Of a DNA stretch of 64,000 nt, positions 1 through 64,000 are shown one piece after another. How positions within the stretch are numbered: the stretch's first letter is position 1; every line of letters begins with the position of its first letter. The DNA lies in NCBI GenBank assembly GCA_021234155.1, contig JAJEKV010000039.1, positions 1-64,000 on the forward strand, read 5' to 3'. The position numbers and the translations under genes are program-made. This stretch comes from Isoetes taiwanensis (lineage: Eukaryota > Streptophyta > Lycopodiopsida > Isoetales > Isoetaceae). Under the pieces are notes generated by a model, which was given only the letters and a program-made list of their open reading frames with translations, searched no databases and had not been told where the DNA came from.

Positions 1-1339
1 CTCCACTCTAGTGTCTCGAGAATGCTACTATGGTGTTCATAGATTCCCTAGGAGGATTACCCTTCAGACATGGACGCAGGCAAGAAATATATGGAACTCT
101 TCACAAGAATATCCAACATGACAATCAAGTAACATTTATCACCTTGTGATTCTCGATGCGGTTCCCGCGACGCATTGCTTCAGACGCCAAAAACGCATTC
201 AAGGTCCCATATCGTGAGGGTACACATGACCTGCTTCCGGATGGGTGAACAAGAAAAGGTGAAGGAATATCGCGATACATCACCCATATGTGCATTGCAA
301 TGTAAGTGACCCGTGGTGAACGCCGCTATGCCTCTTGTCGGAGCTTCGCTTTCACACATGTGAGCAATCGCACCACGTAGAAGACGCTCTTTGCCACCAA
401 ATGCCCCGGCCGCTGGTGACAAGATACAATGAGAAATGAAGAAGAAATGGCACATATTTCACCGTAAACCTGTACAAGTTTGTCTAATGGAAGGGTGACC
501 ACGGATGAAGTGCCGCTGAAATAGACATCATATGCCTACCAATTTACCCCACCGTTGACAAGCTTAAGTCAAGGATGGTTGTTCTTGATTTCTTCGATTT
601 CCCTCAGCAGGCACGTGGTCGTTTTAATACTGTGGAAAGAAGAGTATTGCTTTCGAAAGCCGTGGTAAAGTGTGCCGATTTCTCGGTGGGCTTTCCCGAT
701 AAGCTCTGGTCGCATACAGGCGCCGGGGAGACGTATGACGCAGGGATAAGGCGTAGGTCGAATGATCCCTTGCGCGATCAATTTAAACATTACCCAATCA
801 ACAGATATATCTAAATATCGATCCAATCTTGGATCAAATGGATGAGAAAAGCCACGGAAAAGAAACGCAGAAACCAAAAGACCGAGGCTACCGAAAAGGT
901 ATTTCGCCAGAGCCCGTGTTTCAAAAAATTGGGGGCTTTAAATGAAAAAATTTGATGCCTACATGCCTCTTGACAGCGGGTCGAAGCCGAATAACGAGGG
1001 CATGGTCGGGGACCCCAATGGATCAAGAGGGTGAGCCATCAGCACACAAGAGTACGTGTTCCAAAGAATGAAAAGCTAAACTCTTCCATGCAACCGCATA
1101 TCGCATGTCCCGGAAAGTGTAGTGGCTGCTGTATGTCGAAGGGACCCCCCATGGATACCGCATTAATCGGCGATCGGATCCACATGTCCAACGCCTTGCG
1201 CAGGCCATGTCCCAGAGAAATCCCATAAAAAATGTGCTACACCGAGATGGACACATAAGATCTTCCAAAGGCAGAACATGTAGATAGGATAGTCAGCCGA
1301 AGCCAGGGTGTTGAACCCGAAAGTATCGGAAACCCGCAT
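1..1339. other. Unassigned flank left of the LTR retrotransposon
   Basis: No gene could be recognised. The longest open frames are about 100 codons and none shows a domain I know. A minus-strand frame around 569-877 has a faint look of a retroelement integrase zinc-binding segment (an AHREIG...YHGFRKQY run), but this is too weak to call. The stretch is probably older repeat DNA that hosted the retrotransposon insertion. Confidence 0.4.
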
Positions 1340-2895
1340 TGTGACGCCTCCCTACCTCGTATAATGGTGCACCTTCAATCGCGATACAAACAGGAGTTCT
1401 TCCCCCACACCAGCTCCATGTCGATACAGGCTCCCTCCACATATCACCGCACTCCCAACGAAGTCCCTGGAAGAGTGAAGGTGTCATTCTACCCCTCGCC
1501 TCCCTCGGCCTACCTAGTCGCGAAGCGAAACATACATATAATGTAAGAGCACATACATCAACATCCTCGTGACCATCTCAAGGATGGTCCTCCCCATATC
1601 CAGCATAGACAAAGATCACAGACATCACATAGGGATCCTACCCAAGGCTCGCGCTCAAAGGATAACCGACGCTTGGGTTCCGTAGGTTCGCTGTGCATGT
1701 AATTCATGGCAATGGAATTGGGCGCATAAGAACATGGCATAGGGTTGTCCACTCCATCCGCCCTTCGCGGGCATACTGCGTGTAGTAGGGCTGAAAAAAA
1801 GTGTTGGGACTGGACCAGAGCCGCATGCAGGCCAAGGGCTGGCTCCCCCGGCCTCATCCTCCCGCCCGGAGGGGGGTAGGGATCACTCCCTCCAGATCTA
1901 CATGCCTAACTCAAGGGACTAGAGGGCCACCTCTCAGATCTCGACCAACCCACCTGAAAGTGTACACCACTTCACGGTGTCGAGCCCATGCCTTACCCCA
2001 AAGACTCAAAGTGGTAAGCCATTAGACCTAGTCACAATGATCCCCTGTAGGCTTTACACACCAGGGGATCGCCCAAGAGTCGAACATGAACCTCCTTCTA
2101 GCCGGCCTCCCCTCCACCCACAAACAGGTGTGTGGCCTTGTACACAGGCCTAATCCACAAGCAGTGCTAGAGAGACTACTCTAGGAGCATCAACTACAAG
2201 CTTTAGGGCCTCTACCCCCTTCCCAATACAAGGAGTTCACGTAAAATACATCATCCAAATACATCACGTATTGGAACTAAAGAACTAGATCCAATCATAG
2301 AGTTAGGTTCTTAGTTAGTATCCTAGGATCTAAGATCTAGATACAGCTATGGGCAATTTAATAGTCAAACCCACCCATTCTATGACTAGAAGACGGGTTT
2401 AAGCTATTAAATGACCAAATACCCTGATCCTGAGTGGTTCTCCCGACTGAAGTTCAACCATCCCGAGTCTGATCGATTCGTGGAAACCGATGATGCAATT
2501 GGCCAAGTGCTCGGAGGCGGTTTTTGGGCCTCCCGGCGCCAAAACTCCAGCTCTAAAAACCCTAAGGATCTAAAAACTAGCAAGCTAGGGTTTTCCCTAC
2601 CCTAAATAGACATGGGGGTTAGGCCAGGGTTTCCAATCACCCAATTTGGCATGTGATAATTGAAAGGCCCCACTTGCCTTTAGTGGCTAGGTGGGCAAAA
2701 ATATGCCAACATGGAAAGTGGTGTTCACATTAATGTGCACATGTGCACATTAATAATATATGAATACCCCTAGTAAGTTGCCCCTAGGGCTACTTACTGC
2801 TATCCGCTATGCACATCGCCAATCTGGGTGGCGCGGTAATGCTGGACGCGGCAAAGATAATACGCCCCGGAGCGATAATGCGGCCGAACGCCACA
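1340..2895 (-). repeat. 3' LTR of the Ty3/gypsy element
   Basis: This is the direct-repeat partner of 12938-14495. Shared words include the CACACCAGCTCCAT block near 1408, GACATCACATAGGG near 1620, GTGTACACCACTTCAC near 1960 and the TAATGTGCACATGTGCACATTAA palindromic run near 2730. On the plus strand it begins TGTGACGCC at 1340 and ends at the CCACA at 2891-2895, which abuts the polypurine tract. Confidence 0.88.
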
Positions 2896-2908
2896 TTCTC
2901 CCACCTTG
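2896..2908 (-). other. Polypurine tract of the LTR retrotransposon
   Basis: Minus-strand CAAGGTGGGAGAA lies directly 5' of the minus-strand TGTGG start of the 3' LTR. This is the expected place and composition for the plus-strand primer of an LTR retrotransposon. Confidence 0.7.
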
Positions 2909-3789
2909 AAATGATGTCAGTCAAAGATCGCGGGTCTCCCCCACCTTGATCTTCCTAACCTCGCAACTCCTCAAGAATCAACGGATACCTACAATATAAT
3001 CTTTATACATTTATCAATGACACTCTAAGGTAATTACTTTTAGAACATTATTAATATTATATTATGGAATACTTATCAATTCATAACACCATTAACAAGT
3101 TATTCACACATGTTAAGTTAGACAAAATTTCAACATTTCATATCTATATCGCCCGGGTATTCTTTCATTCCCTTTGCAACACATTCCAACAAAACTTGTG
3201 TTGTTAAGTCTTCAGCCTCCTTGCCTCCCGAATTGGGCCTGGCAGTCGACACTACGCTAGTACCGCTTTAATTATTTAATAAATTTTGGTTATATGGTGA
3301 CCACCCCACCTATCTACATGAATGCATACAATCTCCTGCCAGAGGGAAGAGGATGAATCTTCCATAATGGTCGGGAGACAAATATATGCCTATATGCCTA
3401 TATGTCACCATGCCTACACCCTCTAGTTGCCCAACAGGAGGATATCCTTCTCGCAGGGGGCGGAAGGATGGATTCCTCCTATCAAAGCATATATGGGGCT
3501 AAAGGTGCTTTCCTATCAATGCATTCCTTAATGACCTCTTTTCTTCCAGGTCGCCTCCTTCCTCGCGGGGAGTGGCGCGTAGACTTTCTAATCTACCTTC
3601 CACTCGGCCTGAAACGCTTGTCATGCCTACATTGACATTACACCACTTCCTAGAGATCACCGTAGTGGTCTCATCATCGGCAACAACAAGATGCACCCAT
3701 ACCAAGCATAGGCCGGCAACCCACGGAATCTATACAAGAATTAACCTTACGCTTAAATCGACATGCATGCGATTTCTTCTGAGATGACC

Positions 3790-3890
3790 TTTGCCGTCCC
3801 CATTGCTCCATAAATTGTGGGTACCGCTTACTAAATCTTTTCTTAAGTACCCACGTATGCCTTCCACCGGTAAGTGTTTCCACTTGACCA
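3790..3890 (-). pseudogene. Chromodomain remnant after integrase
   Basis: The minus frame reads ETLTGGRHTWVLKKR followed by FSKRYPQFMEQWG. The pattern T-W-x(5)-F-x(2)-x-YPQF resembles the end of the chromodomain fused to integrase in plant chromoviruses. It lies downstream of integrase in element order, as expected. The first half of the domain is not legible. The alternative is a plain gypsy integrase C-terminus. Confidence 0.5.
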
Positions 3891-4599
3891 AATACCGAGG
3901 AATTCCGACCTCCTCGCTTTCTTGAAAGCTTTATCAAGAATCAATTTCGACTATTTCCAAATGTTTCCTCCGCCATTTCCAACAACGCTGAGTGTCCAAG
4001 ACTTCGCCCGATTTGGAGTATGCTTCTTCAACAAACCCACGTAAAGACCTTATGAATCTTTAGGTGTGCCGGTAAATCCAACTTGTAGGATTGATTACCT
4101 ACTCTCTTTGATTATTCCCAAGGGTCCAGCCCACCTTGGAGCAAGCTTGCAATTCCCAATCGAAGCCACCGCTTTACCTTGATCTTGAGCCAAACATCAT
4201 CTCCAACTTTGAAACTCTCTTACCGCTCGATGCTTATCGGCGATGCTCTTTTGTCGACTTCTTGCCGCTAGCGCATACCCTCGAACCTTTCCACGAGCCG
4301 CTGATATCGGGCCAACATCCACCGCAAACTTTACTTTTGACACTGGTTGTGCCAAGTGTCCGAGTTAGCATCGGAGCCATAATTGATCATAAAATGGCTT
4401 ACATTTGGGGACGATTCCCGCTGGTGCTATTGTATGCAAACTCCCAAGTGAATAAATTCTTCCCACATACTTTGCTTATTCCGCACATAGTTTCGTGAGC
4501 ATGTCTTCTAAGATCCCGCTGGTCCGCCTCCACGCCCGCCATCCGGCTCGAGGATGATACCGCGGCTCATGGATAGCTTGGTCAATCGTCGCGAAAGGT

Positions 4600-5110
4600 C
4601 TTGCCAAAAGGCACTCATGAACTTCGATCTGGCGTCCGAGATAATCTCCCTTGGCATGCCATGAAGCCCCAAGATCTCTTTTGGTGAAGAGCTTTGTCAG
4701 ATCCATAGCGTGCATCGTGGTCCCGCAAGGCACCTAAATGTGCCATCTTTGACAACTTGTCGACTACTACCATCAAGGCATCCTTTGCCTCTGTCGTTTT
4801 TCTTAGAGTCCCGCGGATGAAATCCATGCCGACCTCCCACTTAGCGCTTGGCACCGCTAATGGCTCTAATGCCCCCGAATTCGAAGCTGCTCGTCCACCT
4901 TCGTCACCACTGCATAGCGACATTCCTTGATGTAGCGAAGCTATTTGCTTCTTCATTCCCGGCCAATAATAGTTGGCCGCAAGACTTTGAAATATGTTTT
5001 CATGAATCCCGCCGTACTTATTTGGTCAAGGTAGCGTCATGGAGGATCAACTTCCTTACACCTGATGATTCGGCACGCACAACTTGTTTTATGGTATAAC
5101 AGTTGCCTTC
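4600..5110 (-). pseudogene. Integrase of the Ty3/gypsy element, broken
   Basis: Two minus frames carry integrase signatures. Around 4930-5080 there is LILHDATLTK, GGIHENI and YYWPGMKKQIA (end of the zinc-binding domain). At about 4740-4870 there is PSAKWEVGMDFI...ALMVVVDKLSKMAHL, where the family normally has W-x-x-I/V-x-MDFI...VVVDRLSK, the first catalytic Asp region. Stops and frameshifts separate the pieces. Integrases insert the reverse-transcribed DNA copy; this copy is not functional. Confidence 0.85.
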
Positions 5111-5330
5111 CTTCTTATAATGCTTGAAGGCCTCCCCGCTTCTTTATCTGTTTCTAGCCTCCTTAGAGAGGCTTGCCCATACTTCCCTCGAAATCCACAT
5201 CCGCTGGCAAGAACTCTTCAATCCTCTTACCAAAGTCGCCGGAGAGCCGAAATTATGCTGTAATGCACTCTAGTTGTCGGGGGATGCCTTTGAAAGCCGC
5301 TACCACATTGAGTTTCCCTCGGCTTGTAGA

Positions 5331-5610
5331 CTATATCAAAGTCGTGATTCCTCGAGGAACTCCATCCATCTCCTCACGCCGATTGAGGTGTGGTTGGCGT
5401 TGAATACATATTGGAGGCTCGATGGCCTGTGATCCAATTGGAACTTCCTTCCCAAGAGGTAGTGCCTCCATATTCTTAACGCCGGATAACCGCAAGGCAA
5501 TTCCTCGATGGCGGGGTAGCGCCACTCGGCGCTACTCATCTTCCCGGAATCATACGCTACCACACGCTTCTTGCATAAGCACCGCACTGTAGCTATCTTA
5601 CTCGCATCCG
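5331..5610 (-). pseudogene. RNase H domain of the Ty3/gypsy polyprotein, broken
   Basis: The minus frame holds VVAYDSGKMSSAEWRYPAIE, RIWRHYLLGRKF, SLQYVFN and RRWMEFLEE, in the order typical of the gypsy RNase H domain (VAY-S-KL-AE-NYP ... WRHYL-G ... SLQYL ... RR-RWLE-LEE). Small indels move the frame between 5331-5525 and 5336-5587. RNase H removes the RNA template during reverse transcription. Confidence 0.85.
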
Positions 5611-5779
5611 CTGCTACAAGCTTATCTTTTCTCCTCGTCCGCAGGTCCGGTAGAGACCGGGGCTGTTGTTAAAGCTTCCTTCAACAATTCAAATCCCTTT
5701 TTGGCTTTTCTTGTGCCAATGTTCTACCCAATCTTTCACCTTCTACGCCCCTCGGCAGTGCAATTATCCGGGGCTGCTA

Positions 5780-6440
5780 TCTTAGCAAAGTTCTTCACTA
5801 ACTTCCTCGTAGTTCCCCTTTAGACCGAGAAAACTTCCGACCCGCGGCACATTCTTTCGCCCCACCGGATCAATCATCGCTTCAATCTTGGGCGGTCCGG
5901 CGAGATGCCTTCTCGCCGAGATCACATGACTAAGGTATTCCACCCTTTCTCATGCGGCGGTGGTTCCGACAACTTTTGCGCATAACCGTGCCTCCTCAAC
6001 TTCTCTAGCACCCTTCGCGTGTTACCGCGTGCTCTTCAAAAGGGATCTGCTATACACCAAAATGTCATCAAAGAAAACAATCACAAAGGTGTCGGGAACT
6101 CCTCGAAGATATCGCTCATGAGCCTCATGAAGTTCGGGGCATTTGATAAAGCGAAAGGCATCACCGAACTCATAATGCCCATACCGCCCCCGGCGGGCGT
6201 CTTGTGGATATCCTCCTCCTTTATCCGTGACTCGATGGTAACCCGACCTTAAGTCGATTTTGAGAAGATCTTTGCTCCTTGAAGCTTGATCCATCAAGTC
6301 GTCCTCGATCTTGGAAGCGCATACTTGTTCTTAATGGTGTGCTTATTCAACCGCCTATAGTCTATGCACATCCTCAAAGATCCATCCTTCTTCTTTTGAC
6401 AAAAGAATGGGCGCCTTCCAAACGGGCGTAGACACTAGGT
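5780..6440 (-). pseudogene. Reverse transcriptase of the Ty3/gypsy element, broken
   Basis: Going down the minus strand: [17 protein letters not shown] (about 6340-6400), LLKIDLRSGYH (about 6240), TFVIVFFDDILVYSRS (about 6040), then RVLEKLRRHGYAQ, VEYLSHVIS and GLKGNY (about 5800-6010). These are the standard RT blocks, with FFDD in place of the usual Y/F-x-DD. The middle (PFGL-NAP block) is scrambled by indels. The lengths fit one full RT, but no single open frame remains. Confidence 0.9.
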
Positions 6441-6806
6441 CTAATGAAACCTAGGTCGAAGCAGCCCCCCGCAGAATCGCTTTTTAGTCCACAACTCCTG
6501 CGTTGTCATTCTATATGGGGCCTTGCTTGTCGGTTTTGTTCCCGCTCGAAAAGCTATCTCCCGCACTCACGAATTTCCCCTAAGGAGGGAGCCGCTTGAT
6601 CTCATCCGAAAGAGATCGTGGAACTCCGTGATCAACTTAGCTATTTGCCCTCGCAACTTGCCGAGCATCTTGTCTTTGCTTCCCTTCCACCTCGCTCACT
6701 AATCTCAAGCTTGAAGATGTATGCTACCGCCACTTTTGATGCACTTGAACAACCGCTAGAAGACATACACGCATGATGGGGACAACTTCTTTACTCAAGT
6801 ATCTCA

Positions 6807-7130
6807 ATGATCTTGCCGCTCCGGGTGTTGGGAAGGTCACCTTCCGCTTCCACAATCAATAATGGCCCCCGCCGTCCAAGGTACTCCATACCTATTATCA
6901 AGTCAGATTTGCCAATGCCCATTACTTCTGCCCCATCCGATCTTAATCCCCAAGCAAGTCGATGTCGTGCTGATTCTTTTTACCCCGCCACCGGCCTTAC
7001 CGCCTCCACTTGCTAAGACAACCCGGCCTTGGCTTTTGACTTTAATGGTTTTAACTTCAACATTTGAACCATTCTGGGAGATGCAAAGTTATGGCTACTT
7101 CCCCGAATCTATCGGGACTATAAATGACTT
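6807..7130 (-). pseudogene. Probable aspartic protease segment of the Ty3/gypsy element
   Basis: In the minus frame the segment IGKSDLIIGMEYLGRRGPLLIVEAEG resembles the VILGMDWL part of retroelement proteases. It lies directly upstream of RT in element order. The DTGA/DSGA catalytic motif could not be read, so this rests on one motif and on position. Confidence 0.45.
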
Positions 7131-7161
7131 GGCCTTGGCCTTCCCCATCGTGGAAATTACT

Positions 7162-10100
7162 TTATACTTGGCTCTCTGCTTGCTCTGTATCTATTTGCGC
7201 AAAAGATATGACACTCACCCTGAATGTAGTCGTGGGCCTCCTCGCCGCCGTCGTCGTCAGATGAGTGTCCCAATCTCCCACCAAGCTAGCGGCCAGACTC
7301 ATGACATATGGGCGCTTTGTCGGCCCTATGGCCCTCGCTGGAAACACCTCAAGCAAAGCTGCTTTTCTATGCACTCCTGTCTCTTTTCTTTTGCATGGCT
7401 CGCAGCGGATCGCGACCGCTTGGAGTAGTTTGACCCTTCCTCGCTTGTCTTTGAAGGACACCCGCTTTTCTCGCCGTTTCCCCTTTGATTGCCACTATAT
7501 GGGGCTCTAGCCGGCCTTCCGGTCTGGCCGTTTCGCTAAAACCGCCTCGCCGCTTGCCTTTTTATCTTGGTAATACCGTTGCTGCCTCGCTTATTCGGTG
7601 GTCCCCTGCCCCTTGCAAGCTTATTGCCTTTTGACTCAAGCTTCCGAGCATCTTTTCTAGGGTTTATTGCCCTTACAAACGCCGGATCTCCTCATTCGCA
7701 CCTTCAATGTAGCTTTCAATCGCGATGCTTCCTCTGCTAACTTTGGCACATATCTCCTTAGCCTCATAAAACCCTCGTGTATTTACATCTTGACTTGTTG
7801 CCTCACTTTAACCTCAGAAATCGGGCCGTCATCATACCGACTTGTGCTCTCTTGGAACGTAATGGCGGCTGAAGGCTTTTAGGCAAACTTCTTGAACACG
7901 AAGCATCCCCTCGCAAGCCATGAGCCTTAGCATTAGCCCCTTCCACCAAATGCGTCTTTTGCTCCCTTCAGTTACATTTGTTGCCACCCCTCGCCTTTGT
8001 TATCCTATCCTTCATACCATAAGGCATTGCCCGTGTCCGCCATCTCGCCGCCGCCTCCTTTGGCTCGCCCAGCTCGACCTGTTCGCCCTGAGAATTACTT
8101 TCGAGCTTCTGGGCCCTTCGCAAACATTTTCCCAATCTGTGTAGCCTGCTTTTTCTTCCCCGTAGTCGAGGTTCTTGTGTCCTTTGTCGTCCTCCCGGGT
8201 GGTTCCTCCGCGCTTTTCGTTGCCGGACTTGGTTCTGCTCTTTCTTCTTCCTCGTAATCGAGTCTGAATCGAAGCTTGAGCTGAGTGAGGAGTCCGAGCA
8301 GGGGACCTTCCTCTCTTGCTCCTCTTCTTGTCTCTACCCGCTCTCCGAAGCTGATGCTTGCGGGCAGTTGAGAGCTGCCACCGAATCCCCGCTCCTCAAG
8401 CCAGGGGGCTAGCAAGGCCTTTATCTGTTCGAGGTCTGTCCTCATTTTACATTTTCTTCTTCCGGAGTCATTTTGTTCAAACTCTTCAAGCAAAAACCTT
8501 GCCGAGGTGGCCTCGGGCGCTCTCGCTCCCCCGTAAGTTCAGCAAGTAGCTTGTTCTCTCCCCGCTCCAGCCTCTAGCCGCATACACAAGTGGTTCATAT
8601 CTACATGGTTGGTTTTCCTTGCTTTCTTGCATTATTTATGTTTGTTGGCATGGTTGAGGGACACAAAATATATCAACAAAACATTTATAGTGCAAGAGAA
8701 TGTTATATTTATATTTTATATTACACTAATACAAGAACTTGCAACTACCGCTAATCACTGCGTTGATGCCAAAGATGGATTATCCTCCAAGAACTTTTTC
8801 ACTTGGGTCGCTTCCCACGAATGGCCCAAGTTCCTAGAACATTGGCTGAGATCCACCCCTGCAATGCTCTTGCTAAATCTTCTATTCTGCGATTGGGAGG
8901 TATAAGTCTGTACATCCACCGGCTTCCTTGCGCGCCACCAAGGTATGGCGGTCGAAGACGCCGAAAGTGCTACCGCTTTTTCACCAGGATTGCATACTGG
9001 TGTTAAGGGGTAGCCGTATGCATCGCCGTCATCCCGAGTGCAAATCAACCAAACGATACTCCTTCCTCGCCTCGGGGTGAACCTTAGCGGTGGATAACCG
9101 CCATTCTTCCATCCATCGCCAACGGCGTGTAATAGCGTAATGACTGGCCGCTTTGTGATGGGTCCTGGCCATTGCATCTCAAATGCAGGTTCCGCTCAAA
9201 TCATCCACCTCCTACCGTGGTGAGCTCCCTCAGTCTCCCCGACCGCCGAAGCCCCTCCCTCAGGTCACTCCGCCGCTCCTATCCCCCGTGGAGGTGCCGC
9301 TGGGACAGCTTTCCGCTAGGATGTTTGGAGGTCGCATAGCCGAGATCCCATCTCCCCGAGCAAGGAACTCTTCCTCCGTCGGTAACTTGTTCTCCGATTG
9401 TACACCCCTCCATGATCGCACGATGTTGCCAGAGGGCTTGGATGTGGGAGGTAAACTCTCCCACAAAGTAAGTGTGGCCTTGCTGCGAGGGGAAAGTCGG
9501 AACTCCCTGACGATGAAGTCGCCCAAGTCCGTTCTGAGTTGGCAGCAACTCTTAGAATTGGTACTCCCTTTCCCCCTTTCACTGAGGTTTTGAATGTCGC
9601 TTAGGAGTAGAAACTCGCCACCTTGGATATAATGGGGCTAGGCTTGTGATGCCTAACCGAGGGAGTGCCGACTCGAGTCTGCCCGGCTTCTTTAGTCTTG
9701 CCACTCCTTCCGCAGCGGCTGACGTGCTCCTCCTGGCTGGTCGAAGACTCAACATCGTATCGTTTCCTCCTCCCCTGGACTCCCCTGTTCATCCCAGCCT
9801 TCTTCCTTCCCTTCCCTCGCCTCCCGCTCGCAGACTGCAGGGAGGAGCCGTTGTTCTCGCCAAGCTGACTGTGGATCCACGCCCATGGGGAATAGAGGCT
9901 TTCCCCACGATGTTCCCGCGGTGGGTGAGAAAGATTGCCGGGCGCTGTTGAAAAGAAGTACTTTGGTCCTCGCGACGCTTAGGACCATTGGCCGGAGTGT
10001 CGCGATGCTTTGTTTGTGGTATTTGGCGATGTTGGGACATAGTCTGAAAATGCTGCCACTGCGAGAGGGCTGTCTGAACAAAATATCCCCTACACAAGGG

Positions 10101-12300
10101 GGGTTACTAGTATTTGGTTCTACCCTAGCTTGGAACTTCGATCCAAGACTCTACTATAAGCTCGGGTCGCTGCAGGTTGCTTGGACGCCTACCTCCTTCC
10201 CGAAAATCTGAAGATTTGGTCGACGCCGGCCTCAAGATGACATGGCGGCGGCCACCATCTGGAAATCAGAAGTTGCCATTGATTAATTGCGTAAGAAGGT
10301 AACAAATGGTTGCAAGAGCCTCGGGGAGTTAGGAAATCGGCTAGAAGGGCAGGAGCAGATTTGTAGGGTGCTATGTGAGAAGTGATCGGTCTATTTATAG
10401 AAAAGGGGAAACCCTAATTTTTGGATGACTTGAAAATTTCCTAGGATTGGGTAATTCTAACTTATCTGAGGTCAAAATAGGAGTTTGAGGACTATAGGAG
10501 ATGCTTGAACAAGGCTAGGTTACCTAAAAGATGCTATGCAAGAGGGTTGAAGGTGACTTTGACAAGTCCTCGTGAAGAATTGGTAAGAGGTCTCACAATT
10601 AGCCTCGCTTCAATCCTAACTTTTTTTTTTACATTCAGGCGCTGCGAGCTGTGAGACATCAGTCCCATTTTAATCAAAGATGTCCAACTTGGGTAAACTA
10701 ATGGTGTAAGGGTGATGGGCTCATCAAATTAGGCGTAATCGACCCCTTTATTTGGTCAATTTGGAGTGTTTTGGTCAAGCATGGGCTTAGGTCTCACGAC
10801 TTTTGCCTCGCTTCAATCCTAACTTTTTGTTTTAAGGACGGTGGCGCCGAGTTGTGAGACATCATGTCTCGGCTCCCAAATGTCCTATTTCACCGAAATC
10901 AAAGCTAAAACTTATTAATTTGCTCTAATTACTCAAGTTTATGTCATCAAGGTACAAAAAATGCTCTATATTACAAAATTTTTAATTATTTACAACAAAA
11001 AGTTTCTAATGCTTCTCCCTTAATGCGGTCGCAAGACTCATGTCTTGTCGCATTAAGGTTTACCCGCTTGGCGTGGATAGTGCGTGGCTGTTGAATCTTC
11101 AAAATGTTGCACTATCTTTGCCTCACCAGCCTCTTGCATTGCCGCCAATACCGTCGCGTGACTCTAAAAGTCTGCTACATAGGCACGCAAGATAACTTCC
11201 ACGCACCAACCGAGCGGCGAGGGGGCGGGGATTAGAGAGACGAAGCTGCGCTGAAGTGTCTAATCTCCTTAACGGCTCTTCTCCACCTCCTTCCTATCCG
11301 CTTTCTTCCCGGGTGGCGGCAGGAACCTTTGGGCCGGTGGTGGCGCCTTAGGGTTTCTTTGCTTCGTTGGTGCGCCCTCCCACCGATGAACTTAACTGTT
11401 TTTCTTCATAATTGGTTATAGGCCTCCCATTTCTTCATGTAGGCCTCGTGCTCTCTCATCTTCCTCCTCTCAAATCTTCACCGGTTTGGGTGGCGGCGTA
11501 GGCTTCCGGGCAGTGTTAGGTAGTTTACTTTTTTCTATCCCATGCGGGTATTGAGGGGCTTCGTACTTGGTCTTGGTGGGGTTGCTTTCCGGTGCGGTTT
11601 GCTTTCGGTACTTCTCGCTTCGTCCAGGGTGCCCGAAGAGCTCCCACCTGCAGCGTTAGGGTTGAAGTCTTCATCGGAAAGTCGTCGAGGAAGGTTTTGG
11701 GGGTTAAAATCAGGGTTCGCCGCTCCTTGATAATAATGTTGGGGTTCGACCTCTTCCTTGGCCAGGCCGTCCTTTGTTCTCCTTCGCCAGCCACGAACTT
11801 CCCTTTAAAGCTTTCTTCTTTTCTTCTGCTGCCTTTTTGTTCCTCCTCCTTCCTTTTCCTCTTTTGTCTTCCCTTCTTTTCTGCCCATTCGTACTTCTGA
11901 TGAACCTTCTAAATTCGCTACCTCGTGGCTCCGGACACATCACACTCTCATCTGCTTTCGAGGATTTCCGTGGAGTCGCGTCTGAATGGTCTGCTTGTTC
12001 ACACTTTTTGGATCTCCCACTCTATTCTTACATTACACCTCCCTCGTCTCTTCGTCCATGGGTTTGGTTGATGTGGCCTCGTCCTCCTCCACTGGCGGTT
12101 GAAGACATCGATCCGTCGGAGGTGTCTTCCTCTTCCGAAAGCCGGTTAGCGACCCCTCTTTGCGAGCCTCTCCGGAAGCATCTTCGAATGATCTCTGCCT
12201 CCGGTGGCTGGTGGTTTCGCCAGGCGGCGCTTCCTTCGCGGTGCTGTTTGGTTCGGGCCATGTTTTTTTCTGGATCGTCAATCGGATAAAAGCGTAAAAA
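7162..12300 (-). pseudogene. 5' half of the retrotransposon (gag and leader), unrecognised in detail
   Basis: By position this should hold gag. Several minus frames remain open for 80-140 codons (7162-7461, 8095-8493, 8755-9177, 9749-10081, 11525-11794, 12028-12281) with basic, Ser/Glu-rich composition, but I see no CCHC zinc knuckle. At about 5 kb it is longer than a normal gag plus leader, so it may include an extra ORF or nested insertion; I could not decide which. Confidence 0.4.
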
Positions 12301-12745
12301 AGATCGCCTAAGTTGGGAAGAGCGGATTTCTAGGGCTTGGACGAAAAAATGAGGGGGTTCTACATCTATTTATAGCTTGGGGAATTTTAGGTCAAAACTC
12401 AAGTTGCTCTGTTTAACATGCTAAGGCACCAATTTATCTAAAACTTATACTTATTTCAGACTTTTTCTACCCATTGGTCTCACAGCTTGCGCCTCGTTCC
12501 AATACTAATGTTTAGTTTTGCGACCAGGCGCGAGCTGTGAGATCTCATACATTTCTAGGGTTTTTAGGTAATCAAAACATGCTATTCTAACTAATTCCTA
12601 CCTTAGGATTAGCCTTACCACATTATTTTTCTCGAATTCATCATGTTTTGGTGTTCTTGACTCGATGTCTCACAGCTTGCGCCTCGCTTCAAAACAAAAA
12701 GTTAGTTTTATGACGGTAGCGAAATGTGGAGACCACCTCACTTGG
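10588..12745. repeat. Four copies of a ~70-bp repeat with inverted ends (CTCACAGCT...AGCTGTGAG)
   Basis: Copies start near 10594, 10793, 12478 and 12667. Each begins with a form of TCTCACAGCTTGCGCCTCG, runs through a T-rich middle (CAATCCTAACTTTTT) and, in the first three, ends in GAGCTGTGAGA or a close variant, so each can fold into a stem. They lie in pairs about 190-200 bp apart inside the retroelement leader/gag region. Confidence 0.75.
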
Positions 12746-12922
12746 AAAATTTTGGCTCATTCTTTTTAATCTTGTTAAATTCCAATTCACTTAATTGTTA
12801 CTAGCTTAGCATAACTACAAGGGTGAGAAAAAATTTTCCCACTTTTCGAGGCTTGAGGACCCTATCAAGTTAGTACTACTGGGAACATGGTCAGTGCTTT
12901 GCTCTTGGTCTCCAAGAACATT

Positions 12923-12934
12923 GCTCTGATACCA
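12923..12934 (-). other. Primer binding site, initiator-Met tRNA type
   Basis: Plus-strand GCTCTGATACCA is the complement of TGGTATCAGAGC, the 12-nt PBS complementary to the 3' end of plant initiator tRNA-Met. It sits 3 nt inside the 5' LTR boundary, the normal spacing for plant LTR elements. Confidence 0.95.
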
Positions 12935-12937
12935 CCG

Positions 12938-14495
12938 TGGCGTCCCTACTGCATATCACGGTGCACTCACCGGTATACAAACAGAGTTCTTTCCCCACAC
13001 CAGCTCCATCGATACTGAGGGCCCTCCACATATCACCGCACTGCACCCTTGAGTCTCGGTGGGAAGAGTGAAGGTGTCATTCTACCCCGCCTCCCTCGGG
13101 CCTACCTAGTCGCGGAAGCGTAAACATACATATCGGAGCACATACATCAACATCCCCGCGACCATCTCGAAGGATGGTCCTCCCCCATATCTGCATAGAC
13201 AAAGATCAAAGACATCACATAGGGCTCCTACCCAAGGCTCGGACTCAAAGGATAACCGACGGCTTGGGTCTCCGTGGTTCGCAGCATGCATTCATGGCAA
13301 TGGAATTGGCCGCATAAGAACATGGCATAGGGTTGTCCACTCCATCCGCCCCTCCTGTGCACACTTTGCAGAGTAGGCTGAAAAAGTGTTGGGACTCCTT
13401 GTAGAGCCACGGATGCATAGCCGAAGGGGCTATTCCCCGGCCTCATCCTCCCGCCTCGATGGGGCAGGTAGGGATCACTCCCTCCGAGAGATCTACATGC
13501 TAACTCAAGGTGACTAGAGGGCCACTGCCCGTATTCGACTGAACCCACTGGAAAGTGTACACCACTTCACGGGTGTCGAGCCCATGCCTTACCCGCACTC
13601 AGTGGTAAGCCATTAGACCTAGTCACAATGATCCCCGGTAGGCTTTACACACCAGGGGGATCGTTCAAGAGTCAGGACATGAACCTCCTTCTTAGCCAGT
13701 CTGGCCCCTTCACCCACAACCAGGTGTGGCTCTTGTACACAGGCGAATCTGAGGTGCTAGAGAGACTACTCTAGGAGCATCAACTACAAGCTTTAGGGCC
13801 TCTACCCCCCTTCCCAATACAAGGAGTTCACAGAAATACATCATCCAAATACATCACAGAAGAACTAAAGAACTAGATCCAATCATAGAGTTAGGTTCTT
13901 TAGTTAGTATCCGAGATCTAAGATCTAGATAACTACTATGGGCAATTTAATAGTCTAAACCTACTGATTCTATGACTAGAAGACGGTTTAAGCTATTAAA
14001 TTGACCAAATACCTGATCCTTGAGTGGCTCCTCCTGACCTGAGTTCAACCATCCTGCTGAGCTGATCGAATTCGGGGAAACTGATGGCGCAATTCGCTTG
14101 GGCAGCGTCTGGGAGGCGGTTTTGGCTCCTGGGGCAGCCAAAACTGAGCTCTAAAACCCTAAGGACGAAAACTAGCAAGCTAGGGTTTTCCTACCCTAAA
14201 TAGACATGGGGGTTTAGGCTAGGGTTTCCAATTACCCAATTTGGCATGTGGGATAATTGGAAATGCCCCACTTGCCTTTAGTGGCTAGGTGGCAAAATAT
14301 GCCAACATGGAAAGGTGTGCCCTCATTAATGTGCACATGTGCACATTAATAATATATGAACACTCCTAGTAAGTTGCCCCCTAGGGCTACTTACCTGGCT
14401 ATCCGTTGGCGTACACGTCAATCGGGGTGGCGTGTACGCGTGACGTGGCAGTACAATGTACGTCCTGGGAGCGTATACTGTGCTGGAACGTCACA
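12938..14495 (-). repeat. 5' LTR of the Ty3/gypsy element
   Basis: Direct-repeat partner of 1340-2895. It starts TGGCGTCCC on the plus strand next to the PBS and ends in a TCACA(CA) run near 14495. Its promoter should drive minus-strand transcription of the element. Divergence from the other LTR is mostly short insertions/deletions in CG-, CTG- and CCTGG-like words. Confidence 0.88.
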
Positions 14496-15005
14496 CAGAT
14501 GGACTAATTTCTGCCCATATGGCAAAGGAATGTACATTGAAATGTTTGAGGAATACAATTTACAATGCTTTGAGTTTACTATTTCAGTTTTTTTTGTCTA
14601 TGCATTCCTTGACACGACAACTCACAATGTTCGCCACCGCGATCCTCATTATCACTTTCAATTCTTTTTATCCTTGTGTAGAGCTAACGGAATTGTAATA
14701 TTACATCCATGGGCTGGATAGGAAGCTTCAAATCTGCGCCGTGGCGATCCTGGGTAAAAGCATGAAAGGGTGTCTATAAATGTAGCCCTTTTTGTACATA
14801 TACATATGTACCGAATGCACATTTTTGGAATAACTGTCATCATGACCAGCTAGTAACGCCATGATTAATGGCTATCCACTACTCAAACCCGCAATTATCG
14901 GATTTTGAAATTCTTTTCCCAAATTCTTTCTTGGTTTGCCTCTCGCTCACTATCCCGCCCCGCCTTCTCTCGCTTGGATTCCGATCACGAATTCTTCATC
15001 TAGCT

Positions 15006-17487
15006 ATGGCCCCAAAACGCCCCCCCGATGAGTGCTTGCTCATCACCACAGCCCAAACAAGATGCCAGTGCTTCGGCGGTGGAATTTTACCTCCAAGGAG
15101 TTTACGCTTGGGTTCTGAGGTGATCCAAGCCAAAGACCTCCGTGGAGAAACATGCAGAGGCCCATATACCCAACCTAGAGATGGTTATGAACGAGGTATG
15201 GGGTGAAGCTCAAAAAACAGACGAGGATTCAAGGAAGGGAGAATCCGAACTCATGGAAAGATGATTTTTTAAATATTATGAATTGGTTTATGGCAAGAAA
15301 CAAAGTTACAAACCATTATATTTCAACCTATTTTGCCAGAGCATTTGCTCTTCACTTGAAGGGACGGCTTGTTGATTGGATGGACGTGGCTAGGACCGCC
15401 AAAGATCTTGCCAAAACCCTCACTTCAGACGTTACAGAGGACCCTACAACAAAATCCTCAACTATCAAACAGGACATCATTATTGCGTGTAATATTAGAG
15501 CCCCGGGTTATTCTAGATCGATGTTGACACAATAAAGCGCTACTTAAGCATGGGTTGGAGGAGAAAACTAACCTATTGAATGAAGTAGAAGCTTTGGAAG
15601 AAAAAAAGGAGGGATGCATTGAAGGTCATCACCGGATTGAGGGTAGAAAGGGATATGCTATCCAAGATCCGCAGCTAGACCGCCGAAAAATAGATGAGAC
15701 AAAAACAGAATTTGACAAATTGTCCCGTGATCCTCGCCGAAATGCCGTTATGTTCGAGTGTTGAAGTACAAGTTGGAAGACTTGGTTATGAGTAGACATG
15801 ATAAAGAACAACACTCTTCTAAGCTAGAAATTGGTTTGCAGGAAGCAACTAAAGACATTGAAAGGCATGAAATCTCAATTGAACAAGCAAAGGAAAAACT
15901 TAATTGCATTGAATTGGTTCAGGAAAGGCATTCACATTTTTGGATTTCATGGGGAGAGCAGGACCTATTGTTCTCAAGACCCGAGGCCCTACCTCAGGAG
16001 AGCTACTTCTATAGAGCAGTTCATCACATTCAGTTCATGTACCATGTTGTGGCCAAGGCTTTGGCAAAACTGGTTTGTTGTTGCTAGCTCCATGCGTAGA
16101 TGCTTATTGCCTCTTCTTGCTTGTGTTATCACGTCCATGAAAGACGTAATTGCATAAAAGGTTGCATCTGGGATGAGGGCATTCAATTCAGCTTGGTTTC
16201 CCTGGCCGTGAAAGGTATGCATTGCTCTCAACTAATTTAAACTTATATTTCTCTTCATTCATATTTGTTATTGTAATGCATAGTTCTACATGTATGGCTT
16301 TCGGTGCATTGCTATTCCTTGTACATGTATAACTTTTAGTGTACATCCTGTAAGCGTAGGTACATAGGCATATATTTGCTTGTTTATTGATGCTTTTATT
16401 TTTGAGCTTGACCTTTGCGGTTGTATCAGCTTGTACATGTCTCTAATGGAGTCTACATCTGCAAATAGATGTACATGCATTTATCTTTAGAGTGCATCCG
16501 TAGATGGATTCATAAGTATGCATTTTTTACATATATGTGCTTTTTTTTTGGCATAGATCTACATTCCCTAACTGGATACACAGGTACATCTCGGTACATC
16601 AATTGTACATCCGGGTACATTGATGTACCTTTATGTACATTGAGGAACATGTACATGTACATTTGGCTATAGTTAAATGTAGTTACTTACATTTGGTACA
16701 TTCTATGTACATGAAATGTACATGCTTGGCGTGATGTACCATATATTTCTCATTAGTTCTGCTTTCATGTTCTTTTATGTCTATTGAAATTTAGATCATT
16801 TGTTTGTTTGCATGAGGTTGTTCCTATCCCGTATGCCTTTAATGGTCGATGTTCTTGAGCCATCTCATGATCTCTCTTTACGATTTTACCGAGCATAATA
16901 AGCAGACCAATCAGACCCTCTACCTTCCAAAATCCAGATCACCAATGACATTTTCAGTGCCATTAATAGAACAATGCAACGCCGTGCACCTTTCGAACAT
17001 GGCAAAGTGAAGTTGAGGAAATTGAGAGGATGGCACTTGAGAAAGCTAAAGCGGTGCGTGCGAGCCTTCAATGACTAGCCGCAATGTAGTAAAATCTTTC
17101 ATCACCAAGTGCTAAATTAGTAATTGGAGAAGCTAAGAAAGATTCAGCTTCTGTCTCAGCATCATCTGCAGGTCCCAGTTCTGGACCTGTTACAGAAGAA
17201 GCTACAAAGGACACAGATCCAGATTTTAACCCAGGAGATACCAGGGAAGAGGAAGTCGAGTTGGTAGTTGAGTCCACTCCAAAGAGGAGGCAAAAGAATG
17301 CTGGTGATGGCACTCCAAAAGGAAAAAAAAAGCAAAAAATCTCCAAAGAAAAAAAAAAATGTCCTCCGAAAAGAAAATCTCCAGGCAAAAAAGTGCCACC
17401 ACCACCTAGAAAGAGGTATGTCCAAGATGAACTAATTTTGTTAAACATCTCAGATTTATGGTAATTAACCACATTTTTTTTGTACAT
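15006..17487 (+). pseudogene. N-terminal part of a broken Ulp1/FCP1-like gene (Lys-rich linker)
   Basis: A plausible start ATG at 15006 opens with MAPKRPPDEC. Downstream are interrupted frames: 15203-15535, a charged coiled-coil-like stretch at 15555-15960, and an exon at about 17080-17415 that is acidic then very Lys-rich (TPKRRQKN, KGKKKQK, PPKRKSPGKK), which looks like a nuclear-localisation linker. This exon ends AGAAAGAG/GTATG, and an acceptor TTTTTGTACATAG precedes 17490. The segment itself shows no known domain; it is joined to the next two entries by strand and order. Confidence 0.45.
16260..16740. repeat. TGTACAT-rich cluster
   Basis: Dense repeats of the self-complementary word TGTACA with variable 8-20 nt spacing, e.g. 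around 16583-16660 and 16700-16735. It lies within an apparent intron of the plus-strand gene. The same word is clustered at 20461-20530 and 22500-22960. Confidence 0.7.
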
Positions 17488-17879
17488 AGGACACGATCAC
17501 GTGGCGTGGAAGGAAGCTGATCCCCGATCCTTCCGAAGCCTGAACCTAAGAGGAAGAGGATCTACAAGCAAATATTGATGTGATAACAAATAAGGTGCAG
17601 CAGTCCTCAGAAGATGCTGAAACAGGTGATGAATTTACAAGGTGAGTAATATACAATTGATTACAATAGATATATTCTTTTGCTAATGCTGTTGTTTCCT
17701 TGTACAGTTTAGTGAACCGAATCGAAAAAGGTTGGTTCCATTCACTCCTTTATAGGGACGGTCCTCCTAAGCCCCACCCTCTATATTTCAAAGTGATGTT
17801 GACGAAGTTCTGGCGAAGTCGGACTTGACCTCTAAGATGGTAGATGTCTATGGGAGGTAGGCTAGCATTTCAACATATT

Positions 17880-18560
17880 TATGTTATTTCATTCCATAAG
17901 TCACTCATCTTATGTATTAATATGTAATCTGGATTTGTGTGCGTACCTTTGTAGCAGCCTCTTCCATCCCATTGGAAACACAAGTTTTTACTGGTTCGAC
18001 CGGACACCTTCCGAATTTTGTGAATTCCCTCAAGAACAAGGGGGCATGCACGTAACACTAACATAAAGGAAGGGCTGGATGGCATTTTGATTGCAAGATG
18101 CCAATACATATTTGTTCCAATTCTGCAAGGCCCAAATGTGGCATTGGCAATACTTGTGCTTGCTGGTCCAATGAAAAGCTCTTTTCCATCCATAGCTAGC
18201 CCAAGTATACGATCCTCTCTCTGTCAAAGGCTATGTACCCGATGCTAAAGTGGTCCGTAAGTAAGTATGAGTTTCTGTTTTGTTTTATGATTTGATTATT
18301 CTCATATTGCAATTTCTTATGCTTGATTTATTCTCACATTGCAATTTTGCAGGTTTCATAAGCTTGTGATCAATAACATGATGCTCGGATCCAACAGCTT
18401 AAACCATGGTAGGAAGAACTTTGATGCTCCTGTGTTCTGTCCTAAAATGCCAGAAACTAGTACCAGCAACCCTTGCATGTACATTGTGGCTTACATGCAC
18501 AAATTCATAGATGCCGTGGTTGATGCAAAGACCAAGCTCCATTTTTGTAAGTAGAACATG
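17880..18560 (+). pseudogene. Ulp1-like (C48) cysteine protease domain, frameshifted
   Basis: At 18075-18170 the frames give RCQYIFVPI and then MWHWQYLCLLV, matching the family pattern (Y-V/I-F-x-P-I...HW-x-L-x-V/L) that contains the catalytic His. At 18354-18554 an open frame continues through NHGRKNFDAPVF, CPKMPET and NPCMYIVAYMHKFID, matching the nucleophile-Cys end of Ulp1 domains (normally Q...DCG), here with Cys but not DCG. One frameshift lies between the His block and the rest. Ulp1 peptidases cleave SUMO and are often carried by plant DNA transposons. The Asp of the triad was not identified. Identification is moderate. Confidence 0.6.
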
Positions 18561-18940
18561 TTATTTTCCTATTAGTTATTTGTTGGTATAGTCCTCTAAT
18601 ACTTGTGCACCATGCAGATGACACCCGCTTGGTTCACACGATGCCTATGCCAAGTCACGGAGGATCATCTAATGGAGGCATTAATTGTAGAAGGCGAGAT
18701 GAATATACAAGCGCTTGTTCCTACACAGGGTAGATAGTCCCTTTGACTTGTTTGTAAATTACAGTTTTGTATGAGCCATGCTCCGAGCTTCTTTGTACTC
18801 AATAAGTAATGAAAAAATTAATTTATTTGTCTCACTTACACCTGTGCAAATAACAATCGTGTAATTATCAATGTGTTTTCTCAATTGTGTGTCTGAAATG
18901 TAATTATAAATTGTGAATCTCAAGTGTTTTCTTGCTGACA

Positions 18941-19480
18941 GGTGAATCATCTAATTCAGGGAGAAAGCTCGTTATCTTTGACTTAAATTCTGTGTTGGGC
19001 AAGAGTGTGCACAAGAATGAAAATATTAACTCAAGATACCAACAGATCCAGAAAGATGAGCTTCAATTTAATATAGGAAACATCACTATAGCCAGGGTTA
19101 GCATCACTGTTAGCATTTGTAAGAGAAGGGTTTGATGTTGCCATCTGGTCTTCACTCACTTCTAAAAATCTTCAACCAATTGTGGAACATATTTGTGATG
19201 CTTTTTCCATAAAGCTGAAGTTTGTTTACAGCCAGGAGCAGTGTTGGACTCTCCTCGCCACACAAACACCCTACTGAACCTCAAAAGGGGTTGTTTGTGA
19301 AACCATTAGCTGTGGTATGGAAAGAGTACCCAGAGTACTATGGACATACAGTTCTGATCGAATTTACCTAAAGATACAAATCCACTTTGAATCCCTCGTA
19401 GGAAGCTACATATGTCCTTTCTCTTGGACAATCGATATTAGCTAGTGACGAGATTGCTTGTCATGGAGCTCATTCCATGG
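18941..19480 (+). pseudogene. FCP1/NIF-type HAD phosphatase-like domain, frameshifted
   Basis: An exon starting after TTGCTGACAG (about 18941) reads SGRKLVIFDLNSVLGKSV. The FDLNxVL block is the plant FCP1-like version of HAD motif I (DxDxT/V), with Asn where classical enzymes have the second Asp. Further on come EGFDVAIWSSLTSKNLQPIVEHI (motif II region), FVYSQEQCW, VWKEYPEYYG and a shifted RYKSTLNP matching DDSPYKxxxNP. Frames change at least three times, so no working phosphatase is encoded as read. It follows the Ulp1-like block on the same strand, suggesting one fusion gene. Confidence 0.65.
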
Positions 19481-19849
19481 CTTAATGGATTCAAAATGGC
19501 CTAAGATGGTATAGTTTATGTGAAAGAGCATCCAATGACTAATGCAAAGATGGCATATCGAGGCAGTGGAACAGATTTTGCTGGCAAACTATGGCAGCAA
19601 CTTGGGTGCTCACGCCTAAATTTAGTCAATATAATGGAGCAAGGAATGGAGAAACTGCCATCATGTTATTGGCCTCTCGACCGCCCATTGTTGGTACGAC
19701 TTTGACCGATGTACAAATTCAAATGTTATGAATATATGTATCAAAGTTTTTGTTCATTGCACTTGAGTACTCTATTCTTCTTGTCTTTCTTATTGGTACA
19801 ATTATGAGTGTGTATACATAATTAAGTGATCTTCATTTGCTTTGTAGAT

Positions 19850-20213
19850 GAATGGACCAAAACACAAAAGATTAAGAAACTAAGAGATAGAGTTCTCAAG
19901 CACCCGCAGGTAATACAAACCAACACAAGCCGCAAGTACATAGGGTTGGGGACCGATTATCGCCTCTATACCGCTGTTCCCTGAACTTTGGGAAAAGGTT
20001 GAGCAAATTGAAAATTATGAGGAACGAGCAACCATGAAAGGTATATTGGCAGCAAAATCACTTGTTGCACAACCCTTGGGGAAGGCACGTGTCCGAAGAT
20101 GCAAAAGTTATGTAGGATGGAAAGGTTTGCCGCTGGCACGTGCTATAGAAACCGCATGGACTATCGCTTTAGAGGATATCTCTTCAAATCTCCTCGCGGG
20201 CTGGAAGACATGA
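19850..20213 (+). pseudogene. C-terminal exon of the Ulp1/FCP1-like gene
   Basis: After an intron-like gap, frames read ELWEKVEQIENYEERATMKG, ILAAKSLVAQPLGKARVRRC and LARAIETAWTIALEDIS, ending in a stop at about 20211. No family recognised. It marks the 3' limit of the plus-strand gene; the convergent minus-strand gene begins about 370 bp further on. Confidence 0.4.
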
Positions 20214-20460
20214 TGCAATAGTCATAAGATATCGCTCCTAATGACATTTTGAAGCTTGGTCATGAATTATGAGCCATGCTCATTTTTGGGTGTGTTATAT
20301 TTATGTCCACAATATAAATATATCAACCATTTGTACATGAAAACCTGTCCATTTCTTATCTTTGCCATGATCAAAACCATTTTAGTGTTTATGCAATTCA
20401 ACTTTCTTGTGTTCAATTCTAATCAACTTACACTTAACAAATTTTTATAAGATTTCTGAA

Positions 20461-20499
20461 TGTACAACAGATGTACATAAGATGTACATCTGTTGTACA
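20461..20499. repeat. Perfect inverted repeat between convergent genes
   Basis: TGTACAACAGATGTACAT (20461-20478) is followed by AAG and its exact reverse complement (20482-20499): an 18-bp stem with a 3-nt loop. More TGTACAT words follow to about 20522. It lies in the space between the convergent plus- and minus-strand broken genes and could form a terminator-like RNA hairpin on either strand. Confidence 0.9.
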
Positions 20500-20579
20500 T
20501 CTTATGTACATTGATGTACATAATGCACTTCAAGTAGTCCAGTTCTTCGGTTCTTATAACAAAGTATTACAATATTTCA

Positions 20580-23500
20580 GGAAAGTACTACGATCCGACT
20601 TAGTCCATGTCATCTACAATTGCCGGAAGTTGTGATAACAATGTCTCATGGACTTCATCCGGCAAGTGAAATGTCGCGGCTTTGCCCCCTTCAAATTGTG
20701 TTTTACTTTCTTGAATGGGATTCAACCCCAATCACAGATTCTCAAGGTACCAAAACATTCTTAGTAGGAAGCGCTTTTATACTTATTGTGGGCGTACCGA
20801 TTAGTTCATAATATTGTCCTTCAATGACACTAGTGCCAGAGTATTATTCATTTCCATAGTCATCAATTGAATCTTCTTCCAATGCATGCTTTTCCCCGGT
20901 GCACATGAGAACATAGTATGAAACACCTTCCACATTGTCCGGTGCTGCAAAAGACACAAATACATCTCAAACAAATTTTACAAGTGTCATCTAAACCAGC
21001 CTGCCCTCGTGATACAAAACTTCCACATCATTTTCAGCTTCAACACGAGAGGCAATATGATCTGTGGGCTCCAAACTTTTAGAGACCATCCTCCACAATG
21101 TTTAATGTTCTCACAATTCAACCAATTGAAGTTAATGCAAGCATCACAAAAGCACGAGAGTGGTCTCAAGATAGCAACTTTGTTGGATCTCGGCTGGGTT
21201 TATAGTTGACACGTAATGTATCTGCCGAGTACCGGTAAAGTCTTGCAATTGAATGCTTGCCGCTGCTCACATCTGCTTTTCCAACCTCCCAAAACACCCT
21301 TTCACAATCCGATTCCTTGGCCCTTAAAATCGCATTGGTGTTTACCAGACATGTCACCGGCATGCCATTTTGTTTTCTCTCTGCCGCTCTCAAGCCACAA
21401 CTTTGCTATACCAGCCTGCGCCATCATGTGTGCCTTTCCCATGGCCGATCCAAAGAAATTCCATATCACTTTCAATTTTATTTTCAACATGGTATCTACA
21501 GATTCCATACCATGCACGCAAGTGATTTGAATTGAGATGCACAACCATCCGACCACATATAATGAAGGTTTATGTGTCCACCTCCATTATTCTTAAGCCA
21601 CCCCAAATGTAATTTAAAAACCATGTTGCACAAAATGAGTGTCATGCTTCCCCATCATCCAAACATAGAAATGCAATCGCTTTTTAAAGCTTACCTTCTA
21701 TTTTCATCATTGAAATATGGACCAAAATACTAATTTGATCGATTCCAATGCTCGGATTGCACTTCGTCCCCTGGTTTCAATGTGTAGTTCTCTCAAAGTC
21801 AACAAATGACAACACACTATTATCCGGAGTTTCTCAACACATCTTTTAAACTGCTTTGCTCTCACCGAGTGTGCCGTAGTTATGATCTCAGAAACTTAGC
21901 AAGCTGATTTTTCATGTTCTTTAACAAAACAGATGCTTTGTCATTCCGATCAACTAATCTAAGCCTTCGGATGTACCTTTTTGGATGGCTCATTGACATA
22001 TGCATATACTTGCCACCACATTCTCAATTCCATCTTCCTCGCTTTGGACAGATGTCTAATTTCTTCACTCCACATTCATCACATTCGCCTTTGATGCATT
22101 TTAGTTTATGTCATTCATCCGCACATATTTCTCGCGAAACCGTTGACCTCCACAAGATACTAACATTATCAAAAGTTTTCTTGTTTGCTTGACATACTCC
22201 ATTGTTTTTTGGGATGCACGTACACTACCCGCAAGTGCAATTAACATGTAGGGATCTCCTCATATCATTGAAGGCCTTTCGTGCGGCAGACCGCTTTGCT
22301 CATGTTTGACACAACAACATGTGTTTCTCTCCTTCAATTTCCTTATGCAATCGGGGTTTGGATACTCGAACCGTCGGGCTTAATTTTGGTATCGTGGATT
22401 CCGGATATACAAACCGCTGATAAAGCTCGACCGCCGCAATAACAAAAGCATTAAAGACCATGTTAGCAAAATGATGTCGGCAACCGGATGCCAAAAAGAG
22501 TATTGAACTATACTATTGTACAATTAATGTATGTTCTATGTACATAAAATGTCCATCCAACAGTTCCAATCGATGCATTCTTGTACATCTAATGTACATC
22601 TAATGTATAGCAAGACATCTAATGTACAGCCAACAGCCTAATCGAACATCCAATGTACATCCAATGTACATCCAATGTACATCTAATTAATGTTCCAATA
22701 TTAGTACATCACATTAATGTTACAATATTAGTACAACTAATGTACATATGTCCGATTTGTTTGGCTTCATTACGAAAGTACACTAAAATGTAGAATGATG
22801 TAATTTTGATATTCAAGTACATGTAAATGCAAATGCATGGACATGTAATCAAGTAATGGATGTACATCTAAAAGTACCTAATAGCACATCATCGCAAGAT
22901 TTCTGCTACTATGTAAACAATGTAAAATGCAATACATTTCATGAGAACCATGTGTATTCATTAACGTGTCACTTTCGAACAGAACTAGAATGTACGAGAA
23001 TAAAGTCATGAAAGAATTTTGGAAGAAAACATAAACTCCAAGACCTAATTGATTCAATTACAAGAGCAAACCCGTGAGATATCAAGGTATTGTATTGCTT
23101 GTGTTCTCCTCTTCATGACATCTCTAACCTTTGGTGAAACTTTGGTATTGTCAAGCCAAAATTCACGAACCTGACATTTGATTGAATCATCGATTCTATT
23201 TGATCTTTGCATCCTTCCCCGCCAAAGCCCATACATTTGCTCCACTTAATGACATTATCTTCCTTCTTGCTGCAGCTTTGGATAAATTTCTTGGTCAGTA
23301 TCTTTAGCAATTTTGAAGAAACATTCTTGTTTATATCTCCTTTTTTCCAACAATCATTGATAACGGTGAATGTTTTGCAGCCAATTTATCTTTGCTATTA
23401 GCGGACTTTACTTCTTGAAGTCCATCTTTCAAGTTTCGATCATTGATTTCATAACAATAACTTCGAAGGATTTCCAATTACAAAGGTTCGAAAAACAGAA

Positions 23501-24010
23501 AAAAAGCGTCATCTTGCAACAAACGATCACAAAAACTAATCTTTGATCCGGGCCGAGCGTTTGCCAAGAATCGAGGATGCAATCCACCGAATTCGCCAAC
23601 ACGCTTCTTTATTTGTTTTGTGGCATAACACGGCCAATGTCGGCATACTTTGGCGCTTTTAGAACCATCACTTCCATTGGAATTCTCACCCTCCATGAAC
23701 AGATTGAAATTGATTTGTATTTCTTGTAGATTCAATTGGCATGTGTTTGCTTCGAATTCCTTCTTGTTCGGCCCGGTGAAAGGGGAATTTCGGAAAGGGA
23801 GGGACGGATCCATTCAATTTGGTTCGGTGGTTCGGTGGTTAACCAAGAATTTCGGGGGGAATGTCAGGGATGATCTTGCAATCATTGCATATCTGACACA
23901 AAACGACAAACCATAGTATCTTGATGTACATCTAAAATGTACCCCAAAAAAGCACAAATTCGTCCTTCAATTCAGTACGATGTACGTACACCCTTTCATG
24001 CTTTTACCCT
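20580..24010 (-). pseudogene. RNase H-like transposase-type gene (DGCxxQFK...GHGKGxHDGxG...LSCFCxxC), broken
   Basis: In minus order: an N-terminal exon near 23480-23810; KWSKCMGFGGEGCKDQIESM and REFWLDNTKVSPKVRDVMKRR at 23054-23300; a segment at 22300-22494; WSDGCASQFKS near 21535; GHGKGTHDGAG near 21440; VFWEV near 21300; SRDPTKLLS and RPLSCFCDACI...CEN..HCGGW at 20987-21190. This series recalls a family of uncharacterised plant/animal proteins with an RNase H-like (DDE-type) core and a late Cys cluster, commonly mobile. Frames are broken many times. The catalytic role is inferred from family resemblance, not shown. Confidence 0.6.
22500..22960. repeat. TGTACAT-rich cluster in the minus-strand gene
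   Basis: Repeated ATGTACATC(T/C)A words, e.g. 22585-22685, and ACATTAATGTTCCAATATTAGTAC-type duplications at about 22690-22740. It is an intron-like gap between coding blocks and matches the cluster at 16260-16740 in word content. Confidence 0.7.
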
Positions 24011-24227
24011 CCTGCTGAGTGTTTTCACTCTTTCTTGTGGACCGCTCTTACTCGTGAAGGAGCTTGGGCTAGCCTTATACATGTCAATGTCGGATACATC
24101 GCTGGTTGTGCCCAAAAAGCATCGGAAAAAACGTCAACTTTTACTCCGCTGCAACCATTTGCGGTGTTTTATAGACACCCAAGAACCTATTTCATGCTAA
24201 ACGAGAATTCCGAAATTCTCTAATTAA

Positions 24228-24542
24228 TTAAATCGTGCTTATAAGATCATCACCAACTCTGATATCATGGATCTGGTTTCTTTTGATCCTAGTTTTGGTT
24301 TTGACAAAAAAATACTTGGAATTACATCTCTCATCCTCTTTGAGCTCCTTGATTTTCGCTTTTGTTTTCCACCCTTTAGCAATTTCCAACTCTTCTTTTT
24401 CTATCTGGATCTTAATATCATTCTGCTGATCAGTTGGAGTGTTGATAAGCCTTTGCCTTAGGCTGGCTAGATTGGCTTGCTTGTTATGATGAATCTCTTT
24501 ACCCCATTCTTTCAGCCAGCTTTTTATATGCTTAGCAAGCAC
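24228..24542 (-). pseudogene. L1-type LINE ORF2 fragment
   Basis: A single open frame of 104 codons with WGKEIHHNKQANLASLRQRL, KAKIKELKEDERCNSKYFF and KTKTRIKRNQIHDIRVG. This is the conserved stretch between endonuclease and reverse transcriptase in plant L1 elements (normally KW-xx-GDRNSKFFH...R-xx-N-I). It is truncated at both ends, a dead insertion fragment. Confidence 0.85.
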
Positions 24543-25049
24543 ACTGACCCCAATTTTTGGTCCACAGTTGTTTTTTAGTTGTACGGAAGTGTTGTTTTAT
24601 GCCAAAAACAACACCAAAATGGCCCCAAAAGTCCACGTGGCCCGTTTATCCGGATTTGCACAAAGGGACAGTGGTTTTTTGCAGAAATTTCCCACGGTGG
24701 TCTTTTGGCAGAAAAATCCATGCGTAGAAAAAATTGACATAGTTTTTATGATTTTTTGTCAACATGTATTTTTTTCGTGGAACTATACGTTGTTTATGTT
24801 CAGAATTATATGCGTAGATCTCGATATTACCACATGTGAAAAACTAAATTACAACATGAAAGTAAGTTTGTTTTTCAAAATAGTTACATGTTATTTAACA
24901 AAGTACCACATGTGTTATTGAAGTCTTGCTACTATTTTTTATGCCATTAAGTATTGTTTTTTTAAATTAAGGACATGTAAAAAAGCATTATAATAACATA
25001 TATAAAAAACTAGGTGTTGTTTTTAGTTATCTTTAGCTAATAAAATATT

Positions 25050-25212
25050 GACACGTGGCGTATTTTATAAATAATAAAATATTATTTTAACTAATCAAAT
25101 ATCGACACGTGGCTTACTTTTTCAAATAAAAAACCATTATTATCACATATAGAAAAACAAGGAGGTGTTGTTTCTAATATAACTTCTAACGAATCATATA
25201 TTGACACGTGGC
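25050..25212. promoter_or_regulatory. Three GACACGTGGC G-box/ABRE motifs in AT-rich DNA
   Basis: Identical 10-mers GACACGTGGC at 25050-25059, 25104-25113 and 25203-25212, each preceded by a form of ATATTGA or ATATCGA. ACACGTGGC is the core of plant ABA-response elements bound by bZIP factors. No recognised gene starts nearby, so these may be parts of a decayed repeat rather than a working promoter. Confidence 0.6.
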
Positions 25213-26800
25213 ATACATACAAATAAAAAATTCATATTTACCACAATTAAAAAATTAATATGATCACATTTAAGATAAATATATTGTTTATTCTCTTGTG
25301 GGAATTGAATATTGATGTTTATTCTCTTATGGATCATTAAGTGTAAATGCTTCCCTGTCGAAGTTTTTTTATTTTATCTTTTCATTTATAAATCATTGTA
25401 AGTAAATAAATGTGTCATTATAACCATGAGATTGGATGAATTTAGAACAGAAGCAAACCATAAACTCTACACAACTGAAGTTAAGAAATGAATTATTTTA
25501 TTTTGTACAAAGCCATTAATGATATCATAGCTTAACTGCTACTGTATCTAGATCCTACCTTTAACAACATAATAGAATAAGTTTTCAGCACAAGGTTGCA
25601 GCAATGCTATTGAATGCCGAGAAAGCACACAAATTGGATTTGACGAAGAAGTAATACTACTTTTACGTATATCCCACGGTTTGAAACTAGTTTTCAATCG
25701 TGAGACTTTTAGCATATTGCCAAATAAGAAGTAAGATGAAGCCCGAGCTCACGAAGTCAAGCTTCGTGACATGCATGCGAGAATAGGCGCAAAGTACCAA
25801 AGTTCGAAACTCTAACTCGGTGATAATAGAACGCCCCTTGTTTTAATAGAACGATTGAGCATCTAAAGCAAAAATAAAGAAAAGAGAAATAGAATAGAAG
25901 CTTTTACGTCACCGGAGTAGAAAGCCGTGAATGGAGTACAAAAAAAGATCTGATTTTTTCTCTTCCTTTGCATCTAACCTACAGAAGCCCGTGACGCTGC
26001 TACGGCTCGCTTGCAGTAACAGCAACATTATTTGCTGCAGACTGGGGACCCACAATAGATGCCAGGTTGTTTTGGTAACGTTGGAACAGAGTAAACTGTT
26101 CCGGCATGGTTAATCTTCTCAACTGCCAGCATTTTTAAAAAGGTCATACGAAATCCTCCTAACAAACAAACCCAAAGAGCTAGATCCCAGATCTTACAAA
26201 TATGCTTCCAGTATCCGCCAAAATGCCTGCTCCTGCGGATGCAAAGTTGGCTCCTCGCAAAAGGTCTTGGGCTGTCATGCCGGGAGACAAAATTGGCAAA
26301 ACAGTAGTGCCCATGAACTCACCTGCGATAGTTATACATGCATCAGTTTTTGTTAATCTATGAAACAGAAGATCTATTTAGTCTAAGATTGAGTTAATAA
26401 CCAGAAATCTTTCTCCTTCATAACCCCAAGACATAACCGTAATCTTCCTCCTTCATGTCGCTGCAAGCCATAATCGGAAGGAGCGCCACCATCAACATAG
26501 CAAAAGAGCTCCGACATCGCCATAGCTAAGGGAGGGAAAGAGAAAATACATGGCGCATTGTCATAGCCAAGGAGCTCCGCCATCGCCATAGCCAATGGAG
26601 GGAAATGCATTAATCTCAGTCCTGCTAGAGCCAATGAAAGGAGAGGACCCGGATCAACATCCTGGCCGTTGATCATCATGAATCACAGCTGTCATTTTAA
26701 GGGCCAATAATATAATAGGACGGGGATCAAGATCTTAGCCGTCCATCTTGGTTATATAAAATATTTTTTAATGGTTTAATTCATATGATCATTTTTATGG
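25213..26800. other. Gene-poor stretch with a LINE-tail-like motif and a short duplication
   Basis: No gene recognised. At 25885-25915 the sequence AATAGAATAGAAGCTTTTACGTCACCGGAG matches, on the minus strand, the 3' tail motif seen near 56,500. At 26500-26620 two ~65-bp copies built on CATAGCTAAGGGAGGGAAA and CATAGCCAATGGAGGGAAA repeat in tandem. Confidence 0.5.
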
Positions 26801-26807
26801 TTGAATC

Positions 26808-29225
26808 CATCATGCCACCTGCTTGGCTCCAGCATGCCACGCGGGCTCTAATATGCCATGCAAGATCTAACATGCCACGCAGCGTGCTCAACATGCCAAG
26901 ATGGCTCAAACATGCCACGTGGGCTCCACCATGCCACCTAGGCTCCAAAGATGCCAAGGTGGCTCAAACATGCCATCTAGTCCAACATGCCACCTAGGCT
27001 CAAACATGCCAAGGTGGCTCAAACATGCCACCTATGCTCCGAAATGACATTTAGGCACCAAAATGCCACCGAGGCTCCAACATTCCAAGGTGGCTCAAAC
27101 ATCCCACATGGGTTCCAACATGCCAACTAGGCTCCAACATGCCAAGGTGGCTCAAACATGCCACGTGGGCCCTAACATGCCACCTAGTTGGCTCCAACAT
27201 GCCACGTGGGCTCCAACATGACGGGGTGTCTCAAACATGCCAAGGTGTCTCAAACATGCCACCTAGGCTCCAACATGCCAAGGTGGCTCAAACATGCCAC
27301 CTAGGCTCAAACATGCCAAGGTGTCTCAAACATGCCAACGCGGGCTCCAACATGCCACCTAGGCTCCAACACGCCTAAGTGGCTCAAACATGCCACGTGG
27401 GGTCCAACATGCCACCTAGTTTGCTCAAACATGCCATGTGGGCTCAAACATGCCACGGTGTCGCAAACATGCCACCTAGGCTCCAGCAGGCCAAGGTGGC
27501 TCAAAATTGCCAAGGTGGCTCAACCATGCCACGTGGGCTCCAGCGTGCCAAGGTGGCTCAAACACCCACCTAGGCTCCAACATGCAAGGTGGCTCAAACA
27601 TGCCACCCTAGACTCCACATGCCAAGGTGGCTCAACATGCCACCTAGGCTCTAACATGCCAAGGTGGCTCAAACATGCCATGTGGGCTCCAACATGCCAC
27701 CTAGGCTCTAACATTCCAAGGTGGCTCCAACATGCCACTAGGCTCAAACATGCCAAGGTGGCTCAAACATACCACCTAGGCCCTAACATGCCAAGGTGGC
27801 TCAAACATGCCATGTGGGCTCAAACATGCCACTCGGCTCAAACATGCCAAGGTGGCTCAAACATGCCATCTGGGGCTCCAACATGCCACCTAGACTCCAA
27901 CATGCCAAGGTGATGCCACCTAGGCACCAACATGCCACCTAGGCTCAAACATGCCAAGGTGCCTCAAACATGCCAAGGTGGCTCCAACATGCCACCTAGG
28001 CTCCAACATGCCAAGGTGGCTCAAAAATGGCAAGGTGGCTCAAACATGCCATGTGGGCTCCAACATGCTACCTAAGCTCCAACATGCCAAGGTGGCTCAA
28101 ACATGCCACGTGGGCTCAAACATGCCACCTAGTTGGCTCCAACATGCCACGTGGCTCCAACATGACGGGGTGTCTCAAACATGCCAAGGTGTCTCAAACA
28201 TGCCACCTAGGCTCCAACAAGCCAAGGTGGCTCAAACATGCCACCTAGGCTCAAACAATGCCAAGGTGTCTCAAACATGCCAACGCGGGCTCCAACATGC
28301 CACCTAGGCTCCAACACGCCTAGGTGGCTCAAACATGCCACGTGGGGTCCAACATGCCACCTAGTTTGCTCAAACATGCCATGTGGGCTCAAACATGCCA
28401 CGGTGTCGCAAACATGCCATGTGGGCTCCAACATGCCACCTAGGCTCCAATAGGCCAAGGTGGCTCAAACATGCCAAGGTGGCTCAACCATGCCACGTGG
28501 GCTCCAACGTGCCAAGGTGGCTCAAACACGCCACCTAGGCTCCAACATGCCAAGGTGGCTCAAACATGCCATCTAGACTCCACATGCCAAGGTGGCTCAA
28601 CATGCCACCTAGGCTCTAACATGCCAAGGTGGCTCAAACATGCCATGTGGGCTCCAACATGCCACCTAGGCTCTAACATTCCAAGGTGGCTCCAACATGC
28701 CACTAGGCTCAAACATGCCAAGGTGGCTCAAACATACCACCTAGGCCCTAACATGCCAAGGTGGCTCAAACATGCCATGTGGGCTCAAACATGCCACTCG
28801 GCTCAAACATGCCAAGGTGGCTCAAACATGCCATGTAGGCTCCAACATGCCACCTAGACTCCAACATGCCAAGGTGATGCCACCTAGGCACCAACATGCC
28901 ACCTAGGCTCAAACATGCCAAGGTGGCTCCAACATGCCACCTAGGCTCCAACATGCCAATGTGGCTCAAAAATGCCAAGGTGGCTCAAACATGCCATGTG
29001 GGCTCCAACATGCTACCTAAGCTCCAACATGCCAAGGTGGCTCAAACATGCCACGTGGGCTCCCAACATGCCACCTAGGCTCCAACATGCCAAGGTCATG
29101 CCACCTAGGCACCAACATGCCACCTAGGCTCAAACATGCCAAGGTGGCTCCAACATGCCACCTAGGCTCCAACATGCCAAGATGGCTCGAAAATGCCAAG
29201 GTGGCTCAAACATGCCATGTGGGCA
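26808..29225 (+). repeat. 19-bp minisatellite array, left arm
   Basis: Units alternate among CATGCCAAGGTGGCTCAAA, CATGCCACCTAGGCTCCAA and CATGCCACGTGGGCTCCAA types (19 bp). Because 19 is not a multiple of 3, each frame repeats every 57 nt and stays open, giving spurious ORFs up to 193 codons. A higher-order repeat of about 945 bp is visible: the CACCTAGTTGG variant at 27181 and 28126, and the CATGCTACCTAAGC variant at about 28063 and 29008. Confidence 0.95.
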
Positions 29226-29279
29226 TGATGACTAGGACTTCATGCAAGAAATATGATAACCTTTGGAATTTTTGGTAGA

Positions 29280-30907
29280 GACGTTTTGTCGTTCGGGTAG
29301 TACAAAGGCTATGGAATGGAGATTCGACCTTGCCATGCCATCCAGAACGACGAAATTACCCTAGGGTCCAAGTTACACGGTCATTTTTGGCAACGAGAGA
29401 AACACGAACCCTCTACATAGCAGTATTCTGCAGCCATCTCTTAGACCAATTGAATACGAACATGTTGGACATGAGCTACTTTGGCGCTTCTTGGAAAAGG
29501 GGTAGTCTTCTGCCCACGAAACTTGGTCTCCAGGGTAATGTCAACGTTTTGAGTCCATTGGCAGAGTCAGTTCACAGTTCTGGAGTGGGAAAGTTGCCCG
29601 TCCGTGGCCAGGGTTCTTCCGGAGAGGACCTTTGGGGCGAACTGCTTCTAGAAGGTTTTAAAGGTCTATCTTCTGGCATCAACACCTTCCCTCTACGTGA
29701 TGACATTGTGCAAGATCCTGGTTGAATCTGACTAGGATATAGCCTCCAAAACGTAAACCATGTGTGTGCTAGGTTATTGAAGGGTTTACGTTCTGGGGGT
29801 CGAGTTTTAGTCGGTTGCACTTGGGACATGGTTGAGAAGCTGCAATTGAAAACATGAAGCAATAGGAACTGATGGAATGGGGTTTGGACTTATCCTCCTC
29901 CCAGTGTGGCATTTCGAAGTCAAGAGCGCCTTTTGTAGTAGCAAAATTGTTTGGGATCATTCGGGATGGACAATAGATGCAAACTCTATTATTTCAGTTG
30001 CCATGGCTCCGCATATGTGTTTAGCAAAGGTGCACCTAGCTATCCAAGAAAACGACCACGTTTTAGCCTCCGAAACATAAACCCTATGTGTTGCTAGATT
30101 ATTGTAGGGTTTACATTTTGGAGGCCAAAACGTGGTCGTTTTCTTAGATAACTAGGTGCACCTTTTCTAAACATGCATATAGAGCCATGGCAACTGAAAT
30201 AACAGAGTTTGGATCTATTGGCCATCCCGAATGATCCCAAACAATTTTGCTACTGCAAAAGGTGCTCTTGACTTCTAATTGCCACACTGGGAGGAGGATA
30301 ACTCCAAACCCCATTCCATCAGTTCCTATTGCTTCATGTTTTCAATTGCAGCTTCTCAACCATGTCCCAAGTGCAACCGACTAAAACTCGACCCCCAGAA
30401 CGTAAACCCTTCAATAACCTAGCACACACATGGTTTACGTTTTGGAGGCTATATCCTAGTCAGATTCAACCAGGATCTTGCACAATGTCATCACGTAGAG
30501 GGAAGGTGTTGATGCCAGAAGATAGACCTTTAAAACCTTCTAGAAGCAGTTCGCCCCAAAGGTCCTCTCCGGAAGAACCCTGGCCACGGACGGGCAACTT
30601 TCCCACTCCAGAACTGTGAACTGACTCTGCCAATGGACTCAAATTGTTGACATTACCTTGGAGACCAAGTTTCCTGGACAGAAGACTACCCCTTTTCCAA
30701 GAAGCACCAAAGTAGCTCATGTCCAATATGTTCGTAGTCAATTGGTCTAAGAGTTGGCTGCAGAATACTGCCATGTAGAGGGTTCGTGTTTTTTTCGTTG
30801 CAAAAAATGATTGTATAACTTGGTCCCTAGGGTAATTTTGCCGTTCCGGATGGCATGGCAAAGTCGAATTATCATTCCGGAGCTTTGTACTGCCCGAACG
30901 ACAAAAC
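29280..30907. repeat. Near-perfect 1.6 kb palindrome
   Basis: The arms mirror each other around 30095/30096 without net indels: AAACCCT at 30079-30085 pairs with AGGGTTT at 30106-30112, and GTTTTGTCGTTCGGG at 29283-29297 pairs with its complement at about 30893-30907. A 96-codon open frame occurs identically on the minus strand at 29572-29862 and the plus strand at 30329-30619; both coordinate pairs sum to 60191. The central loop is about 20 nt (30086-30105). Confidence 0.97.
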
Positions 30908-31439
30908 ACTTGGGTGTCTACACGGTCGACCGCAGGACGCGTCGCGGTTTGATAAATTCTCTTGGACCGATCTTGGATTTTTTTGAACGTGCTCAAAGCA
31001 GGTTAGTTGAACGGAGAATTCAACGGTCGGATAGGGAAACTGAGCTCTGGGAGTGGGAGCACTGGCATTTACCCTCCCGGAGGAGCGCTGGCAGGAAAGG
31101 CTGCCTCAGCAACCTTTCTGAGGTCCATCTCTTGGGGTCTGGCCTCTCCCCTCTGGTGAGGAAGCCGCGCAAAGTCCTGGCCTGGTTTGATTTGGGGAAG
31201 GTGTCAGCGCTTTAAGTTCTTCAAGATCCCTCTATTCTATCCCTTGCCAAATTCCTCTACCAAAAATTTGGAAGGTTATCATATTTCTTGCATAAAATCC
31301 TAGTCATCATATCCATGTCACCATCATCTAGCCATGTCACCCAAAATTTGCCAACATCACTTAATGAAAAGACCAAAGATGGACATCTTTTCATTTTTGG
31401 CCTAGTCAAAACTTGACCTTGATTACTTGGCATGCCATG

Positions 31440-32890
31440 TCACCACTTGGAGTGCCTAGGTGGCATGCTTGAGCCTAGGTGGCATGCTTGAGTCACCTTG
31501 GCATGTTGGAGCCTAGATGGCATGTTGGAGCCAGCGTGGCATGTTGGAGCCACACTGGCATGTTTGAGCCTAGGTGGCATGTTCGAGCCACCTTGGCATG
31601 TTTGAGCCTAGATGGCATGTTGGAGCCACCTTGGCATGTTTGAGCCACCTTGGCATGTTTGAGCCTAGGTGGCATGTTTGAGCCACCTTGTCATGTTGGA
31701 GCCCACATGGCATGTTGGAGCCCACATGGCATGTTGGAACCTATGTGGCATGTTTGAGCCATCTTGGCTTGTTTGCGCCACCTTGGCATGTTCGAGCCAA
31801 GGTGGCATGTTGGAGTCTAGGTGGCATGTTTGAGCCTAGGTGGCATGTTGGAGCCACCTTGCCACGTTTGAGCCAACTTGGCATGTTGGAGCCTAGGTGG
31901 CATGTTGGAGCCAGCGTGGCATGTTTGAGCCACCTTTGCATGTTGAAGCCTAGGTGGCATGTTTTTGCCACCTTGGCATGTTGGAGCCCACGTGGCATTA
32001 AGGAGTCCATGTGGCATGTTTGAGCCTCCTTGGCATGTTGGAGCCTAGGTGGCATGTTTGAGCCCCCATCTTGGCATGTTTGAGCCACCTGCATGTTTGA
32101 GCCTAGGTGGCATGTTGGAGCCTAGGTGCCATGTTGGAGCCCACGTGGCATTATGGGAGTCCACGTGGCATGTTTGATCCACCTTGGCATATTGGAGTCT
32201 AGGTGGCATGTTGGAGCCTAGATGGCATGTTTGAGCCACCTTTGGCATGTTTGAGCCACCCGGCATGTTTGAGCCTAGGTGGCATGTTGGAGCTTTCCTT
32301 GGCATGTTGGAGCCCACGTGGCATTCTGAGTCCACGTGGCATGTTTGACCCACCTTGGCATGTTGGAGCCACCTTGGCATATAAGAGCCTAGGTGGCATG
32401 TTTGAGCCGGTGGCATGTTTGGCCCGCCTTGGCATGTTGGAGCCTTAGGTGGCATGTTGGGGGTAGGTGGCATATTGGAGTCTAGGTGGCATGTTGGATT
32501 TTATGTGGCGTGTTAGAGCCTAGGTGGCATGTTGGAGCTCGAGGTGGCATGGTTGAGCCACCTTGGCATGTTGGAGCCCACATGGCATGTTTGAGCCACC
32601 TTGGCATGTTTGAGCCTAGGTGGCATGTTTGAGCCAAGCCTAGGTGACATGTTGGAGCCCACGTGGCATGTTTGAACCACCTTGGCATGTTGGAGCCCAT
32701 GTGGCATGTTTGAGCCACCTTGGCATGTTAGAGCCTAGGTGGATTGTTAGAGCCTAGGTAGCATGTTAGAGCCATGGTGGCATGTTGGATAGGTGGCATG
32801 TTGGAGCCTAGGTGGCATGTTTGAGCCACCTTGGCATGTTTGAGCCTAGGTGGCATGTTGGAGCCACCTTGGTGGCATGTTTGAGCCAAG
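31440..32890 (-). repeat. 19-bp minisatellite array, right arm (inverted)
   Basis: The same unit as the left array, in reverse complement (GAGCCACCTTGGCATGTTT, GAGCCTAGGTGGCATGTTG). It is shorter than the left arm (about 1.45 kb against 2.4 kb) and more irregular, so the two arms have evolved separately in copy number. Confidence 0.95.
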
Positions 32891-33242
32891 TGGACAAAAA
32901 AATTGGCCATTCCACATCCCTATGCCAGAAAAAGGTATGTACACTTAAATGATGATATCTTGAGTGTTTTTTAACATTTCTGGCTGATATTTGAAATGGC
33001 TATCAGGGAAAACATGTACGAATATGTGGAAAGAATTTTGGCTTGATTTAGAACTAAGGTGATGGAGAGAAATTGGATATATTTTTCTCTCAATGAACTG
33101 TAAGAAAGAACCAACAAACAATTTTTTGAATCCTTATTTCTATAAGGTTTTTGTCACGTGGTTTCAACTCACAAAAGTCCGAATGGGACTTGAGATCATG
33201 TGCATATCCTCAAAAAAATGGATTTGAGGCATAAAAAGAGCA

Positions 33243-33453
<211 letters not shown>

Positions 33454-33455
33454 GT

Positions 33456-33500
33456 TGGATCTTTGCCTAGTGGCGTGGCGTTAAAATACTATCTCTCTCT
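33456..33500 (+). repeat. Non-LTR 3'-end motif with (TC)n tail
   Basis: TGCCTAGTGGCGTGGCGTTAAAA is followed by TACTATCTCTCTCT. On the minus strand at 54978-55018 there is TGCCTAGTGGCGTGACGTTAAAACTAC followed by (TATC)n. The shared block before a variable short-repeat tail suggests a retroposed 3' end. Confidence 0.6.
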
Positions 33501-33779
33501 GTGATAGACTTGTTGGTCCCCATGGATGTTAAAGTTGTTCAGTTCAATTCAATTTTGGGATCTTCGTAATGCCTCTGTATTCTAGTTTTCTATGAGCATG
33601 AGGAGTAGAGGGACAATAGATGAGATATTGCATTTTTACACATGGCATATAATGGCAACATGAATACTTTATGGGGTGTCATATGGATGGGAGCAATGCA
33701 ATGATTGTATAATGATGCTTACAAAATTGGCTATAAAGAACCTTAAAATACCACACCCCTTTAGAGAACCATACATCCT

Positions 33780-34135
33780 TTAGAAAAACCTCCTTAAAAA
33801 CATTACTTATAAACCGCACCTCCAAATACTACACCTCCTTAGAAACATCACCACCTCAAAAGAAAAAACCATAGTTCCTTTAACAAAAAACATACCTCCT
33901 TAAAAAACCACACGTCCTAAAAGCAAAGACCACAGCTTCTTAAAAAAAAAACTACACTTACTTATAAACCACACCTTCAAAAACTACACCTCCTTAAAAA
34001 CACCACTACCTCAAAAGAAAAAACCACAGTTCCTTTAACAAAAAACATACCTCCTTAAAAAACCACAAGTCCTAAAAAACAAAAACCACAGCTCCTTAAA
34101 AAAATAACAGTGGACGTTCCTTGTCCACTTAAAAA
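33780..34135. repeat. A-rich tandem duplication, ~155-bp unit
   Basis: A block beginning ACTTATAAACC recurs at 33805 and 33960, followed in both by CACC...ACTACACCTCCTTA and CTCAAAAGAAAAAACCA. Within each unit the word ACCTCCTTAAAAA is itself repeated at 30-40 bp spacing. No coding potential. Confidence 0.85.
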
Positions 34136-34151
34136 ACAACACCGTTAGTTA

Positions 34152-35160
34152 CTAAAACCACACCTCCACAGATCTACATGTTGAAATCTCTGAATAAAGA
34201 ACATGTGGACCTAAGAAAACTATACTTTTCAACAGTGGACCAAAACGCGGGGTGAGTGTGAAGATTAATCCACCACCACATCCAACCCTGGTTAGCAGCA
34301 GGATTAGGATGACAATTGTAGATATCTTGGAGCTTGGGCATAAAGTCATTTTGATCAAGAAGGCTAACATTCAGCGTAAAAAAGGATTTTCTTTTATTTT
34401 GATCAGCACCACTTAAAATAATTAATTGAGGGTAGTGGTCGGAAAGGGTATAGCCAGCTAAATTCTCCACCCTGCTACTAATGGTCCAAAAATTTTCACT
34501 AAGGTAGAATCTATCATGAAGACAGCAAATGGGATCAGCTCTATGATCTGACCAGCTGAAAGCATTAGGCTTGGTCTTAGCTAGCTTAAGATTATGAGCA
34601 TAGAGAAGACCGACCCAAGCATTCATCTCTTGAGGAAGAAGGGCTCTAAAATTTCTATTTTTCATAAAGCAGTCAGTTACCATATTGAAATCACCATCTC
34701 GAAAAAATTGGATGGTTAGGGCGCAGAATACTTAGAGGCGTATCAACTCTGTTTTTCTCTTGAAGATCAGCGAGGCTGGAAGGCATGGAGCCCTTCATAC
34801 TCGATCCTAAAGCTTGTGTTAGGCCGATTTGTGCCTTGATTTCAGCTTTGATACAAGAAGGTTTTTTTTGCTGGAGCATTGCCGCTGTTTTCAGGTTCTT
34901 TCCTTCACGCATCAAATGTCAAGGTAAGGCTTGGTCTTCCGTTAGCAGTTAGTGATACGAAGTAGATGGGCTAGAGCTAGTGTTAGCAGGGATTTTGTGG
35001 CTAGTGCTAGTGGTTTCATGAGGAAAATCAGAACATGATCTTTCAGTTTGGATAGTTCATAGATCTTAAGCTTTAGAGGCATAGGCATGGATCCTTCTTC
35101 CAAGTTGCACTCATTGCAACCCTGAAGGTCATTTCTTTTGTGGTTCTGCACTCATTGCAG
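34152..35160 (-). pseudogene. L1-type LINE remnant (ORF1 tail joined to 3' part of endonuclease)
   Basis: The minus frame 34174-34683 starts at GDFNMVTDCFMK and continues with FSWSDHRADPICCLHDRFY and SDHYPQLII, the C-terminal half of the L1 apurinic-type endonuclease (GDFN, WS...IDR-L, SDH). Upstream (34691-34915) the frame ending TPLSILRPNHPIFSR resembles the ORF1 end at 54679-54930. The N-terminal half of the endonuclease is missing between them, so this copy has an internal deletion. Confidence 0.8.
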
Positions 35161-36084
35161 AAATGGATACAGGCTTAGTTGCTCTAAGTTATTTGGTTGG
35201 TTTATGACATAGTATAGTGCTCCAGGCTTCTGTGTTGTTTGTTATGGTATTTCTTATGAGGCAGTTCTGAAGCCCCTCCTATCCCAGCTAGGGGAGACTT
35301 TGGAATAATGAAAGGTAAGCATGGATTCTTCCAGAATGATGCTAGGGATTTGCAATGGGGCTTTTTGGACGGGAGACCAAGGAGGCCTAACAGCTGATCA
35401 GGGCTTATTGGGGTTTGGACTTATGCCTTAGGTAGCAGGAAAAAGATTGGCATGTGGACCACTCCATTTGGAGGAGGCCTATAGGGACTGCATATTGCTT
35501 GGAAGATGGGTGACTACTCCATAGTACATTTTGGAAATGGGGTGCAGAAGCCCTTTAGTACTGCAGTATGGATCATCTCTGGTCGGAGGAATTTTTTTTT
35601 AGGTTTTTTCAAATCATGTTTTTGGGGTTTTTATGGAATATTCTATAATATTCCTTGCATGCATTGGATAAACTGAATTGGTAATTGGGATTCAAAAACG
35701 AACCAACTTCAAAAATATACTTTGTATGCATAAAAGACAAACATCAAAACAAATATACATATAAGGACTTGAAGTAGATATGACAAGAAAATATGACTTG
35801 AAGTAGATATAAGGACTTGAAGCAGAAAGATTGTTATACTTTAATGTCAACAAAATTACTCGAGAAAACATAATGTAGGTCATGTATTCTCAAGTGCCTC
35901 ATCGTCTACGTAAAGACATCGCCGTCTTCTTTTTTGTTGCTTTTCAATACTTGGTAGTAAAGACATAAAAGATGCATTTTGCTCAGCATATACTGGCAGG
36001 AAACTGCAACACAGGACAAACACACTACATCAGTATACGACATGAGAATAATTAAGACAAAAGGTAGAAGTTGTGGCTCACTAA
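35161..36084. other. No gene recognised
   Basis: AT-rich DNA with only short open frames. A short direct repeat of GGACTTGAAGTAGATAT occurs around 35765-35820. The last ~60 bp are presumably the 3' untranslated region of the minus-strand ParB-methyltransferase gene. Confidence 0.5.
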
Positions 36085-39000
36085 CTAATCAGCTGGCTCT
36101 TCAAGCACATCCACTTCAATATCAGCATCTTCATCCAAATCCAGGAGGTCAGTAGAACTTCTTTCAGCTGAAGGTTTCTTGAACATGGACATGCGATGTG
36201 TTTTGATCACATCACAAATGTCAACGTCAATATCCAGTGCAAAACAATGCAGACCTCTAAGTGCACATGCCTCAACCATAGATCCTGTGCCTGTTAGAAG
36301 ATCAACAACATAGTCACCAGGTTCACATAAGAGCTGAAGCAAGAATTCATTGAAGTGAGTGCTCTTCTCCAAGTTATGCCGCATGGACTCATGAGTAGCA
36401 GTTTTGAATCTGTCACTTGACCCTAAGTAATGCCTCAACAATTCAGAGTTGTGATTCAACTCGTGTTTATTAAACACGTCATCTGATTTGAATGATGGAT
36501 TTGTTCCAACTCGTTTGTATAGGCATACTTTCAAGGCCATCCTAGAAATAGTACCATACTTATCTTTGTGGAAACTGAATGGTGCATCTCCTATCATGAT
36601 GTAGGTTCTTCCTATTTCAAGGTTCTTTTTTCTGGCGGCTACGTCAATTGCTTTCTGAAACTCGAAGCTGCCAATGCACACCAACCATCCACTATCGTCC
36701 AAGCAAAGCTCACCCAAAGTGAAGCATCCATCTATCAAATGTGAATCAAGTTTGTTCCAGTGGGGTGTTTCATTCATGTCTTTTTTTGTAGGTTCATTGG
36801 TGGGTAGATCAATGAGAACCATGTTTGCACCCCAATCTCTCACTTTCCCATTCCTGCTATACACTGATTTTTTCTTAACTTCTTTTCCCAAGTTTCTCAT
36901 AGACGTGAAAACCTCATGTCCGCCCGTGGAGATGGCTCGTGAAACCTTACAAACATCAGCCTCAATGACACGAGATTCTCTTGGAATTAGTGCAATACCG
37001 GCCTTTGGCATGCGGGGTGGCGTGTGGTAATCTTCCAAAGTGTCTTCTTCTTCTTTATCAGAAACTTCAACAACTTTTAAATCGGACACTGTTGGCTTTC
37101 CTTTCTTACTTCTTTTTCTCCTATCAGCATCACCAAGTTCATCAACTTCATCTACCTTCCTTTTCTGGACCCCTCTAATTTTATTATAATCCTCCTCCTC
37201 TTCTTCAGGATAAGAGCCAATGGGGAAGTCCAACCACCAAGGACAATTCTCCCTTTCCCATTTATGCATGCCACCAACTCGATCAAGATTTCCCTTTGGA
37301 CTATAAATACAGTCACTGCCTGTTTGAGACACCCAAATATGTATCTGGGGATGCAAGGATTCCATGCACTTAATATGTACCAAGTATTTGAAATACCTGT
37401 AAGCTACGCGCATGCCCGTCCTTTGAATTTCAAATGCTTCAGAAACGCCCACTGAAGAAGACATGTGTTTCTCCCAATGTTTAAACATTTGAACCCGATT
37501 CTTAGCTTTGAACGTTCTGAACCATGTCTCAACATCACAATCACGAGGTATTAGCAACTGTAAATTATGTTGCTCAATGGCCCCATTCACCAACTCACAG
37601 GTTCTAAACAAGAGATGCTCTAACCATGTTTCTTTTTTGATCCAAGTACTGAAACTCTTGTCACTGGTAGGGATTTTTTGGTAAGTACCAAACTGAGAAG
37701 TGCTGGTCATAGTCTTTATCCAATTGTCTCTGACATTGTTCTGCACTTTAGACCTGACCATGAACAAAAGCTTCTCAAGGGTCACATTGACTCCCTTGGA
37801 TTCCAAATCCTTGGTTGTAACATGGCGTAACCAGACATTCCCCAAACTAGGATTCACAATGGCTAAGTACTTCTGCATTTTTTTCGTCCATTTTCTGCGT
37901 ACTTCTTTTTCTGCATTGGCCTTCAATACCTCAACATCGGAGATGTTATCATGGTTAGACTTAATGTAATCTTCAATGTCCTTATTCATTGAAGCCTTCA
38001 TCCATGCAATTTAAAACAAACAAATAAGTATTGAATTCGAACATTACATTGGAAAGATAATAGCGCAAATTAATGTCAAACTTACATTGTATAAAATCTT
38101 AGTGTAGGCCAACCGTGTGAGAGGGTACCAAGGCTCATTTGAACCAATCATTTCCCTTGTTCTTTGTGCCTTCAACTCTACAGGAGATAGATCTTTCATG
38201 TATTTATCGGGTTTAGCAGTAGCAACCCTATGCACTATCATAAGAGTATCTTGAAGACTTGTTCGCACAACCCCAATCTCGTTTAATCTAGTTTGCAATG
38301 GTGAAAGTGAGTTGTAATAACATGCAACAACATGATAAATTTATGAAAAAAAAAAGATCACTTACAAGTTTATTCTGTTCATTGCAGCAATCAAAGTTGT
38401 CTCATTTGGCTCATCAATGACAATAAAATCAGCACGAACAGAAATATGCTTCGACTTGATGTGTTTGTATGTGGCCTTGATTTCAGTCATCCAAGCTTCT
38501 GTTCGATGATTTCCGTCCCAACAGAGGAACATAATGCCTTGTAGATCTGACCAATCTGGATTGTTCAATAGGGACTCTTCAAATGCCTTATTTACTTCTT
38601 GCCAGTAAGGGTCCCAACCATCGATGTCCTCATCGGTAACCGGAATTACATCTCCCTTTGCTGTTGCCATGGACAAAATAAAATTTCCCTTCGATTTTAC
38701 ATATCCATCCCATGCGAAAGTTTCTCTCAACACTTGTGCACGGGAACCAACTTTGCGAACTTCTTCATTTATTTTTATACGACATAATGGTATCAATGGT
38801 GGCTCAGTGCCCCTTTTTAATGCCAAACCATCTAATGTCTCCGATATAACCTCAACAGTAAATTCAGCCGAAAGATCACCTAGATCATCTTCATTCGAAT
38901 CTGACTTCTTTCCCTTCTTCTTATTAACACTATTTGGGGTTGCCTCTCCTTTTTCATCATCACTAATTTCTGCCTTCTCTTCATGAACATTTTCTGAACT

Positions 39001-39195
39001 GCCACCCAATTCCATTTCACTACTTGCTATTCTTTCCGACACATTACCTTCATTGTTAGTCAACTCTGCTACAGTAACTACTTCCCCACTAACATCAGTT
39101 GTCATTGCCAATTTCCGCCCTCTAGGTTTTCTTTTTGGAGTTACCAATCTAGTAGGCTGCAAATCGGGATGACTGCTTCTCGTTTCTACCACCAT
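36085..39195 (-). CDS. ParB-like domain fused to a beta-class amino-methyltransferase-like domain; three exons, 980 aa model
   Basis: Model: exons 39195-38366, 38287-38086 and 37995-36085 (2943 nt including stop), joined by GTAAGT donors and AG acceptors with matching phases (2, then 0). Introns are 78 and 90 nt. Residues 21-28 (KRKPRGRK) are NLS-like; 50-112 are acidic/low complexity. Residues about 133-280 read as a ParB/Srx-like domain with LCWDGNHRTEAW (225-235; GxHRxxA-type box) and a later AAMNRIN. The C-terminus has methyltransferase blocks in beta-class order: VLIDLPT (738-743, motif IV position, normally D/N/S-PP-Y/W), DSGWLVCIGSFE, RHNLEKS (883-889), then PGDYVVDLLTGTGS (903-916, motif I, usually VLDPFxGxGT) and ALDID. 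ParB-plus-N4/N6-methyltransferase fusions are typical of phages and bacteria. The changed motif IV argues against normal catalysis. An upstream in-frame ATG at 39336 would add a hydrophobic stretch; MVVETRSS at 39195 is preferred. The exons are intact, unlike the neighbours. Confidence 0.75.
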
Positions 39196-39276
39196 ACCAT
39201 AAGTGTAACTGCGAAGACACAATAGCAAACATATCAGGGACACAATAGCAAACATATCAGCTTCTGAGAGCAAAGC

Positions 39277-40020
39277 TTCTATTTTGCCATTATAGAGTAA
39301 TGGCAGAAGCTCATAAGATGTGGCAGTGTTTAACATAATTTTTGCAGCATGAATGGGGGCGGCGCCGCCCCCTTCCCAGCATCAAACAGAGCCAGCAAGA
39401 CATTTTATAGACAGGAATTTTATAGCATTCCGAAGCTGAATTTGGAGCTTCTACAAAGCAAGAACTAGAAGTACTGATCAACAAAGCATCTACTACAAGT
39501 ATTGTTCAGAGCAAAGGTTCTTATTTGCCATTGTAGAACAATGGCAAAAGCTCATAAGCTATCAAAGATAGCAAACTGAATACATGGTGTAATGCTTCAA
39601 CAAAGACTTGAAGGGAACTTGAACAAAGTGAAGAGGAGCTTTGTTCAATCACATACTTGAAGGGGACGGCGCCGCCCCCTTAGCAGCATCAACAATGATG
39701 GATTATCAGAATTTACGGAAGAGGATCAACATCAGACTTCAAGGGAATTTGAACAAATTTTTAAACCTAAACTATGCAAAAAGAACAAAGCTTCTGAACT
39801 TGAGCGAAGCTTCTGAGAACAAAGCTTCTGAACTTGAGCGAAGCTTTTGAGAACAAAGACTCCCGCCATTATAGAACAACGGCAGAAGCTAATGGATTTG
39901 GCAGTGTTTAACATAATTTTTAAACCTATACTTTGCAAAAACAACAAGCCATTTCAGCGCAGCTTCAAGGGGACGGCGCCGCCCCCATTGTAGCATCAGA
40001 AAGCTTGCAGGGAACTAAGA
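39277..40020. repeat. Three diverged ~305-bp repeats each carrying a GGCGCC-centred GC palindrome
   Basis: GGGGCGGCGCCGCCCCC-type palindromes occur at about 39357, 39664 and 39973. Each copy also has a form of GCCATTATAGAACAATGGCAGAAGCT, and two share GGCAGTGTTTAACATAATTTTT. The repeats lie between the divergent ParB-methyltransferase and SWIM genes, where a shared promoter would be. E2F-like factors bind GGCGCC-type sites, but no binding is shown here. Confidence 0.8.
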
Positions 40021-40634
40021 ATGAACAAGCAAATACTTACATCTTCTGCCCGACGAAGCCGCATTCTGCATTTCCGACGAAGCTTGCCAATTTTTTTGAA
40101 GCTAGCAGGAGGAGAGGAGAGGTTTCTAGAAAATACAGTACTTCAAACGCAGGCGGACTTCAAACGCACAATTCAATTTCATTACGAAGACTATTTCTTC
40201 ATTCTAAAACGCACATTTCAATTTAATTTCTAAGACTAGTTCTTCATTCTAAAACTAATACATAGAATTTTAAATTGAATATGGTTTAAAGGGTTTACCT
40301 CGCACAAGCAAGCGGTCTCCTAAGCATTCGTTTAGCATTCGTACATTTTGCAGCCAGTCCCTTACTAGTTAAAAAGTAGCCGTTTCAAATTAGTTTTCTA
40401 ATAGCCGTTTGTATTTGATTTTTGATTGCACGTTAATTAGACTTGCGCTTGTTATGATGACCATTTCAATTAAGGGTAGAATATAATTTAATGCAGTATT
40501 ACGAAAAATAAGTTGGCGGGTAACGAATATTTCCGTTTATTGCGGCTTTCATGGAGTGAAATGTTTGTAATTCAAAATAAAAGACGAATGTCCAACAAAT
40601 AGTGTGCGTTCACGGAACTCACCAGAATTGGAAA

Positions 40635-41099
40635 ATGGCCGCTACGGTAAGCATGACTTCTCCAGGTAAGTTGCAATCTATGCAATTACCTTTTGATGCT
40701 AATGGAGTTTGTATTGTCAGTAACCATCTGGTTTCACAATGTTTTGGCTTCCAACCTGGTACTGTGATGTTGCAACAAGTGTCGGTAGATAGTGATGTGG
40801 ATTCCTTGACATATGTTCTGAAGCGAAACAGTGATGGATTCTATGTAATTGATAGAGAGTTTGGTTCACGTGTAATCGTGACTGGTATCCCTGAGATTAT
40901 CAGTTCTCCAGCATGCCCCATAGTTGTGGACTCACCTAAGTGTATGGAATCCAATGTAACAGAAATGTCCATGTTCGATTATTTGCTCAATAATGGTGGC
41001 AATAGCAAATTGAAGACTTGGGCACTAGAGGTTGGAACATCTGTGAGGGTGAACCATTTGCCAGATTGTTATGATGGCACTGTGGTTTATGAACTCTGA
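40635..41099 (+). CDS. First reading frame of a SWIM-type gene (unknown N-terminal domain)
   Basis: The ATG at 40635 (MAATVSMTSPGK) is preferred to 40602. It opens a 154-codon frame ending YDGTVVYEL-stop. No known domain; it contains alternating hydrophobic segments (GVCIVSNHLVSQCFGF, SRVIVTGIPEIISS). It overlaps the next frame by 29 nt in a different phase, so the two are either one gene with an indel, a spliced gene with an unseen junction, or two overlapping ORFs. The start lies about 1.4 kb from the divergent ParB-methyltransferase gene. Confidence 0.55.
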   Translation: MAATVSMTSPGKLQSMQLPFDANGVCIVSNHLVSQCFGFQPGTVMLQQVSVDSDVDSLTYVLKRNSDGFYVIDREFGSRVIVTGIPEIISSPACPIVVDSPKCMESNVTEMSMFDYLLNNGGNSKLKTWALEVGTSVRVNHLPDCYDGTVVYEL

Positions 41100-41988
41100 A
41101 GCAGGAAGTCATCGACCAGACAAGGTATCCTGCACTATGTCACGTTCGCGAATGGCTGACTCCGCGAGAAGGACAATAGACTTTGATCATCCACAACTTA
41201 GAGTGATAGAAGTAGATATCCATCAGGCTAGTTGGGCATTACGGAGGACAATTGCAGGCAGTGACGTGAAATGTATGGGTAGAGTATCCAAGACTGGTCG
41301 CAAATGCCAAACACGCATTAACGTGGGGAACAAATCCACTGTTGCTCCATCATTCTATGGAATCAGAAAACATCGAAATGGGGAGCAAGAACAAATGATG
41401 TGGTTTTGTTCAACCAATGTTCAGCACACATGGTATCCAGATTACAGTATTGTTTGTGTTCCTAACAGACCCAGCAGTTGGCCAGTCGCCATTGGAGTCA
41501 ACATAAAGGATGATGAATTACAAGTGTTAATGAGTAGTGGCTTTGAAGTGAGAGGGTTGTCTTCCACATGTGGGCAGTATTCCACTGAAACTTCTTCAAA
41601 TGTACCTTCAGACAGTAGCACTATCAGAGTTAGAAATGGAAGACGTGTCAATAAAAGGGCTAGATTAAGCAATGATGAAGATGTGAACCTGGAGCGTAGT
41701 TTTGACATGGAAGCAGAGGTAATTAGTAAACATACTATCAGTCGGGGAAAGCATGTGATTTATGACCTTAGAAGGGATACGAACACATACAAGATTGAGG
41801 TGAGCACAAACCCGAAATGCAATTGTCCTGAATTTACAAACATGAGACGAAGGGTAGATTCCCCGCTATGCAAGCACATGTGTTATGTCTACAACAAGGT
41901 GTTGGGTCATAATCCGAAACACAACAAGGAGGTGATTCAAGCAGTGTTAACAGATGCTACATTGGCAATGCTTTTGGGAGATGATTGA
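41071..41988 (+). CDS. SWIM zinc-finger protein (C-terminal part)
   Basis: A 305-codon frame without stops. The C-terminus reads YKIEVSTNPKCNCPEF...SPLCKHMCYVYNKVL, which fits the SWIM pattern CxCx(n)CxH, a zinc-binding fold found in MULE-type transposases, FAR1-like factors and DNA-interaction proteins. A second Cys-containing block (KCMGRVSKTGRKCQTRI) lies near residue 70. The middle has an NLS-like RRVNKRAR. The first ~15 codons are probably not translated as given, because upstream coding sequence lies in another phase. No transposase core was seen, so the call is SWIM protein of unknown role. Confidence 0.7.
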   Translation: MMALWFMNSEAGSHRPDKVSCTMSRSRMADSARRTIDFDHPQLRVIEVDIHQASWALRRTIAGSDVKCMGRVSKTGRKCQTRINVGNKSTVAPSFYGIRKHRNGEQEQMMWFCSTNVQHTWYPDYSIVCVPNRPSSWPVAIGVNIKDDELQVLMSSGFEVRGLSSTCGQYSTETSSNVPSDSSTIRVRNGRRVNKRARLSNDEDVNLERSFDMEAEVISKHTISRGKHVIYDLRRDTNTYKIEVSTNPKCNCPEFTNMRRRVDSPLCKHMCYVYNKVLGHNPKHNKEVIQAVLTDATLAMLLGDD

Positions 41989-42533
41989 AAATTACAGAAT
42001 GTTGCATTCAGTATTAGTAAATGACAATGAGAAGTATTGTAAAATTCTTTCTAAGTGATAGTTGTATTGAATAGATTGGTATTAAAGGTTACATTGGGTT
42101 GTTATAAGAAATACAAAAGGTTGCACCAATCCGAGTTGTTTTTCAACAATATAACCAAAACTATCACTTCCACCTGAAAGCATATTCGAATATTACTCAC
42201 AAAAAAACATGAAAACATCTTTTGAAAAAACATAAAAAAAATTACACTCTCTCTGGTCAAGTTAACGCGCGGGAAGATACTTGTCTTTTCTTTCTTCTGT
42301 TTAACTAAGGTATCTATCGGTGGGGAGCTTCAAGTTGTCCATGCTTCAATAATCAGTGGGATCTCTATGTAGCCAAGATGGTGTGAAAGCATGCAGCTGG
42401 AATTTGTTCCAAGTTTGGGCTCACTATTGTGCTACTTCTTCCTATGAGGCCATTTGGGCCACTTTGTAATAAGGCCTTCGGGCCACTTTTTATTAATAGA
42501 AAATCATAAATTTCGTACCCTCAAAAAAAAATA
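41989..42533 (+). other. 3' flank of the SWIM gene and probable retroposon 3' end
   Basis: After the stop codon come AT-rich DNA and, at about 42320-42530, a sequence with repeated GGCCACTTT words (GGCCATTTGGGCCACTTT, CCTTCGGGCCACTTTT) followed by an A-rich end (CTCAAAAAAAAA). This resembles the 3' end of a polyadenylated retroposon in plus sense. No reading frame was found. Confidence 0.4.
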
Positions 42534-42534
42534 T

Positions 42535-42720
42535 TGAAATCACCTCCAATAATCAAATCATCAACATTTAAACTTGCTAAGCTAGAGTTAATCTTATTCC
42601 AGACTAGAATTCTATCAGAAGGATTATGATAAGAGTAGATATTAACTAGGGCAACGAAGCACAATTTCATTAAAATGAGAAATTTCGTGATTCCAATTAG
42701 GAACGAAAATCCTTTTTAGT
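42535..42720 (-). pseudogene. L1-type LINE endonuclease fragment
   Basis: The minus frame reads LVNIYSYHNPSDRILVW, then NSSLASLNVDDLIIGGDFNI, matching the (N-V/I-Y...)(GGDFN) part of the L1 endonuclease. About 60 codons survive. It sits head-to-tail against the A-rich end at 42519-42529. Confidence 0.8.
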
Positions 42721-42984
42721 CCATTTTATGCCAATTTTTTGAGCAATTATGGCGCCATTTAGAAAAAATATGGCTCTAAAACGTCATTTATTGGCGCCAT
42801 TAAAAATACTAAGAGTGCATATAATGAAGCTAAAGAACCACAACATCACAAAATTAGTTAAAAATTCCAAATTCATAGATTTGCATATCAAAAAATTTGC
42901 CACAACAGGCACGGACTCGAAAGAGAGAGTTTGTTTACAAAAGGATTATTGTACAATTTAAATTACAATCACACAAAATTCAGG

Positions 42985-43045
42985 GTTCCGCATCAGGATC
43001 AGCTTCCACATCAGGATCAGCTTCCGCATCAGGATCAGGTTCCGT
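42985..43045 (-). repeat. 18-bp in-frame repeat at the C-terminus of the second ParB-like gene
   Basis: GCATCAGGATCAGCTTCC and variants occur three times in tandem and encode a repeated DPDAEA hexapeptide on the minus strand. As an 18-nt unit it keeps the frame, which is what one sees in translated sequence. Confidence 0.8.
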
Positions 43046-44633
43046 ATTGCCAGGGCCATGGCTAGAAGAAGCAACCATAGGATCTCCCTGAAAGCTCTCG
43101 AATGCTGTGGCAGTGAAATTGGGATCATTAAGAACGTCCAGATCGAATTGAGTGTTCTTGATCAAATCATAGTCCACATCGGCTGGAACTTCGGGCATCT
43201 CTGGATTAGGTGGATCTACAGCTTCTTCAACAACAAAGACCTTTTGTCTCTCAGAGGGAACCGGCCGATGATAGGATTGATGGCGGTCAAGCCTATCAAG
43301 AATCCCCTTAGGCACTCCCCGCTTAACCGGGTCACTTTCGAACACAATGCAAAATCTCTTATTCATCAATGAAGCCCTACCAAAAGAACCACGGAGAAGT
43401 AATCAAACACCCTGTTCTGGCGGTACCATTTTTCTCGCGACGGTAGGAGCATGTTGCGCCCCCACCGGTTTCTCATGATTATGTCCCCTGGCAAGCCTTG
43501 CCAGCTGTACCTGAATCTGCTGTTGCAGAGCTTTCCTGCCATAGACTCGGTCTCCACCTCTTCGTCTTCTTCGTTAGGCAAAGGAACTGGTGGTAGTTCT
43601 TGAGGATGATCGTTGAAGGGGAATTTGAGGTCAATTTCATCATCAGGATGACCTGCAGTGGCCTGAATTTTTGTGGCGTACATTAGTGCTTGGACCTCCC
43701 CGAACTCTGGGGAGCCGGTTTTTTGTATTAGCCCCTCATACGTGCCAATAAAAACTCTGGATCTGGAATCCAGATCATCCAACACAGACGAAATCAAAAA
43801 GTTATGCTCTGGCCTTGCAAACACCACTATCCAGAAAGAATCAGCTGTGGTGTTCTTTACAGCTGTATTAAAAAAATTAGATAGTGTGGTTTTGTCCCAC
43901 ATTGGAAATATGCCTCTAGTGTCCAGGGCAATCAAGGATGCTTTGATGAGTGCAAACAACTTGCCCTGGCATGCGTCGGTTCAACCCATAGCGGAAGTCT
44001 TGATATCCTCTCTCTGCAAGACAAAGTTATGTATGAATCTTGCCAAGGCTGGTGGCACGTTCTGCCTTCGCCTTCCTTGCCCACTCCGGTTTCAACCCAC
44101 TTACTATGCAAGGTGGCCATGGAAATGAGGTCGGTATCCTCGAAGCCCCAAGACGGCAAAAGATCGAGATCGGTGAAGGATTTGACCTTCCTCGGAAAAT
44201 TATCCTTCACGTATTCAAAAATCTCCTTCTTCAAGAAAGATATGGATCTTAGTGTCTTTGCCCTTGCCTTGAAGAATTGCTTACCCAGATAATCACCGGT
44301 GACCTTGGCGAAGGTCTTTCCATCCAAAGACTTCACGGAACAAAACCCGACAGCCGTCTTAGTGATGAGACCCCTCATGCACCTCGTAGGTCCGGACCGA
44401 AGTAGTCATGATCTTTTGCCCAGTTACAAGTAATAGTTTGTCCCTTGTTATCTTGCAGCTTGCAAGATTTCCACAAGTTCCATAGGGACATGAATAACTG
44501 AAAAATATCCTCTGGCATGAAGACCCACTGGTTGAAATCTTTTGGATGCTTACCACGCATGGTAACTTCAGCCAGAGCCAGATAACGCTGGAAACAACAA
44601 GAAGTTAGCCTTTCAGACATTCAATGAGGAAAA

Positions 44634-44730
44634 AGCGCCATGGCGCCATTTAGTGAAGAAATGGCGCCATTTAATGAGCAAATGGCGCCACGGCGCCATT
44701 TCCTCACGAAATGGCGCCACGGCGCCATTT
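44634..44730. repeat. GGCGCC palindrome cluster inside an intron
   Basis: AATGGCGCCATT and AATGGCGCCACGGCGCCATT units occur about four times in 97 bp, wholly inside the 173-nt intron (44760-44588) of the second ParB-like gene. The same words recur at 46570-47250 and 48605-48940. Confidence 0.9.
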
Positions 44731-45599
44731 GCTAATCTTGCCAACAATTACAATATGTACCTTGTATGGTTCTGAGCGTGACTGCCCGCGTCCCGATGGA
44801 TCAGGCTTCCCGCACAGAGCATATTGTTGCCGCAGGTGCGCTATGTTATCAATGAAAGGCTCTTTGAAAATAGTCTTCGCAGTGATATCATTGACTTCAC
44901 AACTGAGCTGCAGGCATTCCTGTTCGTTGACTGTGCCAGATAACACTCGGCAATTCCGTTGAAGATAAATCTTTGACATTTGTTCTTGGGACTTTGCAGT
45001 GCCGAGTCTTCTACATACAAGCTGAGCAGCCATAACTGAATGATTGCCATTCACTATATAATAGTGCATCCCCATGAGGTCATCCTCGGTTTTCCAAGCG
45101 ACCAGTTTGTTTGTGAGGGGATTGATTGGAATCACATCAGCGGGAGTGAACACTGGATGTGGGTCTCTCTGAAAGGACTCCACTAACGTTTTGACGTGCT
45201 CCATATTCCTTGGTCTGGATGTCAGATTTGCTGGCCCTTGATATAGTTTGAACACCTCTATTTTTTTTGTAAATGTGACACCCAGAGGAAACAGATGCCG
45301 GTGATCGTAAATTTTATTCAGTGTATTCTCTGCCGTCTTTTCCTCTTCTGACCTTTCGACCTTAAGATTTGCAGGCACCTCTAGCAAGTGCTGAGCTATT
45401 CTTAGTGTGAGCTTCTTTGGCTCTGGCTTCTTAATGGGGGGACCCTTTTGGCCGGTGTGTCCGCAAGATCCTGGCTATGCCTTGGGCTCGGAGGTTCACC
45501 ACCACTTCTAGGACTTCCAGCAGGACTAGGTGTCCGAGTCGCTCTCCTTTGTTTTTTAGGTGTCCTATCCTTCTCAGAGGTCTCCAGCCCGTGCTTCTT

Positions 45600-45850
45600 C
45601 TTCTTCTTCCCATCCATTTCCTCTTCCTTTCCTTCCTTCTGCCCCTTGCCTTCCCTATCCTTTTCTTTCCTTTCCCTTTTCTTTTCCTTCCTTTCCTTCT
45701 TTTCCTTCTTTTCTTTCTCTTCCTTTTTCCTTTCCTCTTCCCTCTCTTTTTCCTCTTCCTTCTCTTCCTTTTCCTTCGCTTACTTCTTTTCCTTCTTTTC
45801 CTTTTCTAGGTCTTTGCGTTCCTTTCTCTTAACTTTCCTCTTGCCTGCCG
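45600..45850 (-). repeat. Polypyrimidine tract coding for Lys/Glu-rich low complexity
   Basis: Almost pure C/T on the plus strand (TTCCTTTTC, TTCCTTCTT words). On the minus strand all frames give Lys/Glu/Arg runs, which fits the charged linker of the second ParB-like gene. One stop (TAA near 45780, within a GAAGTAAGC donor-like word) interrupts it. Confidence 0.8.
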
Positions 45851-46559
45851 CCTTTCCTTCCTCAGGTTCCTGGCCAACATCCTCAGTAGAAGATGAGGAG
45901 TCTTTGTCATTGCGGGGTGTCTCCTTAGGTTGTCTTGTCTTCTTCTTGCTAAGCTGTTTTTTTAGCCATGCGGTGTCCACAATGGCGGGTAGTTTACTAT
46001 TTGGGCTAATGCCTTGACAATGAATGAAGGAGAGTTTTTCGACTCGTTCATCCGATTCGAAGAATCATAAAGCCCCTCAAGATTTCTTGTGGGCCTCGAT
46101 GTCGGCTTCTTCAAAGGCGTTGTGCGATGGCGGCCTTGTTGCTTCTTCGCGGAACCGGCTACATTTGCAATGCTAGCGTATTATTCTGGTGGGATCATAA
46201 AACTTCCAGTCCACATAGTAGATAATTATTCTGTGCTGCAAAGTATCCTCACATACCACCCGGATCAATCGTCGCGACCGCTCTTGACAACAATCTTCAT
46301 GTTGACCAAGATACCAGTAAAATTCGGATTAAGGTCTGTCTCCCCTAATAAGGAGGCGAGCTCTCTTCTGCAGATCTCCTTCGAGCACCAGAAGCGGTGG
46401 AGGGGCTCACCCGCATTACTTCCATGCACCGTGCACATGCAGCGGCAAGATAGTGCGGTCGGATTGAAACCGTGTTTCGGGACTTAATATAGCCGCAACA
46501 AAGGGCATCGGTAACAAAGAGGCATCGATAAATGGTTTTAACAAGCGTGCGTAATGTCG

Positions 46560-47260
46560 GTTGTGGTAGGCAAATGGCCAGGGCGCCATTTGCATCGAGT
46601 CCATGCATAAGAACATGGAGGCGTTTTGTATGCATGGCTTCTTTAACAAGCGAAGCGACCCGGATGACCGAGCAAATGGCGCCATCGCCATTTGCATCCG
46701 AAGTTGCATAAGCAAATGGAAGCAGTTCAAATGCATTTCCACTGCGTGCGGTGCACGAGACCTCCCACCAGTCAAGAGCCCCTCCCCTTCCAAATATTCG
46801 CGGAAGATGGTTGGAAGGAGAGTGGCTCTGACTGGGTGGAGGCACCTGCGATTTGTAGGAGAATACATGTGAAGGACTCCATCAGAGTTAATGGACTGGA
46901 CGCAAATAAAAATGGCGCCATGGCGCCATTTGCCAACAACAATGTCCTATGGTAAGCAAATACATCGAATGGCGCCATGGCGCCATTTGCCAACAACAAG
47001 GCCCTATGGTAAGCTAATAGACATCAAATGGTGCCATGGCGCCATTTGCCAACAACAAGGCCCTATGGTAAGCTAATAGACATCAAATGGCGCCATGGCG
47101 CCATTTCGTAGCAACAAGACCCTAGAGTAAGCTACCGGACATCCTAAAGTAAGCTCTCCTAAAGTGCACTCAGGCACCCATGGCGCCATTTGTTAACTAT
47201 AAGACCCAAAACTGGCTACCAGGCATCTAAATGGCGCGGTGGCGCCATTTAGCCCAAACA
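46560..47260. repeat. GGCGCC palindrome array with ~60-bp tandem unit
   Basis: AAATGGCGCCATGGCGCCATTTG is a palindrome built of nested GGCGCC and CCATGG. Between 46905 and 47110 it recurs about every 60 bp, joined by GCCAACAACAAGGCCCTATGG and TAAGCTAATAGACATC. Further single copies lie at 46580, 46675, 47180 and 47230. Open frames here are artefacts of the repeat. Confidence 0.92.
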
Positions 47261-47619
47261 AACCATTGCAAGTAGATGACATACCTGTTCCATGAGGTGC
47301 GCTAGCCTCTGTCTCCATATTCTGAGGAGCTCCAGATTTGTCGATTTCCATTTCGAGCGCCTTGAATTTGGTCCAAAAACTAGTGTGTAGCTTGAAGTGT
47401 TGAGGCACTGAACTGTGGGGAAATGGCGCCAGAAAACACGGAAACAAAGGCCGAAAAAGGGTTGCTTTAAGTGAGGCGCCAACGCTTTGGCTAATCGGGC
47501 GCTAAGGCGCCAAGGCGGCTAAGGGTCGAAGCGCTTAGGAGTCGGAATCAAAAAAAAAAACCAAATGAGGAGCTTCAGAAAAACAATTAGGCATAAGAAA
47601 CTTTGGGCCGCTGCCGTCA

Positions 47620-47960
47620 TGCATTATACGCAGTAGCTAATGACGACCTATGCCTCGGCAATTTGCCATGCAGCCCATGCCCGTGGCGGTCAGCGGTATG
47701 CATGCCGCCAGCGGCCATGCAGCCCATGCAGGTGTGATCCAGGCGCCCATGCTAGCCCGTGCACGTGGCGCCCATGCCAGCACATGCCCGCCACAATTTG
47801 AAATTTGAAATTCGAATATTTCCCGCCCTAACGCCCGCCCGCCAAATTTGAACATAAAATTCAAAATTCCCGCCAGAAATTAACATAAAAGTCAAAATTC
47901 CGCCCAATTTTGAATTGAAATTTGACTGCCACTGTCCAAATTTGAATCGACCCGCTTTTT
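47620..47960. other. CATGC-rich and TTCCCGCC-rich intergenic DNA
   Basis: 47640-47790 repeats CATGC(A/C)-type words. 47800-47960 is AT-rich with ATTTCCCGCC, AATTCCCGCC and ATTCCGCCC, close to the E2F site TTTCCCGC. No gene recognised. Confidence 0.45.
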
Positions 47961-48179
47961 AAATTGTACCAGCATTTAAATCTCCCTCTTTGTCGCCTGC
48001 TCACACTTTAATGCGACCATGCCACGACGAGGCGTTTTTAGCTCAGCTCGAACTGGCGAATCAGCCTGTTAGATCTCGGTCACCGACTGCGCCAGCTTTT
48101 CTTAAGGCTACATAGGCAGAAACTTTGCAAAAGGCGCATCGCGTCTTTGTCAGCGCTTTCTTCTTAAAGCACGAAATCC

Positions 48180-48310
48180 TGTGAGTCTTGGCGCTTTCTT
48201 CTTGGCGCGGTCGGCGCGCTTTCTTTTCTTGGCGCTTTCTTCTTTGCGCTTTCTTGGCGCTTTCTTCTTTGCGCTTTCTTGGCGAATCCTTGGCGCTTTC
48301 TTCTTGGCGC
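48180..48310. repeat. Short tandem repeat TTGGCGCTTTCTTCT
   Basis: The word GGCGCTTTCTT or GCGCTTTCTT occurs about eight times in 130 bp at 14-30 bp spacing. TTGGCGC resembles an E2F half-site. It lies about 0.7 kb upstream of the first recognisable exon of the plus-strand DUF7869-like gene. Confidence 0.8.
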
Positions 48311-48604
48311 TTTCTGCTGGGACATACCACTATGGATCTATCTAATATCAAGTAAGTCCACTTTTTCTGGTATGAATTCTGTTCTATTGCTGCCATGTGT
48401 ATAGCGTGTTCAAATGCTGATATGAATGCTGCTAGGAAACTAAGAACCCTGGTTTCAATTGCAAAGTTGGCATGGGGTGCCTATGTTATGCATGCTTGCT
48501 CTTATTGACACATATACAGCAATGGGAGCAAGAATGCATAACATAGGCACCTCGTGTAGATTTTGTGATGGAGCTAAGCCAAATCGCCCCATGTGACCAA
48601 CTTG

Positions 48605-48945
48605 GATCAAATGGCGCCTGGGCGCCATTCTATTCCAAATACACCCTTATGGTGTGTTGGTCTTAATGGCTCCATAGCGCCATACGGTTGAACGAATGAA
48701 GGCTGAAATATAAATTTGGAGCCAAATGGAGCCATGGCGCCATTTGGTCGAAATGATGCACTTGCATCAAATGGCGCCATGGCGCCATTTGTTCCAAATT
48801 CACACCTATGAATGTGCCATGGATGTGAATTTGGATCAAATGGCGCCATGGCGCCATTTGATGCAAGTGCACCGTTTCGGGCGCCATTTGGCTCCACATG
48901 TAGACAAATATATTCTTTTGTACTAAATGGCGCCATTTTCGCTTA
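48605..48945. repeat. GGCGCC palindrome cluster upstream of the DUF7869-like gene
   Basis: At least four complete or near-complete AAATGGCGCCATGGCGCCATTT-type palindromes (about 48609, 48733, 48768, 48837) plus single AAATGGCGCCATTT copies near 48885 and 48925. The last lies about 80 bp before a branch/acceptor-like tract ending GAAACAG at 49010. Confidence 0.92.
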
Positions 48946-48989
48946 TTTATTGCTTACTTTTCGTCTATTTCATATGTTCTAAAAAGTGT

Positions 48990-51900
48990 CGACTTCCTTG
49001 ATTGAAACAGGTTCAATTTTCCCCTGTACAACCTATTCGTCGGAAGGACAATTGTTGCCCGGGGACATATTTTGAATAGAACCACTCTTCATGGGAAGGA
49101 AATAGATCCTTCAAATGTAGCTATTGAGGTCCGCGGAGTCAGGATCCCATCGACAGAACTTCGGTCCCTGGGGAGGTGCGAGATAACATTGGTGAAGCAA
49201 AAGGGCACATTCATTCAATGGCCTAAGAGGGATGTAAAACAAAATGAGTGGCCCTCAAGTGAAGATACGTCTTCGAGATCCCTCAATTTGCCCTCTTCAC
49301 AAGAGGATTCATCTAGTAGTCCACCATCTGTCCAAGCCCGCCCGGACATCAGTTTCAATTGCTCACTTTGGGAGAACAAAGCAACAAATGAACAAATGAA
49401 GAAGGATAGATAGTAGAGATTGGAGGTCATGAGAATCTAGCTGCCCGTCTTGGTCTCGGGTTGTTTAAGCACGAAGATGAGACAGTCTACTACTCCAGAA
49501 CAGATCTACTAGGTTTGCCATGCTACATTCTTCATTCCTGCCTTGGATCTAAATATTCGGAGGCGAATATAGTCTTTAGTGATCCTCAGGATGCTATAGA
49601 CGATGAGTTCTTGGGTGTATCAAAGGTCGGGCTTTCGATGGGTAACATAATAGATCCAACGGGAAACCAAAATATCAGGTCATGTCATGCTTGTGCTGAG
49701 AGGCCTATAGCTAACAGTCTAGTAACCTGGGAGACCCATTATGTTTTGCTTCATGATGGTAGGACAGTTTCACAACATTTACAAGCTCGAGCTGCTCTCG
49801 AACAGGATGACTTAGAAGTTGAGTGCTTGGAAGCTGATGTTGAGAAGCAATTCAAGAGGAAAAGGAAATATACATATGTGAAGAGGGTCGGGGAGGGAAC
49901 CAAAGGGGATAGGAAGGAAGAGAGGATGTGCGCTTCCAAGTCAATCAAGAGTGCTCTAAAATCAACATCATGCCGCAGGGCAGAATGTGTCAAAAAACTG
50001 ACCCGAGAGCAATTATGTGCCTTAAGAAAAGAATTTTATTCTCAATCAAGCAGTGCCATTATTACGCTTGTTTTTGATGTGTTGAGTGTAACTTATATAG
50101 GGCAGTCGGAGGCGAAAGTAGTGGTCTCCGGAGTGGAGGTCTTTACATCAATTAGCATGGCGCGTGGCTTTAGGAGTTGCTTTCGTCACGTTTTATAGTT
50201 GGAGGAAGAGGTTCGAGTTAGGTGGAAACGCCGAGCATGGTATCTGAGGCTCTAAGAAGCCTAGATCTGTGACACTAGCTACAGAAAAGTGTGCTTGATA
50301 CCTTCATTAGTGAGAATGCGGGAGAGCATTCCACATAGAAGCAAAAAAGGGAAGGATGATATAAGGGAGAATGTTCAAAAACTTCCTTCCATTCTTAATA
50401 AGAAGAGCATACATAAGGAAGTGGGTGCCGTGGTGGAAGAATTGACGGAAAGAGTGTAACCTTGCCCTCTTTTTACAATATTTGGAAGAAGGAGTTTCAG
50501 GGCGTCGGCATAGCAAAAAATACAAAGATTCTCCAAGTGTAACATATGTGTAGTCATCAAGCGGAAATTGGAAAGAACAAAAGATACAAGGGAGGGCGTA
50601 ACCTTTCAATTCAACGGCGGGCACATATGTTGGAACAACGTTCTGTAGGAGTCAATATTGGCATTGGCGTGCATTATCACATCGTTCGCCCGAAAAGTCA
50701 CCTTTGCATAATACATGATAAGATGGATCAGGTCAAAACACTCACACCAAGAAGTCACCATCTACGCAAAGTCTGTTTGGAGAGGGAGATCGCTTGAAGC
50801 AGCGACTTGACAGAGCACCGACACATGGTCATGGTGGGCCGGGCTTATGGTCATTTCTCTCTTGATCTTTGGAAGGATGACTCAAACTTTCATGTTGGAT
50901 CACTTTCTAGGATCCTACACTATCTTGAGTTGCTTAGGAAGAAGACAAGTGTGGTAATCTATGTGGAAGCGTAAACTACAGATTGCAAATTGATGCAAGC
51001 CCTAAAAAGATACTCGACCACTTCATAAGCTAAGCGGAGACACAGAGAAGATGCCTTCATCTTCTAGTGCCAACTTAGAAGGCTTCAATCCTCTTCCTCG
51101 AAATCTCTACTTACAGTTTGGATAATGCATCGGGTCAAAATAAAAATAGATATGTGTTCTCCTACCTCTCTTATTTGACATGGCTTAAGGTATTGATGAG
51201 ATTCGGGTTGGCTTCATGATGGTTGGGCATACTCATGGCGATATTGATGCATTGTTAAGGGAACTTTTTCGGCGTTAATGAGTTCATCGGATGCTCTAAC
51301 TTTGCACGAGTTGCTTTACTTGTTTAGCAAGTGCAATGCAAAGTCTCTGTTCCATATTTTGTGGATGAAGTTCCAGTTGGAAAGGCTTTGCCAAGGGATA
51401 TATCCCGATAAAGGCCAACGTCTAACGAGGCCATACCGACCCATTGCTATTCGATTTAAAATGGATGGGAAATGGCCCATTATGCAATATAAGATCGCGG
51501 CCAACCCATAAAGAGTGGATTCGAGAAAAAGGAATAAGAATGTGGAAGGAGGATGAAAATGGTGAGCCAACGTTACCAGCGGGGTGCCTAAAATATCCCT
51601 CCAAGGAAGACATTGAAAGATCTCCCGGCACGGCGACGGCATCAGCAAGTACATAGCATTATGGAATTCCTTATGCAAAAATCAAGAAGATAGTGTGTTT
51701 GCACGACAGTACAAAGCAACTATGGATTACTGGAACGAGATTCTTGTGTGTTTGGAAGATGTATCTCCCGGACGACCTCAAAATGATAACTTTTGGTTGC
51801 GTACAAGGCAAGAACCTCTACAAGCTGCATTTACTCCGGTCGATGAAGCCGCTGTGCTTGTAAGACCTTTGCCTACGTATTGTGGGCCAGCAGATGGGCG

Positions 51901-52291
51901 TCCAGTGTTGCCTATGGATGAGTTTGATCCTCATGCACATGTTACGAAAGGTATGTTCGTTTTAGTCCCGACACGGAGACGATGAAACTCCCAACGTGGT
52001 TGGGCTTCTGAGAAAAGAAGATGCCATCCTAGATTCAGAGTCTACCAATTATGGTCACATTTATGTATCATGGTGGATGCCTGTTGGTCGTGACTATACA
52101 GGTTGCTTAACTAAACGTTGGCGACCCAATCCATCAGATCCATCAAGGTATGAGAAGTTAGATGCCATACATTATGCATGGGATGCAAATGGCAAAAGAC
52201 AGAAGACCGCTGTTGATTCAAAATACATTGTTGACATGTGGGGGGACATAGCATTAGCTAAAAGCTCTCAATCTCAGTCATGTTCTCGATA
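48990..52291 (+). pseudogene. DUF7869-type (RNase H-like) transposase-related gene, frameshifted
   Basis: After an acceptor near 49010, a frame to 49413 reads GRTIVARGHILNRTTLHGKE...GTFIQWPKR, resembling the DUF8039-like domain of plant transposon proteins. 49461-50198 has FKHEDETVYYSR...SCHACAERP and CRRAECVKKLTREQLCALRKEFY, typical of the region before the core. The core at about 51120-51260 gives LDNASGQNKNRYVFSYLSYL and, one frame on, VGFMMVGHTHGDIDALLR, the DN-GQNKN and GHTHxDID motifs of DUF7869 proteins. Then RPIAIRFKMDG...MQYKI, KGIRMWKEDENG-like sequence, and a C-terminus at 51996-52291 (HIYVSWWMP...RWRPNPSDPSRYE). At least four frame changes occur. The family is widespread in plants and animals and probably transposon-derived; catalysis is inferred. 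Confidence 0.7.
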
Positions 52292-52299
52292 ATCATGTA

Positions 52300-52790
52300 T
52301 GTAGTTTCTTTTGCTATAATACTTAAGCATTTTGGACAATTAATACGTTGTCGATACATCCATTAGCTTCCATTATGCTTATACTAAGTACATCCTTACA
52401 TCTTTTATAATAGGTGTTTAATACACATCATTACATCTGATGCACATATTATTGATGGCATACATATAATTTAGATGCACATATTATTGATGGCTTTATA
52501 GAGTCGATGATTCACTCATCATCAATCCTGCTATTGTGATCCCATTCATTTCGTAGGCATGGCTCGGGAACCCAAAGAAGATGGATCACAACACGAGTAA
52601 GGTCGGGCAATCACACTCCACGACCTTACGCTTTGGATTATAGTAAGGATCCGACTTAACACCTTTATGTATCAGTGATTAATATCATTGTAGCTCATGG
52701 AGCAAAAGAATGGTCTCAAAGCCATCTTCATAAATATTATAAGCCATGGGAGATGAATGACTTACCGAATCATATGGAGCTGCTTTTATA
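52300..52790. other. AT-rich 3' flank, no gene
   Basis: Contains a short duplication of GATGCACATATTATTGATGGC (about 52440 and 52470). Nothing coding recognised. Confidence 0.5.
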
Positions 52791-52794
52791 GTCG

Positions 52795-52925
52795 ATTGTA
52801 GAATTATTGGTATAATACTTGACATTATTGGTATTATCGTGAGCATTATTGGTATTATCGTCGGCATTATTGGTATTATACTTCAACATTATTGGTATTA
52901 TACTTCAACATTATTGGATTAAGTA
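52795..52925. repeat. ~20-bp tandem repeat CATTATTGGTATTAT
   Basis: About five copies of CATTATTGGTATTATnnnn(n) in a row with small variations (CGTGAG, CGTCGG, ACTTCAA spacers). On the minus strand it encodes a spurious I-P-I-M repeat. Confidence 0.85.
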
Positions 52926-52974
52926 GCTATAAATTCTTTTACCTTGTTTTTCTCACTTCTCACTTTTCATCCTT

Positions 52975-53465
52975 GTTTCTTGCTCCTTCATCTTCCTTGT
53001 TCCTTGATCTTCTTGCTACTTGATCTTCCTTGTTCATTTCGCTTCTTGCTACTTGATCTTGATCCTTGTTCCTTGCTACTTCATTCCGTGCTCCTTGCTA
53101 CTTGATCTTGTTGCTTGCTACTTGATCTTGATCCTTGCTTCTTGCTCCTTGATCTTCCTTGTTCCTTGATCTTCTTGCTACTTGATCTTCCTTGTTCATT
53201 GCATTATGCTACTTGATCTTGATCCTTGTTCCTTGCTACTTGATCTTGTTCCTTGCTACTTGATCTTGATCCTTGCTTCTTGCTCCTTGATCTTCCTTGT
53301 TCCTTGATCTTCTTGCTACTTGATCTTCCTTGTTCATTGCATTTTGCTACTTGATCTTGATCCTTGTTCCTTGCTACTTCATTCCGTGCTCCTCGCTACT
53401 TGATCTTGTTGTTTGCTCTTGAACTTGCTACTTGCTCTGCTCCGTGTTCCTTGCTCCGTCGGTGA
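52975..53465. repeat. CTTGATCTT/CTTGCTAC minisatellite with higher-order units
   Basis: Built from TGCTACTTGATCTT, CCTTGTTCCTTG and GATCCTTG words. A long composite unit beginning CTTCCTTGTTCCTTGATC recurs at about 52992, 53154 and 53291, each followed by TTCTTGCTACTTGATC, so blocks of roughly 135-160 bp have been duplicated. Confidence 0.9.
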
Positions 53466-53479
53466 TCCTTGCTTGCTTT

Positions 53480-53960
53480 TGCAAATGATTGGACCCAATC
53501 CTCCCTGGGCTACTCCAGAAGGCCTGCAAGCATGCCCCAGGCATTTTGTGCGGCCTGGAATGGATGAGCTATTGGACCATTTCTTGGAGTGGAGGTTGCG
53601 CCCACAGTCCCACCAAAGGAGCTTACAATGGAGTTGATCAACTTCGATGGAGCGATTTGATTGTGGTCATGAGCCACTGATGGAAATTAATCCATCCCCA
53701 ATGTTATAGGAGACTTGCAATGAGGGGAATGCTTGAACCCCCTCCTTATCCGAGGCCAGATGCTACAACAATTGAGGCCTCTTCTTCGTGATGGATATTT
53801 AGCACACTCTCTGGATGCATACATATCAGAGTTCATTCATGAAATTTGTAAGGGACAGATGTATGCCCTTATTAGGGTGTCCTACCACGTTTACAACGGT
53901 TTTGTGGAGTTGGGTCCGCTCTTCTTCCGTGAGTATTATCCCGTGGAATTACTTTTCTAA
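53480..53960 (+). pseudogene. Unrecognised coding-like segment
   Basis: Two overlapping open frames (53413-53637 and 53733-53960) hold non-repetitive sequence such as LLRDGYLAHSLDAYISEF and IRVSYHVYNGFVELGPLFFREYY. The codon texture looks like former coding sequence, but I recognise no family. A shifted frame at 53640-53750 (FDCGHEPLMEINP) suggests a broken gene. Confidence 0.35.
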
Positions 53961-54184
53961 TGACTAGGTACCCCATATGGTGGGAAGAATCAGCCGGGAG
54001 GAGCGTGAGCTCTTGACTCCCAACCCGAGATCGTGGAGTTAGACCCACCAGCGAAGGGAAAGGGGAAGGGAAGGGGTTAGGAACACGGGGAAGGTTACTA
54101 GGGACATACTTAGTTCATAATTGGGTCTCTATTGTGTTTGGAAGTTGGTATATGATACCGTGTTATTATGTTCTCTAAATATTC

Positions 54185-54298
54185 ATGTATGTATGATACA
54201 CGGGTACTGCACGTGTATACAACCCCTGCATAAGGTCTATGATACAGGGTACTGTACACGTGTATACAACCCATGCATAAGGTCTATACAACCCCCAT
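54185..54298. repeat. ~55-bp tandem duplication
   Basis: ATGATACACGGGTACTGCACGTGTATACAACCCCTGCATAAGGTCT is repeated at once as ATGATACAGGGTACTGTACACGTGTATACAACCCATGCATAAGGTCT, followed by a partial third copy (ATACAACCCCC). It adjoins the L1 fragment end. Confidence 0.88.
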
Positions 54299-54930
54299 AA
54301 CAAAAAAATTCCAGTTTACTAAAAATTTTCCCATTATAATGAAATTGTGCTTAACGCTACCTGACCCGATCTTGCAGACCAAAATCTGCCATCTACCATT
54401 ATTATCATTGATCATGTGATGAATATGCAGATCAATTCTCTGATTCCAAGCTATTGCTATGCCTGCAGGAGAGTCGTTAGCACTTATAGACCACGTTTGA
54501 AAATTAGGAGGGAGAGCCTTAGAAATAATAATATTGTGGTTAAGATCATGGATCTTATGCTCCTGGATGAATAAAATATCAGGGTTGAGGGGGGAGAGGC
54601 AGACTTTTAAACGTTCCCTTTTAATAATATTATTAATACCTTGGAGATTCCAGGTGATAATTCTTAGGGATTTAAACATTAATATTTGTAAAAGCCTTTG
54701 GCCATTCTAGATTGAATGGCTGAATTCCTGGGACTAACTCTAAGAGGTCCAACATATGCTTTTTTCTGTCCTCTACCTCTTTTCTTTGTTATCTGCTTCC
54801 AACCTTCATCATCACAAGAGTGAAGAAAGTCATTCTCGAAACTGTAACTTTCAGTATCAGCCTCAGGATGATTTACTTCTTTAAGGGGGAAAGAAAGAGT
54901 TACAAACCCTGTATTCAATTTGACTGCCAT
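54284..54930 (-). pseudogene. 5' fragment of an L1-type LINE: ORF1 end and ORF2 endonuclease start
   Basis: ORF1 tail (54930-54679, with GWKQITKKRGRGQKK, basic) is followed by an ORF2 start whose ATG overlaps the ORF1 stop in TAATG (54681-54677). ORF2 opens SLRIITWNLQGIN, then DILFIQEHKIHDL, AGIAIAWN and RWQILVCKI, the N-terminal half of the L1 endonuclease (WN-x-x-G, QEH-K/T). It stops at about 54300, so RT is absent. UAAUG coupling of ORF1 and ORF2 is known from some non-LTR elements such as silkworm SART1. Confidence 0.85.
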
Positions 54931-54974
54931 ATTAATATTTTTGAAGACAAAGTTCCAATTCAGATCGTAATTGG

Positions 54975-55020
54975 GAAAGATAGATAGATAGATAGTAGTT
55001 TTAACGTCACGCCACTAGGC
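54975..55020 (-). repeat. Non-LTR 3'-end motif with (TATC)n tail
   Basis: On the minus strand TGCCTAGTGGCGTGACGTTAAAACTAC runs into (TATC)4. It lies directly upstream (in minus sense) of the L1 ORF1 fragment, as if one retroposon end abuts another. Confidence 0.65.
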
Positions 55021-55234
55021 AGCATCCAATTGGACATGTGACCACACACCACACTACATTGCTTGGTTGGGCCCTGCCCCCAACCACCTTACATTGCGTC
55101 TGTTGGGATTTGACCCCCAACAGTCACAAGGCACCCAAAAGTTTAACCATTAAAATAAACCACTGGACAAACCACTATAGATATGATTTTTTATAATAAA
55201 ATTTTCATTCTTAATAAAAACCACATAACATAGT

Positions 55235-55610
55235 GGTTTTTATAACTAGTATGTGGTTATTCATGTTGATTTTTTGTTATAGCGTGGCTTTTCAAAACCA
55301 AACCTAGTTTATTTTATGGTTTCTAACATCAACGGTGGTCATTCATGTTGGTTTTCTAATGTTCCATGATTATTAATTCGATATTGGTTTGTAGCATGGT
55401 TTTTCAACACCACTTTAAATATGGTAATGGTTGTTTATGTTGGTTTTCTATTGACACAAAGTTAAAGTACTTTATGGTGTGGTTTTTTAACCAATTTAAA
55501 TGCCATGGTGGTTATTGATGCCAGTTTTCTATTATCACACATATTATAAAATGGTTGTGGTTTATAGCGTAGTTTCAATCATGTTCACAAATATCATCTA
55601 AAAAGATGTG
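55235..55610. repeat. Degenerate tandem repeat, ~85-90 bp unit
   Basis: Four diverged copies of a unit with GTGGTTATTCATGTTGGTTTTCTA start near 55250, 55335, 55425 and 55510. Each carries a GCGTGGTTTTT-type word. Not coding. Confidence 0.75.
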
Positions 55611-55639
55611 GCTCTCCGTAGTGCAAAACCAGCATAGAA

Positions 55640-56456
55640 TAGAATTGAATGTTTTTTATCGCCCATGGAGTCCAATCGGATAGTGTTGCGGTTTTGCATT
55701 CACATTTCTATATTAACTAAGGTTTATATCATGGTTTCCATTTTTCGATACAATTTAGTATCCCATGGCCAAGCATGTAATGAGAAATAAAATATCATGC
55801 TATAACGATCTTCGAAAGATGGGAATTATTCTTGAGATGACTTACTCATTAATTAAATTGATTTCTATCATCTATAGTATCCAAATTATCTATGAGGCTT
55901 CATACAAGGAAATCATACAAGGACAATCATAAGCATGCAAACCAATAATATAGTTTCCTAAAATTTATTCAATTAAAATTGAAGGACATGTTTTATTATA
56001 TTTCTTTCTTGAGGAAAGTAAAAAATATATATATTACCACAGAAGCCTCTTTCTTGAAGCCTCTTTCAGTGGAAGAAAATATTTAGCTACTTCTATGTTC
56101 ATCTTCTACCCGAGGAACAATCTACTTATTTAAAATGTTTTAGGGGGTGCTTGCCTAACATTGTTAATACTAATTCGGCGTTCGCTTAAGCTTTTTTAGG
56201 CTTGGTTTCCTTCATTTTTGTTTTCGAGCAACCCGTTTTGATTCACTTGGTGCATTCTAGGTTTCTTATTTCTTTCATTTTGCTCCTTCTTTCTGGTTTT
56301 CATATCTGCATTTTATAGATTCTTTCTTTCACTATTTTGCCAACTAACCAATTACCTAGCAAACTGGAGCTCACTTAACAACAAATGCAAAAATGACACA
56401 ATTTCTCAGCACCCGCCTAAAATGTGGTTCTTGCCAAAGATGCAAAAATAACATAA
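55640..56456. other. AT-rich DNA without a recognised gene
   Basis: At 55638-55672 the minus strand has CTCCATGGGCGATAAAAAAC followed by ATTCAATTCTATTCTATG, another form of the CTCC-GTGG-CGTTAAAA + (TTCTA)n tail. The rest shows nothing. Confidence 0.5.
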
Positions 56457-56462
56457 TTTCAT

Positions 56463-56545
56463 AGAATAGAATAGAATAGAATATAATAGAATAGAATAGA
56501 ATAGCTTTTTTAACGTCCACGGAGATCAATAGGTCATGGGACCCA
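56463..56545 (-). repeat. Non-LTR 3'-end motif with (TTCTA)n tail
   Basis: On the minus strand GATCTCCGTGGACGTTAAAA is followed by AAGC and about eight (TATTC) units ending at 56463. Similar blocks occur at 25885-25915 and 55638-55672. Confidence 0.65.
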
Positions 56546-56894
56546 TACAATGGGCTAGTACAATCATTACTACTAGGTTTTTATAGCTGAACCTTGTTTA
56601 CTATCTTTCTTTTATTCATACATTATTGAACCTAAAGGTGACAATGTTGTTGTGGTTCCTACACTTCCGGAGGATGCACATAGTAATAAGAGGGTGGACA
56701 TCTGCATTTGAACGGTGGCCAAAAACATCCCTAGTATACTGACCTTTGGAAACTAACTTAACCCCTAAGGTATATATTTTACCTCAGATAGTGCAAAAAA
56801 AATCCTCTAATGGTAAGCAAACAAATACGAAATGGTAAAAAAGGACCCCTTTCTTGCACGCAGATGTCCCATACTACAAATAATACTGAATCCC

Positions 56895-57480
56895 TGGGGC
56901 TACACTGAAATGATTTATTGAACATCTCCAGCTGCAAACACTCCAGGTATGCTAGTCTAAGTCGCGCCGGGCTTAGTAACAACATATCGTTCAGCATCAG
57001 TGAGCAGTTGCCCTTCCAGAAATTTGGTTGCTGGCTCATGACCAATGGCAAAGAATAAACCAGAGACTTCCACATTAGTTAATTTTCCAGTCACAACATT
57101 CTTCACTTTCAGCCCTCCCAAGAGCCCCTTTTCATTTCCAACTGCTTCAACAACTAGACTATTCCAAAGAACCTCAATTTTGGGATTGTCAAGAGCCCTT
57201 TTTTGCATAATTTTGCTTGCCCTAAATTGATACCTTCTACGAATAATGAACACCTTGCTACCATACCTGGTTAAAAATGTAGCCTCCTCCATCGCCGAGT
57301 CTCCACCACCAATCACTGCCAATGGTTTATTCCTAAAAATTGGAGTTGCACCATCACATACTGCACATGCTGAAATGCCCTTGTTCCAGAAACCATCGAC
57401 TTCACTAGACCCTGGAAACTGTAACCTTTTAGCACAGATCCAGTTGCCACAATCACAGTCTCAGCTTCAACTTCGTTCCA
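56895..57480 (-). pseudogene. NADPH-dependent thioredoxin reductase (NTRA/NTRB-like) gene fragment
   Basis: The minus strand reads [10 protein letters not shown], then after a 1-nt shift [20 protein letters not shown] (redox-active CAVC), [16 protein letters not shown] (NADPH-binding GGGDSAxEEA), a damaged [12 protein letters not shown] (normally RRDxFRASKIM), [27 protein letters not shown] and YVVTKPGAT, then a TAG stop and GVFAAGDVQ. The [10 protein letters not shown] and [12 protein letters not shown] text fits the cytosolic/mitochondrial plant NTR rather than plastid NTRC. The enzyme reduces thioredoxin with NADPH. The N-terminal FAD part is absent; its place is taken by the (TAGAA)n array. 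The frameshift, stop and missing 5' half make it a pseudogene. Confidence 0.88.
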
Positions 57481-57615
57481 TAGAATAGAATAGAATAGAA
57501 TAGAATAGAATAGAATAGAATAGAATAGAATAGAATAGAATAGAATAGAATAGAATAGAATAGAATAGAATAGAATAGAATAGAATAGAATAGAATAGAA
57601 TAGAATAGAATAGAA
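57481..57615. repeat. (TAGAA)27 microsatellite
   Basis: Twenty-seven uninterrupted TAGAA units. It abuts the 5' (minus-sense) break of the thioredoxin reductase fragment at VEAETVI, so either the expansion or the insertion it came with cut the gene. Confidence 0.97.
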
Positions 57616-58555
57616 CAAGCTCAATGAACCTATTCAAACCGCAACACACCTCATACCAGAGATAGAACTAACATTGGAACACCACTCCCTCCGTACAAAA
57701 ATGACCAAAACTAAATAGTTGATGCCTCCCAAGTACTTAATGGGTACAAGTGCAAACTACGCAATCACCTACAAAATCCATTATCGTTGCTATAGGAGCC
57801 CCACTTACTGCACTAGTATTACTACCAAAAAATTTATTCTCAGTAGTTTTTTATCATTATTGTCAAATAATTGACCACATACATGGGGGGTACTCGTACC
57901 ACCACCAAGTGTGCAATTAAGACTAGGGTTTGAACCCCGGGCCATGTAACCTTGGGGAATGCAACCAAGGTTGGTTACCATGATATAACAAAAATAGTAT
58001 AAAGCACAGCTAAGAATCACATATATGGAGAGACTTGCGCCAAACTTACACCTCCACCATGGAAAAATTACAAATGGGTATTAAATATACTTAAATCGCT
58101 TTCCCATGCATGCATATTAGTCCATCCGATACATTGGGGACTCATACCTGCCACCATCTATTGTAAACAATCATAGCGTCTGAACAATCATGCGGGCTTG
58201 GTTCCTAGATAATAATGAGAAAAAAACAATAAAACTACAACCTAAAAAACCTTTTGATTTGAGAACACGTGGGATTTAAACCTATTGCATTATTGCCCCG
58301 TGTTCTCTGCCCAAAGGATAGCTGGGTGCTACGATCGATGATTGTGGGATTCTGACTTTTAAATTCCTCCCTTAATCAATAATCAATTTTTCCCACTTTA
58401 GATTCAAACTTAAAAGTTCCACAAGTCTTAATGCTTCAAAGGACCAATCAAATTCAACAAGAATATGGTTCAAGTTGTGTTCAACAACAATATGGTTATT
58501 GTATGACGAATCTGCATCATCTGTGCTAATCTACCCATGGTGGGGCCATTGCTTA
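57616..58555. other. No gene recognised
   Basis: Non-repetitive AT-rich DNA with open frames under 75 codons. No missing N-terminal thioredoxin reductase sequence was found here. Confidence 0.5.
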
Positions 58556-58556
58556 G

Positions 58557-58720
58557 TCATCATGTCCATATCATCTATATGTTACCATGTCGCCCAATCA
58601 TTGCCACACCACCCCATGAATGACCAAGGATGTACTTCATTCTTCGTTGGCCTTGCTTAGTTGGCATGACATGTCACCTACTTGGAGTGCCACATCATCA
58701 TATTCCATGTCAACTTTTGT
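58557..58720 (+). repeat. Diverged copy of the Foldback subterminal region
   Basis: ATGTCCATATCATCTAxATGTTACCATGTCGCCCAA and GGCCTTGCTTAGTTGGCATG...CATGTCACCTACTTGGAGTGCC match in order the stretch 31312-31456 (CATGTCACC-CATC, CCATGTCACCCAAAATTTGCC, CTTGGCATGCCATGTCACCACTTGGAGTGCC). No 19-bp array follows. Confidence 0.7.
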
Positions 58721-58963
58721 AAATTTCTATTTCCCCACTTACCTTGTAGAAATTGCAAAATGACACTTTGTCGAATCATCATGCCAGTTTTGCCATGTCA
58801 TCACCATAATTTGGAAACTCATTGGCACACGTCACATTTTTACAACTATTTCTCATAGTAGTTGCATTTGCCTTGAATTTTTTTTGAAAAGTCCACAAAG
58901 GCCTTTGGGATTTGGCTGTATCTTAATTCATTTCCTTTGAGTACTATAAGTCAAGTACTATAA

Positions 58964-59111
58964 GGGTGCATCCCCATAAGGAAAGAGCTGGATTTTCTAG
59001 ACTCGTCAACACAACTCCGATGCGTTGAAGATAATGGGAATGCTAAATTTCTGGCTGGATTTGGCATGTGGCAAAGTCGGGCCGGGATAACGGCCTAATG
59101 GGGATGCACCC
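58964..59111. mobile_element. Tourist-like MITE (148 bp)
   Basis: Terminal inverted repeats GGGTGCATCCCCATAAGG (58964-58981) and CCTAATGGGGATGCACCC (59094-59111) match with one mismatch in 18. Both sides carry TAA (58961-58963 and 59112-59114), the 3-bp target duplication of PIF/Harbinger elements. It has no coding capacity, so it is a non-autonomous copy. Confidence 0.85.
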
Positions 59112-59453
59112 TAAGCACCTAAAGTCTAGGTATAAGTATATCCAAAACTCAAAGCATATCTATCTATTGTTTAAATTTGGTTTTCCCGGCAAGTGGGAAA
59201 CTTTTTAGAATTTTTTTCCAGGTTGATTTTCCAAGGTTTTAAAGGTTTTCTCCACCGGGAAAGTTTGCCGATATTCCAAAAATCGGGAAAGAGTCATTGG
59301 CATTGCTAAGATTTGTGGTTTTGGGTTTTCATGGATATGACGGCATGGATTTTGATAAGGTATGAGACGCGTGTAATAGGAGTTTGTGTTCTGATCATCT
59401 CTGTGCCATTCCGGTTGGATTTTTTTAGACCCATCTCATCTCGGAGCAGAGAC

Positions 59454-59927
59454 GTCTTCTGTGCAGGTATATTCATCCGAGGAAGAATACGAGGTAAAGC
59501 TTTTCCTAAATTTCCCCTGTTTCTTTGAACTTTGTATTTGCCCTGTGTTGCATTGTCTCGACACATTTCAGTTTTGCAGGCGGAAAAGAAAGACGAGCAA
59601 TTTGTTAAAGCGATAGGAAGTGAAGCTCACCATCGGATTGAGGTTGTGGAAGAGCTAATCAAGGATGTCACAGGTCATAAGAAGAGCACAGATGAAGCTT
59701 TTGCCGAGCTTGCCGCTCCAGAATTTGATCCGGTGGTGCCAGATGTCGAGAATGCTGAAAAAACTGCCGCAGAAAGGGCAATTCAGCAGCTTGAAATGGA
59801 AGTAGAGAACGAAATATTGATTTCTGCTTCAAGAAACAGAAACAGGGAAGGAAGACAAAATGGAGAAAGAAGAGAAGGCACGACATCATGGCTTTTTTGT
59901 ATGAATTCCGGCATGGATAGGACGTAG
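59454..59927 (+). CDS. Unrecognised exon pair (acidic, helical)
   Basis: An exon-like VYSSEEEYE is bounded by TGTGCAG/G and GAG/GTAAAG. After TTTTGCAG a frame from about 59580 reads EKKDEQFVKAIGSEAHHRIEVVEELIKDVTGHKKS and PEFDPVVPDVENAEKTAAERAIQQLEMEVENEI. It is rich in Glu/Lys/Ala and probably helical. No family recognised and no start Met identified; it may be a partial gene. Confidence 0.35.
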
Positions 59928-60859
59928 GACAGAAATAGGAGTCTTCCTTCTGTGTGCCTCAGGATCCTATGGTTGTTTCAGGTTTTCCTCTTGAATTATT
60001 TGTCTTCTTTTTAACTTCGATTTTCTTAGGATTGAAAAAGTCGGGCTCTGAATATTTTAGGGAATACGTACGGAGCATATATGTCTGCCTATGCCATGCC
60101 ATGATTGCTCATGGCATTTTCTGGGTGTTCTAATAGATTATATATTTAGCCCTAGCAGATCATGTATTAGCTGAGCTCTATATATCACATGTATTTTTTG
60201 TTGTGCTTTCTCAATCCTTTGCTTTATGCAAATGCTTTCATGTTGAATGGATCTCAATAGATAGCATTTCGCTATTCTCACCTCTCTTGATCTTTAATCA
60301 TTTGTATTTTAACTTAGAGACTGCAGTGCATTATATGGTGACTCTTTTTCCAGTTACCTACATGTGGAGCAGATCATCTAGCCCTGGTACTTGGTCTGCT
60401 ACATTATCAGAATTCAATCAAGTATTGTGGAAGGATTATTTGTGATATGCTATCTTTGGTTTGACAAGAAGACATCAAAGCACATTTACTTCTATTTATT
60501 CTCTTGCTCAACAGATCAAAATGTGACATTGTCTGAGGTAAGCCCTGGGTTCTTTTGTGAAGAGACCTGTTTATTTAATCGTATTCTCTTTTGTCTTAGG
60601 TATACAGTGTGTGTTGTTTGTTCAATAGACCTACATGCTATTTTATATTGCTTGCATATGACCAAGCTCATATTGTATCTTATTCACATGTTTTATCAGT
60701 TGTCTAAGAAATATTATGCATGCATATATGTTCTGCTTCACATTGTTATTTTTAATCCATGAACTAGACAGATTCTTACTAAAGCTTTATATATAGTAAT
60801 GTCCCATTGAAATGTGTGCATTTTAGCAAGCTTAATTAGTGCGTTAGCTAAATATTTCT

Positions 60860-61446
60860 CTTGCAGAGAATATGAGGGCAACACTGCATCTCTTATGTTC
60901 TGGTATAAACATTACTCCATTGGAGTTGGCGTCAAGTTGAAGGCATATCCAGCTAACTCGGGCAAATTAAGACAGGTGGGAAATATGTTCACAAAGATGG
61001 TTAGTGTAATTTCTAGCATTGTATATATTTAAACAATAGATAGCGAAATACGGTCATTGCCCACTAGCTTTACGTAATAGCCATAAAATGGCACATGAAG
61101 TTGCAGTAAAATGGACAATTAATGTTGTTACTATACACCAACACTGAGCATAGTTTCACAACTTCAGTGGCCTTTGCCGAACTCCAGCATTTTAGATCTC
61201 TTATATATAGTTTAATCTATGATATTGGAGTGTAGGAAGGGCATGCTCAAGCCAACTGCCTGTGGCAATTACTTACTTTATACCCATGCTTATGTAAAAG
61301 GATCTTATGGAATGGCTTATTCCAGACTTCTTCCAGATTGTTTTGGCAGGTCCTACATGCAATACAAAGTAGTTCATTTGTTGGATTTTCGAGATAGATT
61401 GGATAATGATTTAGAAGCTTACGGAATGAGAAGTGTTGGAGCTTAA
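60860..61446 (+). other. Weak coding-like segments of unknown nature
   Basis: 60866-60975 (REYEGNTASLMFWYKHYSI, VGVKLKAYPANSGKLRQ before GTGGGA) and 61229-61446 (LKPTACGNYLLYTHAYVKG, MAYSRLLPDCFGRSYMQYK) have a non-random look but no recognisable domain. Confidence 0.25.
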
Positions 61447-62290
61447 TGTAAGGCCAAACACTGATTTAGAAGCTTGCAGAACAGGAAGTGCTGTATCTCA
61501 CTGTAAGGCTGGATAATGATCTTGCAGAATAGAAAGTGTTGGAATGAGTTCTCCATATTGCATAAAGAAGGCACTTTGAAATAAGGTATCTAGGTTATAA
61601 ATGTAGATAATCTGCTAACCTTTTTGTTCACGCACAACTCATTGCTCACTAGCAAGTAAGTGTAGAGACCTTGAAATATGGTGAGTAGGTTATAAATGTA
61701 GAAGGCCTGCAAACAATTTTCTTCATTCACAACTCATTGTTCACTTTCATAAGTGTGTGAAGGTTTAAGGCTTCAGCTTTTTGCAATAAAAAGAATGGAA
61801 ACTAGGCATTATATGATGTGATTTCCTTCAAGGTTTGCAGTTTCAACAAGTCATGGACTAGGTTTTTACATGGGGACATGCGCATCTGTGAAGCTTAACA
61901 TTTGAGGATTTGTTCTTGGAGCCATCATTGAGTTCCAAATAATGTAAGTAATGTCTGATTTAAATCCTACTTTAGAAAGAACACCAAAATTACTAGGAAG
62001 GTTATTGGGTTGTTGTTTACCATTATTTGTGCCATAGTCACGCTGTTAGCATTAAACGACGAGTTTTTCTTTGATCTTTCTACAGAATAGATTAGTAGCG
62101 CAAGAGTTGTGTCACTTGCTTCAAACTCTGTATCTGCATGCCTGGGCATATGGAGGGTGGCTTGAGAGGAGCTGCTGAATAACCAGGTTTGAGGCAGATC
62201 AGTAGGACAAGAGTTTTATCATTTCCTTCCAATCTGCATCTGCATGCCTGTGCATATGGACAACACCGCTGAATAACCAGGTTTGAGGTT
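61380..62290. repeat. Series of diverged local tandem duplications
   Basis: Three adjacent duplications: GGATAATGATxxxGAAGCTTxCxGAA-(A/T)xGAAGTGxTG, ~60 bp, three copies at 61400-61540; TAGGTTATAAATGTAGA...CACAACTCATTG, ~95 bp, two copies at 61588-61760; and GTAGCGCAAGAGTT...TGCATGCCTG(G/T)GCATATGGA, ~107 bp, two copies at 62095-62265. Confidence 0.75.
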
Positions 62291-62299
62291 TCTAACTCT

Positions 62300-64000
62300 T
62301 ATCTCATTTCTATGTATATAGGGATTTCCATCTCATGGGCAAGACATGGAGAAATGGATCTGGAAGCTTCCTTGCCCCAGTTTTGAGGTTTGTGTTATAT
62401 CCTGCCATGTCAAATTTAAAAGTAGTTAAATGGTATACCTAATGGAAAATCAGTTTTTATTTTCCATGAAAATCGCATCCCAATTAGCATCGATGTGGAA
62501 GATGGAGATCATGCCTTGAATTCTGAATTCGATGTTGAGTCTGGTGTTAGCAACATAGATTCAACATAGATTCTGGTAGGCAATTCAATGAAAGACATAT
62601 TCCTGCACCCTATATACATTAAGGTACAAATTGTTCCTTTTCTGTATTACTATTCATGTCCAAGAGCAAATTGTTATTTTTCTATCTTACGATCTTATGA
62701 CACTTAAGAGGTTGGCATAATTGTCTGCAAGATATATCCCTATTAACTGTCAGGCTATACTCATTAGCACCGTTGTATGACCAATGTCAGATGAGGTTGT
62801 ACAATGGCAGAGAAGTAACATATTTTTCGATTGTCACAGGTGGTGTCCTAAGCATGGTGGTTGAGTCACTTGAAGAACTTTGCTGCTGAGACTCATGGCA
62901 AGAGGCCAGTAACTCGAAAAAATAACAGGATGACCAATCATTGTATTTTTTATACTCTTCTCCCATCATAGGTTATCTAAGCTTTACAAAGTTTTTTCCA
63001 CTTGACTCTACTGAACATCGTACATAGTTTGAAAAAGAAATTATGATAGATTTCAGTATAAAACAAAGACGCATTAAAGTGGAGTGGATAGCCCTTCCAA
63101 TGCAACTTTTTCAAAAACTTTTCCTACTTAAATTTAATGTAGGACATGGACACTTTGAATAATTATGGATCTACAACTAACATAGTATACAATTGCAATA
63201 AATCTAATACAACCTAGCCACATACTTTCCATGAAGTTTGTGTCTTTACTCATTCATTACATAAATCTTTATATCTCAAACACAGATTTACATTTGCTCC
63301 TCCAAATACGAATCCGATGACATGATTTCAGTGTTTTCTAAAGCTCGAGAATGCTATGGAGTGCCATCTTTAAAAGCAGGTTCATCAGTTAGAGCTGATA
63401 GTGCTGATGTAATCTATGTAAATATATAACGCCTATTATCCATAACACCCAGACTACTTTTTCTTTTGCCAATTTATTAATTAGGCATTATACTTTAATG
63501 TTGGTATGAATGACGTACCTATGACAAAGCAATAGTTTTGTTCCATGATAAAAATAGAATGGTTCCATGATAAAAATAGAATGGGAATGGTTTATGATGT
63601 TTCTGGACTTATCTCAAGCTAATCATAGCTAATAATGTTCCAACGTATCTTTTATAGATTTACTATATTGATGCATCAATACAAGACGCATTACACATTG
63701 AGAGCTCAAACGAAACTCAAACCAAAAAATTATTATCTGTAGGCTACTCTAAAAAGGCACCGCATACGTATATGGATAAGAAACTAATAGACATGTTATA
63801 GCTAATTGATGTTTCCAGCACACAATGAACAAAATACAACAGGTTTGTCCTTTGTTATTAAAATGATGGATTTGTGTATATAATTGAGGCTACGCTCTAG
63901 GGTGTCTTCTTGACATTTCTATTTACTTTATATGAGCTAGGTGTCTCCTTGGCATTTTTGTAGTTTATATAATTATGCATTTCACATCATATTACCTTCA
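62300..64000. other. AT-rich DNA, no gene recognised
   Basis: Only short frames. A 43-codon frame near 63300-63425 (KYESDDMISVFSKARECYGV) is the longest non-repetitive piece, and CCATGATAAAAATAGAATGG is duplicated at 63543 and 63564. Confidence 0.5.

Follow-up and report, generated by a model that had tools for sequence, protein, structure and literature searches.

The window analysed here, a stretch of 64,000 nucleotides of Isoetes taiwanensis contig JAJEKV010000039.1, carries a gene of three exons on the minus strand, with its ATG at 39195 and its stop codon at 36085 (Table 1). It shares a DNA transposon copy with a transposase gene, from which it diverges across a central spacer, and is referred to below as the accessory gene. 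The sequence-only reading of this DNA had already arrived at three exons with fitting phases, and the intron phases are indeed compatible across the gene; the 980 codons then given become a protein of 981 residues in our count. Likewise, the motifs WDGNHRTEA, DLPT(N), LEKS and VVDLLTGTGS are all present, in the order that had been described. The splice signals are shared by sister copies, in which GT donors and AG acceptors fall at identical codons wherever residue patterns located the exon ends, the exception being L029, where exon 2 ends without GT at that codon. In distant subfamilies an apparent extra intron, read by eye, lies at the R/YF junction that is internal to exon 3 of the window.

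Table 1. Features of the transposon copy in the window, and related elements for which both ends were available.
Feature	Position	Strand	Remarks
DNA transposon copy (window element)	35585..42249	.	6665 bp; inverted ends and perfect 9-bp target-site duplication TCTCTGGTC
Left target-site duplication	35576..35584	.	TCTCTGGTC
Left terminal region	35585..35654	+	starts GGAGGAATTTTTTTTTAGG; common to sister copies; imperfect inverted repeat with right end
Exon 3	36085..37995	-	conserved N-terminal part, acidic linker, methyltransferase-like part
Methyltransferase-like region	36088..36975	-	296 aa
Motif I VVDLLTGTGS	36280..36309	-	SAM-binding loop
Altered motif IV DLPTN	36796..36810	-	
Intron 2	37996..38085	-	90 nt
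Exon 2	38086..38287	-	
Intron 1	38288..38362	-	75 nt
Exon 1	38363..39195	-	bears conserved WDGNHRT(E/D)AW box; ParB resemblance limited to a short motif
WDGNHRTEA box	38494..38520	-	in exon 1
Central spacer between divergent genes	39200..40634	.	
Transposase gene, N-terminal part	40635..41096	+	start codon placed by eye
Transposase C-terminal frame	41053..41985	+	SWIM-like CxC..CxH, by eye; middle missing in window copy
Right terminal region	42188..42249	-	ends TTACACTC
Right target-site duplication	42250..42258	.	TCTCTGGTC
C996 element			target-site duplication ATAGAAACT; 5258 bp
C907 element			target-site duplication TTAAATGAA; 8100 bp
C1044 element	at 4.25 Mb		target-site duplication ATGTTGCAA; 8230 bp

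The boundaries of the transposon copy are well defined. Its left end, at about 35585–35592, is common to sister copies, and its two termini form an imperfect inverted repeat of 40 nt with 83% identity. Exhaustive comparison revealed a perfect 9-bp target-site duplication in all four elements for which both ends were available, a one-base shift of the duplication fitting equally well in two of them. The elements start with GGAGGAAT, GGGGGAAT or GGGAAAT and end with CACTC. Typical Mutator ends are longer than the 40-nt inverted repeat of the window element. The 9 bp found in four out of four elements nevertheless lie within the 8–11 bp expected of target-site duplications of MULEs, and terminal inverted repeats, the other hallmark, are present, albeit imperfect, with ends common to sister copies. 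Indeed, 9-bp duplications are given for several Mutator groups in a published account (PMC6446971).

The transposase gene of the window is represented by its N-terminal part and a C-terminal frame. Longer copies keep the middle of the protein, with residues that by eye resemble those of a DDE transposase; since this middle is missing from the window, the copy found there is devoid of the probable catalytic region. Three further copies (L010, L025 and L013), which resemble the window in the transposase stretch, seemingly lack parts of the middle too. The CxC..CxH pattern was read by eye in the transposases of the window and of the C907 element and is not accompanied by a Pfam SWIM match, and PF10551 (MULE domain) matched neither the separate transposase exons nor one joined pair. 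Because these Pfam models fail, ‘Mutator-like’ is used here as a structural label that refers to the length of the duplication, the ends and the motifs recognised by eye. Elsewhere in the assembly, PF10551 was detected at no fewer than 150 places (at least), so that ordinary Mutator-like elements abound beside the family that carries the accessory gene.

The accessory gene belongs to a large family. When the own assembly of the plant (1.66 Gb, 1110 contigs) was searched with exon 3, at least 91 matches were obtained, many of them interrupted by stops and some forming a distant group near 35% identity. A distant member, L030, used as a query against the same assembly, gave at least 106 matches in several clades, and merging both searches yielded at least 121 accessory loci, a lower bound, as only the highest-ranking candidates are scored in such searches. 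The gene had previously been singled out as the lone intact long gene of the window and taken for a transferred host gene that gained introns. As to the former, the two longest open frames in the window do belong to its exons, but at least 121 such loci exist and this one lies in a transposon; the latter is not borne out, the gene being transposon-borne and multi-copy, and a single host gene is ruled out by the multiple matches in the own-genome search.

Pairing between the two genes was counted from all 91 and 106 accessory matches and from the 108 transposase matches among those listed, merged into at least 121 accessory and at least 98 transposase loci. Among the matches listed, a transposase locus was located within 6 kb of 39 of the 121 accessory loci, the two being separated by a median of about 3 kb and divergently oriented in every one of the 39 cases; within 20 kb, a transposase locus accompanied 49 of the 121, with 47 of the 49 divergent. 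Conversely, half of the transposase loci among the matches listed (49/98) had an accessory locus within 20 kb. The loci without a partner at that distance, 72 of 121 accessory and 49 of 98 transposase loci among the matches listed, may have decayed or been truncated, or may have partners beyond these matches. The divergent arrangement extends to distant members of the family, for example those on C1090, C1072, C1041 and C1045.

Purifying selection, which had been proposed for this gene, is evident from comparisons between copies within the assembly. By the method of Nei and Gojobori, with several dS values near saturation, dN/dS for exon 3 was 0.10–0.16 between subfamilies and 0.10–0.55 within them; the corresponding values for exon 1 were 0.10–0.16 (one pair being saturated) and 0.42–0.46, and those for the transposase 0.14–0.22. 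Two close pairs from distant clades gave 0.29 and 0.31, and three pairs across distant clades gave 0.27 at a saturated dS above 2.4, three more giving no dS. When the protein was divided into parts (three pairs), dN/dS amounted to 0.06–0.07 in the N-terminal region, 0.21–0.32 in the acidic linker and 0.09–0.17 in the methyltransferase-like part. The low dN/dS, similar to that of the transposase, implies that the element needs the accessory gene, and the pattern of selection is the one expected of a gene that is required in each transposition cycle and then free to decay. We are nearly certain that the transposon, a Mutator-like element of the cut-and-paste type, has two genes, of which the accessory gene is the long-resident second one. 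A separate observation concerns synonymous divergence, which is 0.32 between the window transposase (40656–41096, 147 codons) and L011 and 0.74 between exon 3 and L004, located at the same place as L011; the latter value is about twice the former, as if both halves had partly different histories.

The C-terminal third of the accessory protein is, on sequence criteria, beta-class methyltransferase-like, with significant similarity confined to the surroundings of motifs X and I. A beta-class assignment of the C-terminal half had been made before, and is now upheld by several kinds of matches. Relative to the PF01555 cut-off of 26.7 bits, L029 (27.3 bits) and L030 (34.8 bits) score above, the window exon (23.7 bits, 5.5e-5) and L008 (17.3 bits, 4.8e-3) score below, and L002 had no match to this model. 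Methyltransferase families of PHROGs were matched by L030 at 2.2e-9 and by the window at 3.2e-6, and the PDB methyltransferases 9c3u and 8urk were matched by profile at 1e-4. Profile–profile alignment (hhalign) with 23 beta-class enzymes from phages and metagenomes reached a probability of 97.5% (E 6.4e-12) over 61 columns comprising motifs X and I. The half that contains motif IV gave no significant profile alignment, and the best, non-significant register sets D[L/F]PT on DPPY.

Motif IV itself departs from the canonical (D/N/S)PP(Y/F/W). It reads D[L/F]PTN in 16 of the 17 translated copies and DFSTN in L034, a nine-row alignment shows no variation in the D, P, T or N of DLPTN, and the aromatic position is occupied by T in all 17 copies, which represent fewer independent lineages because several are near-identical siblings. 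The replacement of motif IV noticed in the earlier reading is thus confirmed, with the addition that the altered form is itself conserved. Most clades have a glycine-rich motif I (FAGTGSM, FAGMGSM, LTGTGSM). In one distant clade (L032, L039, L040, L042 and L043) GSAPM replaces GTGSM, so that the SAM loop of that clade may be altered too. Compared with the enzymes of PF01555 (N6_N4_Mtase; DpnA-like 5hek, 8urk/9c3u), the Isoetes protein shares the order of motif IV followed by motif I and matches in the stretch of motifs X and I, but differs in having D[L/F]PTN, a motif IV half that cannot be aligned significantly and extra N-terminal regions. We therefore consider it likely that the protein is methyltransferase-like but non-canonical.

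The N-terminal half had been described as ParB-like, and the question deserves attention because the WDGNHRT(E/D)AW box of exon 1 is conserved among copies and the order of elements is, by eye, like that of ParB boxes I and II. The GxHRxxA box that characterizes ParB/Srx proteins is contained in this sequence, although the motif is short. Exon 1 had no significant match in Pfam, PHROGs, NCBIfam or PDB, and PF02195 matched neither exon 1 nor any place across the own assembly. In hhalign comparisons with 27 ParB_N domains (taken from 36 places, the others being without a locus or omitted), exon 1 obtained a probability of 0.4 with a shallow plant profile (Neff 1.7), whereas all 13 held-out true ParB domains exceeded 96. 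Column shuffles scored as high as the match between exon 1 and ParB in 47 of 200 local and 14 of 200 global alignments, the reversed profile outscored the true one, and a ParB model built from the 27 domains gave exon 1 a best E of 0.36. For these reasons exon 1 is not called ParB here. The library searches, shuffles, reversed profile and held-out controls together give no support to a ParB domain, although an extremely remote relationship to the ParB fold is conceivable. In bacteria and mobile elements, ParB domains are found fused to adenine methylases (PMC5512222), with a similar order, the GxHRxxA box standing upstream of the methylase-like part; the Isoetes protein differs from these fusions in having no ParB profile match. 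Thus, the anatomy of the accessory gene as originally read stands, and the unique transferred gene with a ParB domain does not.

The central spacer of the window contains a GC-rich palindrome, GGGG(A/G)CGGCGCCGCCCCC, at 39355, 39662 and 39969, that is, in steps of 307 bp. When 15 spacers were compared, the palindrome (with up to three substitutions) was present in 8 and missing in 7, and GGCGCC occurred two or three times in 11, with 137-bp steps in L011, being absent from the other 4 (L015, L016, L021 and L022). The CpG ratio was 0.77–1.16 in 13 of the 15 spacers and low in L025 (0.49) and L014 (0.35). The ratios of these 13 spacers, as against 0.44–0.66 over all 17 element stretches, and the repeated GC-rich motifs serve as leads for protection of a promoter; the ratios would fit a less methylated spacer or simply a promoter, CpG-rich promoters being ordinary. 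An escape of whole elements from methylation, as judged from CpG, gained no support, the element values standing beside flanks with anything from 0.11 to 0.93.

To our knowledge, few transposon-encoded anti-silencing proteins have been described. The plant case found in the literature searched is VANC, which binds noncoding tandem repeats of Arabidopsis VANDAL elements and removes silent marks (PMC5735166, PMC10398659). By analogy, the accessory protein, which is probably a DNA/SAM-binding protein, may bind the DNA of its own element, either at the central palindromes or at the ends. Its methyltransferase-like part would bind SAM or the target DNA and would either be without the usual N4-cytosine/N6-adenine chemistry or perform it differently. 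The earlier suggestion of a reader or scaffold in place of an enzyme may also hold. The protein would thereby aid propagation of the element, most likely by keeping the central two-way promoter unsilenced, or else by assisting insertion, a role proposed for maize mudrB. Taken as a whole, a transposon accessory gene whose methyltransferase-like, non-canonical product aids propagation of the element is the best explanation at hand, and one towards which we lean. It may further be suggested, tentatively, that we are dealing with a transposon lineage that has long carried a methyltransferase-derived protein with a conserved non-canonical motif, acting either against silencing at the bidirectional promoter or as an unusual enzyme on its own DNA. 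The anti-silencing role in particular, which is modelled on VANC, is rather doubtful.

Pairing with the transposase and similar constraint on the two genes might also point to a cofactor of insertion or transposition with no role in silencing, in which the methyltransferase fold would serve as a platform for binding protein or DNA; mudrB, with which it would be compared, is apparently required for integration (PMC6446971). We regard this proposal, which draws on pairing and constraint, as unlikely. Alternatively, the protein could be an active methyltransferase that modifies N6-adenine or N4-cytosine of the element DNA, with D[L/F]PTN replacing DPPY and a mark that aids transposition or marks self. 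This would be consistent with the four residues of motif IV (D, P, T, N) that are invariant in the nine-row alignment, with the glycine-rich motif I of most clades and with the dN/dS of 0.09–0.17 in the methyltransferase-like part. Some RNA N2-guanine methyltransferases use D-L/M-P-F, which also counts in its favour. The T at the aromatic position of motif IV in 17 of 17 copies and the GSAPM version of motif I in the clade of L032, L039, L040, L042 and L043 argue against it, and make such an enzyme quite improbable.

As for the origin of the gene, neither a bacterial nor a viral donor was found in the protein collection and viral contigs searched, both of which are mostly prokaryotic and viral in content. 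Exon 3 had no homologue among 5.8 billion proteins and the nine-row methyltransferase alignment had 0 matches in the same collection, in searches that require shared 5-residue words, so that a prokaryotic origin gains no support from these two queries. Nor does a viral origin, no relative having been recovered from viral contigs for either part. Phage records matching the methyltransferase part at E up to 1 numbered 415, the best at about 3e-5; phage methylases match about 60 residues near motif I, with 18–29% of that part covered among the matches listed, and we read these matches as generic methylase similarity.

Were this a host gene acquired from bacteria or phages, later furnished with introns and kept for the plant, the length of the open frame, its introns and the selection on it would be accounted for. 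This reading is refuted for the window copy, which sits in a transposon with a target-site duplication, and it is extremely improbable given at least 121 loci, many of them decayed, the pairing with a transposase across close and remote subfamilies alike, and the failure to find a full-length prokaryotic or viral homologue in the collections searched. Although plant Mutator elements often carry pieces of host genes (PMC6446971), a Pack-MULE origin, in which a non-autonomous Mutator element would have captured a host gene recently, is hardly credible for a full-length gene that is under purifying selection and paired with a transposase even in subfamilies only 30–40% identical, and no host parent gene nested in one subfamily was recognised among the own-assembly matches listed. 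Viewed singly, transposon accessory genes resemble transferred host genes, which calls for caution.

The two-gene layout favoured here, in which the transposase gene of a DNA transposon is accompanied by a gene of another kind, is shared with MuDR (mudrA/mudrB) and VANDAL (VANA/VANB/VANC). What differs is that the second gene of the Isoetes element encodes a methyltransferase-like protein. In the literature searched, no title or opening of an abstract was found to describe a Mutator element with a gene of this type. The main text of PMC6446971 uses the word ‘methyltransferase’ 0 times, its table naming SET, OTU and FAR1 among the extra motifs, and the available part of that article has 0 occurrences of terms for lycophytes, ferns, bryophytes, conifers and gymnosperms. 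A further parallel is offered by retrotransposons of dinoflagellates and charophytes, which carry C5 cytosine methyltransferases capable of de novo CG methylation (PMC5890265). Like the Isoetes element, these are mobile elements with a gene of the DNA methyltransferase type; unlike them, the Isoetes element is a DNA transposon, and its protein is beta-class-like, altered in its motifs and predicted from sequence. If the favoured reading is true, the existence of a second, unrelated accessory gene, this one with a methyltransferase fold, would mean that DNA modification domains of bacterial type have been recruited by DNA transposons. The family lends itself to testing: some copies are open, the ends are clear, the promoter is a candidate target, and the catalytic motif, though altered, is under selection.

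Around the element, positions 34000–44000 of the window contained no recognisable RNA families, and two open frames, 44707–45474 on the minus strand (256 aa) and 49410–50195 on the plus strand (262 aa), had no Pfam match at 0.01. Upstream, an unbroken run of the CT dinucleotide (86 copies, 33278–33449) lies beside an AACT run (33244–33279). Positions 32011–32887 are occupied by a degenerate tandem array of about 46 copies of a 19-bp unit, GTGGCATGTTTGAGCCTAC, and an array related to it adjoins copy L012.
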